Below the pieces are notes generated by a model, which saw only the letters and a program-made list of their open reading frames with translations, was not told the origin of the DNA and searched no databases. The translations under genes and the position numbers were made by a program. From the NCBI GenBank assembly GCA_030831705.1, contig JAURKO010000240.1, forward strand, positions 1 through 40,929: a stretch of 40,929 bases of DNA. The letters run 5' to 3'. Each line of letters opens with the position of its first letter. Within the stretch, counting starts at the first letter, position 1. Source of the DNA: Daejeonella sp. Its GTDB lineage: Bacteria > Bacteroidota > Bacteroidia > Sphingobacteriales > Sphingobacteriaceae. Below are positions 1 to 40,929 of this stretch, one piece after another.

Positions 1-410
1 CCAATATCAATGATCAGATATTTTTCATCAACACAATTAATAGCCGAACTTGCTCCAAGATAAATCAATTCTGCCTCCCGATCCCCGGTAATTATTTCAG
101 GGATAATACCTGTTTCTGATTTGATTCTCTCTAACAACTCTGTTCCGTTGATGGAAGTCCGGAGCGCTGATGTAGCCACAGCCCTCACCGTTTTAACCTG
201 ATAAAGGTCTATTGTTTTTTTGAATTCTTTCAATGCTGTAAGTCCGCGATCAAAAGCCGCCTCACTGATATAGCCCTTTTGGATTCCCCCCTCAGCTAAT
301 TTTACTGCTATGCTTTCATTATAAACGAGCATAGGCTTATTTTTAATGATGTTTGCAATCAATAACTGAAAAGTATTTGTACCCAGATCAAGTATTGCAA
401 CGGAATTCAT
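1..410 (-). CDS. Ppx/GppA family phosphatase (exopolyphosphatase), N-terminal part
   Basis: The reading frame starts at an ATG at 410 and runs off the left edge of the window, so only the first 136 residues are visible. Residues 8-19 read DLGTNTFQLLIA, the first phosphate-binding motif of the ASKHA-fold Ppx/GppA family. Further on are ATSALR and GDREAELIY, also typical of the family, and the visible part ends at IIDIG, where the second phosphate-binding motif should begin. Family members hydrolyse inorganic polyphosphate or the pentaphosphate of (p)ppGpp. Which substrate applies cannot be told from this part, so no symbol is given. The gene is probably cytoplasmic. No gene lies close upstream on the same strand; the next is the DUF1648 gene ending at 569. 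Confidence 0.9.
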   Translation of the reverse strand, partial: MNSVAILDLGTNTFQLLIANIIKNKPMLVYNESIAVKLAEGGIQKGYISEAAFDRGLTALKEFKKTIDLYQVKTVRAVATSALRTSINGTELLERIKSETGIIPEIITGDREAELIYLGASSAINCVDEKYLIIDI

Positions 411-568
411 TTTTTGAGTAATATTTATAAATGGACTATGCCTTTACCTTAAGTTTTCACGTTTTGCAGCTATCCGAAGGGTAGAACTTTTACCACAAAG
501 CTTGATTTGAAACACGAAACCCCGCATTTTAGGCAGGTGCTTTTTATAGCCAGTGCTTTGTGTTTTCG
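411..568. other. Gene-free spacer with small hairpins
   Basis: No coding signal was seen between the phosphatase start and the DUF1648 stop. The stretch holds a short hairpin at about 470-483 (CTATCC, loop GAA, GGGTAG). It also holds a locally GC-richer segment at 510-560 containing AGCACTGGCTATAA on the minus strand, which resembles part of the sequence on the other side of the DUF1648 gene. A sequence-specific function cannot be assigned. Confidence 0.35.
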
Positions 569-1069
569 TTATTGTTTTGTCTTGAATGATTTAATCACAA
601 AATAAATCAGAGGAATAAAAATTAGCCCCAATGTCAAAGGCAAAACCCAAATTCCAAGTCCGTTCGCTTCTCCATTTCCATTTTGAATTGTCTTGAAAGC
701 AATTAATCCAAAAATAACAACAATAACAAGTTTCAAATATCTAATCATTCTTGTTGCATTTGTGTATTGTCTTAATGCGTTATGTTGTGTTATGTTGGTC
801 GGATAATTAAAAATGTGAGGAAACTTATTTAGAAATGTAAGTCCGACGAATAGAGCTGTTGCTAGTAGTGGCAAAGTCAAAATAGTAGCTTTTCCGCTAA
901 ATCCGTCCGCTTCTCCTGCTGTATTATAATGTGTTGGAATAGTGTCAGGTAAGTCTGCGTAGTTTTTAACGGTGAAACCCCAAACAGAAATAACCAAAAC
1001 CCAACCAATAATTTCGAATGCCTTGTCGGCTGTGGTGAGCTCTAGTTTTATTTTTGGTCTTTCTTCCAT
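569..1069 (-). CDS. DUF1648 domain small membrane protein
   Basis: This 166-residue protein has four likely membrane segments, at about residues 21-36, 62-80, 108-125 and 137-158. Just after the first segment comes LPDTIPTHYNTAGEADGFSG, the hallmark of DUF1648, a domain found in the N-terminal part of SdpI-like immunity and signalling proteins and in stand-alone membrane proteins. The role of the stand-alone forms is not known. The gene sits alone between a phosphatase and an ABC exporter, with spacers of 158 and 86 bases. The upstream spacer carries an inverted repeat, CGATGT/ACATCG, at about 1085-1106. The isolated position and unusual flanks would fit a recently gained gene, but this is inference. 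Confidence 0.85.
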   Translation of the reverse strand: MEERPKIKLELTTADKAFEIIGWVLVISVWGFTVKNYADLPDTIPTHYNTAGEADGFSGKATILTLPLLATALFVGLTFLNKFPHIFNYPTNITQHNALRQYTNATRMIRYLKLVIVVIFGLIAFKTIQNGNGEANGLGIWVLPLTLGLIFIPLIYFVIKSFKTKQ

Positions 1070-1111
1070 TATTTTAAATTTCCTCGATGTCGTTTCTTAA
1101 CATCGGCTGTA

Positions 1112-1160
1112 ACTTTTAGCTTTTAAAATTTCACCTTCAGCTTTTATCTTTCACCTTATT
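1112..1160. repeat. Degenerate heptamer array (CTTTTA type)
   Basis: Seven consecutive 7-base units can be read here: ACTTTTA, GCTTTTA, AAATTTC, ACCTTCA, GCTTTTA, TCTTTCA, CCTTATT. The last unit contains the stop codon of the ABC permease (complement of TTA at 1156-1158). On the coding strand of that gene nearly every unit contains TAA or TGA, so all frames are closed. It belongs to the heptad arrays described at several other positions in the window. Confidence 0.5.
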
Positions 1161-2460
1161 CTTTATACATAAACCATTTCCCCAACTCAGCAAAACTCAC
1201 TTTTTTACCATACATCAAGATACCCACACGATAGATTCGAGATGCTACCCATGTTGTGAAAATGAATCCGGCGATGAGTAAGATGATTGATAAAGCTAAT
1301 TCCCAATTTGGTACCCCAAAGGGTAACCTAACCATCATTGCAATTGGTGATGTGAATGGTATGATGCTTAACCAGAACGACAGACTACTATCTGGGTTGT
1401 TGACAATGAAACTGAACGACATGATATAGGTAAATAGCAGCGGCAGAGTTATGGGCAGCATGAATTGCTGAGTTTCAGTATCACTTTCAACAGCAGAACC
1501 TACAGCGGCAAAAAGGGCACTATAAAGCATGTATCCACCAAGAAAGAATATAATAAATATTGGAAGTATGTAAGTCCAGTCAACCGTTTGGACAGCCTTT
1601 ATGATATCCATTCCAGGGCCATCGGTACTTACTGCTGCAGCTTGTTTATTCATAGGTACTTCAGATTTTATCTGATCCATTTTACCCTTAAACATAACTT
1701 GACTGGCAACAGTCATTAGGCCTATTGAAAGTGTAATCCACAGTAGGAATTGCGTTAGACCGACCAGTCCGATTCCAACAATCTTTCCCATCATCAGTTG
1801 AAATGGTTTTACTGATGAAATAACAACCTCCACAATCCTGCTGGTTTTTTCTTCAATAATCCCCCGCATAACCTGAATTCCATAAATGAAAAGTGACATG
1901 TATATCAATATGGCTGCTGCAAACCCCACAGCCATAGCAGCACCTGAGCTACTGTCTTTTTCACCTTCAAGAGTTAATTCCTTTGATACAACAGATAATT
2001 TTGGTTTTATCTTATCCAGCATTAGTACATCAATGCCTGCATCAGCGAGCAGTTTGGTTCGCATCTGGTCGTTTAATTGGCTTTCAATGGTATTAATTAC
2101 AGAAATACCTGCCTTTTTCTGGGAGAACATTTCAATAGTCCCTCCGTTTGAAATGTTCCCGGGAATGTAGAGCACGAATGCATCTTCATTTTTGATAACT
2201 TTCTGTTTGGCTTCTGCTAGGCTCAGTTCTGATTTACGAAATGTAGCCGATTTTTTATTTTCTAGACCTTTATTGAATATTCCGCTGTCGTCAATTACTT
2301 CCACTGCCGGTATATTGTCGCCACCTTGCATCGATAGTGCAAAAATAAGAGCGTACATCCCTATGATTAAGATGGGTACCAGAAATGTCATGACTAGAAA
2401 CGATTTCTTTTTTACCCTGCTAAAATATTCTCTTTTTATAATTAGTATGATCTTGCTCAT
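1156..2460 (-). CDS. ABC-2 family transporter permease (NatB-like)
   Basis: This 434-residue protein has the usual plan of ABC-2/NatB-type permeases. An N-terminal membrane segment lies at about residues 20-42, followed by an extracytoplasmic region to about residue 175. Five or six further membrane segments fill the C-terminal half; one precedes GIIEEKTSRIVEVVISSVKP, a sequence common in this family. It starts nine bases after the ATP-binding gene on the same strand, so the two should form one exporter. The related Bacillus NatAB exports sodium, but other members export peptides or drugs, so the substrate is unknown. The stop codon lies inside a heptad repeat array. Confidence 0.92.
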   Translation of the reverse strand: MSKIILIIKREYFSRVKKKSFLVMTFLVPILIIGMYALIFALSMQGGDNIPAVEVIDDSGIFNKGLENKKSATFRKSELSLAEAKQKVIKNEDAFVLYIPGNISNGGTIEMFSQKKAGISVINTIESQLNDQMRTKLLADAGIDVLMLDKIKPKLSVVSKELTLEGEKDSSSGAAMAVGFAAAILIYMSLFIYGIQVMRGIIEEKTSRIVEVVISSVKPFQLMMGKIVGIGLVGLTQFLLWITLSIGLMTVASQVMFKGKMDQIKSEVPMNKQAAAVSTDGPGMDIIKAVQTVDWTYILPIFIIFFLGGYMLYSALFAAVGSAVESDTETQQFMLPITLPLLFTYIMSFSFIVNNPDSSLSFWLSIIPFTSPIAMMVRLPFGVPNWELALSIILLIAGFIFTTWVASRIYRVGILMYGKKVSFAELGKWFMYKE

Positions 2461-2469
2461 TTTTCGGAT

Positions 2470-3366
2470 TTAATTTTTTACGTTTTGAATAAAAATGTCA
2501 TTCATGCTGGGTACAATTTCAGTTAGCTCGGTGACCTGAACTTTTGGGATTAAAAATTTCAAAACATCATTTGAAGAAAATCCCGGATTGATTTGAATGG
2601 TCAGATGCGTGCCTTTTTCATTTTTATTCTCCTCACTGATTGTGAACAGCGAAGATTCAACGGAATCCAAAACACCTGAATATGCTATCTTATAAGTATT
2701 GTTTCTGTAAAGATCCTTTATATCCTTCACCTTACCGTCGAGAATTTTCTTTGATTTATGGATAAGAGCAATACTGTCGCACAATTGTTCAACAGATTCC
2801 ATTCGGTGAGTTGAGAAGATAATGGTTGCGCCTTTTTGGTTTAATTCCAGAATTTCATTGGTTATTAACTGGGCATTTACAGGGTCAAATCCCGAGAATG
2901 GCTCATCTAGAATTATCAATTCAGGATTGTGAACAACTGTCGCAATAAATTGTACTTTCTGCTGCATACCCTTGCTTAAATCTTCAACCTTTTTATTCCA
3001 CCAGCTTTGGATACCCATTTTCTCAAACCAATATCTGATCCTGCTTGTGGCATCTGCTTTTGATAAACCTTTCAATTGTGCCAGATACAACATTTGTTCA
3101 CCAATTTCCATTTTTTTATATAATCCCCTTTCTTCAGGCAGATATCCAATTTTTGAAATGTGGGAAGGATTTAATTTTTCACCATTTAATAATATTTCAC
3201 CTTGGTCAGGCGCAGTAATCTGATTGATTATTCGAATTAGAGAGGTTTTTCCTGCACCGTTCGGACCCAGAAGTCCGAACACTGAACCCTGTTCGATTTC
3301 AATCGAGACATCGTCTAATGCCCGGTGTTTAGCATATTGTTTTACTATGTTTCTGATGCTTAGCAT
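2470..3366 (-). CDS. ABC transporter ATP-binding protein (NatA-like)
   Basis: This 298-residue ATPase carries the Walker A motif GPNGAGKTS near residue 35, the signature LSKGMQQKV near residue 130, the Walker B segment LIILDEP near residue 150, and the switch histidine in STHRM. The last ~80 residues match the C-terminal extension (DUF4162-like) of NatA-type and ABC-2 exporter ATPases. It is the first gene of the pair and should power the permease that starts nine bases downstream. It probably acts at the inner face of the cytoplasmic membrane. No convincing promoter was seen in the 280-base spacer that separates it from the divergent gene at 3649. Confidence 0.93.
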   Translation of the reverse strand: MLSIRNIVKQYAKHRALDDVSIEIEQGSVFGLLGPNGAGKTSLIRIINQITAPDQGEILLNGEKLNPSHISKIGYLPEERGLYKKMEIGEQMLYLAQLKGLSKADATSRIRYWFEKMGIQSWWNKKVEDLSKGMQQKVQFIATVVHNPELIILDEPFSGFDPVNAQLITNEILELNQKGATIIFSTHRMESVEQLCDSIALIHKSKKILDGKVKDIKDLYRNNTYKIAYSGVLDSVESSLFTISEENKNEKGTHLTIQINPGFSSNDVLKFLIPKVQVTELTEIVPSMNDIFIQNVKN

Positions 3367-3648
3367 ATTATCGGATTATTCTTTTTTAGATATTATTCTA
3401 CAGATTTTGTTACATATTTTCGTCCTTTTTTATTACTCAAAAACGGCGTATGATTTTAAAAATCAGGATGGATGGATCGAGGTTTGTTAAGATCCTAATT
3501 TAATTAAAGTTTGCGGTTTAATATTTTTCAATAGTTTCTATGTCGCTACCATGTTATTTTTCTTTCATATTCTGGTTATTATGGCCAAAAATAAACATGT
3601 GCGCTATTTTTTATTTTGGAATTTATATCTTTAAAACAAAGACATTCA

Positions 3649-6381
3649 ATGATACAATTTAGTTCAAAAAAAATCTTTGTTTTAATTGCTCTGCTGGTTG
3701 TAGTAGGTGCATTATATAAGCTGGCTCTTTCTAACCAGAAAGTGGATTACAATACCCATGTAAAGCCTATTATCAATAAAAAATGTATCTCTTGTCATGG
3801 TGGAGTCAAGCAGGAAGCTGGATTTAGTCTACTATTTCAGGAAGAAGCATTAGGACTTACTGAATCAGGTAAACCTGCAATTATTCCGGGAGATCCGGAT
3901 GGCAGTGAATTGATTAAAAGAATTACTCATAAGGATCCGGCAGAAAGGATGCCTTATAAGCATGAAGCACTTTCTGAAGAAGAAATTGAAGTTTTCAGGC
4001 AATGGATTAAAGAAGGTGCAAAATGGGGGGAGCATTGGGCTTATGTACCCGTGAAAAAACAGGACATACCAGGTATAAATAATAAATGGGTTAGAAATGA
4101 TATTGATAGATTTATTTATGAAAAGCTGGAGGAACAGAAATTAGATCCCTCTCCAGAAGCTGATAAGGCAACTCTATTGAGAAGACTTAGTCTAGATCTT
4201 ATCGGACTTCCTGCTTCATCGGCCATTTCAAAGAAGTTCCTTCAAGACAATTCTAATAATGCTTACGAGAATCTTGTAGACGATTTGTTGTCCTCTCCCC
4301 GTTATGGTGAGCGATGGACATCTCTTTGGCTTGACCTTGCCCGCTATGCAGATACCAGAGGATATGAGGCCGACCGAGGTAGAATTATCTGGAAATACCG
4401 CGACTGGTTGATCAAAGCATATAATTCAGATAAGCCATACAATGATTTTTTGATTGAGCAACTTGCCGGTGATCTGTTGCCAAATCCTGATGATGCAAAA
4501 TATATTGCAACAGCTTTTCACAGGAACACCATGACTAATGATGAAGGAGGAACTGATAATGAAGAGTTTAGAACTTCTGCTGTGATGGATCGGGTAAATA
4601 CAACTTGGAGTGCTACCATGGGAACTTCATTTAACTGTGTGCAATGCCACAGTCATCCTTACGATCCGTTTAAAAGTGATGAATATTATAAGTTTCTGGC
4701 CTTTTTTAATAATACAAGGGATGAAGATACTAATGCAGATTATCCTTTATTACGCCAGTATAATTCTCAGGATAGTTTAAAGTTGGTAAAGTTGATTGGA
4801 TGGTTAAAAAGTAATACCTCAGAAAACCAAGCGAAAAAATACTTTAACTTTCTTAAAACCTGGCAGCCAACAATTAATTCGCTGCAATGTGATCAGTTTG
4901 CCAATGCCGCATTGATTAGCAGCTGGTTTGCCGGACTGCGAAATAACGGTACGTGTCGGTTGAAGGATGTTTTTTTAGAGAATAAAACACAGCTGATGTT
5001 TCGTTATAAAACCAATTTTGATGGAGGTAAATGGTCTATTTATCTGGATGCTTTGAATGGGAAACTATTAAAGACTGTTCCCTTAGCAAATACAAAAGGT
5101 GAATGGAAAATTGTAATGCTACCAATACCCGCTGAAAAGGGGAAACATAACCTGTTTTTTAAATATTTCAGTCCGGCAATCAAAAACCCAGACGATACCG
5201 GTGTGCTCTTTGAGTGGTTTCAGTTTGATGACCCTTTTCCCGGCAAAGGAAAACCTGGTTATGAGCTTGCTTTAAATAGTTTTAATCAGCTGATGCAAGC
5301 CAGGGTAGATGAAACACCCATCATGATCGAAAATAATCACGAACAATACAGAACTACTCAGATTTTTGAACGTGGAAATTGGATGGTTAAAGGAAACAAA
5401 GTTGAACCTGGTGTTCCCGACATAATGAACCCAATGCCTGCAAATGTTCCTAAGAACAGATTAGGAATGGCCTTGTGGTTAACTGATAAGAAAAATCCAC
5501 TTGTAGCCAGAACCATGGTAAATAGATTGTGGGAGCAATTGTTTGGATTTGGTATAGCCGAAACTCTTGAAGACCTTGGTTCTCAAGGAATAGCGCCAAC
5601 TCACAAGGAATTACTTGATCATTTGTCCTGGAAGTTCATGAATGAGCATAACTGGAGTATGAAAAGTCTCTTAAAAGAGATTGTCATGTCTGCGGCATAC
5701 AGACAGAGCTCTTTTGTGACTGAGGAAAAATTAAAGATTGACCCCAATAACAAGTTTTATTCAAGAGCTTCCAGAATAAGACTATCAGCAGAGCAGCTCA
5801 GAGATCAAGGTTTGGAAGTGAGTAAGGTATTGAGTAATAAAATGTATGGACCGAGTGTTATGCCTTTTCAGCCGGAAGGAATTTGGAAATCACCATATAA
5901 CGGAGACAAATGGATAATGAGTCAGGGGGAGGATCAGTACAGAAGGGCAGTTTATACGTATCTCAAGCGTACTGCTCCTTATCCTTCTATGATGACCTTT
6001 GATGGAAGTGCTCGTGAATCATGCTTGCCCCGTAGAATAAGGACTAACACTCCGCTGCAGGCCTTAACCTCACTAAATGACTCTACAACATTGGTCATTT
6101 CCAGGAGTTTGGCACTGCGAATGAAAGAGTTGGGAGGGAAGGAAACAAAAGTTCAGATCAGTAAGGCCTACGAAGCCATGATGTTCAAACCGATTTCGGA
6201 GAAAAAATTAAAGGTGCTATCCGATTTGTATTCTGAAGCTTTAAAGAAATATAAAAAAGATAAAACGGCCATATCTCAATTAATGGGTTCAAAAGATAAA
6301 CCTGCAGACCCTGAAACAGCATCATTGGTAATTGTTGCCGGTGCCATGTTGAATATGGATGAATGGCTCAATAAGAATTAA
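3649..6381 (+). CDS. PSCyt1/DUF1549/DUF1553 protein (planctomycete-type cytochrome-like) with sugar-binding-like insert
   Basis: ATG 3649 gives 910 residues and is preferred over an in-frame TTG at 3616. A membrane anchor spans about residues 8-26. A PSCyt1-type region follows with the haem motif CISCH at 46-50. Next is DUF1549 with a second motif, CVQCH, at 330-334 followed by SHPYDPF. The last third is DUF1553 (PSD1), with NPLVARTMVNRLWEQLFG. Between them, about residues 410-540, lies a beta-rich insert (FRYKTNFDGGKWSIYLDALN) resembling a CBM6-type carbohydrate-binding module. These proteins are abundant in Planctomycetes and Verrucomicrobia and are also found in Bacteroidota. They are usually paired with DUF1501 proteins, as here 31 bases downstream. 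The reaction is not established; the protein probably acts in the periplasm, anchored in the membrane. Confidence 0.9.
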   Translation: MIQFSSKKIFVLIALLVVVGALYKLALSNQKVDYNTHVKPIINKKCISCHGGVKQEAGFSLLFQEEALGLTESGKPAIIPGDPDGSELIKRITHKDPAERMPYKHEALSEEEIEVFRQWIKEGAKWGEHWAYVPVKKQDIPGINNKWVRNDIDRFIYEKLEEQKLDPSPEADKATLLRRLSLDLIGLPASSAISKKFLQDNSNNAYENLVDDLLSSPRYGERWTSLWLDLARYADTRGYEADRGRIIWKYRDWLIKAYNSDKPYNDFLIEQLAGDLLPNPDDAKYIATAFHRNTMTNDEGGTDNEEFRTSAVMDRVNTTWSATMGTSFNCVQCHSHPYDPFKSDEYYKFLAFFNNTRDEDTNADYPLLRQYNSQDSLKLVKLIGWLKSNTSENQAKKYFNFLKTWQPTINSLQCDQFANAALISSWFAGLRNNGTCRLKDVFLENKTQLMFRYKTNFDGGKWSIYLDALNGKLLKTVPLANTKGEWKIVMLPIPAEKGKHNLFFKYFSPAIKNPDDTGVLFEWFQFDDPFPGKGKPGYELALNSFNQLMQARVDETPIMIENNHEQYRTTQIFERGNWMVKGNKVEPGVPDIMNPMPANVPKNRLGMALWLTDKKNPLVARTMVNRLWEQLFGFGIAETLEDLGSQGIAPTHKELLDHLSWKFMNEHNWSMKSLLKEIVMSAAYRQSSFVTEEKLKIDPNNKFYSRASRIRLSAEQLRDQGLEVSKVLSNKMYGPSVMPFQPEGIWKSPYNGDKWIMSQGEDQYRRAVYTYLKRTAPYPSMMTFDGSARESCLPRRIRTNTPLQALTSLNDSTTLVISRSLALRMKELGGKETKVQISKAYEAMMFKPISEKKLKVLSDLYSEALKKYKKDKTAISQLMGSKDKPADPETASLVIVAGAMLNMDEWLNKN

Positions 6382-6412
6382 ATAGGTTTTAGTACTTGTA
6401 ATACTATTTTAT

Positions 6413-7918
6413 ATGAAGAGAGATGCTCTGGCACAAAAATTAAAAATGGAGGCCCAACGTGCAGCTTTGCAATTACATACCCGTCGTCAATTTTTAAAGG
6501 AAGGAGCCATGGGTTTTGGTGCACTTGCTTTGGGCTCATTGCTTGGAAGTTGTGGATTTGATGGATCTTCTGCCCCAAATGCAATGCTAGATGCTTCCAA
6601 TCCACTTGCGCCAAAACCTCCAATGTTTCCCGGAAAAGCTAAGTCGGTCATTTATTTACACATGGCCGGGGCACCTTCACAACTTGAGATGTTCAGCTAT
6701 AAGCCAGAATTAGCAAAACTTGACGGTCAGGATTGTCCACAATCTTTACTTGAAGGTAAAAAGTTTGCATTTATAAGAGGAGTACCCAAAATGCTCGGTC
6801 CGCAGGCTAATTTTAAACAACACGGGAAAAGTGGCTTATGGCTTTCAGATAATTTACCCCACCTCGCTACTGTTGCAGATGAGATAGCTATGTTAAATGC
6901 TGTTACAACCGACCAGTTTAACCACGCACCTGCGCAATTACTGATGCATACAGGGTCAGCACGACTTGGAAGGCCTAGTGTTGGCGCCTGGGTAACTTAT
7001 GGAATGGGATCAGAAAATAAGAATTTACCTGGTTTTGTTGTATTAACTTCCGGGGGCAATAATCCGGATGCCGGTAAAAGTGTTTGGGGAAGTGGCTTTC
7101 TGCCAAGTGTTTATCAGGGCGTGCAATGTAGGGGAGAAGGCGATCCGGTTTTATTTATTAAAGATCCTGATGGAATGGACAGAGATCTTCGCAAAGCATC
7201 TATTGATGCCATCAATAAAATTAATCAGGAACAATACGAAGAATATAAAGATCCAGAAATTTTATCGCGCATTGCCCAATATGAAATGGCTTACAAAATG
7301 CAGATTTCAGTGCCTGAAGTAATGAATATAAATGATGAGCCAGCATACATACATGAGATGTACGGTACAGAACCAGGTAAAACAAGTTTTGCTAATAATG
7401 TATTGCTTGCCAGAAAGCTGGTTGAAAAGGGTGTTCGTTTTGTTCAGTTATTTGATTGGGGTTGGGATACGCATGGAAATTCTGCCAGTGGATCAGTCGA
7501 TATCGGACTGGTCAATAAATGCCGAAATGTAGATAAGCCCATTACTGCATTGATTCTTGATCTGAAACAAAGAGGTTTACTTGATGAAACTCTGATAGTT
7601 TGGGGTGCTGAATTTGGAAGAACCCCGATGCAGGAGAATAGAGAAGGAAAAGATATGCCTTTTAAGGGTAGAGATCATCATGCGGGAGCATTCAATATGT
7701 GGATGGCAGGTGGAGGTATTAAGGGTGGTACCACATACGGAGAAACAGACGAAATTGGATACGATATTGTGAATGGTAAAACAGAAGCATTTGATATCCA
7801 GGCTACTATACTCAACCAATTGGGCTTCGATCATGAAAAGTTCACTTATGAATCACAAGGAAGGCCTTTCCGCTTAACGGATGTAGGCGGAAAAGTTATT
7901 AACGATATTATAGCTTAA
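6413..7918 (+). CDS. DUF1501 domain protein, Tat-exported
   Basis: This 501-residue protein begins with a long basic leader, twin arginines at residues 24-25 (RRQFLKEG), a hydrophobic stretch, and LLGSC at 43-47, which could be a lipobox. Tat export, perhaps as a lipoprotein, is therefore likely. The body belongs to DUF1501, a branch of the alkaline phosphatase/sulfatase superfamily; visible landmarks include HMAGAPSQLEMF, FNHAPAQLLMHTGS, WDTHG, WGAEFGRTP and GRDHHAGAFNMW, with His and Asp residues able to bind metal. Biochemical function is not established. The gene follows the DUF1549/DUF1553 gene by 31 bases, the standard pairing for this family, and precedes a sugar isomerase gene by 20 bases. 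The four form one likely operon. Confidence 0.92.
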   Translation: MKRDALAQKLKMEAQRAALQLHTRRQFLKEGAMGFGALALGSLLGSCGFDGSSAPNAMLDASNPLAPKPPMFPGKAKSVIYLHMAGAPSQLEMFSYKPELAKLDGQDCPQSLLEGKKFAFIRGVPKMLGPQANFKQHGKSGLWLSDNLPHLATVADEIAMLNAVTTDQFNHAPAQLLMHTGSARLGRPSVGAWVTYGMGSENKNLPGFVVLTSGGNNPDAGKSVWGSGFLPSVYQGVQCRGEGDPVLFIKDPDGMDRDLRKASIDAINKINQEQYEEYKDPEILSRIAQYEMAYKMQISVPEVMNINDEPAYIHEMYGTEPGKTSFANNVLLARKLVEKGVRFVQLFDWGWDTHGNSASGSVDIGLVNKCRNVDKPITALILDLKQRGLLDETLIVWGAEFGRTPMQENREGKDMPFKGRDHHAGAFNMWMAGGGIKGGTTYGETDEIGYDIVNGKTEAFDIQATILNQLGFDHEKFTYESQGRPFRLTDVGGKVINDIIA

Positions 7919-7938
7919 ATTGAATTTGAGGTAATTAT

Positions 7939-8874
7939 ATGAAACAAGACCGAAGAAAGTTTATCAAAACATCTGCTGTTGGTTCAGCAGGATTATTATT
8001 ATCCTCATTAGAGTCTCTCGCCTTACCCGAAATGACTAATTCAACGTTAAATAAGAATTATGAACTGAAGATTCTGGCAACTATGTGGGGTTATCAGGGT
8101 ACGGTAGATTCTTTTTGTGCAAAGGTCAAAAAGGAAGGGTATGACGGAATAGAATTGTGGTGGCCAACAGATAATAAAAAGTCTCAGGATGAAATATTTG
8201 CCGCTCTGAAGAAGCATGATCTTGAAATTGGCTTCCTCTGCGGGGGATCTCAGTCTGACCCTCAGACACACTTTGAGTTCTACAAAAGAATGATCGATGC
8301 GGCAGCGAAACAAAATATTCAGAGACCATTGTACATTAATAATCACTCTGGAAGGGACTATTTTAGTTTCGATGATAATAAGAAATTCATTGAACACACT
8401 CAGGCATTGGCAAAGGAAACCGGCCTTTTAATTTGCCATGAGACACATCGTGGCCGAATGTTGTTTGCTGCGCATATTACCAGAAATTTCCTCGAGAAAT
8501 ATCCTGATATGAAGCTGACTTTAGATATTTCACATTGGTGCAATGTGCATGAGAGCTTACTTGCTGATCAGAAAGAAACCATTGATCTGGCCTTGGCACG
8601 AACTGAACATATTCATGCTAGAATCGGCCATCCTGAAGGCCCTCAAGTTAATGATCCCCGTGCACCCGAATGGGAATTAACTGTGAAACAACATTTCGAG
8701 TGGTGGGATAAAGTAGTGGAGAGGAAAAAAATGAAGGGGGAGCCTGTTACTTTTTTAACAGAATTTGGTCCACCTGATTATATGCCTACTTATCCGTTTA
8801 CCAGACAAGCTTTGTCTGATCAATGGGCTGTCAACGTGCACATGATGCATTTGCTTAGAAAACGATATTCCTGA
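7939..8874 (+). CDS. Tat-exported sugar phosphate isomerase/epimerase (xylose isomerase-like TIM barrel)
   Basis: This 311-residue protein has a short Tat signal (RRKFIKTSAVGSAGLLLSS, arginines at 5-6). A TIM-barrel domain of the AP_endonuc_2/xylose isomerase-like family follows. Visible landmarks include GYDGIELWWP near residue 67, LICHETHRGRM, LDISHWCNVHE, HIHARIGHPEGP and FLTEFGPPDY. These supply the Glu, His and Asp residues expected for a divalent metal site. Such proteins isomerise or epimerise keto-sugars or process oxidised sugars; the substrate here is not known. A GAGGT sequence about 10 bases before the ATG could be a ribosome binding site. It is third in the planctomycete-type block, 20 bases after DUF1501 and 15 bases before the DUF2231 gene. 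Confidence 0.9.
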   Translation: MKQDRRKFIKTSAVGSAGLLLSSLESLALPEMTNSTLNKNYELKILATMWGYQGTVDSFCAKVKKEGYDGIELWWPTDNKKSQDEIFAALKKHDLEIGFLCGGSQSDPQTHFEFYKRMIDAAAKQNIQRPLYINNHSGRDYFSFDDNKKFIEHTQALAKETGLLICHETHRGRMLFAAHITRNFLEKYPDMKLTLDISHWCNVHESLLADQKETIDLALARTEHIHARIGHPEGPQVNDPRAPEWELTVKQHFEWWDKVVERKKMKGEPVTFLTEFGPPDYMPTYPFTRQALSDQWAVNVHMMHLLRKRYS

Positions 8875-8889
8875 TTTCATCTTGCCTGA

Positions 8890-10317
8890 ATGAGCACATT
8901 AGCTATTTTATTGTTTAGTCTTACTGAATTGGCAGGGAGCTTCCATCCTCTTTTTGTACACCTACCAATCGGGATATTACTGCTTGCAGCCTTATTTCAA
9001 TTATTGTCCCAAAAGGAAAAATATCAGTCGCTGAGTTCAGCTGTTGATATTTCTTTGTTCTTGGGGATGTGCAGTGCAATTGCCTCCTGCATTAGTGGAT
9101 ACCTGCTTTCAGGTTCTGGTGATTATGATGAAAATCTTGTTTTTAATCATCAATGGTCAGGAATTGCCCTCGCGATAATTTCAATTTTTGCATGGTATTT
9201 GAACAGAAAGGGTAGACAAATTACTTGGATTACTATTCTAATGGTATTATTGATTGTGCTCACCGGACATTTGGGTGGTTCCATAACGCATGGCTCTGAT
9301 TACCTGAGTAGGGCATTCTCTACCTCGAAAACAGAACAAAGCGAAGAGAAAAGGAAGCCAATTCCAAACGTTCAGCAGGCTCTTGCTTATCAGGATGTTA
9401 TCAAGCCAATTCTTATTTCCAAATGTTATAAATGTCACGGACCAAATAAGCAGAAGGGAAAGCTTAGATTGGATATGCCTGATTTTATTTTAAAAGGAGG
9501 AAAGGGGGGCAAAGCAATCATTGCCGGAAATACTGATGAAAGCGAATTGATCAAACGAATCTTATTGTCAAAAGATAGTGATGATCATATGCCACCTATC
9601 GAACAACCACAGCTTACAAAAACTGAGCTAGATCTGATTCATTGGTGGGTTAGTAGCGGAGCTGATTTTGACAAAAAAGTAGCCGACCTTGTCCAGCCCG
9701 AAAAGATTAAACCTGTACTTTTATCACTGCAGTCTGAAGAAAAACTTGAAAAAGAATTGGTATCTGATATTCCTGAAAAAGAGGTAGAACAGGCAGATAC
9801 AAAAGTTGTTCAGGAGCTGCTCGCTCGCGGAGTTGCGGTAATACCTGTTGCGTTAAATAGTAACTACCTTTCTATCAATTTCGTTGCTTTAGATTCGATC
9901 ACTGATAGTGATCTGCAATTATTGCAGTCATTAAGTAAGCAGATAATTTGGTTAAAAATTGGGGATACTAATCTGGATAATGATAAGCTTAAATCCCTTT
10001 TGAAATTAACCTCACTTTCCCGTCTGTCAATTGAAAGAACTGCGGTAAACGATACAGGTATTGCAATGCTGACAAGTTTGCCAAATCTAACCTATCTAAA
10101 CCTTGTTGGAACAACTGTGACAGTAAATGGGCTGATGCAGTTAAAATCATTGAAAGAACTCAGGCAAATTTTTCTTTATCAAACTTCAATTTCTGGTCAA
10201 GAATTCAGTCAACTTAATAAAATTTTCCCCAAAGCCGTTATTGATACCGGGGGATATAAACTAAAATTTCTTGAAAGCGATACAGTGGAGCTAAAATCTG
10301 CAAGAGTTAAGTTATAG
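8890..10317 (+). CDS. DUF2231/PSCyt1 membrane cytochrome-like protein with leucine-rich C-terminus
   Basis: This 475-residue protein starts with four hydrophobic segments in the first ~140 residues, containing HPLFVHLPIGILLLAALF, typical of DUF2231. A PSCyt1-like domain follows, with the haem-binding motif CYKCH at residues 179-183 and GKLRLDMPD, then a cap with DDHMPPIEQPQL. The C-terminal ~150 residues contain imperfect leucine-rich repeats (SLSRLSIERTAVNDTGIAML and LPNLTYLNLVGTTV). It is the fourth gene of the block, 15 bases after the isomerase gene. A role in electron transfer at the cytoplasmic membrane for the preceding exported proteins is a reasonable inference, but no redox partner is visible. 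Confidence 0.88.
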   Translation: MSTLAILLFSLTELAGSFHPLFVHLPIGILLLAALFQLLSQKEKYQSLSSAVDISLFLGMCSAIASCISGYLLSGSGDYDENLVFNHQWSGIALAIISIFAWYLNRKGRQITWITILMVLLIVLTGHLGGSITHGSDYLSRAFSTSKTEQSEEKRKPIPNVQQALAYQDVIKPILISKCYKCHGPNKQKGKLRLDMPDFILKGGKGGKAIIAGNTDESELIKRILLSKDSDDHMPPIEQPQLTKTELDLIHWWVSSGADFDKKVADLVQPEKIKPVLLSLQSEEKLEKELVSDIPEKEVEQADTKVVQELLARGVAVIPVALNSNYLSINFVALDSITDSDLQLLQSLSKQIIWLKIGDTNLDNDKLKSLLKLTSLSRLSIERTAVNDTGIAMLTSLPNLTYLNLVGTTVTVNGLMQLKSLKELRQIFLYQTSISGQEFSQLNKIFPKAVIDTGGYKLKFLESDTVELKSARVKL

Positions 10318-10329
10318 GTTTTTTTGAAG

Positions 10330-10376
10330 CTTAACGAAAATTTAACACTCATCTTAATATTAAGCTGCATCTTTAA
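10330..10376 (+). promoter_or_regulatory. Possible Pho-box-like direct repeats and promoter before metallophosphoesterase
   Basis: CTTAACG (10330-10336), TTTAACA (10341-10347) and a weaker TCTTAAT (10352-10358) follow each other with an 11-base period, that is, 7-base units with 4-base spacers. This is the layout of PhoB/PhoP boxes. A -7-like CATCTTTA lies about 10 bases further on. The next gene is a phosphoesterase, which would fit phosphate control. An inverted pair AGCTTAA/TTAAGCT spans part of the same stretch and offers an alternative reading as a weak hairpin. Confidence 0.3.
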
Positions 10377-10410
10377 ATGAAGGTTTTTATATTATATAAA
10401 TACACAGGTT

Positions 10411-11253
10411 ATGGAAAAAAGTATAAACAGACAGACCCGTAGAAGTTTTATTCAGCAGATTTCTTTTGCATCGGCTTTATTGCTAAGTGGTAGAATTACC
10501 GATCTTTCTGCAGCGGAAGTTTATGACTTAAAAGCAAAAGTTAAACTGAGATTCGTACTAGCATCCGACTTTCATTATGGGCAGCCCAACACGGCATTCG
10601 ACGAGATGACGGATAAAGTGATTAATCAGATTAATTTGTTTAATAAGAGTAATCGAATTGATTTTTGCGTACTCAATGGTGACATCATTCATAATGAAGA
10701 GAACCTTTTACCATTAGTCAAGAAAAAAACCGATAACCTGCAGGTGCCTTATTATGTTGTTCGGGGAAACCATGATATGGTGACTGATGAATTATGGAAT
10801 GAGGTGTGGAAAATGCCATTGAATCATAGTTTTGAAGCTAAAGGCTCGGCATTCATACTGGCAGATACGTCAAATGTGCAGGGTACATATGTTTCACCAG
10901 ATTTACAATGGTTAAAAGAGAGGCTTGAACAATATAAAAGTAAAAAGAATGTATTTCTAGTGCTGCATATTCCGCAGGCTAAATGGACTGAGCATGCGAT
11001 TGATACCCCTGATTTTTTTGAATTAATTCATAAGTATCCAAATGTCAGAGCAGGATTTCATGGTCATGTACATGATCAGGATGGGGTGTTCATGGCGAGA
11101 AATATCCCTTTCTTATTTGATTCACATGTTGGAGGAAGTTGGGGAACACCCTACAGAGGATTTAGAGTAGTGGAGTTATTGAATGATGGTACTTTGGTTA
11201 CCTACATGATGAACCCTACTGAAAAACTTACTGAGCTCAAATATATGGCATAA
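10411..11253 (+). CDS. Tat-exported calcineurin-like metallophosphoesterase
   Basis: This 280-residue protein has an N-terminal Tat signal (TRRSFIQQISFASALLLSG). The calcineurin-like phosphoesterase motifs then appear in order: ASDFHYG (first Asp/His pair), LNGDIIHN, VRGNHDM, LVLHIPQ and FHGHVHD. These are the two-metal ligands of the family. It should hydrolyse phosphomonoesters or phosphodiesters outside the cytoplasm; the substrate is unknown. It is separated from the planctomycete-type block by 93 bases holding Pho-box-like repeats, so it may be a separate, phosphate-responsive unit. No Shine-Dalgarno sequence was seen. Its 3' end lies next to the candidate structured RNA on the other strand. 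Confidence 0.92.
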   Translation: MEKSINRQTRRSFIQQISFASALLLSGRITDLSAAEVYDLKAKVKLRFVLASDFHYGQPNTAFDEMTDKVINQINLFNKSNRIDFCVLNGDIIHNEENLLPLVKKKTDNLQVPYYVVRGNHDMVTDELWNEVWKMPLNHSFEAKGSAFILADTSNVQGTYVSPDLQWLKERLEQYKSKKNVFLVLHIPQAKWTEHAIDTPDFFELIHKYPNVRAGFHGHVHDQDGVFMARNIPFLFDSHVGGSWGTPYRGFRVVELLNDGTLVTYMMNPTEKLTELKYMA

Positions 11254-11254
11254 A

Positions 11255-11456
11255 ATAATTCACCTGGGGTTAACGGCCTCAGATGGATAATACGGCTGGA
11301 CGGGGCTGCCCATCCCAATGAAAAACTACACCTAGTAAAATAAACCTTACCGTAGGAGGTAGCTTCCGGCTATTGATAATTTGATCTATATCGCGATTTC
11401 TTACCGGAACTAACCCGGAGGAAAGGACTGAACTAACCTATAAAACGCAGGTATTG
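11255..11456 (-). ncRNA. Candidate structured non-coding RNA (unknown class)
   Basis: This gene-free, locally GC-richer stretch folds into a closed junction. The composite closing stem pairs 11262-11266 with 11448-11452, 11268-11272 with 11434-11438, and 11278-11282 with 11428-11432. Inside are three arms: 11298-11304 with 11309-11315 (tetraloop), a 12-bp broken helix between 11326-11338 and 11347-11362, and TTCCGG/CCGGAA at 11364-11369 and 11404-11409. On the minus strand two positions become G-U pairs (11301/11312 and 11278/11432) that would be C-A mismatches on the plus strand, so minus is preferred. A TATATTTTGG sequence just upstream and a U-rich stretch after the closing stem fit a short independent transcript. 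I do not recognise the family: no RNase P, tmRNA, SRP or cobalamin riboswitch core was found. Confidence 0.5.
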
Positions 11457-11460
11457 ATTT

Positions 11461-11470
11461 CCAAAATATA
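11461..11470 (-). promoter_or_regulatory. Possible -7 element for the structured RNA
   Basis: On the minus strand the sequence reads TATATTTTGG, one base longer in its spacer than the Bacteroidota consensus TAnnTTTG. It lies about 10-15 bases before the closing stem of the candidate RNA. No clear -33 TTTG was seen, so support is weak. Confidence 0.25.
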
Positions 11471-11542
11471 ATATTGTTATTGAAAAGCTTTATCTGGATA
11501 AATTAATGACATTATTTTACCGTTCTTAAAGTGAAACTCAGG

Positions 11543-13630
11543 TTATAAAGTAAGTTTAATACCACCAAAGAAATTTCGCCTTGACGCAGCATTGAAGAAT
11601 CTACCTCCAAATGCATTAATATCATTTCCAAGGCTGTAGGTTTCATTTAAGAGGTTGTCAATACCTACATAAAATTCAAGAACTGGTTTTCCAGGTTTTG
11701 AACCTCTCCAGCCTGCCTTAAAATGTACAAGGTCAAAACTTTCGGCATACACACTATTGGCATCATTTAGAGGAATTTTTGAGGTATAATTGTGTTGAAC
11801 GAACAAGAAAAAGTTCTTTTGAAACCTAAAATCCAATCCGCTAACTACCACACTTCTAGGAGTACCTGTTAAGCGGTTCCCTGAAAAGTTAGTGCGGCCA
11901 TTTTGGTAATCCCTGAAAAAATATCTGCTTAGAGTAAAGCTGTTTTGAATTTGAAGTCCGCTTAAAATTCCTTTTGAACCCGGCTCGATAAGCCAATAAC
12001 TGCTTTGCGTTTCTAGTCCGGTTTGTCTGGTTCCACCGGCATTTAAATAAAATTCGGTGTCATCTGCGTTTACACGACGAACAATTGCATTTTGAAGACG
12101 GTATTGAAAAATAGAGGCATCCATCCAAAGACGATCATTGTTATTTCGTAAACGGAATCCAGCTTCATAGTTCCATCCAGTTTCAGATTCTAGCGTGTTA
12201 TTGATCTTATTGTCAGAAGCCCTTACTTCGGCAATGGTAGGAGGAGAATAACCTCTGCTAATGGAAGAACGTAGTGCAAGAAGATCTGAAATCTGGTACG
12301 ATAGAGCGAATCGTGGCATAAGTTCAGGATCGAAATTACGTTCAAAGCTTGAAGTATTTGCACTGAAATCTTTAGAAAACTGATATTTGTAATAGTTTAG
12401 ACTGGCGGCAACTTCTGCCGTAAGTTTTTCTCCGATATTTGCAGAAAATCGCGTAAAGTAGAAAAATTGACGTGAAAGGATATCGTCCTGAGCCTGCAAG
12501 GTGCCACGGACTCCTCTGAGATTATTGTAATTGGCAATATCAGCGCTTGTACTCTGCAATTCAAGTCCGGCATTCCATTTCCAGTCTACCGCATTTTCTT
12601 TATTGCCTGATAATTCAAGATAAGTTCTGATTCCACCTGTATATTCATCACGAATCTCATAATTGGTAATGAAGGGGTTCATGTAATCCGTCTTAGAACC
12701 ATAAACCGCAAAAACATGCCTTAAGTTACCTGCAATCTTTGCATCGTTAACAACACCCCCATATAATGTTTCATTTTCAATTCGTGCTTTTTGTGCAACC
12801 GGGCCGGCTACCGTAAGAGTGGAAGGCCTGGCAGCCTGTGGATTTGCAGTATATTGAGCCAAAGTCAAACCGCCTGGTGTATTATATTTCAGGTCGGAGT
12901 AAAAGGCAAGTACCCGAAGCTGGCTCTCTTTGGCATAATTCACTCGGTACATGAGCTGCGCATAATGGCGGCTCATGGCACTATGTTCCCGGTAACCATC
13001 CGATCTCTGATATGAATGGTTAATGTTCAGATATTGATTTTTGAACTTTTTTTGAACGGCTAACTTTTCATGAAACAATCCATAAGAACCGCTACTTATA
13101 CCTGCCGAAGCCCAGGTACTGTCGGCATTTTTGTCGATAGGGTTTATCAGTACAACTCCACCGGAGTTTGCCCCAAACAGACTGCCATCTGGTCCTTTCA
13201 GAACCTCAATATTATTTATACTATTTACATCTATTAAGTTCAAATAGGTATTTCCTCCTGCATCTGTTAATGGTAATTCATCCAGATACATCTTTACATT
13301 CCTAACTCCAAAAGGTGATCTGAGCGAGCTTCCCCGAATAGAAAGACGGTAACTTCCGGGAGATCTTTCTTCCATCCTGATTCCAGGTACAGCATTAAGC
13401 GCAGGTAACATGGTGATTCCGGGTTGATCTCTCAATTGTTTGTTACTAATCAAACTTACAGAAGAAGGAACTTTTAATATTGGTTGTTCTGATAGGTATG
13501 CTCTGATAACGATTTCTTTAACTTTCTGAACCGAATCTACTTTACCCTGAGCAAAGCCATCACTCACTATTAATGAGAGTAATAAACATAATTTGATTCT
13601 AATGCTGTTAAAGTTTCTGTTAATTTCCAT
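11543..13630 (-). CDS. TonB-dependent outer membrane receptor
   Basis: This 695-residue protein starts with a Sec signal peptide (hydrophobic core LCLLLSLIVSDGFA, residues 14-27). A plug domain follows, with VPSSVSLISNKQL, PGIRMEERSPGSYRLSIRG and VLKGPDGSLFGANSGGVVLI. The remaining ~450 residues are the 22-strand beta-barrel, ending in NFFGGIKLTL, a normal outer-membrane C-terminus. The segment EIVIRA near residue 39 may be the TonB box. There is no SusD-like partner and no carboxypeptidase-like N-terminal domain, so iron, siderophore or another small ligand is more likely than a glycan, but the substrate is unknown. No cobalamin riboswitch was found in the 80 bases upstream. It is monocistronic. 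Confidence 0.93.
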   Translation of the reverse strand: MEINRNFNSIRIKLCLLLSLIVSDGFAQGKVDSVQKVKEIVIRAYLSEQPILKVPSSVSLISNKQLRDQPGITMLPALNAVPGIRMEERSPGSYRLSIRGSSLRSPFGVRNVKMYLDELPLTDAGGNTYLNLIDVNSINNIEVLKGPDGSLFGANSGGVVLINPIDKNADSTWASAGISSGSYGLFHEKLAVQKKFKNQYLNINHSYQRSDGYREHSAMSRHYAQLMYRVNYAKESQLRVLAFYSDLKYNTPGGLTLAQYTANPQAARPSTLTVAGPVAQKARIENETLYGGVVNDAKIAGNLRHVFAVYGSKTDYMNPFITNYEIRDEYTGGIRTYLELSGNKENAVDWKWNAGLELQSTSADIANYNNLRGVRGTLQAQDDILSRQFFYFTRFSANIGEKLTAEVAASLNYYKYQFSKDFSANTSSFERNFDPELMPRFALSYQISDLLALRSSISRGYSPPTIAEVRASDNKINNTLESETGWNYEAGFRLRNNNDRLWMDASIFQYRLQNAIVRRVNADDTEFYLNAGGTRQTGLETQSSYWLIEPGSKGILSGLQIQNSFTLSRYFFRDYQNGRTNFSGNRLTGTPRSVVVSGLDFRFQKNFFLFVQHNYTSKIPLNDANSVYAESFDLVHFKAGWRGSKPGKPVLEFYVGIDNLLNETYSLGNDINAFGGRFFNAASRRNFFGGIKLTL

Positions 13631-13775
13631 TTATTATTTTTAGCTAGTTCTTAGTTTTATAGCCGCGTCTAATTTATTAAAACTTCCATTCGCTTTTTCT
13701 CACAAAACCATGTATGTCCATAATATGGATGTAAAATTTTTGAGTGAATTGACACACTTTTTTGAATCCTTGTTC

Positions 13776-13808
13776 AATGAAAAAACCATCCAGGTTTTGG
13801 ATGGTTTT
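13776..13808 (-). terminator. Rho-independent terminator after dnaJ
   Basis: An 11-bp stem (AAAACCATCCA with its complement, 13782-13792 and 13798-13808) closes a 5-base loop. On the minus strand it is followed by TTTTTT. It lies 36 bases beyond the dnaJ stop codon and should end the grpE-dnaJ transcript before the TonB receptor gene. Confidence 0.8.
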
Positions 13809-13843
13809 AATAGACAATATATTTATAAGACGATATTGTTTTT

Positions 13844-15013
13844 TTATTCGAAATATTCTTTCATTTTATCGAAAAAGCTCTTTTCATTTTTACCTGGCTG
13901 GGGTTTAAAGTTTGGAGACTCTCTAAGCCGATCAAGTATTTCATGCTCATCTTTAGATAATGCTTTCGGGGTCCAGATGTTGACATAAATCAGCTGATCG
14001 CCTTTATGATATGAGTTTACTTCTGGAATACCTTTTCCTTTGAGACGGAGTATTTTACCGCCCTGAGTACCCGGTTCAATCTTAATTTTTGCTTTACCAT
14101 CAATGGTTGGAACTTCAACGCTTGCTCCGATAGTAGCATCAATAAAGCTGATGTGAAGGTCATAAATAACATTATTTCCCTCCCGTTTTAATGAATCATG
14201 AGGTGTTTCTTCAATTAATATAATCAGATCTCCTGGAATACCTCCCCTTGGGGCCGCATTTCCTTTACCACTCATTGACAACTGCATTCCTTCACTTACT
14301 CCTGCAGGAATATTGATGCTAATAGTTTCTTCACCCCTGCTGAGCCCATCACCATTGCAGACTGTACATTTTGAGGTAATTTGTGTCCCTTCTCCATTAC
14401 AAGTAGGGCAGGTGCTTGTTGTTTGCATCTGACCTAAAATGGTATTGGTAACCCTTCTTACTGCTCCGCTTCCATTACAGGTACTGCAGGTATTAAATGA
14501 GGATTTATCTTTCGCGCCACTACCATCACACGTATCGCAAACAATTTGTTTGTTAACTTTTACTTTTTTCTCAACGCCTTTAGCTATCTCTTCAAGACTT
14601 AATTTAACCTTAATTCTAAGGTTGCTACCTCTGGAAGTACGACGTCCGCCTCTGGTCTGTTGCTGTCCGCCAAAAAAACTATCAAACGGACTGCCACCAC
14701 CACCGCCACCAAAGATGTCTCCAAACTGACTGAAGATGTCTTCCATGTTCATGTGACCACCACCGTATCCGCCGCCATTCGGACTTGATGCTCCTCCTGC
14801 ATGACCAAATTGGTCATATCTTTTTTTCTTTTCAGGGTTGCTCAATACCTCGTAAGCCTCGGCCGCTTCTTTGAAATTCTCTTCTGAAGCTTTATCTCCC
14901 GGATTTTTATCCGGATGATATTTAATTGCCATTTTCCGATAAGCTTTTTTTATCTCTTCGGCGCTTGAACTGCGTGTGACACCAAGAATGTCGTAATAAT
15001 CTCTTTTAGCCAT
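13844..15013 (-). CDS. dnaJ: Chaperone DnaJ (Hsp40)
   Basis: This 389-residue protein is a full-length class I Hsp40. The J domain contains YHPDKNPG with the HPD tripeptide at about residues 33-35, which stimulates DnaK ATPase. A Gly/Phe-rich linker with [16 protein letters not shown] follows. Next are four zinc-binding repeats, [24 protein letters not shown] and CTVCNGDG, and then the two C-terminal substrate-binding beta domains. It presents unfolded proteins to DnaK in the cytoplasm. The gene follows grpE by 72 bases on the same strand, so the two nucleotide-cycle cofactors of DnaK are made together; dnaK itself is not in the window. An 18-bp palindrome lies 11 bases before its start. Confidence 0.98.
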
Positions 15014-15024
15014 TTTTATAAATC

Positions 15025-15042
15025 AACAATATGCATATTGTT
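15025..15042. promoter_or_regulatory. 18-bp perfect palindrome upstream of dnaJ
   Basis: AACAATATGCATATTGTT is a perfect inverted repeat of 9+9 bases with no spacer, located 11 bases before the dnaJ ATG inside the 72-base grpE-dnaJ spacer. It could be an operator for a dimeric regulator or an mRNA hairpin near the dnaJ start. It does not match CIRCE, which has a 9-bp spacer. Confidence 0.45.
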
Positions 15043-15085
15043 TAATTGCCTAGGTAATTCTGATTTTAATATACTTACTTGTTAT

Positions 15086-15715
15086 TTATGCACCAATAAT
15101 AACTTTTGCAAAGCGAATCACTTTATCATTAAGCAAATAACCTTTTTCTAATTCATCTAGTATCTTACCCTTTAAATCTGAAGAGGGTGCAGGAATACTG
15201 GTTATACCCTCATGAAGATCTGCATCAAACTCTTTCCCGATTGATTCCATTTCTTTCAAGCCTTTTTGGGTAAGAATACTTTTTAATTTATGTTGAACAA
15301 GTGTAACTCCTTCTTTTACTGACAGTATATCTGTTGCAGTTTCTATTGATTTTTGAGCTCTTTCAAAATCGTCAAGTACAGTTAAAAGGTCAGATATGAC
15401 ATCTTTTCCTGCTATCTGCAATAATTCTAATCGCTCTTTACTGGTACGGCGCTTAAAATTGTCAAATTCTGCATATAAACGGAGGTATTTATTATTCCAT
15501 TCTGTCGCTTCTGCCTTTAATTTATCTTCTGCTGAAATTTGGGATTCTGCATTTTCTGAAGATAAATTTTCTGATTCTTCTTCTAAATTGCCTGAAACTT
15601 CATTTTTATTGATCTCATTTTCATCAAGCATGTCGTTTTGCTCAGTATTTTCAGGAGTTTGATTCACTTCCATTTTGTTCTTCTTCTTTTTATTCAACAT
15701 TTCTGAAAAATTCAT
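15086..15715 (-). CDS. grpE: Nucleotide exchange factor GrpE
   Basis: This 209-residue protein has an acidic, low-complexity N-terminus (residues 15-70, rich in Glu, Asn and Ser). A long coiled-coil region follows (KLKAEATEWNNKYLRLYAEF and DNFKRRTSKERLEL), and then the beta-rich head ending in NDKVIRFAKVIIGA. This is the standard GrpE plan: a dimer that releases ADP from DnaK. It is first in the grpE-dnaJ unit. The start at 15715 sits 25 bases after a TATCTTTG promoter element. A GGCAA/TTGCC hairpin lies at the predicted 5' end of the mRNA (15726-15739) and could affect mRNA stability or temperature response, which is inference. Confidence 0.96.
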   Translation of the reverse strand: MNFSEMLNKKKKNKMEVNQTPENTEQNDMLDENEINKNEVSGNLEEESENLSSENAESQISAEDKLKAEATEWNNKYLRLYAEFDNFKRRTSKERLELLQIAGKDVISDLLTVLDDFERAQKSIETATDILSVKEGVTLVQHKLKSILTQKGLKEMESIGKEFDADLHEGITSIPAPSSDLKGKILDELEKGYLLNDKVIRFAKVIIGA

Positions 15716-15739
15716 ATTGATTCATGGCAATTTTTTTGC

Positions 15740-15747
15740 CAAAGATA
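15740..15747 (-). promoter_or_regulatory. grpE-dnaJ promoter, -7 element
   Basis: The minus strand reads TATCTTTG, an exact match to the Bacteroidota housekeeping -7 consensus TAnnTTTG, 25 bases before the grpE ATG. The -33 TTG is not obvious. Confidence 0.5.
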
Positions 15748-15881
15748 AAATCAGTCAAGCTGTCAGTGTTTTCAGAAATAAAGGATAAAAGAGCCAGAAT
15801 CAAAGACTGTTTAAAGGCAATATAAATTAGGATTAACAGAGCTTATTAAAAATGTGGAATTAGTAGGCTAATTATCTTTTC

Positions 15882-16562
15882 CTATATTTTCACATCTTCA
15901 TGAACTAGCCCAGCTTCACATTTAATTATTCTGGATGGAAAGGTTCTGATAATATGATAATCGTGAGAAGCCATTAATACTGCGGTTCCCGATTGACTGA
16001 TTTGCTTCAATAGCGTAACAATTTCTTCAGATGTTTCAGGGTCAAGATTTCCTGTTGGTTCATCAGCAAGTATCAATTCAGGATCATTCAATAGTGCTCT
16101 GGCAATTACAACACGTTGCTGCTCCCCTCCAGATAATTCATGTGGCATCTTTTTGACTTTTGAACGTAAGCCAACCTTCTCCAAAACGTCGAGTAAACGT
16201 TCAGAAATTAATTTTTGATCCTTCCATCCAGTGGCTTTCATTACGAATTCCAGATTTTGTTCAATGCTGCGATCGGTCAGTAACTGAAAGTCCTGGAACA
16301 CAATTCCAAGCTTACGACGAAGAAAAGGTATCTCTTTTTCACTTAGTTTTTTAAGGTCAAAACCTGCAACAAGTCCATTTCCATTTGAAATATGCAGATC
16401 ACCATAGATAATTTTTAATAAACTACTTTTCCCGGAACCGGTTTGTCCGATCAAAAAAACAAACTCACCCGGATTGATCTGTAGATTTACATTACTCAGT
16501 ACCAGATGATTCTGCTGGTAAACATCTATACCTTCTAATTTTATAACGGAGTTTCCGATCAT
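15882..16562 (-). CDS. ftsE: Cell division ATP-binding protein FtsE
   Basis: This 226-residue ABC ATPase has Walker [19 protein letters not shown] (about residues 38-55), Q-loop FQDFQLL, signature [15 protein letters not shown] and Walker [13 protein letters not shown], with the switch histidine in MASHD. The EPTGNLD form and the size fit FtsE, which with FtsX forms the septal complex that activates peptidoglycan hydrolases. FtsX is not adjacent, as is common in Bacteroidota. The other possibility, a LolD-type ATPase, is less likely. Its ATG overlaps the stop codon of the 67-residue gene upstream by ATGA, so the two are translationally coupled. No terminator was seen after its stop. Confidence 0.85.
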
Positions 16563-16762
16563 AATTCTAATTTTAAAATTTGCCCGAAAGGGAGGTCTTT
16601 AATTTTATCCATAATGTAATCTGCCTTCTCTGAAAGTCCAACCTTTTCCAATGCTTTTTCAGGCCGGTCTACCCGAAAATACGCCAGAAGTGTGAATTTC
16701 TCATCACGTAATTGAACATAATCCGGGATTTTAGCTCCCCCTTTTACTTTAATCACATACAT
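16559..16762 (-). CDS. Small conserved protein coupled to ftsE (unknown function)
   Basis: ATG 16762 gives 67 residues (MYVIKVKGGAKIPDYVQLRD at the start) and is preferred over a TTG nine bases upstream. No membrane segment, signal or known motif is visible; the protein is charged, with a possible beta-alpha arrangement. It has the RNA/DNA-binding-like mix of Lys and Glu seen in many small cytoplasmic proteins, so no function can be inferred from sequence. Its stop codon overlaps the ftsE start by four bases, which suggests a role linked to FtsE or simply coupled translation. A TAACTTTG promoter element ends seven bases before the ATG, so the mRNA may be almost leaderless. Confidence 0.75.
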   Translation of the reverse strand: MYVIKVKGGAKIPDYVQLRDEKFTLLAYFRVDRPEKALEKVGLSEKADYIMDKIKDLPFGQILKLEL

Positions 16763-16768
16763 TGGTAT

Positions 16769-16776
16769 CAAAGTTA
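16769..16776 (-). promoter_or_regulatory. Promoter -7 element for the small gene and ftsE
   Basis: The minus strand reads TAACTTTG, an exact TAnnTTTG match, with a TTG 18 bases upstream that lies in the neighbouring heptad array (ACTTGAT unit). The predicted start falls at or next to the ATG at 16762, implying a leaderless or nearly leaderless transcript. Confidence 0.45.
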
Positions 16777-16789
16777 ATTATTTACATTT

Positions 16790-16824
16790 AGTATCAAGTA
16801 TCAAGAGTCAAGAATCAAGACTGA
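16790..16824. repeat. Heptamer array, AGNNTCA type
   Basis: Five units: AGTATCA, AGTATCA, AGAGTCA, AGAATCA, AGACTGA. It is separated by a ~58-base core from a second array at 16883-16931, giving an array-core-array element between the promoter of the small gene and the acyl-CoA reductase gene. Confidence 0.6.
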
Positions 16825-16882
16825 ATTCAGGTTCATTTGGTATTTCTTAGACAGAACACGGCGATAAAGTGTAACTCATATC

Positions 16883-16931
16883 CGACCTCAGACCTCCGAT
16901 AACAGACAACAGGTAACAGACAACACCTAAC
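16883..16931. repeat. Heptamer array, AGACAAC type
   Basis: Seven units: CGACCTC, AGACCTC, CGATAAC, AGACAAC, AGGTAAC, AGACAAC, ACCTAAC. The last base is the first base of the acyl-CoA reductase stop codon (complement of CTA, 16931-16933), so the array abuts the end of that gene. Confidence 0.55.
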
Positions 16932-17956
16932 TACTCAAGTTCTCTCAAAAACTTCATCGTATCCACACCATCTGCATAATCAAAAAGGCCCGGGCACTGG
17001 CTTTGACCAAATGGTACTGTGCTAAGTGGTAATTTGGAGTTTGAAACGATGCACTGGATCAGATCTTCATTTTTTATTAATTCAAGGCCAACTTCTTCAA
17101 GGCTCTGATATTCTTCGTAATATAATACTGCCAGCGGTGAAACAAAACTTGAATCTTCTTTTAATAATAGAAATCCGTTGTCGAGGTGTTTGTCGAGATT
17201 GACTAAAAATATCGATTTGTTATAATCGTAGTTGTTATTGTATTTGTGATGATCGGCTACGGCTTTAAATTCTTCTATCGATTCAAAAAATGTTTTGAAA
17301 TCATATCCTTTTGGCACATAGATTTTTGAGACGTTCCTGCAGCCTAGACCGAAATAATCAAATATATCATGACCAAGTGCTTTGAGATCTTCCCTGCTCT
17401 CCCGACCGTTTAGTACAGCAACACTGTTTCGGTTTTTACGGATGATATGTGGCACCTTACTGAAATAATAATCAAAATATCTTGAAGTGTTGTTGCTGCC
17501 GGTTGCGATTACCGCATCAAAATCTTTCAGTCTATCAATAAAACTGATCCGACGCTCAAAAGCTGGCTCAATTTCAATTAGTTTTTCCAGTATGTAGGGT
17601 ATAAATTTCTGATCTTGGGAGGATAGTTTAATCAGCGCTTTGTGACCTGATGCCAAAACGCAAAGGATATCATGAAATCCAACAATTGGAATATTGCCTG
17701 CCAGAATTAAACCAATAGAGCGCATCTTTAATTCGGCGTTTCCAGATTCATTTTGTAGCCATTTTTCCAAATCCCTTTTATTCAGCATTCCAGCAATGGC
17801 ACGAACTGCCATTTGTGCACTTTGAGGAGTGAACCAGGCATTATATTGGTGTGCAGCGCTAATCAGTGCACTTAATTGCTCATTTGGCTGTGCCAAGATA
17901 TGGCTTAAAGCCTCAAAAGCTATGATTCGTTGATTACTTGTCAAAATCTTACTCAT
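16931..17956 (-). CDS. LuxC-like acyl-CoA reductase
   Basis: This 341-residue protein resembles the acyl-CoA reductase LuxC/aldehyde dehydrogenase superfamily. Visible landmarks are GLILAGNIPIVGFHDILCVL near residue 85, VIATGSNNTSRYFDYYF, IIRKNRNSVAVLNGRE and the likely catalytic cysteine in FGLGCRNVSKIYVPKGYD near residue 205. The family reduces fatty acyl-CoA or acyl-enzyme to aldehyde with NADPH. It is shorter than LuxC of luminous bacteria (about 480 residues) but similar in size to the Bacteroidota form. The gene is divergent from a 4Fe-4S ferredoxin, a pairing I recall from this phylum that hints at an electron link; the product use is unknown. Confidence 0.85.
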   Translation of the reverse strand: MSKILTSNQRIIAFEALSHILAQPNEQLSALISAAHQYNAWFTPQSAQMAVRAIAGMLNKRDLEKWLQNESGNAELKMRSIGLILAGNIPIVGFHDILCVLASGHKALIKLSSQDQKFIPYILEKLIEIEPAFERRISFIDRLKDFDAVIATGSNNTSRYFDYYFSKVPHIIRKNRNSVAVLNGRESREDLKALGHDIFDYFGLGCRNVSKIYVPKGYDFKTFFESIEEFKAVADHHKYNNNYDYNKSIFLVNLDKHLDNGFLLLKEDSSFVSPLAVLYYEEYQSLEEVGLELIKNEDLIQCIVSNSKLPLSTVPFGQSQCPGLFDYADGVDTMKFLRELE

Positions 17957-17980
17957 TCAAATTTTTACTTCAAATAATGT

Positions 17981-17988
17981 TATATTTG
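17981..17988 (+). promoter_or_regulatory. Ferredoxin promoter, -7 element
   Basis: TATATTTG is an exact match to TAnnTTTG, 73 bases before the ferredoxin ATG at 18061. This position also supports the later start over an upstream in-frame start at 18019. Confidence 0.5.
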
Positions 17989-18060
17989 TACCACACTTTA
18001 ATATGAGACTATTCTCTATTGAAGTGCAAAAATAGCTTTACAAATAGACTTTTAGATAAA

Positions 18061-18411
18061 ATGGCAATTAAAATCACCGATGAGTGTATTAACTGCGGGG
18101 CTTGTGAGCCCGAATGTCCAAATAATGCAATTTATGACGCAGGTGCTGCATGGAGATTTTCCGATGGTACAGGATTAAAAGGACTTATTGATTTTGGAGA
18201 TGGTTCAACACTCAATGCTGAAGAAGCACAGGCTGCTGTTTCAGATGAGGTGTATTACATTGTCTCTGACAAATGCACAGAATGTGTAGGTTTTCATGAT
18301 GAGCCTCAGTGCGCTGCTGTTTGTCCGGTAGACTGCTGTGTTGATGATGAAGATGTTCGTGAAAGCCGTGAAGAACTGCTTGCTAAGAAATCTTGGCTGC
18401 ACCTTGAATAA
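18061..18411 (+). CDS. 4Fe-4S dicluster ferredoxin
   Basis: ATG 18061 gives 116 residues and matches the family start MAIKITDECINCGACEPECP. The first cluster motif is CINCGACEPECP. The second is unusual in having a longer loop, CTECVGFHDEPQCAAVCPVDC, the pattern of ferredoxins with one standard and one extended cysteine motif that bind two [4Fe-4S] clusters. Between them lies a ~55-residue acidic insert. It transfers electrons in the cytoplasm; the partner is unknown, but the divergent acyl-CoA reductase gene is a candidate by position. A hairpin with a T run 18 bases after the stop probably ends transcription. Confidence 0.93.
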   Translation: MAIKITDECINCGACEPECPNNAIYDAGAAWRFSDGTGLKGLIDFGDGSTLNAEEAQAAVSDEVYYIVSDKCTECVGFHDEPQCAAVCPVDCCVDDEDVRESREELLAKKSWLHLE

Positions 18412-18428
18412 AGGTCTTAAAAAACATT

Positions 18429-18456
18429 AGCGTATTGATATTTTCAATGCTTTTTT
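18429..18456 (+). terminator. Rho-independent terminator after the ferredoxin gene
   Basis: AGC-GT-ATTGA (18429-18438) pairs with TCAAT-GCT (18444-18451) around a short AT loop, with a two-base bulge, and is followed by TTTTTT at 18451-18456. It lies between convergent genes. Confidence 0.55.
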
Positions 18457-18467
18457 ATTAAGTTTTT

Positions 18468-18941
18468 TCACTTCTGCAACGGATTAGGAATAATCAAAAC
18501 AGGGCATTTTGATCTTCTTGTAACACCCTCGGAAACACTTCCTGAAATAAAGTGATCAAATCCTGTTCTGCCATGGGTTCCCAGTATGATCAGGTCAGCA
18601 TTGCATTCTTCTGCTACTGAAAGTATCTCATCCTGTGGCCTCCCAATCCGGGTATAGGTTGAAATCTCTACTTTCTTTCCATGCTGCTCAATTAATCTTT
18701 TAAAAAGATTTTTACTCGCTTCTTCCTGAATGTTCATTAACTCAGGAATCATTGCAGGCGACTCGTTAAGTAAGGGGTCAGCTGTGTAAGATGATGCAAT
18801 TGGAATTTCATCCGCATGTACCAATATGATTTTTGAACCGAGATTATGTGCAAGCAATACACCGTAATTTACTGCCAAATCAGAATAAGGGCTGTCTTCA
18901 ACCGCTATAAGTATTCTGTTAATGTTTTCAGGACTTATCAT
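18468..18941 (-). CDS. Universal stress protein (UspA family)
   Basis: This 157-residue protein is a single-domain UspA-type alpha/beta fold. It starts ILIAVEDSPYSDLAVNYGVLL and ends with the ATP-binding signature GTHGRTGFDHFISGSVSEGV followed by RSKCPVLIIP. The G-2X-G-9X-G-S/T pattern is intact, so it belongs to the ATP-binding class. Such proteins help survival under starvation or redox and metal stress; the exact role is unknown. The gene is alone, convergent with the ferredoxin gene and divergent from the NlpC/P60 gene 86 bases away. Confidence 0.95.
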   Translation of the reverse strand: MISPENINRILIAVEDSPYSDLAVNYGVLLAHNLGSKIILVHADEIPIASSYTADPLLNESPAMIPELMNIQEEASKNLFKRLIEQHGKKVEISTYTRIGRPQDEILSVAEECNADLIILGTHGRTGFDHFISGSVSEGVTRRSKCPVLIIPNPLQK

Positions 18942-19027
18942 AATTCTTTTCCGGTTAAATTACAGTGATTTTGATATTAAGGCTTCAATTATCCCTCAAT
19001 TTAGTGTAAAATTGGTTTATTTGCAAT

Positions 19028-19813
19028 ATGAATCAACAGTTTGGTGTCTGTAATCTTGCGCTTGTCCCGCTCCGGACTGATCCATCCGATAGGAGCGAGA
19101 TGTCTTCTCAATTATTATTTGGCGATAGTTTTGTTATTCTTGAGGTTGGAGAGAAATGGACAAGGGTTGTGACCAGCTATGATGACTATGAAGGCTGGAT
19201 AGATAATAAACAATACGTTGTAATTAGTGATATAGCCCATGCTGGCTTATCAAATCTGAATACAATACTTGGTTTATCCGCAATTCATGCTGTATTGAAA
19301 ACCGATACTTCAGAAGTGCTGAGTCTGCTGGCTGGTACCATTATTCCCCAAACTGTAGATAATTATTTCTATTTGGGAGAAACCCGATATAAACTCGAAG
19401 GACAGGTTCGCCATCCGAATATTAACGAATTCAGATCTTCAGTTACGAATGCAGCCATGTTTTTTATGAATGCACCTTATTTATGGGGAGGACGTTCAGT
19501 TTTTGGTATCGATTGCTCTGGGTTTACGCAAATGGTGTTCCGGCAATTTGGTATCCGTTTAAAGCGGGACGCTTGGCAGCAGGCTGAACAAGGTGAATTA
19601 TTAGGATTTATTCAGGAAGCCAGAGCAGGGGATCTCGCTTTTTTTGATAATGAAGAAGGCCGTATCACTCACGTTGGAATCATGCTCGACAATAATCGTA
19701 TTATTCATGCGTCAGGAAAGGTTAGAATCGATACTATCGATACGCAGGGTATTTTCAATAAGGAGCAGAATAAATACACGCACAAATTGAGGATTGTTAA
19801 GCGATTTAATTAG
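19028..19813 (+). CDS. NlpC/P60 family cysteine peptidase with SH3-like domains
   Basis: This 261-residue protein has an SH3b-like N-terminus (about residues 5-65, LVPLRTDPSDRSEMSSQLLF and WTRVVTSYDDYEGWID). A second SH3-like segment runs to about 125. An NlpC/P60 domain follows, with the catalytic Cys in IDCSGF near residue 162 and the His in THVGIML near 216, plus RIIHASGKVR. Such enzymes cut cell-wall peptides, often gamma-D-Glu-diaminopimelate bonds, in recycling or remodelling. No signal peptide is visible, so it may act in the cytoplasm on recycled muropeptides. The TAG stop overlaps the first base of a heptad array. Confidence 0.93.
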   Translation: MNQQFGVCNLALVPLRTDPSDRSEMSSQLLFGDSFVILEVGEKWTRVVTSYDDYEGWIDNKQYVVISDIAHAGLSNLNTILGLSAIHAVLKTDTSEVLSLLAGTIIPQTVDNYFYLGETRYKLEGQVRHPNINEFRSSVTNAAMFFMNAPYLWGGRSVFGIDCSGFTQMVFRQFGIRLKRDAWQQAEQGELLGFIQEARAGDLAFFDNEEGRITHVGIMLDNNRIIHASGKVRIDTIDTQGIFNKEQNKYTHKLRIVKRFN

Positions 19814-19881
19814 TTGAGAATTGAGAATTGACAGTTGACAGTTGACAGTTGACAGTTGACAGTTGACAGTTGACAGTTGAG
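19812..19881. repeat. Tandem heptamer array (AGTTGAC)
   Basis: Ten units: AGTTGAG, AATTGAG, AATTGAC, six perfect AGTTGAC copies (19833-19874), then AGTTGAG. The array starts in the stop codon of the NlpC/P60 gene. Because 7 is not a multiple of 3, TGA occurs in all three frames of the plus strand, while the reverse strand has no stop codons in the perfect part. Confidence 0.95.
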
Positions 19882-19938
19882 AAGATTACTAAATTAAGTT
19901 ATTTTAAGAGTAAATACATGAAGCTTTGTGCAATTTCT

Positions 19939-19959
19939 CAGGCAACGGGCAACTGATAA
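19939..19959. repeat. Short heptamer array opposite the AGTTGAC array
   Basis: Three units: CAGGCAA, CGGGCAA, CTGATAA. The stop codon of the WD40 gene follows within two bases. With the array at 19812-19881 it encloses a 57-base core, so the convergent spacer between the NlpC/P60 and WD40 genes is an array-core-array element. Confidence 0.4.
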
Positions 19960-19960
19960 A

Positions 19961-20878
19961 TTATGCCTCAAATTCCACTCTCCAAATCTTCATCAACTTA
20001 TCATCGCTAACTGAAATGAGATGATTATCAATCGGTTCCCAGATTATTTTGTTTATGGAAAGGCGGTGGGAATCATACCCTTTTTCAATGCTGATGGTTT
20101 TCTTCAAGCTGTAAGTTTCTGTATCCCATATTTTGATGCTTTTATCCCGGCTTGCCGTTGCAAGGTATGGGAGATCTGGGTGGAAAGCGATACTATAAAT
20201 CGAGAATAAATGTGCCGGAATACTCTGGATCAATGAATAATCTGAAGTACTCCAAATCTTCAATTGAGCATCCCTGCTTCCTGTTAAAAGGTGTTTTCCA
20301 TCCGGAGAATATTGTATTGAACTTACCGGCATGGTATGTTCATTGATAATATGAATCAGGCTATAATCTTCGAGATTATATATTCTAACCGTATTGTCTT
20401 TACAACCAAAAGCAACAGTTTTTTCATCCGGACTGATCGCGATTACCCTTATTGTTTCTTGAGAAACCTTGAATGAAAATACTAATTTCAGACTTTTCAG
20501 ATCCCAAATACTAACTGTTCCATCTTCAGATGATATCACCAGTTCATTTTTTGAACCTACAGATTTGATATCAAAAATCGGAAGTTTATGATGATCCAAT
20601 ACCGCTACAACCTTTTGTTCCTCAAAATTGAAAACATCTACCTGTCCGCTACGCTCTGCAGCCAAAAGTAAAGGTTCCGAAATTGGGCAATGGAGACTGT
20701 AAACTGATGATTTTACTGGGAATAGCACCTTGATAAAGCCTGGTTTTTTTACATGCCATTCTACAACCCCTTTGTCATTCCCGCCAGTGAATACTATTCC
20801 GGCTTTTTGAGAATTCTCAACGGCAAAGATGGGATTTTGATGCCCTGATAAGGTAGCTATATTTTGTATTTTAATCAT
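19961..20878 (-). CDS. WD40 repeat protein at the end of the histidine operon
   Basis: This 305-residue protein is made of about seven WD40 repeats. Clear repeat ends include DGTVSIWDLKSLKL, DNTVRIYNLEDYSL, DAQLKIWSTSDYSL, DKSIKIWDTETYSL and DDKLMKIWRVEFE. One beta-propeller of seven blades would use the full length, leaving no room for a catalytic domain. No signal peptide is visible, so it is probably a cytoplasmic scaffold with unknown partners. It starts 20 bases after the hisIE stop on the same strand with no terminator between, so it is probably transcribed with the histidine genes. A functional link to histidine synthesis is not established. Confidence 0.93.
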   Translation of the reverse strand: MIKIQNIATLSGHQNPIFAVENSQKAGIVFTGGNDKGVVEWHVKKPGFIKVLFPVKSSVYSLHCPISEPLLLAAERSGQVDVFNFEEQKVVAVLDHHKLPIFDIKSVGSKNELVISSEDGTVSIWDLKSLKLVFSFKVSQETIRVIAISPDEKTVAFGCKDNTVRIYNLEDYSLIHIINEHTMPVSSIQYSPDGKHLLTGSRDAQLKIWSTSDYSLIQSIPAHLFSIYSIAFHPDLPYLATASRDKSIKIWDTETYSLKKTISIEKGYDSHRLSINKIIWEPIDNHLISVSDDKLMKIWRVEFEA

Positions 20879-20898
20879 ATTTTGAGGCTGCTCAAAAT

Positions 20899-21492
20899 CT
20901 ATTTTCCTGAATGTCTTCCCTCCAGATTTTGGGCAATTTTTTCAAGGCTGACGTTCTTTTCTTTCAACAATACCAGCAGATGAAATATCAGGTCAGACGC
21001 CTCATTGATTAAGTCATTCTCTGTTTCATTGAGTGCAGCAATAACAGTTTCAACACCTTCCTCACCAACCTTTTGTGCAATCTTATTCAATCCTTTATTT
21101 CGAAGCTTATTGACATAAGATTCTTCTACGGGATTTGCATATCGATCCCCAATGATTTTCTCCAGTTCAAAAATGAAATTCTGGTTAAATGCAGTATCAA
21201 AACAGCTTCTGTTGCCTTTGTGACAAGTAGGACCAATTGGATTTACTTTAATTAACAAAGTGTCATTATCACAATCCTCACTGATAGATAATACATCGAG
21301 ATAATTCCCGCTCTCCTCACCTTTTGTCCATAATCGGTTTTTCGATCTTGAAAAAAATGTGACCCTCTTTTCAGTGACTGTTTTCTGGTATGCTTCCGCA
21401 TTCATGTAGCCAAGCATTAACACTTCTAGCGTTTGCTCATCCTGAATGATTGCAGGTATCAGGCCATTTCCTTTATTGAAATCAATTGTCAT
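20899..21492 (-). CDS. hisI: Bifunctional phosphoribosyl-AMP cyclohydrolase/phosphoribosyl-ATP pyrophosphatase HisIE
   Basis: This 197-residue fusion carries steps 2 and 3 of histidine synthesis. The N-terminal HisI half has LMLGYMNAEAYQKT, TFFSRSKNRLWTKGE, the metal-binding segment SEDCDNDTLLIKV and GPTCHKGNRSCF. The C-terminal HisE half (about residues 110-197) has EEGVETVIAALNE and EASDLIFHLLVLL, the MazG-like pyrophosphatase helices with acidic metal ligands. The pyrophosphatase removes PPi from phosphoribosyl-ATP, and the cyclohydrolase opens the purine ring. It is the last histidine gene, 11 bases after hisF. Confidence 0.97.
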   Translation of the reverse strand: MTIDFNKGNGLIPAIIQDEQTLEVLMLGYMNAEAYQKTVTEKRVTFFSRSKNRLWTKGEESGNYLDVLSISEDCDNDTLLIKVNPIGPTCHKGNRSCFDTAFNQNFIFELEKIIGDRYANPVEESYVNKLRNKGLNKIAQKVGEEGVETVIAALNETENDLINEASDLIFHLLVLLKEKNVSLEKIAQNLEGRHSGK

Positions 21493-21503
21493 GTTCTCCG
21501 GAC

Positions 21504-22277
21504 TTATAATCTAACTTCTATTTTATGTTTATGGAGCACTTTCTTCAAGTCGGGAATCAGAATTTCACCGTAATGAAAAACTGAAGCTGCAAGTGCTGCA
21601 TCTGCATTACTTATTTTAAATACATCCACAAAATCCTGAATATTTCCTGCACCACCGGAGGCAATCAGGGGAATGTTTAGCGTATTATTTATTTTCTTTA
21701 GCAAGCTATTATCAAAACCAGCTTTTGTACCATCATGGTCCATGGAAGTTAGAAGGATTTCTCCTGCACCCCTGCTCTCGGCTTCCTTAATCCAGTCTTC
21801 GGTCTCAATTTCTGTCGCAATTCTGCCTCCATTCAAGTGGACATAATTTTTGCCATTTATATGTTTTGTGTCAATAGCCACTACAACGAACTGCTTCCCA
21901 AATGCCATTGCAAGTTCATCGATAAATGCCGGGTTCCTGACTACTGCAGAATTAACAGAAATCTTGTCAGCTCCTGAGTTGAGAAGTACGTCGGCATCAG
22001 ATATCTCATTTATTCCCCCGCCAATTGTAAACGGAATGTTGACCTGCCTGGCAACAGCTTGAACAAGTTCAACAATTGTTTTTCTTCGCTCATGAGTTGC
22101 TGTAATGTCAAGAAATACAAGTTCATCAGCCCCTTGTCTGGAATACTGATAAGCTAATTCAACTGGATCTCCCGCATCTCTTAAAGAAACAAAATTGACG
22201 CCTTTAACGGTTCGTCCATCTTTTACATCAAGGCAGGGTATAATTCGTTTTGCCAGGTCATTGCCTGCAGTAATCAC
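21504..22277 (-). CDS. hisF: Imidazole glycerol phosphate synthase cyclase subunit HisF
   Basis: The barrel begins at [20 protein letters not shown] and contains [45 protein letters not shown] and IASGGAGN, with the two catalytic aspartates in CLDV and SMDHDGT. HisF uses ammonia from HisH to make imidazole-glycerol phosphate and AICAR. The start is uncertain: no in-frame ATG lies near the expected position; GTG 22277 (257 residues) is chosen over TTG 22304 (266) or CTG 22256. An ATG at 22267 is out of frame. The spacer to hisA is 129 bases, long for this operon, and has a hairpin ACCC/GGGT. Confidence 0.93.
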
Positions 22278-22406
22278 GTCAGTTTGTAGGATTGAGGATT
22301 TCAAAACTTAGATAAATGAATTACCCTTCTATGGGTGTTTGTTTGTAAAAAGAAATTAATTGCTTACCTAACTATGGCAAATTTTTAATTCTTAAAACCG
22401 AAAAAT

Positions 22407-23156
22407 TTAGAAACTAATCAATGCTTTAAGATTCCAGTCTTTAATTTCTTCTGTTGAAATTCGTCCTTCATAGATTGCTTTACCAACAACACATGATTCA
22501 ACTTTGATTTTTTGCAGATCTTCAATATCCTTCATTGAACTGATTCCACCTGAAGCAATCAATTTTATGAATGGGGAGTGTTCAAGCAACTTTTTATATA
22601 AACTTACTCCAGCACCGCCTAATTTACCATCCTTATCGATATCTGTGCATAGAAACCTAAAAAATCCAAGATTCAAACATTTATCAACATAATCCATCAG
22701 TTTAATGGGAGAACTTTCCATCCATCCTGAATATTTGATTACTTCATCAAGTACATCAATGGCCACCACAACCTGATCCTGACATTTCTCTTTACCACAT
22801 ACTTCCTGACTTAGCTCCTGAAGGAAATTTACATTGGTGATTGCCTGAGTTCCAACTATAACCCGATGGACTCCGGCATCAATCAGTTCTTTCACTTTTT
22901 CAATACTTCTGATGCCACCACCATACTGTATTTTTATACTCGTCTTGTGGATAATATCAAACAGATATTTTTGATTACTAAAATCACCCTTAGCACCGTT
23001 AAGGTCTATGATATGGATAAACTCAGTACCGTTAGAAGTGTATTTTTCAATCATCCCCTCCAGGGTAACATCATAAAATGTTGCCTGTTCATAGTCTCCT
23101 TCACGTAAACGGACAACCTTTCCGTTTAAAATATCAATAGCTGGAATTATATACAT
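22407..23156 (-). CDS. hisA: Phosphoribosylformimino-5-aminoimidazole carboxamide ribotide isomerase HisA
   Basis: This 249-residue half-barrel-duplicated TIM protein starts MYIIPAIDILNGKVVRLREG, with the catalytic Asp in AIDI. It goes on with IHIIDLNGAKG, IQYGGGIRS, RVIVGTQAI, FLCTDIDKDGKLGG, IASGGISS and VVGKAIYEG, the phosphate-binding loops of the family, plus the second catalytic Asp in TDIDKDG. It converts ProFAR to PRFAR, the substrate of HisHF. It starts four bases after the hisH stop. The long gap downstream of it, before hisF, is the only sizeable break in the operon. Confidence 0.97.
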   Translation of the reverse strand: MYIIPAIDILNGKVVRLREGDYEQATFYDVTLEGMIEKYTSNGTEFIHIIDLNGAKGDFSNQKYLFDIIHKTSIKIQYGGGIRSIEKVKELIDAGVHRVIVGTQAITNVNFLQELSQEVCGKEKCQDQVVVAIDVLDEVIKYSGWMESSPIKLMDYVDKCLNLGFFRFLCTDIDKDGKLGGAGVSLYKKLLEHSPFIKLIASGGISSMKDIEDLQKIKVESCVVGKAIYEGRISTEEIKDWNLKALISF

Positions 23157-23160
23157 GAGC

Positions 23161-23754
23161 TTAAACTAAGTGTGCAAAATTTTTTAACAATTGTTCACCG
23201 GCTACACCGGATTTTTCTGGATGAAACTGAACGCCATAAAAGTTATCTTTCTGTATAACCGCAGAGAATTTTATTCCGTATTCTGCTAAAGCAATCGTAA
23301 AAATAGAATTAAATTCTATAAAATAAGAGTGAACGAAATAAAAATGAGTTCCCGGTATGATATTTCTGAACAAAGGATTATTAGAAGACTGAAATACTTT
23401 ATTCCATCCGGTATGTGGTACTTTAATATTTAGTTTCTCACTAAATAGCCTTGTTTTGAGTGGAATTATACCTGTTAGATTGGAGTCACCTTCCTCTGAA
23501 TGGATGGTCAATAACTGCATTCCTACGCAAATTCCAAGCACTGGCTTCTTTAGAGCTATTATGGATGGCACTAGTCCGGTATCTTCCAGCTTTTGCATGG
23601 CCGAACCTGCATGGCCTACACCAGGAATAATATAGCGGTCGTATTTATCGAAGTCTTCTGCTTTTTTGATCATCCCATAGTTTAATTCAAGACGATCAAG
23701 AGCAGCAGTTAACGAAAAAATATTTCCGGCGCCATAATAAACTATACCAATCAT
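23161..23754 (-). CDS. hisH: Imidazole glycerol phosphate synthase glutamine amidotransferase subunit HisH
   Basis: This 197-residue class I glutamine amidotransferase has the nucleophile elbow GICVGMQLL with Cys near residue 76. The oxyanion strand segment is PGVGHAG, and the catalytic His/Glu pair lies in GVQFHPEKSG near residue 178. It hydrolyses glutamine and channels ammonia to HisF. The start overlaps the end of hisB by four bases, which implies translational coupling. HisF is not next to it but two genes on, separated by hisA, as in the common hisH-hisA-hisF order. Confidence 0.97.
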   Translation of the reverse strand: MIGIVYYGAGNIFSLTAALDRLELNYGMIKKAEDFDKYDRYIIPGVGHAGSAMQKLEDTGLVPSIIALKKPVLGICVGMQLLTIHSEEGDSNLTGIIPLKTRLFSEKLNIKVPHTGWNKVFQSSNNPLFRNIIPGTHFYFVHSYFIEFNSIFTIALAEYGIKFSAVIQKDNFYGVQFHPEKSGVAGEQLLKNFAHLV

Positions 23755-24845
23755 AATACTCCTTTAGTACTTGGCAATTCTGTTCCAGTAATTTGAATGG
23801 CTTGTTTTATGCATTTAGCCAGAGCCTTAAAGCTTGCTTCTATCATGTGATGGGTATTACTTCCATCTATAATTTTGAGATTTAAATTCATGCCGGCATG
23901 CTCAGAGAATGATTTCATCCAATGATCAAACATTTCTGTCGGGAAATCGCCAACGTACTCGCGGTCGAATTTGCCTTCATAAATAAAATAAGCCCGGTCA
24001 GAAAAATCAATAGCGCATTGAACCAGTGCCTCGTCCATCGGCAAAAGAAATCCATAACGCTCAATTCCGCGCTTATCTCCCAATGCCTGTTTAAAAGCTT
24101 TTCCCAATGCAATTGCACTGTCTTCAATTGTATGATGCTCATCAATTTCAAGGTCGCCCTGAACCCTGATAGTCAAGTCGATACCCGAATGCTTTGCCAA
24201 TTGATCAAGCATATGATCATAAAATTTCAATCCGGTATCAATGTTATGCTCACCATTTCCATCCAGGTTCAAAATCAGACTGATTTTCGTCTCTTTTGTA
24301 TTGCGCTCAAGTTCAACTAATCTGTCTTTTTTGGCACTAAGAAATTTACTTATTTCCTTCCAGTTATTACTACAAAGAGCTGTATTATCCAAGTTCCGGT
24401 TTGAAAAAAAGATAGCCTTACATCCAAGATTTACCGCAAGCTGAACATCAGTTTCACGGTCGCCTATAGTATAAGAATTATGAAGATCGATGAGGTTGGA
24501 GATCAGGTAATTAGTTAATAATCCAGTATTTGGCTTACGATTCGGACTATTATCCTCCGGAAAGGAATCATCAATGAATAGTTCAGCAAATCTTATCCCT
24601 TCATTTTCCAGAACCTTCAGCATTTTCTGATGTGGTTTTTGGAAATCCTCTTCAGGGAAACTGCTTGTGCCTCTTCCATCCTGATTGCTAACCATTACTA
24701 ATTCATACCCAAAATCTTGAAGCATTTTCAATGATGAAATTGCATAAGGAATGAACTCCAATTTTTCAAGACTATCTACCTGCATGTCGACAGGGGGCTC
24801 GACAATTATAGTTCCATCGCGATCAATAAATAATACTTTTTTCAT
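23751..24845 (-). CDS. hisB: Bifunctional histidinol-phosphatase/imidazoleglycerol-phosphate dehydratase HisB
   Basis: This 364-residue fusion has an N-terminal HAD phosphatase domain with FIDRDGTIIVEPP (nucleophile Asp near residue 8), VMVSNQDG and YTIGDRETDVQLA. The C-terminal dehydratase (about residues 172-364) contains LNLDGNGEHNIDTGLKFYDH, DEHHTIEDSAIALGKA, SEHAGMNLNLK and TNTHHMIEASFKALAK-like manganese-binding histidines (visible as NTHHMIEASFK). The fused form is typical of Enterobacteria and many Bacteroidota. It catalyses steps 6 and 8. It overlaps hisC upstream and hisH downstream by four bases each. Confidence 0.97.
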   Translation of the reverse strand: MKKVLFIDRDGTIIVEPPVDMQVDSLEKLEFIPYAISSLKMLQDFGYELVMVSNQDGRGTSSFPEEDFQKPHQKMLKVLENEGIRFAELFIDDSFPEDNSPNRKPNTGLLTNYLISNLIDLHNSYTIGDRETDVQLAVNLGCKAIFFSNRNLDNTALCSNNWKEISKFLSAKKDRLVELERNTKETKISLILNLDGNGEHNIDTGLKFYDHMLDQLAKHSGIDLTIRVQGDLEIDEHHTIEDSAIALGKAFKQALGDKRGIERYGFLLPMDEALVQCAIDFSDRAYFIYEGKFDREYVGDFPTEMFDHWMKSFSEHAGMNLNLKIIDGSNTHHMIEASFKALAKCIKQAIQITGTELPSTKGVL

Positions 24846-25903
24846 ATTTCAATAGGATCCTGAAAGGTCTTTAAAGCATTTAATAATTCTATATTTTCTT
24901 GGGGAGTACCAATGGTTATTCGTAAACAACCATCACATAGTTCAACTTTAGAACGATCGCGAACAATAATGCCCAAACTGACTAAATAACTGTAAATAGC
25001 TTTTGGATTTATAGTTTTTACCAAAATAAAATTGGCATCAGAGGGATATATTTTTATTACCAATGCACATTGAGACAGTTCTTCTATTAATTTATTGCGT
25101 TCTGCCACAGTTTCTTTGATCCAGTTATTAACCTGATCTACATTCTGTAATGCTTCAAGAGCCAGCTCCTGTGATGCTTCATTAATATTATACGGTGGCT
25201 TCACTTTGTTGAAAACTTCTATTAATTCTTCACTTGCAAATGCCATCCCAACCCTCAATCCGGCAAGACCCCAAGCTTTTGATAGGGTTTGAAGTATAAC
25301 CAGATTCGAATATTCAGTTAGTTCCTGAATAAAAGTTTTTTGTCTACTATAATTGATATACGCTTCATCAATAACTACCAACCCATTAAAGTTGGCAATT
25401 ATGGTCTCAATATCCTGCCGGTCAATTGAGTTTCCGGTGGGATTATTTGGAGAGCAGATAAAAATAATTTTTGTGTGATCATCAATAGCTTCTGCTATTG
25501 CCTCCATATTCAGCTGATAATCAGACCTAAGAGGTATTTTGCGAACCTCAACATCATTGATATTTGCTGAAACTTCATACATTCCATAGGTAGGGGGGAG
25601 TGTTATCACATTATCTACTCCGGGATTACAGAATGCTCTAAATAGAATATCAATTGCTTCATCACTTCCGTTACCTAAGAAAATATTCTTAACCGGTACA
25701 CCCTTTATTTCAGACAGGCGTTTTTTCACTTTCAATTGAAGCGGATCAGGATAACGGTTGTAACTACGGTCTAAAGGGGAACCAAAGCTGTTTTCATTTG
25801 CATCCAAAAAAATGGAAGCTTCACCCTTGAACTCATCCCTGGCAGATGAGTAAGGCACAAGGTCCTTAATGTTTTTACGAAGTATATTATCTATGTTAAA
25901 CAT
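24842..25903 (-). CDS. hisC: Histidinol-phosphate aminotransferase HisC
   Basis: This 353-residue fold-type I PLP enzyme has NENSFGSP, RYPDPLQLKVKKRLSE, LGNGSDEAIDILFRAF, ICSPNNPTGNS, VIDEAYINYS and the PLP-lysine segment LQTLSKAWGLAGLRVGMAFA with Lys near residue 209. It ends with the substrate-binding Arg in LRITIGTP. It transfers the amino group from glutamate to imidazole-acetol phosphate. The gene starts 33 bases after hisD and overlaps hisB by four bases. Confidence 0.97.
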   Translation of the reverse strand: MFNIDNILRKNIKDLVPYSSARDEFKGEASIFLDANENSFGSPLDRSYNRYPDPLQLKVKKRLSEIKGVPVKNIFLGNGSDEAIDILFRAFCNPGVDNVITLPPTYGMYEVSANINDVEVRKIPLRSDYQLNMEAIAEAIDDHTKIIFICSPNNPTGNSIDRQDIETIIANFNGLVVIDEAYINYSRQKTFIQELTEYSNLVILQTLSKAWGLAGLRVGMAFASEELIEVFNKVKPPYNINEASQELALEALQNVDQVNNWIKETVAERNKLIEELSQCALVIKIYPSDANFILVKTINPKAIYSYLVSLGIIVRDRSKVELCDGCLRITIGTPQENIELLNALKTFQDPIEI

Positions 25904-25936
25904 CGTATTTCTTATTTTTAATGCCCGGATTATTTA

Positions 25937-27232
25937 TTACCGGCTGTCTTTTAAACGTACAGAAACAGCATTCTTATGTGCCTGTAATCCCTCGAGCGAT
26001 GCCAGAATCTCTACTGCTGGCCCAAGGTTTCTAATGCCCTCCTTGCTGATGTGCTGAAAGGTAATTTTTTTCACAAATGAATCTACTGAAACTCCTGAAT
26101 ATGCTTTTGCATATGAACTGGTAGGCAGCGTATGGTTTGTCCCTGAAGCATAATCTCCTGCACTTTCAGGAGTGAGATGCCCAAGGAATACCGAACCTGC
26201 ATTAATTATATCATCACTAATGCTTTCCCATAGATCTGTTGCCAGTATCAGGTGCTCAGGTGCATAGCTATTACTGAATTTCATTGCTTCTTTGAGATCA
26301 GAACAGAGAACAGCATAAGAATTGGCAATAGCTTTTGCAGCTATATCAGCTCTTGGTAGTAGGGCAAGCTGTTTTTTAAGTTCAATCTGGGTATCTTCAA
26401 TGATTTTTTCAGAAGTGCAAACCAGCACTGCCTGACTATCGATTCCATGTTCTGCCTGCGCCAAAAGATCAGCTGCTACATATTCTGCATTTGCGGTATC
26501 ATCGGCTATTACCAAAACTTCAGAAGGACCTGCCGGCATGTCTATTGCTGTGTGACTTTCAGATTGAATAATTGTTTTTGCCTTGGTTACATACTGATTG
26601 CCAGGGCCAAAAATCTTGTCAACTTTCAGGATACTTTCTGTCCCGTAAGCCATAGCAGCAACCGCCTGGGCGCCACCTGCAAGATAAATTCGGTCAATTT
26701 GAAGTATTTCGGCACAATAAGCAAGGTAAGCATTTACCTTCCCGTCTTTCTGTGGTGGCGAACAAACAATAATTTCTTTGCATCCGGCAATTCTTGCAGG
26801 TATACCCAACATCAGAAAGGTGCTTGGCAAAACCGCTGTTCCTCCTGGTATATATAGTCCAACTTTCTCAATTGCTCTTAACTCCCGCCAGCAGATGACA
26901 CCTTTGGATGTTTCAATCTTATCTTCCTTTTGGAGCTGATTTGCATGAAATTTCCATATGTTGTCATAAGCAAGTTTAAGAGCCTTTTTTGACTCTTCGG
27001 ATGCGCCTGAAGCGATCGTTTTAATTTCTTCTTTTTCCAAAAAGAGTTTATCGAGGGCAATTCCATCAAACTTTTTGGCAAAGCTTTTAAGGGCATTGTC
27101 GCCATTAAGCTTAACCTCATCTATAATTTCTGTAACTGCTGTCCGAATGTTATTGCTAGAATCTATGTTGCGTTTACAAAGTTCATTAACAGCTTTAGTG
27201 TCAAGATTCTTTAAATTATAGACGTTCAACAT
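25937..27232 (-). CDS. hisD: Histidinol dehydrogenase HisD
   Basis: This 431-residue zinc enzyme carries out the last two oxidations to histidine with NAD. Visible family blocks are VGLYIPGGTAVLPSTFLMLG, AGGAQAVAAMAYGTESI, KIFGPGNQYVTKAK, IDMPAGPSEVLVIAD, DLLAQAEHGIDSQAVLV, the zinc/catalytic YAPEHL, and AGDYASGTNHTLPTSSYAKA. All expected Gln, His and Asp ligands are in place. It starts 11 bases after the hisG stop. Confidence 0.98.
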   Translation of the reverse strand: MLNVYNLKNLDTKAVNELCKRNIDSSNNIRTAVTEIIDEVKLNGDNALKSFAKKFDGIALDKLFLEKEEIKTIASGASEESKKALKLAYDNIWKFHANQLQKEDKIETSKGVICWRELRAIEKVGLYIPGGTAVLPSTFLMLGIPARIAGCKEIIVCSPPQKDGKVNAYLAYCAEILQIDRIYLAGGAQAVAAMAYGTESILKVDKIFGPGNQYVTKAKTIIQSESHTAIDMPAGPSEVLVIADDTANAEYVAADLLAQAEHGIDSQAVLVCTSEKIIEDTQIELKKQLALLPRADIAAKAIANSYAVLCSDLKEAMKFSNSYAPEHLILATDLWESISDDIINAGSVFLGHLTPESAGDYASGTNHTLPTSSYAKAYSGVSVDSFVKKITFQHISKEGIRNLGPAVEILASLEGLQAHKNAVSVRLKDSR

Positions 27233-27243
27233 ACCAATACTTT

Positions 27244-28095
27244 TTATAAGATAATCTTTTCAATGGGCATTACGACAATTCCCTGGGCACCCGCATTTTT
27301 CAGCAGACTAATCTTTTCCCAAAAATCGCGTTCTGGAATTACTGTATGAATGGCTACCCAGCCGCTTTCTGCCAATGGCACTACAGTCGGACTTTTTACT
27401 CCTGGAAGAAGTTCAAGGATGCGATCCAGATTTTTAGATTCCGCATTCAGAACCACATATTTGGTTTCCTTAGCTCTCAGTACAGACTGGATTCTTTGAA
27501 TCAATTCAATAACCAGAGGTTCAACTTCAATTCCGTTTCTTCCGATCAGCACAGCTTCAGACTTCATCACCTCAGCAAATGGCTTTAGTCCGTTGCTTTT
27601 GAGTGTACCTCCTGTAGATACTATGTCGAATATTGCATCACTCAGTCCAAGCCCCGGAGCAATTTCAACCGAACCCGATATAGTACGGATTTCTGCATCG
27701 ATATTGTTCTGGTCCAGGTAGTTCTTAAGAATTACCGGATAGGAGGTTGCAATCGATTTTCCGTTCAGATCAGCTATCGTTTCAATTGTACTATGTGTTT
27801 GTACTGCCAGTTTTAAGGTGCATTTGCCAAATCCCAGCATTTGTAGGAAGCTGACATCTACCCCGGTTTCACTGATTACATTTTCGCCGACTATTCCTAG
27901 GTCGGCAATGCCATCCTGAACATATTCTGGAATATCATCATCCCGGAGAAATAATATTTCAAGTGGAAAATTTGATACATTGGATATCAAGGAGCTTTTG
28001 TAATTCTCGAAACTTAATCCGCAGTTTTTTAGTAGCTCGACCGATTTTTCGTTTAATCTACCAGATTTCTGGATAGCTATTTTAAGAGTTTTCAA
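27244..28095 (-). CDS. hisG: ATP phosphoribosyltransferase HisG (long form)
   Basis: This 283-residue protein is the long HisG with a C-terminal regulatory ACT-like domain (about residues 210-283), so it should need no HisZ and should be inhibited by histidine. The N-terminus reads KTLKIAIQKSGRLNEKSVEL, and further landmarks are DIPEYVQDGIADLGIVGENV, IATSYPVILKNYL, SGSVEIAPGLGLSDAIFDIV and STGGTLKSNGL. It makes phosphoribosyl-ATP, the committed step. The start is TTG 28095: no in-frame ATG exists between it and the next upstream stop. The start lies 65 bases after the hisL stop, downstream of attenuator-like hairpins. Confidence 0.97.
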   Translation of the reverse strand: MKTLKIAIQKSGRLNEKSVELLKNCGLSFENYKSSLISNVSNFPLEILFLRDDDIPEYVQDGIADLGIVGENVISETGVDVSFLQMLGFGKCTLKLAVQTHSTIETIADLNGKSIATSYPVILKNYLDQNNIDAEIRTISGSVEIAPGLGLSDAIFDIVSTGGTLKSNGLKPFAEVMKSEAVLIGRNGIEVEPLVIELIQRIQSVLRAKETKYVVLNAESKNLDRILELLPGVKSPTVVPLAESGWVAIHTVIPERDFWEKISLLKNAGAQGIVVMPIEKIIL

Positions 28096-28113
28096 ATTGT
28101 ATGTTTTAATTAG

Positions 28114-28181
28114 ACCAAAAATTATTAAGAAATAGTTTCACGTAGAAACGTACATTATATTACATCGCCGCAAAGCGATGA
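28114..28181 (-). promoter_or_regulatory. Attenuator-like hairpins of the histidine leader
   Basis: On the minus strand CATCGC (the last His and the Arg codon of hisL, 28180-28175) pairs with GCGATG (28168-28163). An alternative pairing joins TACATT (28191-28186) with AATGTA (28156-28151). Further down GTTTC-TACGT-GAAAC (28149-28135) forms a short hairpin followed by a U-rich stretch that includes UUUUU. This is the kind of mutually exclusive folding expected of attenuation, but the final hairpin has only five base pairs, so the terminator is weak by eye. Confidence 0.5.
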
Positions 28182-28216
28182 TGAAAATGTAAGTGATGTG
28201 TGAAAACTATATTCAT
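28160..28216 (-). CDS. hisL: Histidine operon leader peptide HisL
   Basis: An 18-codon frame directly upstream of hisG encodes MNIVFTHHLHFHHRFAAM and ends in TAA at 28162-28160. Five of the seven residues at positions 7-13 are histidine, which random sequence would very rarely give just before a histidine operon. Ribosomes short of charged tRNA-His would stall on these codons and change folding of the downstream RNA, as in the classical hisL of Enterobacteria. The start codon lies about 25 bases after the predicted transcription start. A GGCC-rich hairpin precedes it by eight bases. I see no close sequence similarity to enterobacterial HisL beyond the His run, so it could have arisen independently. 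Confidence 0.82.
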   Translation of the reverse strand: MNIVFTHHLHFHHRFAAM

Positions 28217-28223
28217 AATATTT

Positions 28224-28245
28224 GGCCCAAATAGCTTGGGAGGCC
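28224..28245 (-). other. Hairpin at the 5' end of the histidine leader mRNA
   Basis: CCCAA (28226-28230) pairs with TTGGG (28236-28240) around ATAGC, with outer GG and CC bases able to extend it. It begins near the predicted transcription start and ends eight bases before the hisL ATG, so it could act on initiation at hisL or protect the 5' end. Confidence 0.4.
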
Positions 28246-28247
28246 AG

Positions 28248-28255
28248 CAAATATA
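28248..28255 (-). promoter_or_regulatory. Histidine operon promoter, -7 element
   Basis: The minus strand reads TATATTTG, an exact TAnnTTTG match, placed so that transcription would begin about 28240-28243, 25 bases before the hisL ATG. No clear -33 TTTG was seen. It is the only good -7 match between the inverted heptad arrays and hisL. Confidence 0.55.
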
Positions 28256-28287
28256 ACGATTGGTAATTGGAATAAAAAATTTATGTT

Positions 28288-28322
28288 AATTGAGAGTTGA
28301 GAGTTGAGAATTGACAGTTGAA
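28288..28322. repeat. Heptamer array, left arm of an inverted pair
   Basis: Five units: AATTGAG, AGTTGAG, AGTTGAG, AATTGAC, AGTTGAA. It pairs with the array at 28392-28426, which is in reverse orientation. Confidence 0.8.
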
Positions 28323-28391
28323 AGAGTGCTAAATTGTAATATTTCCATTTTCTAATTTTTCAACTATTTATTGTTGTCTGTTTTAGCGAAA

Positions 28392-28426
28392 CTCAATTCT
28401 CAATTCTCCACTCTCAATTCTCAACT
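28392..28426. repeat. Heptamer array, right arm of an inverted pair
   Basis: Five units on the plus strand: CTCAATT, CTCAATT, CTCCACT, CTCAATT, CTCAACT, the reverse complement type of the array at 28288-28322. The two 35-base arms could form an imperfect hairpin around a 69-base core. The element sits between the divergent histidine operon and the BatA-like gene and accounts for most of the 262 bases there not used by leader or promoters. Confidence 0.8.
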
Positions 28427-28463
28427 AATTTCCCAATTCCTTTCATAACAGATTAATTATCAT

Positions 28464-28471
28464 TAATTTTG
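28464..28471 (+). promoter_or_regulatory. -7 element before the BatA-like gene
   Basis: TAATTTTG is an exact TAnnTTTG match ending seven bases before the ATG at 28479. If used, transcription would begin at about the start codon, giving a leaderless mRNA. Confidence 0.35.
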
Positions 28472-28478
28472 GTTCTTA

Positions 28479-30533
28479 ATGAGATTCCTGTCGCCCGGAT
28501 TTTTATTTGCCCTTTTGACAATCGCAATTCCTGTCATTATCCATCTTTTTAATTTCAGAAAGTTTAAGAAAGTATATTTCAGCAATGTTCGATTTTTAAA
28601 AGACGTCCAGCTACAAATATCTTCACGGCAACATCTTAAAGATAGGTTGATTCTGTTCACAAGGATTCTTGGTCTTAGTTTTCTGGCTTTTGCATTTGCA
28701 CAACCATATATCCCGGCAGAGGATCAGAGAAATGGTTTTCAGCAAGAGGTTCTAAGTATCTATATTGATAATTCCTACAGCATGGAAGCTGTAAATAAGG
28801 AAGGAACTCTGCTGGATGAGGCGAAAAGAAAAGCCAGAGAACTTTCATCAGCCCATGGTATCAGCGATAAATTTCAGCTACTAACTAATGACTTTGAGGG
28901 TAAAAACCAAAGGCTTTTAAGTTTTGAAGAATTTCAAAATGCAGTTGATGAAGTAAAGATCAGTTCAGCTAATCGCACAATTGATCAGATAATTAGTCGC
29001 CAAAGGGAGGTGTTTCTGAAGGAGCCAAACTCACTCAAAACAATCTACTTTATTTCTGATTTTCAGAAAAGTATAATTCCTGAAGATCCTATACCTGTTG
29101 ACAGTTCAATTAAGATTCGGCTTGTCAAATTGAGTTCCAATTCTCTTCCCAATGTTTCAATTGATTCGGTATGGTTCGGTACTGCTATTCATAAGCCAGG
29201 TGATTCAGAGAAGCTCGTGGTCAGACTTCGTAATAATTCAGATGAAGAAGCACTGAATATTCCGGTGAAATTACAAGTTAACAAAGTGCAAAAAGCTATC
29301 GCAAGCATGACTATCAGTCCGCGAAGCATGCAGACAGATACCTTAAACTTCAGTGGTTTGAATTCAGGTTGGCAGCAAGCTGAATTGGAGATTACAGATT
29401 TCCCGGTAGTTTTCGACGATAAGTTTTATTTTAGCTTTAATGTTCAGCCTTCACTCTCTGTACTTATTATTAGTGGAGGTAAACAGAATGAGTATCTCAA
29501 CTCGGTCTATCGCTCCGATCCATTTTTTAAGGTAATTAATGTGGCATCTGGCAATATTAATTATTCAGGATTGTCAGAATATCCTTTGATTATTCTGAAT
29601 GAAGTCGCATCTATAAGTGATGGATTGATCCAACAATTGAACAGTTACATCCTACGGGGTGGCAGTCTGATTGTTTTCCCTGATCTTGAAAATGACCAAT
29701 CTGATTTAAAGAAATTTCTTGCTAAAGTGGGCACAGATATCCCTATTCAGGTTTTGAATACAGAAAATAAGGTCACAGCAATTAATTTGGATCATCCAGT
29801 TTTTCAGGGTGTTTTTGAAAATGTCCCTAAGCAAATAGATCTTCCTATTGTTAAAAAATATCTTCGATACAGTTCACAAAACACTAATAATCGTCAAAAC
29901 TTACTCGAGATGCAGGGTAAAATTTCATTTTTTAGTGAATACAAGATTGGCTCCGGGAAAATATACTTGTCGGCTGCAACTTTAAACTCTGAAACGAGTA
30001 ATTTTGCAAGACATTCAGTTTTTGTGCCTATCATGTATCAGACAGCGCTTTTATCACTACGAAACCAGAATTTATTTTTCAAATTGAACCGTGATCAGCA
30101 AATTGAATTGCCAAAAATATCCTTAAACTCAAATCAAACTCTTAAATTGAAGAATGAGAAGTTTGAGGCAATACCTGATCTAAGGCAAAATGAGAATTTT
30201 TCTCAGCTATACATTGCTGATCAGATCAAAAAAGCCGAAAATTATCAATTATTGAAAAATGATAGTTTGATAGCAGTGCTTTCTTTTAACGAAAACGGTT
30301 CAGAATCTAATATGAGCTATTTGAACAATGGACAGATAAAAGAGCTATTTCCCAAACAGAAAATTGAAATTTTGAATACGGATCCGAGTTCTATATCAAA
30401 TGCTGTAAAATCTATTGATCAGGGAACTTCATTATGGAAAGTTTGTCTGATATTGGCCTTATTTTTCTTTGCTGCCGAGATTTTACTCTTACGCTTTTAC
30501 AAAGGGACTCAAATTAAACCTATAAACAATTGA
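28479..30533 (+). CDS. BatA-like membrane protein with vWA-like domain
   Basis: This 684-residue protein begins with the BatA N-terminal signature (LSPGFLFALLTIAIPVIIHL, then RKFKKVYFSNVRFL), with membrane segments at about residues 5-22 and 58-75. A von Willebrand A-like region follows, with the MIDAS-like start IYIDNSYSME. A long extracytoplasmic region comes next with a DUF4159/GATase-like segment (LIILNEVASISDGLIQQLNS). A last membrane segment lies near residue 655. Bat proteins were linked to aerotolerance in Bacteroides, but the molecular role is unclear. Its stop overlaps the start of the dihydroorotase-like gene (TTGA), so the two are coupled. Confidence 0.88.
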   Translation: MRFLSPGFLFALLTIAIPVIIHLFNFRKFKKVYFSNVRFLKDVQLQISSRQHLKDRLILFTRILGLSFLAFAFAQPYIPAEDQRNGFQQEVLSIYIDNSYSMEAVNKEGTLLDEAKRKARELSSAHGISDKFQLLTNDFEGKNQRLLSFEEFQNAVDEVKISSANRTIDQIISRQREVFLKEPNSLKTIYFISDFQKSIIPEDPIPVDSSIKIRLVKLSSNSLPNVSIDSVWFGTAIHKPGDSEKLVVRLRNNSDEEALNIPVKLQVNKVQKAIASMTISPRSMQTDTLNFSGLNSGWQQAELEITDFPVVFDDKFYFSFNVQPSLSVLIISGGKQNEYLNSVYRSDPFFKVINVASGNINYSGLSEYPLIILNEVASISDGLIQQLNSYILRGGSLIVFPDLENDQSDLKKFLAKVGTDIPIQVLNTENKVTAINLDHPVFQGVFENVPKQIDLPIVKKYLRYSSQNTNNRQNLLEMQGKISFFSEYKIGSGKIYLSAATLNSETSNFARHSVFVPIMYQTALLSLRNQNLFFKLNRDQQIELPKISLNSNQTLKLKNEKFEAIPDLRQNENFSQLYIADQIKKAENYQLLKNDSLIAVLSFNENGSESNMSYLNNGQIKELFPKQKIEILNTDPSSISNAVKSIDQGTSLWKVCLILALFFFAAEILLLRFYKGTQIKPINN

Positions 30534-31795
30534 AAAAATTATTAATTCAGTCTGCGAAAATTTTAGATCATCAAAGTGCATTCAACGGAAAGATTGCCGA
30601 TGTATTAGTTAGCGATGGCAAGATAGCTGAAATAGGAAAAAATATAAGTATCTCTGACAAGGATACACTCGTTGTTTCAGCAAAGGGGCAGGTACTTTCA
30701 GCAGGTTTTTTTGATCTTAATGTGAATTTTGGGGAGCCTGGTCTTGAAACTAAGGAAGATATGGGCACCGGATGTATGACTGCAGCTTCAGGCGGTTTTA
30801 CAGGTCTAGCTCTGATGCCCAATACTCAGCCTCCAATTCATTCAAAGGCAGAGGTTTCTTATCTGAAAAGTAAATCAAAAAATAATCTGGTTGAGGTTTA
30901 TCCCCTCGGCTGTATAAGTCATAAGCGGGAGGGTCATGAACTTGCAGAAATGTACGATATGCAACAATCCGGTGCAATTGCTTTCACAGATGGAAACAGA
31001 CCGGTTTCTAACGCAGGTTTGATGAGCAGGGCCTTATTGTACACCAAATCATTTGAGGGGCTTATTATTTCTTATGCAGAGGATCAAGACATTGCAGGCA
31101 ATGCGAAAATGAACGAAGGACTGATGAGTACCTATCTTGGTATGAAAGGAAATCCTTCACTTGCAGAAGAATTGATGATTGCACGGGATTTATATCTTGC
31201 CGAATACAATGATGCCCGGATACATTTTAGCACCATCAGCTCTTCAAAAAGTGTGGATCTGATTAGAAAAGCAAAAAAGGCAGGAATTAAAGTGAGCTGC
31301 GATGTAGCTGCTCATAACTTAGTATTTACTGAAGATGAGCTGGAAGGGTTTGAAAGTAACTTTAAAGTTAAGCCACCCCTACGCACAAAAAAAGATCAGA
31401 GTGCTTTGATTGCGGGTCTAAAGGATGGGACCATCGATGCCATTGTTTCTCAACACTCTCCACATGAAATAGAATTTAAAAATGTCGAATTCGAGATTGC
31501 GTCATATGGGATAATCGGTTTGCAAACCGCATTGCCTGTTGCCCTGAAAGCCGGGTTAAGTTTGGAAACGATTATTGAAAAAATGGCCATTGCTCCGAGA
31601 AATATTCTCGGACTTTCAATTCCTCAGTTAAAAATCGGAAATTCTGCTAACTTTATTCTGTTTAATCCCGAAGAAGAGTGGGTTTTAAATGAGGAAAGTA
31701 ACAGATCTAAATCATCTAATTCGCCTTTTTTCGGTAAAAAGTTGATAGGAAAAGTGAAACTTGTATACAATAATGGCCAGTACATTATATTTTAA
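30530..31795 (+). CDS. Dihydroorotase-like protein lacking key metal ligands (probable pseudoenzyme)
   Basis: This 421-residue protein has the overall amidohydrolase/dihydroorotase fold (FTDGNRPVSNAGLMSRAL, KVKPPLRTKKD, IIGLQTALPVALKAG). However, the catalytic metal motif, normally DxHxHxRxPG, reads DLNVNFGEPG: both histidines are Asn (residues 64 and 66) and the Arg is Gly (68). The usual TDHAPH reads SQHSPH, so the catalytic Asp is Gln (308). Metal-dependent dihydroorotase activity is thus unlikely. Inactive PyrC-like paralogues act structurally with aspartate carbamoyltransferase in some bacteria, a possible role. The TTG start at 30530 overlaps the BatA-like stop, so no pyrC symbol is given. 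Confidence 0.88.
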   Translation: MKKLLIQSAKILDHQSAFNGKIADVLVSDGKIAEIGKNISISDKDTLVVSAKGQVLSAGFFDLNVNFGEPGLETKEDMGTGCMTAASGGFTGLALMPNTQPPIHSKAEVSYLKSKSKNNLVEVYPLGCISHKREGHELAEMYDMQQSGAIAFTDGNRPVSNAGLMSRALLYTKSFEGLIISYAEDQDIAGNAKMNEGLMSTYLGMKGNPSLAEELMIARDLYLAEYNDARIHFSTISSSKSVDLIRKAKKAGIKVSCDVAAHNLVFTEDELEGFESNFKVKPPLRTKKDQSALIAGLKDGTIDAIVSQHSPHEIEFKNVEFEIASYGIIGLQTALPVALKAGLSLETIIEKMAIAPRNILGLSIPQLKIGNSANFILFNPEEEWVLNEESNRSKSSNSPFFGKKLIGKVKLVYNNGQYIIF

Positions 31796-31804
31796 ATTAG
31801 AAAT

Positions 31805-32479
31805 ATGAATACAAGTATAGATCATGCAATGAATGTAGCTCTTGCGCAATTTGCTACGGTAAATAAGCAGGAGTATAAATCCTTTTCAAAGGCTTTGACT
31901 GCCGTTTTTAATCTTGAAAAGTCCTACCTCAATAAAGTAGATGCGCTTGATCAGGTTTTTGATGACCAACCGGCTTTTGAACCACTTCGCGAGTTATTCT
32001 TTGATTTGCTCTTAATCAACTTTCTAAATGAAGATATCCGTAAACTTGAAGAAGACTATCTCGATTCACCTGAATGGGAAAAAATTGAAGAAAGTACAAT
32101 CGACAGGGGTACAGAACTTTTAAATTTGTTACTTTATTTACAAGAATGTAAGGATGAAGCGATTGAACCTGAACTAGGCGATTTCTTGCGTGAATTTTTG
32201 CTTGTAGATGAGGATGAATTTCAGGATGAACATCGTATTTATGAGGAGGTAATTGCCAATCAAATTCTTGTAGAAAGTGATTTGAAAGAAGTGGCTCGTG
32301 TAACATCCGAATTATCCGATGATTCTGAATTGAAGGAATTATTTTATTCTATGATTGGCTTTTTCAGGGATACAAACCCTTCTGATTCAGATTTTAATGA
32401 TTTTGTAAACCACAGTCCAAATCCCGATTTTGATTCTGCAGTATATTCACTATTAATTTCATATAATTCTCAAAACTAA
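31805..32479 (+). CDS. Acidic protein of unknown function
   Basis: This 224-residue protein has no signal peptide, membrane segment or motif I recognise. It is rich in Asp and Glu, especially in the middle and the C-terminal half (DFLREFLLVDEDEFQDEHRI), and appears mainly alpha-helical with several leucine-rich helices, so it is probably a soluble cytoplasmic protein. It starts nine bases after the dihydroorotase-like gene and precedes the DUF4199 gene by 21 bases, so it is part of the same unit. Its codon use does not look different from its neighbours. The function cannot be stated from the sequence. Confidence 0.8.
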   Translation: MNTSIDHAMNVALAQFATVNKQEYKSFSKALTAVFNLEKSYLNKVDALDQVFDDQPAFEPLRELFFDLLLINFLNEDIRKLEEDYLDSPEWEKIEESTIDRGTELLNLLLYLQECKDEAIEPELGDFLREFLLVDEDEFQDEHRIYEEVIANQILVESDLKEVARVTSELSDDSELKELFYSMIGFFRDTNPSDSDFNDFVNHSPNPDFDSAVYSLLISYNSQN

Positions 32480-32500
32480 TTCAAACAAAAAAATAAAATC

Positions 32501-33073
32501 ATGGAATTTTCAACAGAAAACTTAAACAAAGCAGCAAGTACTAATGGGCTGATTATTGGCATTATATCAACAGTGGTAGGTGTAGTTACTTATTATGTTT
32601 TCCCTTCGATGCTTGGCTCAATGGGATTTGGAATTGGAGCAGGGGTAGTCTCTTTACTGATTTATATTTTTTTTACCATTGATCTCAAAAAGAAGATTGG
32701 GGGATTTTGGAATTTTAAAGAAGCGTTAAAAGGAATTTTCCTAATGTCTTTTATTGCTGGGGTCATCTATTCATCAGTAAATGTAGTTTTTTATAAATTC
32801 GTTGAGCCTGATGCGTTCGAAAAAATTGCAGGATTTATGGAAGCAGGAATGTCCAAGACTTTCGAGAATATGGGAATGGAACAAGAGCAGATCGATGAGG
32901 CTCTAGAAAAGCAAATTGAAGCACTTAAGGAACAATACAATCCAACAATTGCACAATTTTTTAAGAACCTGGGTATAGCTACAATCCTTCAATTTGTAAT
33001 GTCACTAATTTTTGCAGCAATCTTCAAAAAAGAAGCTCCGGTATTTGCTTCAACAGAGGAAGGTGAAGAATAA
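32501..33073 (+). CDS. DUF4199 membrane protein
   Basis: This 190-residue protein has four hydrophobic segments, at about residues 14-34, 38-56, 75-97 and 153-174, with an acidic amphipathic stretch (about residues 105-145, EQEQIDEALEKQIEALKEQY) between the third and fourth. The arrangement is that of DUF4199, a Bacteroidota membrane family of unknown role, often found next to a dolichyl-phosphate-mannose synthase-like glycosyltransferase, as here. It starts 21 bases after the acidic unknown. The spacer to the glycosyltransferase is 112 bases, ending in a short heptad array. Confidence 0.88.
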   Translation: MEFSTENLNKAASTNGLIIGIISTVVGVVTYYVFPSMLGSMGFGIGAGVVSLLIYIFFTIDLKKKIGGFWNFKEALKGIFLMSFIAGVIYSSVNVVFYKFVEPDAFEKIAGFMEAGMSKTFENMGMEQEQIDEALEKQIEALKEQYNPTIAQFFKNLGIATILQFVMSLIFAAIFKKEAPVFASTEEGEE

Positions 33074-33163
33074 TAGTCTTTCAAATTAATCTAACTTGCA
33101 GGTTTTATGAATATTATTGATCAAATTTGCACGTTTTTAATTGTTAAATAATCTAATTTAATT

Positions 33164-33184
33164 ATCTCACATCTCATATCTAAA
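33164..33184. repeat. Short heptamer array before the glycosyltransferase
   Basis: Three units: ATCTCAC, ATCTCAT, ATCTAAA, ending one base before the ATG at 33186. It is the only array that ends at a start codon rather than beginning at a stop codon, apart from the octamer array before hscB. Confidence 0.4.
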
Positions 33185-33185
33185 A

Positions 33186-34139
33186 ATGGATATATCTGTA
33201 GTTGTTCCTTTGTTTAATGAGGCAGAATCTTTGCCTGAACTTATGAACTGGATCAACAAGGTGATGTTGGAGCATGGATTTAGCTATGAAGTGATATTGG
33301 TCGATGATGGAAGTAATGACGGATCATGGGAAGTTATTGAGAAATTAAAAGAACAATTTCCTGTTATTGTAGGAATTAAGTTCCGTCGTAATTATGGTAA
33401 GTCAGCTGCTTTGAATGTGGGCTTTGAAGCATGTCAGGGAAATGTAGTTATTACCATGGATGCCGATCTTCAGGATAGCCCTGATGAAATACCCGAACTT
33501 TACAGAAGAATTATTGAAGAGAAGTATGATCTTGTTTCGGGTTGGAAACAAAAACGCCATGATCCTCTCTCGAAAACTATACCCACAAAATTATTCAACT
33601 TAGTTACTCGCCGCATGTCGGGTATACATAATCTTCACGACTTTAATTGTGGTTTGAAAGCCTATCGTAAGGAGGTTGTAAAAAGCATTGAAGTTTATGG
33701 TGAGATGCACAGGTATATTCCGGTGATCGCAAAATGGGCTGGATTTAAGAAAATCGGTGAGCAGATTGTAGAACATAGGGCACGAAAATATGGTTATACC
33801 AAATTTGGTTTCAGTCGCTTTATTAATGGTTTTCTGGATCTGCTTTCAATTTTTTTTGTTGGCAAATTCGCCAAAAGGCCAATGCACTTTTTTGGAACTA
33901 TGGGAGCTTTGAGTTTTCTGGCAGGCACTATGATTGCGTTATGGATCATTATCGAGAAGTTGTATCACATCAGTATGCACATCAAATATTCCCGTGAAAT
34001 TGTTGATCAGCCACTTTTTTATATCGCCTTGGTGGCTATAGTTGTTGGATTTCAATTATTCCTTACTGGTTTTATAGCAGAGTTAGTTTCTAGGAACTCC
34101 CCTGAGCGTAATAGCTATCAGATAGAGAAATCTATTTAA
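33186..34139 (+). CDS. Family 2 glycosyltransferase (polyprenyl-phosphate type)
   Basis: This 317-residue protein has a GT-A catalytic domain with VVPLFNEAESLPELM, the nucleotide-binding ILVDDGSNDGSW, and TMDADLQDSPDEIPEL, whose Asp residues bind metal and sugar nucleotide. Two C-terminal membrane segments lie at about residues 235-257 and 272-297. This is the plan of DPM1/GtrB-like enzymes that move a sugar from UDP- or GDP-sugar to undecaprenyl phosphate. The lipid carrier and sugar are not known. It is separated by 26 bases from a second glycosyltransferase. Confidence 0.93.
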   Translation: MDISVVVPLFNEAESLPELMNWINKVMLEHGFSYEVILVDDGSNDGSWEVIEKLKEQFPVIVGIKFRRNYGKSAALNVGFEACQGNVVITMDADLQDSPDEIPELYRRIIEEKYDLVSGWKQKRHDPLSKTIPTKLFNLVTRRMSGIHNLHDFNCGLKAYRKEVVKSIEVYGEMHRYIPVIAKWAGFKKIGEQIVEHRARKYGYTKFGFSRFINGFLDLLSIFFVGKFAKRPMHFFGTMGALSFLAGTMIALWIIIEKLYHISMHIKYSREIVDQPLFYIALVAIVVGFQLFLTGFIAELVSRNSPERNSYQIEKSI

Positions 34140-34165
34140 CTTTTTATCAGCAGGTACTAATCAAG

Positions 34166-35134
34166 ATGTTTTTTTCAATCATCATCCCACTTTACAACCG
34201 GCCTCAGGAGATTGATGAATTACTCCACACGCTAACAAAGCAAAATTACCTTCAGTTTGAAGTTCTGATTATTGAAGACGGATCAAAAATTGATGCAAAG
34301 GCAATAGTTGATTCTTATACCGACCGACTAGATATCAGTTATTATTTTAAAGAAAATGCAGGACAGGGATTTGCCCGTAATTTTGGATTTGAGCGTGCAA
34401 AGGGTGATTACTTTATTGTATTTGATTCTGATTGCCTGATACCGCCAAATTATCTGGAAACCGTAAAAAATTATCTTCTGGATGAACAATTGGATGCCTA
34501 TGGTGGTCCTGATGGTTCACATCCATCATTCACTCCTGTTCAAAAGGCAATTAGTTATTCTATGACTTCGCCATTTACTACGGGAGGAATTAGGGGAAAT
34601 AAGAAACATATCGGAACCTTTCATCCTCGCAGCTTCAATATGGGCATCTCAAGAGAAGTTTGGGAAAAGACAGGAGGTTTTATTCTGACCCGTCTAGGTG
34701 AGGATATCGAATTTAGTATCCGCATTCATTCGCTGGGTTATAAAATTGGATTGATCCCTGATGCGGTAGTGTATCATAAGCGACGAACAGATTTCTTTCA
34801 ATTTTATAAACAACTGCATTTTTTTGGTAGAGCTAGAATTAATATTTATAAACAATTTCCTTCAGAATTGAAACTGGTCCATTTTTTTCCAGCTTTTTTT
34901 ACTCTGTTTTTGTTGCTAAGTTTATTTTTTAATTTGTTTGGTAGCGCATTAGCTGAATTATGTAATACCTTGCTTTCTATTTATGTTTTGTTGATATTTT
35001 TCCATTCATGGAATGTAAACAAATCATCAAAAGTTGCATTTTTGAGTATTGCTGCTTCAATGGTTCAGTTGGCAGCTTACGGACTAGGTTTTATGCAAGA
35101 TTTTTGGAAGAGAATTATTTTAAGAAAACAATAA
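34166..35134 (+). CDS. Family 2 glycosyltransferase, membrane-anchored
   Basis: This 322-residue protein starts with a GT-A domain (FSIIIPLYNRPQEIDELLHT, VLIIEDGSKIDAKAIVDSY, FIVFDSDCLIPPNYLETVK). An acceptor region with FNMGISREVWEKTGGF follows, and LGEDIEFSIRIHSLGYKIG holds the conserved Glu-Asp of the second aspartate motif. The last ~80 residues hold two or three membrane segments. It probably extends a surface polysaccharide or glycolipid from the cytoplasmic face. Donor and acceptor are unknown. The start is 26 bases after the previous glycosyltransferase and the end is 3 bases before the next gene, so all three are one unit. Confidence 0.92.
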   Translation: MFFSIIIPLYNRPQEIDELLHTLTKQNYLQFEVLIIEDGSKIDAKAIVDSYTDRLDISYYFKENAGQGFARNFGFERAKGDYFIVFDSDCLIPPNYLETVKNYLLDEQLDAYGGPDGSHPSFTPVQKAISYSMTSPFTTGGIRGNKKHIGTFHPRSFNMGISREVWEKTGGFILTRLGEDIEFSIRIHSLGYKIGLIPDAVVYHKRRTDFFQFYKQLHFFGRARINIYKQFPSELKLVHFFPAFFTLFLLLSLFFNLFGSALAELCNTLLSIYVLLIFFHSWNVNKSSKVAFLSIAASMVQLAAYGLGFMQDFWKRIILRKQ

Positions 35135-35137
35135 TAT

Positions 35138-35884
35138 ATGGACAAATCTTTGTCGGTGAATGAGATATTGGCGGATGCTTGGCAACTTGCTAAAAAGAAT
35201 ATAGTGGTTTTGCTGGGCTTCACTGCTGTGCAGTTTGCTTTTATTCTAATTGTTACTGCTATATTGACAAGCCTGTTAGGAGGTGCGAGTGGAGTAGGTG
35301 TATTGATTCAGAATATTGTTTTAAGTCTGTTCGATGCTTTTTTTACTGTGGCTTTTTATCAGGTATTCTTTAAGCTGATTGATGAAGATACGGATCCAGA
35401 ATTTCCTGATTTTATACCAAATATGGTAAAAGCTGTAAATTTTCTGATCGTTAAACTTATAATAGGTTTGGTATTGGTGTTCATCATTGCAATAATCAGT
35501 TCCGCATATTTCTATAACAAACAAGATATCGATATCAGCAACCCATTCAGCTGGGATCTTGTCCCTGTTTTTGCTCTTATTGCAATTCCGTTGATTTTTC
35601 TGACAATTAGACTTTGCTTCGTAGTTTGTTTTATTGTTGATCAGGAATCTGGTGCTTCAGAATCAATTAGCCAAAGCTGGGCGATTACCAAAGGACATTT
35701 TTGGTTTATGGCACTATTATTTCTGATTATGCTGGGCTTCAACATTCTTGGGGCTATGGCTTTATTTATAGGATTGTTATTTACAGTTCCGTTCTCAACT
35801 TTAATTCTGATCACAGCTTACCGTCATTTGGTAAATAACTATAATGAGGAAGAAGAGATTTTACTGAATGACCCAGAGAATTAA
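35138..35884 (+). CDS. Multi-span membrane protein of unknown function
   Basis: This 248-residue protein has about six hydrophobic segments, at about residues 22-45, 55-78, 100-122, 143-165, 185-207 and 208-230. The segment SQSWAITKGHFWFMALLFLI, with a polar-aromatic start, is also seen in other Bacteroidota membrane proteins. It has the feel of the glycerophosphodiester-phosphodiesterase membrane-domain superfamily, but I cannot confirm a family. It follows the second glycosyltransferase by 3 bases and precedes the GH3 gene by 2 bases, so it is translationally close to both. No function is proposed. Confidence 0.8.
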   Translation: MDKSLSVNEILADAWQLAKKNIVVLLGFTAVQFAFILIVTAILTSLLGGASGVGVLIQNIVLSLFDAFFTVAFYQVFFKLIDEDTDPEFPDFIPNMVKAVNFLIVKLIIGLVLVFIIAIISSAYFYNKQDIDISNPFSWDLVPVFALIAIPLIFLTIRLCFVVCFIVDQESGASESISQSWAITKGHFWFMALLFLIMLGFNILGAMALFIGLLFTVPFSTLILITAYRHLVNNYNEEEEILLNDPEN

Positions 35885-35886
35885 GC

Positions 35887-37389
35887 ATGGGAATTAAATC
35901 CTGGTTAGCAAAACCTCTTGCAGCATTTGCGGTAATGCAAATAAATAAATGGAAAAATAACCCCATTGCTGCACAGAAGCGCACTTTTATGCGTCTCATG
36001 AAGCAGGCAAAAGACACTGCTTTTGGAATTGACCATGATTTTGTATCAATCAGAAATTATGATGATTTTAAAAATCGTGTACCGCTCGCCGATTATGAGG
36101 ATCTTAAACCTTATATTGATAGGGTAGTTGGCGGTGAGCCTAATGTGATGTGGCCCGGCAAGCCTATCTATCTCGCTAAAACTTCAGGTACAACATCCGG
36201 GGTGAAATATATTCCAATTTCAAAGGAATCGATGCCAGAACACTTGAATGGCGCTCGTAATGCATTATTTTCATATATCCATGAAACCGGCAAATCAGAG
36301 TTCCTTGATGGCAAGCTCATTTTTTTACAGGGCAGTCCTGTTCTTGAACGAAAGAATGGGATAAATTTCGGACGATTGTCTGGGATAGTTGCCAACCATG
36401 TTCCGGCTTACCTTCAAAAGAATCGTCTGCCATCTTACCTTACTAATTGTATTGAGGATTGGGAAAAAAAGGTTGATGAGATTGTGAAAGAGACACTAAA
36501 TGAAGATATGCGACTGATATCCGGGATTCCACCATGGGTTCAAATGTATTTCGATAGACTCAAAGCCTCTACGGATGGGAAAAAAATTGGCGATATCTTT
36601 AAGCATTTCTCACTTTTTGTTTACGGCGGAGTAAATTTCGAACCTTACCGTGCGCGTCTTGAGGAAAGTATTGGACGAAGTGTCGATTCTATTGAGACCT
36701 ATCCTGCCTCAGAAGGTTTCATTGCCTTCCAGGATTCTCAAAGGGAGAGGGGCTTACTTTTACTTGTTGATTCAGGTATTTTCTATGAATTTATCCCAGC
36801 AGATGAATATTATAACGAAAATCCAGGCCGGATTTCCCTTGAAGATGTTGAACTGGATAAGAATTATGCAATAATCTTAAATACAAATGCCGGCTTATGG
36901 GGCTATAGTATTGGAGATACAGTTAAATTTGTATCCAAAAATCCATATCGGATTTTGGTCACTGGAAGAGTCAAGCACTTTATTTCTGCTTTTGGCGAAC
37001 ATGTAATTGGGGAAGAAGTTGAGCATGCACTTTTATCTGTTGCTGGTGAGGAGGGGCTTGAAATTACTGAATTTACCGTGGCTCCACAGGTAAGTCCGGA
37101 GGATGGTTCTTTACCCTACCATGAATGGTATGTAGAGTTTGAGAAAGCTCCTCAGGATATGGATAGTTTCAGTTTAAGAGTCGATCTAGCACTTCAGAAA
37201 AAAAATACCTATTATTTTGATCTTGTTGAAGGCAAGGTTTTGAGACCCCTGATCATGCATCAGCTCAAAAAGGATGCATTCATAAACTACATGAAATCAA
37301 AGGGTAAGCTTGGTGGGCAAAATAAAGTACCTCGTTTGTCAAATGATAGGCATATTGCGAATGAATTAAATGAGTGGATCAGTAGATAG
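35887..37389 (+). CDS. GH3 auxin-responsive promoter family protein
   Basis: This 500-residue protein belongs to the GH3/acyl-adenylate-forming superfamily. Visible landmarks are AKTSGTTSGVKYIPIS near residue 98 (the ATP-binding P-loop-like motif), the acidic-aromatic core ETYPASEGFIAFQDSQ near residue 275, and YSIGDTVKFVSKNPYRILVTGRVKHF with the adenylation Asp. Plant GH3 proteins conjugate amino acids to auxin or jasmonate via acyl-adenylates; the bacterial substrate is unknown. Many Bacteroidota carry a single such gene. It starts two bases after the preceding membrane protein and lies 69 bases before dxr. Confidence 0.95.
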   Translation: MGIKSWLAKPLAAFAVMQINKWKNNPIAAQKRTFMRLMKQAKDTAFGIDHDFVSIRNYDDFKNRVPLADYEDLKPYIDRVVGGEPNVMWPGKPIYLAKTSGTTSGVKYIPISKESMPEHLNGARNALFSYIHETGKSEFLDGKLIFLQGSPVLERKNGINFGRLSGIVANHVPAYLQKNRLPSYLTNCIEDWEKKVDEIVKETLNEDMRLISGIPPWVQMYFDRLKASTDGKKIGDIFKHFSLFVYGGVNFEPYRARLEESIGRSVDSIETYPASEGFIAFQDSQRERGLLLLVDSGIFYEFIPADEYYNENPGRISLEDVELDKNYAIILNTNAGLWGYSIGDTVKFVSKNPYRILVTGRVKHFISAFGEHVIGEEVEHALLSVAGEEGLEITEFTVAPQVSPEDGSLPYHEWYVEFEKAPQDMDSFSLRVDLALQKKNTYYFDLVEGKVLRPLIMHQLKKDAFINYMKSKGKLGGQNKVPRLSNDRHIANELNEWISR

Positions 37390-37458
37390 ATTAGAAATCT
37401 TAAAAAATTAATATTTTAGATAATTTCAGTTTTGAATTAATAAATCGGCTTCGGTTTG

Positions 37459-38649
37459 ATGGGAAAAATTTTTAATAATGGTTTGACATTAAAGAATATC
37501 GCTATTCTGGGTTCAACCGGTAGCATTGGTACACAGGCTCTTGAAGTGATTCGTCAAAATCCGGATCGTTTCCGGGCCTTTCTGTTGACTGCAAACAGCA
37601 ATGCCCTTCTTTTAATAAAACAAGCTCTGGAATTCAATCCGGAATATGTTGTTGTTACCGATCAATCAAAGCTGGATGAAGTAAAAAGTGCTTTGAGAAG
37701 CACAAAAATCAAGGTTTTATGCGGACAAGATCAGCTCTGCTCTATTTTGGAGCAGCCTGAAATTTCTTTGGTACTAACTGCTATGGTTGGTTTTGCTGGC
37801 CTGATGCCAACCCTTGCAGCAATTAGAGCTGGAAAGGACATTGCCCTTGCAAATAAAGAGACCCTTGTTGTTGCCGGTGAACTGGTTACAAGCCTTGCCA
37901 GAGAACATGGTGTCAAAATATTGCCGGTCGACTCAGAGCATTCGGCTATTTTTCAATGCCTCACAGGTGAAGAACAAAATCCTATTGAAAAGATCTACCT
38001 GACAGCTTCCGGTGGTCCGTTTAGAGGTAAGGATAGAGATTTTCTGGCTACTATCACTCGTAAAGAGGCTTTAAAGCATCCAAATTGGGTAATGGGTGAG
38101 AAAATAACAATTGATTCAGCTAGTTTAATGAATAAGGGTCTGGAAGTAATAGAGGCTAAATGGCTTTTTGATTTGGATGTTTCACAGATTGACGTAATTG
38201 TTCACCCACAGTCGATCGTACATTCTTTGGTTCAGTTTAAGGATGGCTCGATGAAAGCACAAATGGGTTTACCAGATATGAAATTGCCTATTCAATATGC
38301 CATGGCTTATCCCGAACGGATAGAAAACTCATTTCCAAGATTTAATTTTGCCGATTTTCCGAGTTTGACTTTTGAGCAGGCTGACAAAAAGACGTTCAGA
38401 AACCTTGCGCTTGCATTTGATGCTTTAAATTGTGGCGGGAATATGCCATGCGTAATCAATGCGGCTAATGAAGTAGTTGTGGCAGAATTTTTGAAAGAGA
38501 ATATTAGCTTTTTAAAGATGAGTGATATAATCGAAAAATGCATGTCTGAAATTGAGTTTATTTCAGAACCTACAATTGATGATTATTTAGAAACAGACAA
38601 GATCACACGAATCTTAGCACAGCAATTAGTAACAAATAGTAAATCATAG
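37459..38649 (+). CDS. dxr: 1-deoxy-D-xylulose 5-phosphate reductoisomerase
   Basis: ATG 37459 gives 396 residues and is preferred over a TTG three bases upstream. The NADPH-binding segment AILGSTGSIGTQALEVI is at about residues 15-31. The metal/substrate loop is PVDSEHSAIFQCL, followed by TASGGPFRGKDR and SASLMNKGLEVIEAKWLFD, and the flexible flap by HPNWVMGEKITIDSAS. It makes 2-C-methyl-D-erythritol 4-phosphate, the second step of the MEP pathway to isoprenoids, and is the fosmidomycin target. Dxr followed by rseP is a usual pairing in Bacteroidota. A spacer of 29 bases separates it from rseP. Confidence 0.98.
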   Translation: MGKIFNNGLTLKNIAILGSTGSIGTQALEVIRQNPDRFRAFLLTANSNALLLIKQALEFNPEYVVVTDQSKLDEVKSALRSTKIKVLCGQDQLCSILEQPEISLVLTAMVGFAGLMPTLAAIRAGKDIALANKETLVVAGELVTSLAREHGVKILPVDSEHSAIFQCLTGEEQNPIEKIYLTASGGPFRGKDRDFLATITRKEALKHPNWVMGEKITIDSASLMNKGLEVIEAKWLFDLDVSQIDVIVHPQSIVHSLVQFKDGSMKAQMGLPDMKLPIQYAMAYPERIENSFPRFNFADFPSLTFEQADKKTFRNLALAFDALNCGGNMPCVINAANEVVVAEFLKENISFLKMSDIIEKCMSEIEFISEPTIDDYLETDKITRILAQQLVTNSKS

Positions 38650-38678
38650 AGTTTAACTAAAAATATAAGAATAAAGGT

Positions 38679-40007
38679 ATGGATGGATTAGTAATGACAG
38701 GACAACTGTTATTGGGATTATCAATTTTAATCATATTACACGAAGCGGGACACTTTTTTGCTGCCAGAGCTTTCGGAATCAGAGTGGAGAAGTTTTACCT
38801 GTTTTTTGATGCCTGGGGCTTTAAATTATTCAGTTTTAACTATAAAGGATGCGAATATGGAATTGGATGGTTGCCATTAGGTGGTTATGTGAAGATTTCA
38901 GGGATGATCGATGAATCGATGGATACCGAACAACTTGCTGGTCCGCCGCAACCCTGGGAATTTCGCTCAAAACCGGCCTGGCAACGACTTATTGTCATGC
39001 TGGGTGGAGTAACGGTGAATATTGTGCTGGGTATCTTCATTTTCTGGATGCTTACGTTAAAGAATGGAGAGACTTTTATTCCGAATGATAAACTTCCAGA
39101 TGGTATTGCACCTGGAATTATTGGTCGGGAAATTGGTCTGCAATTAGGCGACCGCATTACAGCAGTGAATGGAACTCCTGTCAAGCGCTTTGAAGAATTA
39201 ACCAGTTCAAAAGTGCTATTAGGAAATACAGAACTTACCGTTCAGAGAAATGGGCAAACTATTCCTGTGCAGGTACCGGGAGATGTTTTGGAAATGGTTT
39301 CAGATCTTGGAATCGGGCAGTTTGTCGAACCAAGGGTTAGGATATCTGGTGTGGCACAGATTGCCCCTGGTGGTAATGCCGAAAAAGCCGGACTAAAAGT
39401 TGGGGATAGTATTTTAGCAGTTAATGCCAAGCCGGTTACATTTTATGATGAATTTAAATCGGAGGTTCAGTCATCTAAAAATAAAACTGTCGCAATCTCG
39501 GTATTCCGTGATCAGCAGGCTATTGAAATTCCTACCCAGGTTTCTGAAGATGGTACCATTGGAATATACATTCCGCAGTACTTCAATATCCCTTTGGAGA
39601 GTGTAAACTATGGTTTATTGGCTGCATTACCTGTTGGAGCTGCGAAAGCATGGGGATCTTTTATGGATAATGCCAAGGGATTGGGTAAAGTAGCGTCCGG
39701 ACAAGTCAAAGCGAACAAGGCCTTCACCGGACCAATTGGTATCGCGACCATGTTTGGAGGTACAGTCAACTGGGTGAAATTTTGGAGTCTGGTTGGATTG
39801 TTATCGATGGCACTGGCATTAATGAACTTATTACCTATTCCTGCACTGGACGGTGGTCATGCCATTTTCCTGTTGATTGAAATGGTGAAAGGTAAGCCAC
39901 TTGGTGATAAATTCATGGAACGTGCTCAAATGGTTGGCTTTGTGATATTGGTTACCTTAATGGTGTTTGTTTTTGGGAATGATATTTTTAAACACATAAT
40001 TAATTGA
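38679..40007 (+). CDS. rseP: RIP zinc metalloprotease RseP (site-2 protease)
   Basis: This 442-residue membrane protease has the zinc motif LHEAGHF at about residues 20-26 in the first membrane segment and LMNLLPIPALDGGH near residue 385 in a late one, giving the HExxH plus distal Asp ligand set. Two PDZ-like domains lie between, about residues 125-210 and 215-300 (one includes GLKVGDSILAVNAKPVTFYD). RseP cuts anti-sigma factors and cleaned signal peptides within the membrane. It is probably at the inner membrane and starts 29 bases after dxr. An AAAGG sequence just before the ATG may help initiation. The stop codon lies in an array of AGTTGAC repeats. Confidence 0.97.
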   Translation: MDGLVMTGQLLLGLSILIILHEAGHFFAARAFGIRVEKFYLFFDAWGFKLFSFNYKGCEYGIGWLPLGGYVKISGMIDESMDTEQLAGPPQPWEFRSKPAWQRLIVMLGGVTVNIVLGIFIFWMLTLKNGETFIPNDKLPDGIAPGIIGREIGLQLGDRITAVNGTPVKRFEELTSSKVLLGNTELTVQRNGQTIPVQVPGDVLEMVSDLGIGQFVEPRVRISGVAQIAPGGNAEKAGLKVGDSILAVNAKPVTFYDEFKSEVQSSKNKTVAISVFRDQQAIEIPTQVSEDGTIGIYIPQYFNIPLESVNYGLLAALPVGAAKAWGSFMDNAKGLGKVASGQVKANKAFTGPIGIATMFGGTVNWVKFWSLVGLLSMALALMNLLPIPALDGGHAIFLLIEMVKGKPLGDKFMERAQMVGFVILVTLMVFVFGNDIFKHIIN

Positions 40008-40099
40008 TAGTTGACAGTTGACAGTTGACAGTTGACAGTTGACAGTTGACAGTTGACAGTTGACAGTTGACAGTTGACAGTTGACAGTTGACAGTTGAA
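40002..40099. repeat. Long tandem heptamer array (AGTTGAC)12
   Basis: One AATTGAT unit (40002-40008), twelve perfect AGTTGAC copies (40009-40092) and a final AGTTGAA. The rseP TGA stop lies in the first unit. The repeat unit is identical to the array at 19833-19874, 20 kb away, on the same strand relative to the gene it follows. With perfect copies this array should be prone to copy-number change. Confidence 0.97.
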
Positions 40100-40136
40100 T
40101 TGGGTATTAAAATTACTATTTTTTTAATTGAACACG

Positions 40137-40170
40137 GATGTCATCCCGACCCAGTAGGGAACTTAGTGAA
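40137..40170. repeat. Fragment of a dispersed Bacteroidota repeat (possible)
   Basis: TGTCATCCCGACCCAGTAGG resembles the short dispersed sequences of the TGTCATCCCGAnnnAGnAGG kind that I have seen in intergenic regions of this phylum. Only a fragment is present, and the match is from memory, so support is weak. Confidence 0.3.
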
Positions 40171-40193
40171 TATTAATGAAGAGCTTAATTTGG

Positions 40194-40214
40194 AGAGTTG
40201 ATAATTGACAATTG
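40194..40214. repeat. Short heptamer array (ATAATTG type)
   Basis: Three units: AGAGTTG, ATAATTG, ACAATTG. It lies between the AGTTGAC array and hscB. Confidence 0.4.
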
Positions 40215-40237
40215 AGATTGTAATTAATTATTCCTAA

Positions 40238-40277
40238 TAATCCACCAATCCTATAATCCTAAAATCCTACCCCTAAA
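40238..40277. repeat. Octamer array ending at the hscB start codon
   Basis: Five 8-base units: TAATCCAC, CAATCCTA, TAATCCTA, AAATCCTA, CCCCTAAA, followed directly by the GTG start of hscB. The unit length is 8 rather than 7, unlike the other arrays in the window. Confidence 0.55.
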
Positions 40278-40805
40278 GTGAATTATTTTGATTTTTATCA
40301 CCTCCCAATAAGTTTTCAAATTGACAGCGCCCTAGTCAAGAAAAAATTCTATGAGCTGAGTAAGCGCTATCATCCCGATTTTTATGTGAATGAAAGCGAT
40401 GAAAAGCAGGCTGAAATTCTGGAGCTTTCTACTTTGAATAATAAGGCTTATCAGATTTTATCTGATCCACTGAAACGTATTGAGTATGTTCTTTCACTGA
40501 ATAATATGCTTGCTGATGGTGATAAATATGTTTTGCCTCAGAATTTCTTAATGGATATGATGGATGTGAATGAGGCCCTGATGGAAATGGAATTCGATCA
40601 TGATGAGTTGAAACTGGCAGAGCTAAGTGGGCAGATTGATACGATGGAAATGGCCTTGTTTGATGAGCTGAAGTCTGCTACGGATGAATTTGATGCCAAA
40701 ACAGGGGAGGATGCTGAAAATATCTTGTTGATGATCAAGGATATTTGGTATCGTCAGAAATACCTCTTACGGATCAGGGAAAGTCTGAACAAATTCAGGG
40801 TCTAA
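40278..40805 (+). CDS. hscB: Fe-S assembly co-chaperone HscB (J-domain protein)
   Basis: This 175-residue protein has an N-terminal J domain with KRYHPDFYVNE (HPD tripeptide near residue 35) and a C-terminal helical domain (NEALMEMEFDHDELKLAEL), the HscB plan of a J domain followed by a three-helix bundle that binds the Fe-S scaffold IscU. It stimulates an Hsp70 to release iron-sulphur clusters from the scaffold. Start is GTG 40278, directly after an octamer array; no upstream in-frame ATG was seen. It is not next to isc genes here. A short hairpin AGGGT/ACCCT over the stop codon may be a weak terminator. Confidence 0.93.
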   Translation: MNYFDFYHLPISFQIDSALVKKKFYELSKRYHPDFYVNESDEKQAEILELSTLNNKAYQILSDPLKRIEYVLSLNNMLADGDKYVLPQNFLMDMMDVNEALMEMEFDHDELKLAELSGQIDTMEMALFDELKSATDEFDAKTGEDAENILLMIKDIWYRQKYLLRIRESLNKFRV

Positions 40806-40846
40806 ACCCTTTAAATTATTAAAATTTTATTTATGTTTGCATCCCG

Positions 40847-40881
40847 CAACGTGAAGCGTGAAATCGTAAAACGTTAAAACA
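40847..40881. repeat. Heptamer array (ACGTGAA type) before the tRNA
   Basis: Five units: CAACGTG, AAGCGTG, AAATCGT, AAAACGT, TAAAACA. It ends five bases before the tRNA-Leu gene. Confidence 0.5.
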
Positions 40882-40885
40882 AAAT

Positions 40886-40929
40886 GCCCAGCTGGCGGAA
40901 CTGGTAGACGCGTCGGTCTCAAACACCGA
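40886..40929 (+). tRNA. tRNA-Leu(CAA), 5' part only
   Basis: GCCCAGC acceptor strand, U8/G9, the D arm with GGCGG and TGGTAGACGC (the usual Leu type-II D loop) and the anticodon arm with stem TCGGT/ACCGA around loop CTCAAAC, giving anticodon CAA. The window ends inside the anticodon stem, so the long variable arm and T arm are not seen. Confidence 0.9.

Follow-up and report, generated by a model that had tools for sequence, protein, structure and literature searches.

The Flavo-1 RNA motif (Rfam RF01705; Weinberg et al. 2010, PMC2864571) is a family widespread in Bacteroidota that has no known role and has so far been classed as a likely RNA that is not cis-regulatory and not a switch. In the transcriptome of F. 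psychrophilum, its matches show no distinction between sense and antisense orientation relative to transcripts, and many lie outside any (PMC9723704), a pattern more in keeping with a dispersed mobile repeat than with a dedicated small RNA. Several mobile repeats are of interest for comparison. IS982 elements have ends that usually begin with AC (PMC7335449), and an IS982-derived MITE of about 240 bp, MITECca01, is known in Cardinium, where it derives from its parental IS and has no conserved internal structure reported (PMC9769881). The Correia repeat enclosed elements of Neisseria are bacterial MITEs that place foldable, possibly regulatory sequence by genes (PMC2649163), and the REP/REPIN sequences, mobilised by RAYT, are dispersed imperfect palindromes.

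Our analysis of a window of 40,929 nucleotides from Daejeonella sp. (contig JAURKO010000240.1) revealed a locus at which two of these systems meet. We identify it as a degraded, non-autonomous copy of an IS982-type MITE carrying a Flavo-1-like hairpin as cargo, a joint identity that we hold with considerable confidence. The first-pass annotation of the window had drawn attention to a segment at 11255-11456, flanked by a metallophosphoesterase gene and a TonB-dependent receptor gene, and had read it as a candidate structured RNA of unknown class with four nested or adjacent helices, transcribed more likely from the minus strand. Its coordinates and the absence of genes between them are correct. 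The features of the locus are as follows.

10411-11253, plus strand: metallophosphoesterase gene, ending at 11253
11261-11285 (11261-11269 with 11277-11285), no strand assigned: terminator-like hairpin of the phosphoesterase gene, outside the element; element-free sister species also have a hairpin there
11303-11543, plus strand: right-half remnant of the IS982-type MITE, with similarity to other copies from about 11303 and its right end at 11543
11335-11346, plus strand: conserved single-stranded segment GTAAAATAAACC at the foot of the hairpin, 96% identical at window-locus orthologues
11345-11426, plus strand: Flavo-1-like hairpin, with covariation in 40 own-genome copies, 161 copies and 45 full elements
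11427-11470, no strand assigned: conserved 3' flank of the hairpin, with a promoter-like match on minus
11527-11543, minus strand: right inverted end, degraded, reading AACTCAGGT at 11535-11543 against the consensus end
11543-13630, minus strand: TonB-dependent receptor gene, ending at 11543

Two separate things occupy the segment, namely the terminator-like hairpin behind the phosphoesterase gene and the hairpin at 11345-11426, the latter being the sole structure with covariation support. The proposed four-helix composite finds no backing, the 202-nt fold being no better than that of shuffled sequences on either strand (z = -1.04 on plus and -0.55 on minus, with 24 and 52 of 200 shuffles, respectively, folding equally well). 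What had been taken for its outer closing stem, at 11261-11285, belongs to the phosphoesterase gene, and a hairpin is present at the 3' site of that gene in six genomes without the element (G010, G002, G009, G017, G004 and G001). The arm of 12 bp interrupted by one or two bases, described in the same annotation, does exist within 11345-11426: the consensus of the repeat pairs GGTAG(C)TTCCGGC with GCCGGAACTACC, for which the window copy has ACCGGAACTAACC. A search of the window against Rfam, at gathering and loose thresholds, returned chance matches only and no direct match to any family, and hence the segment is not 6S, RNase P, tmRNA or SRP RNA; the earlier remark that it resembles none of the last three holds, and the idea of a 6S-like RNA falls. 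No riboswitch model matched in the window, and neither tmRNA nor tRNA was found there.

Instead of a single RNA gene, the segment contains a copy of a transposable element that is present dozens of times, and the hairpin of this element belongs with the Flavo-1 motif. A DNA search of the own genome (G000) with the intergenic query gave at least 40 strong matches, comprising the self-match and others at 76-86% identity. A pattern for the 5' arm of the hairpin was found at 48 places in this genome, at 99 in G011, and in 11 of 20 Daejeonella genomes, while the reversed control pattern had 0 matches in the same 20. By DNA similarity among 41 genomes, the repeat occurs in this genus only; named records with the motif are MAGs of Daejeonella and other Sphingobacteriaceae, and collections of plasmid, phage and viral contigs gave no match to the repeat. 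At four loci (L128, L135, L144 and L154), the hairpin is doubled in tandem, about 143-150 bp apart, inside single insertions, and in another genome (G326, L279 1495-3183) a 294-bp unit with two inverted Flavo-1-like hairpins is repeated in tandem in 5.7 copies.

Aligned intact copies are about 455 bp long, with 17-bp inverted ends and two inverted hairpins, and the consensus element is itself an imperfect inverted repeat. R2, a model built from loci of a second genus described below, recognised the second, inverted hairpin in several intact Daejeonella elements, always within their left half (E down to 1e-11), and the intact element is therefore an inverted pair of hairpins. The inverted ends, ACCTGAGTTCGATATAA, start with AC, as do terminal inverted repeats of IS982 type, and 13 of 20 genus genomes contain the end sequence. 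With the element end set at this sequence, flanking target duplications of 6-7 bp are evident: exact 7-bp duplications flank 11 of 48 elements (shuffled mean 0.9, maximum 4), and 7-bp flanks agree within one base in 22 of the 48 (shuffled maximum 11). An ORF of at least 100 aa spans just 5 of 161 copies. The repeat is short, lacks a transposase gene, is present in many copies and has both occupied and empty sites, as is characteristic of a MITE. Retroposon-like 5' truncation was considered for the left-truncated copies and dropped, given the inverted ends and duplications of intact copies.

Candidate partner enzymes are encoded in sister genomes. In G008, a 1046-bp element with ends ACGTGAGTTCGGG(T/A)TAA codes for an IS982-family transposase (NF033520, E=1.5e-72). 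A second IS982 element, in G004, has the left end ACCTGAGTTCGATTAAT and a weaker right end, and a decayed one in the same genome (L198 2001-2900, contig C29) ends in ACGTGAGTTCGATATAA, which is the consensus left end of the MITE. Most PF01609 transposases have ends that do not match the repeat, an IS1380 transposase as partner gave no match, and the own genome, an incomplete MAG, yielded no IS982 transposase. The repeat is filed as an IS982-type MITE because IS982 transposases with similar ends exist in sister genomes, because the ends follow the AC rule, and because the Cardinium MITE provides a precedent; the transposon part of the identification is well supported, and we see little room for doubt about it. 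An IS982 transposase would move the element in trans.

The Daejeonella element shares with MITECca01 its non-autonomous nature, high copy number, IS982-like ends, mostly intergenic position and occurrence in Bacteroidota, and differs in that what it encloses is structured cargo and not IS sequence. The element resembles REP/REPIN sequences in being dispersed and extragenic and in forming imperfect palindromes, inverted pairs and tandem arrays; unlike these, it has ends, target duplications and a partner enzyme of IS982 type. A REP/RAYT system was rejected, a hairpin being nearby at just 1 of 30 Y1 (RAYT) transposase loci. In common with the Correia elements, a bacterial MITE here places foldable, possibly regulatory sequence by genes, although the ends, host and fold are different.

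The window copy lacks the left half of the element and the left inverted end, and the left boundary of the remnant is approximate (11287-11303). The element is inserted at the stop codon of the TonB receptor gene, its last base being the third base of this codon (11543-11545), which is TAA in the window and TAG at the same place in orthologues without the element, such as that of G002. The locus is occupied in G000, G008, G012, G011 and G007, and is empty in the six sister species named above, which have only a hairpin between the two genes; no element was seen in the 199 bp available from G019.

The hairpin at 11345-11426 consists of 20 pairs in steps of 4, 2, 2, 5 and 7. Its stem is interrupted by a 1x1 mismatch, a 3x3 internal loop and two one-sided bulges, its loop measures about 35 nt, and its asymmetric bulges are conserved. 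Prompted by the one-sided bulges, an integron attC site was considered and rejected by eye, the R-box motifs being in the wrong order. The single-stranded segment GTAAAATAAACC shares its last two bases with the beginning of the stem; the segment is conserved in the second genus as GTTAAATAAACC, and its minus reading is the U-rich GGTTTATTTTAC.

Applied to 45 full elements, RNAalifold recovered this hairpin as the only structure in the whole element. Among 40 own-genome copies, chosen by similarity and not by stem pattern, 96.2% of cells are paired compared with 92.4% in shuffles, both sides are changed in 25 cells compared with 10.7, and the covariation score is 0.144 compared with 0.080, none of 500 shuffles reaching any of these values. 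Two of the five measures are less extreme (pairs changed on both sides, reached by 42 of 500 shuffles, and further pair types, by 20 of 500), and all these fractions come from shuffles that ignore relatedness and are no formal probabilities. Sliding the partners destroys the pairing, and compensatory types occur at four stem pairs. When all column pairs of 161 copies are considered, a stem pair is the most strongly coupled; other strong couplings look like subfamily structure. The first-pass annotation was thus right to suspect a conserved structured element: the check that it had suggested, for homologues without paired substitutions, was run and found paired changes, leaving the structure unrefuted.

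Comparison of the same insertion between species suggests that the fold matters after the element has landed. At 27 orthologous insertion pairs with both flanks matched, identity is 94% in the 5' arm of the stem, 90% in the 3' arm and 97% in the tail GTAAAATAAA, against 77% in the loop and 70% in the element arms, and orthologues of the window locus, retrieved through the neighbour gene alone, give 92, 85, 96, 76 and 70% in the same order; these pairwise comparisons are not independent, and some loci were fetched by the 5'-arm pattern. Orthologous copies also show compensatory differences. That the stem outlasts the loop and the arms at orthologous insertions suggests that the fold has been under selection since the element landed; stems could likewise be kept alike by gene conversion between copies. 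Some stem positions are unpaired in the window-locus copies of G000 and G012. By eye, in an ambiguous alignment, G012 (L243) has GGTTAG in the 5' arm opposite CTAACC, where G000 has GGTAG opposite CTAACC, and GGTTAG is possibly a compensating insertion.

How is this hairpin related to Flavo-1? The window copy gives no match to the Flavo-1 model even at an E of 10 and does not reach the gathering score, and its Daejeonella kin lie below detection by the model, which is why we call it a divergent relative. The connection is made through intermediate sequences. R1, a covariance model built from own-genome copies, found matches in 31 genomes belonging to a second genus within the same family, with very different top stems and the plan kept, and had no match in the other sampled genera apart from its own. 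At four loci (L272, L276, L277 and L281), the Rfam model scores Flavo-1 above threshold at the same places and on the same strands as R1, and R2 and Flavo-1 coincide at many further loci. R2 marks 81 places in the own genome and from 79 to at least 150 in each of ten second-genus genomes; the Rfam model marks at least 150 Flavo-1 places in G015 and six in the own genome, the latter outside the repeat wherever this was checked. The secondary-structure plan, compared by eye with the Flavo-1 structure line, is also the same, with a bottom stem, 1x1 mismatch, 2 bp, 3x3 internal loop, 2 bp, asymmetric loop and upper stem in succession. The window hairpin is very probably a Flavo-1 relative, and this assignment is well supported. 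Unlike Flavo-1, the Daejeonella hairpins sit as inverted pairs in a MITE of about 455 bp. Two canonical Flavo-1 sequences of the own genome, at C1:2140-2216 and C104:7127-7207, are without IS982-type ends.

In G015, all 8 loci fetched by the MITE end sequence alone hold Flavo-1, and 4 of these 8 show 5-bp flanking duplications; judged by these ends, Flavo-1 proper lies inside IS982-type MITEs in this genome. In the second genus and elsewhere outside G015, IS982-type ends around Flavo-1 are mostly absent, so that hairpin and transposon are separable and more than one vehicle is involved. We tentatively suggest, giving the idea slightly less than an even chance, that Flavo-1 may largely be a mobile structured element, in which a hairpin, alone or as an inverted pair, is carried by different vehicles (IS982-type MITEs in the present case) and selection acts on its fold once it has inserted into a host genome. 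A fold inside elements with inverted ends and duplications would explain the copy number and random orientation of Flavo-1, and raises the testable question of whether it serves the transposon or the host. Transposable elements can find their way into catalogues of structured RNA, and the hairpins described here add to Flavo-1 a large divergent branch missed by the Rfam model. A literature search that covered few subscription journals, and is weak evidence in this respect, turned up no description of the repeat and none that treats Flavo-1 as mobile.

What could the fold do at these sites? Copies lie mostly behind genes, often between convergent ones, the flanking genes being convergent at 51 copies, divergent at 12, (+,+) at 30 and (-,-) at 19 by simple ORF calls. 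We propose that the MITE would be tolerated at gene ends, settling mostly behind genes and often between convergent ones, and that the hairpin may work there in the form of a folded strand: most likely RNA in the 3' ends of read-through mRNA, where it would be a stabilising or processing hairpin, and less likely single-stranded DNA. The role assigned to the fold is a guess, plausible with the chances somewhat against it.

IS982 transposases are DDE enzymes whose substrate is double-stranded ends, which speaks against a fold that acts as DNA, that is, as a single-stranded or cruciform hairpin used for mobility or for binding a host protein, with transcription irrelevant; the lack of an association with Y1 (RAYT) transposases, with one hairpin near 30 Y1 genes, does so too. 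We nevertheless consider such a role conceivable, if doubtful, in view of the very high copy number, the inverted hairpin pairs and tandem arrays, the conserved asymmetric bulges, and the frequent position of Flavo-1 matches outside transcripts (PMC9723704). The fold might instead be functionless, inherited from a source element and conserved by recent copying or gene conversion. Repeats of such a kind can convert, and broken pairs in the window-locus copies speak for this reading; we find it unlikely, as the loop and arms are more diverged than the stem at the same orthologous sites, orthologous copies differ by compensatory changes, and the top stems differ widely in sequence between genera with pairing kept.

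A decidedly unlikely alternative to a hairpin in read-through mRNA is that the MITE carries a small RNA gene on the minus strand, the strand favoured in the first-pass annotation, with a promoter TTTG-N21-TAGGTTAG at 11465-11433, a start at about 11428, the hairpin, and a U-rich end at about 11335. The promoter-like match, in the 3' flank, and the U-rich tail noted in that annotation both exist; the tail is strongly conserved, and the position of the best promoter-like match on minus, unlike that on plus, is shared by about 107 of 157 copies, although these copies are related. The motif is weak, however, in G011, the genome with the most copies by pattern count, no compact terminator was found, and Flavo-1 matches in F. 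psychrophilum are indistinctly sense and antisense to transcripts (PMC9723704). The hairpin itself also speaks for the other strand: the most variable pair (24/84) is G-U, G-C or A-U on plus and never A-C, the conserved mismatches are purine-purine on plus, the plus fold is the more stable in 36 of 40 copies, and Flavo-1 is modelled on the plus strand of the hairpin. Without the one special pair, wobbles are nearly even (18 versus 15), and we therefore only lean towards plus as the acting strand; a clear minus-strand transcript is not supported. Finally, an ordinary bidirectional terminator for the two convergent genes, suggested by their placement and the U-rich tail on minus, is very improbable, since a scan of 11230-11560 allowing loops of 3-8 found no intrinsic terminator-like site, the loop is about 35 nt long, the phosphoesterase gene already has its own hairpin, and the plus side has no U-run.

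In G010, a second short repeat of about 150-220 bp with related ends AACGTGAGTTCGATATTA (L189-L196; e.g., L192 2001-2201), inside which neither a Flavo-1 nor an R1 hairpin was found, is perhaps another MITE of the same transposase family.
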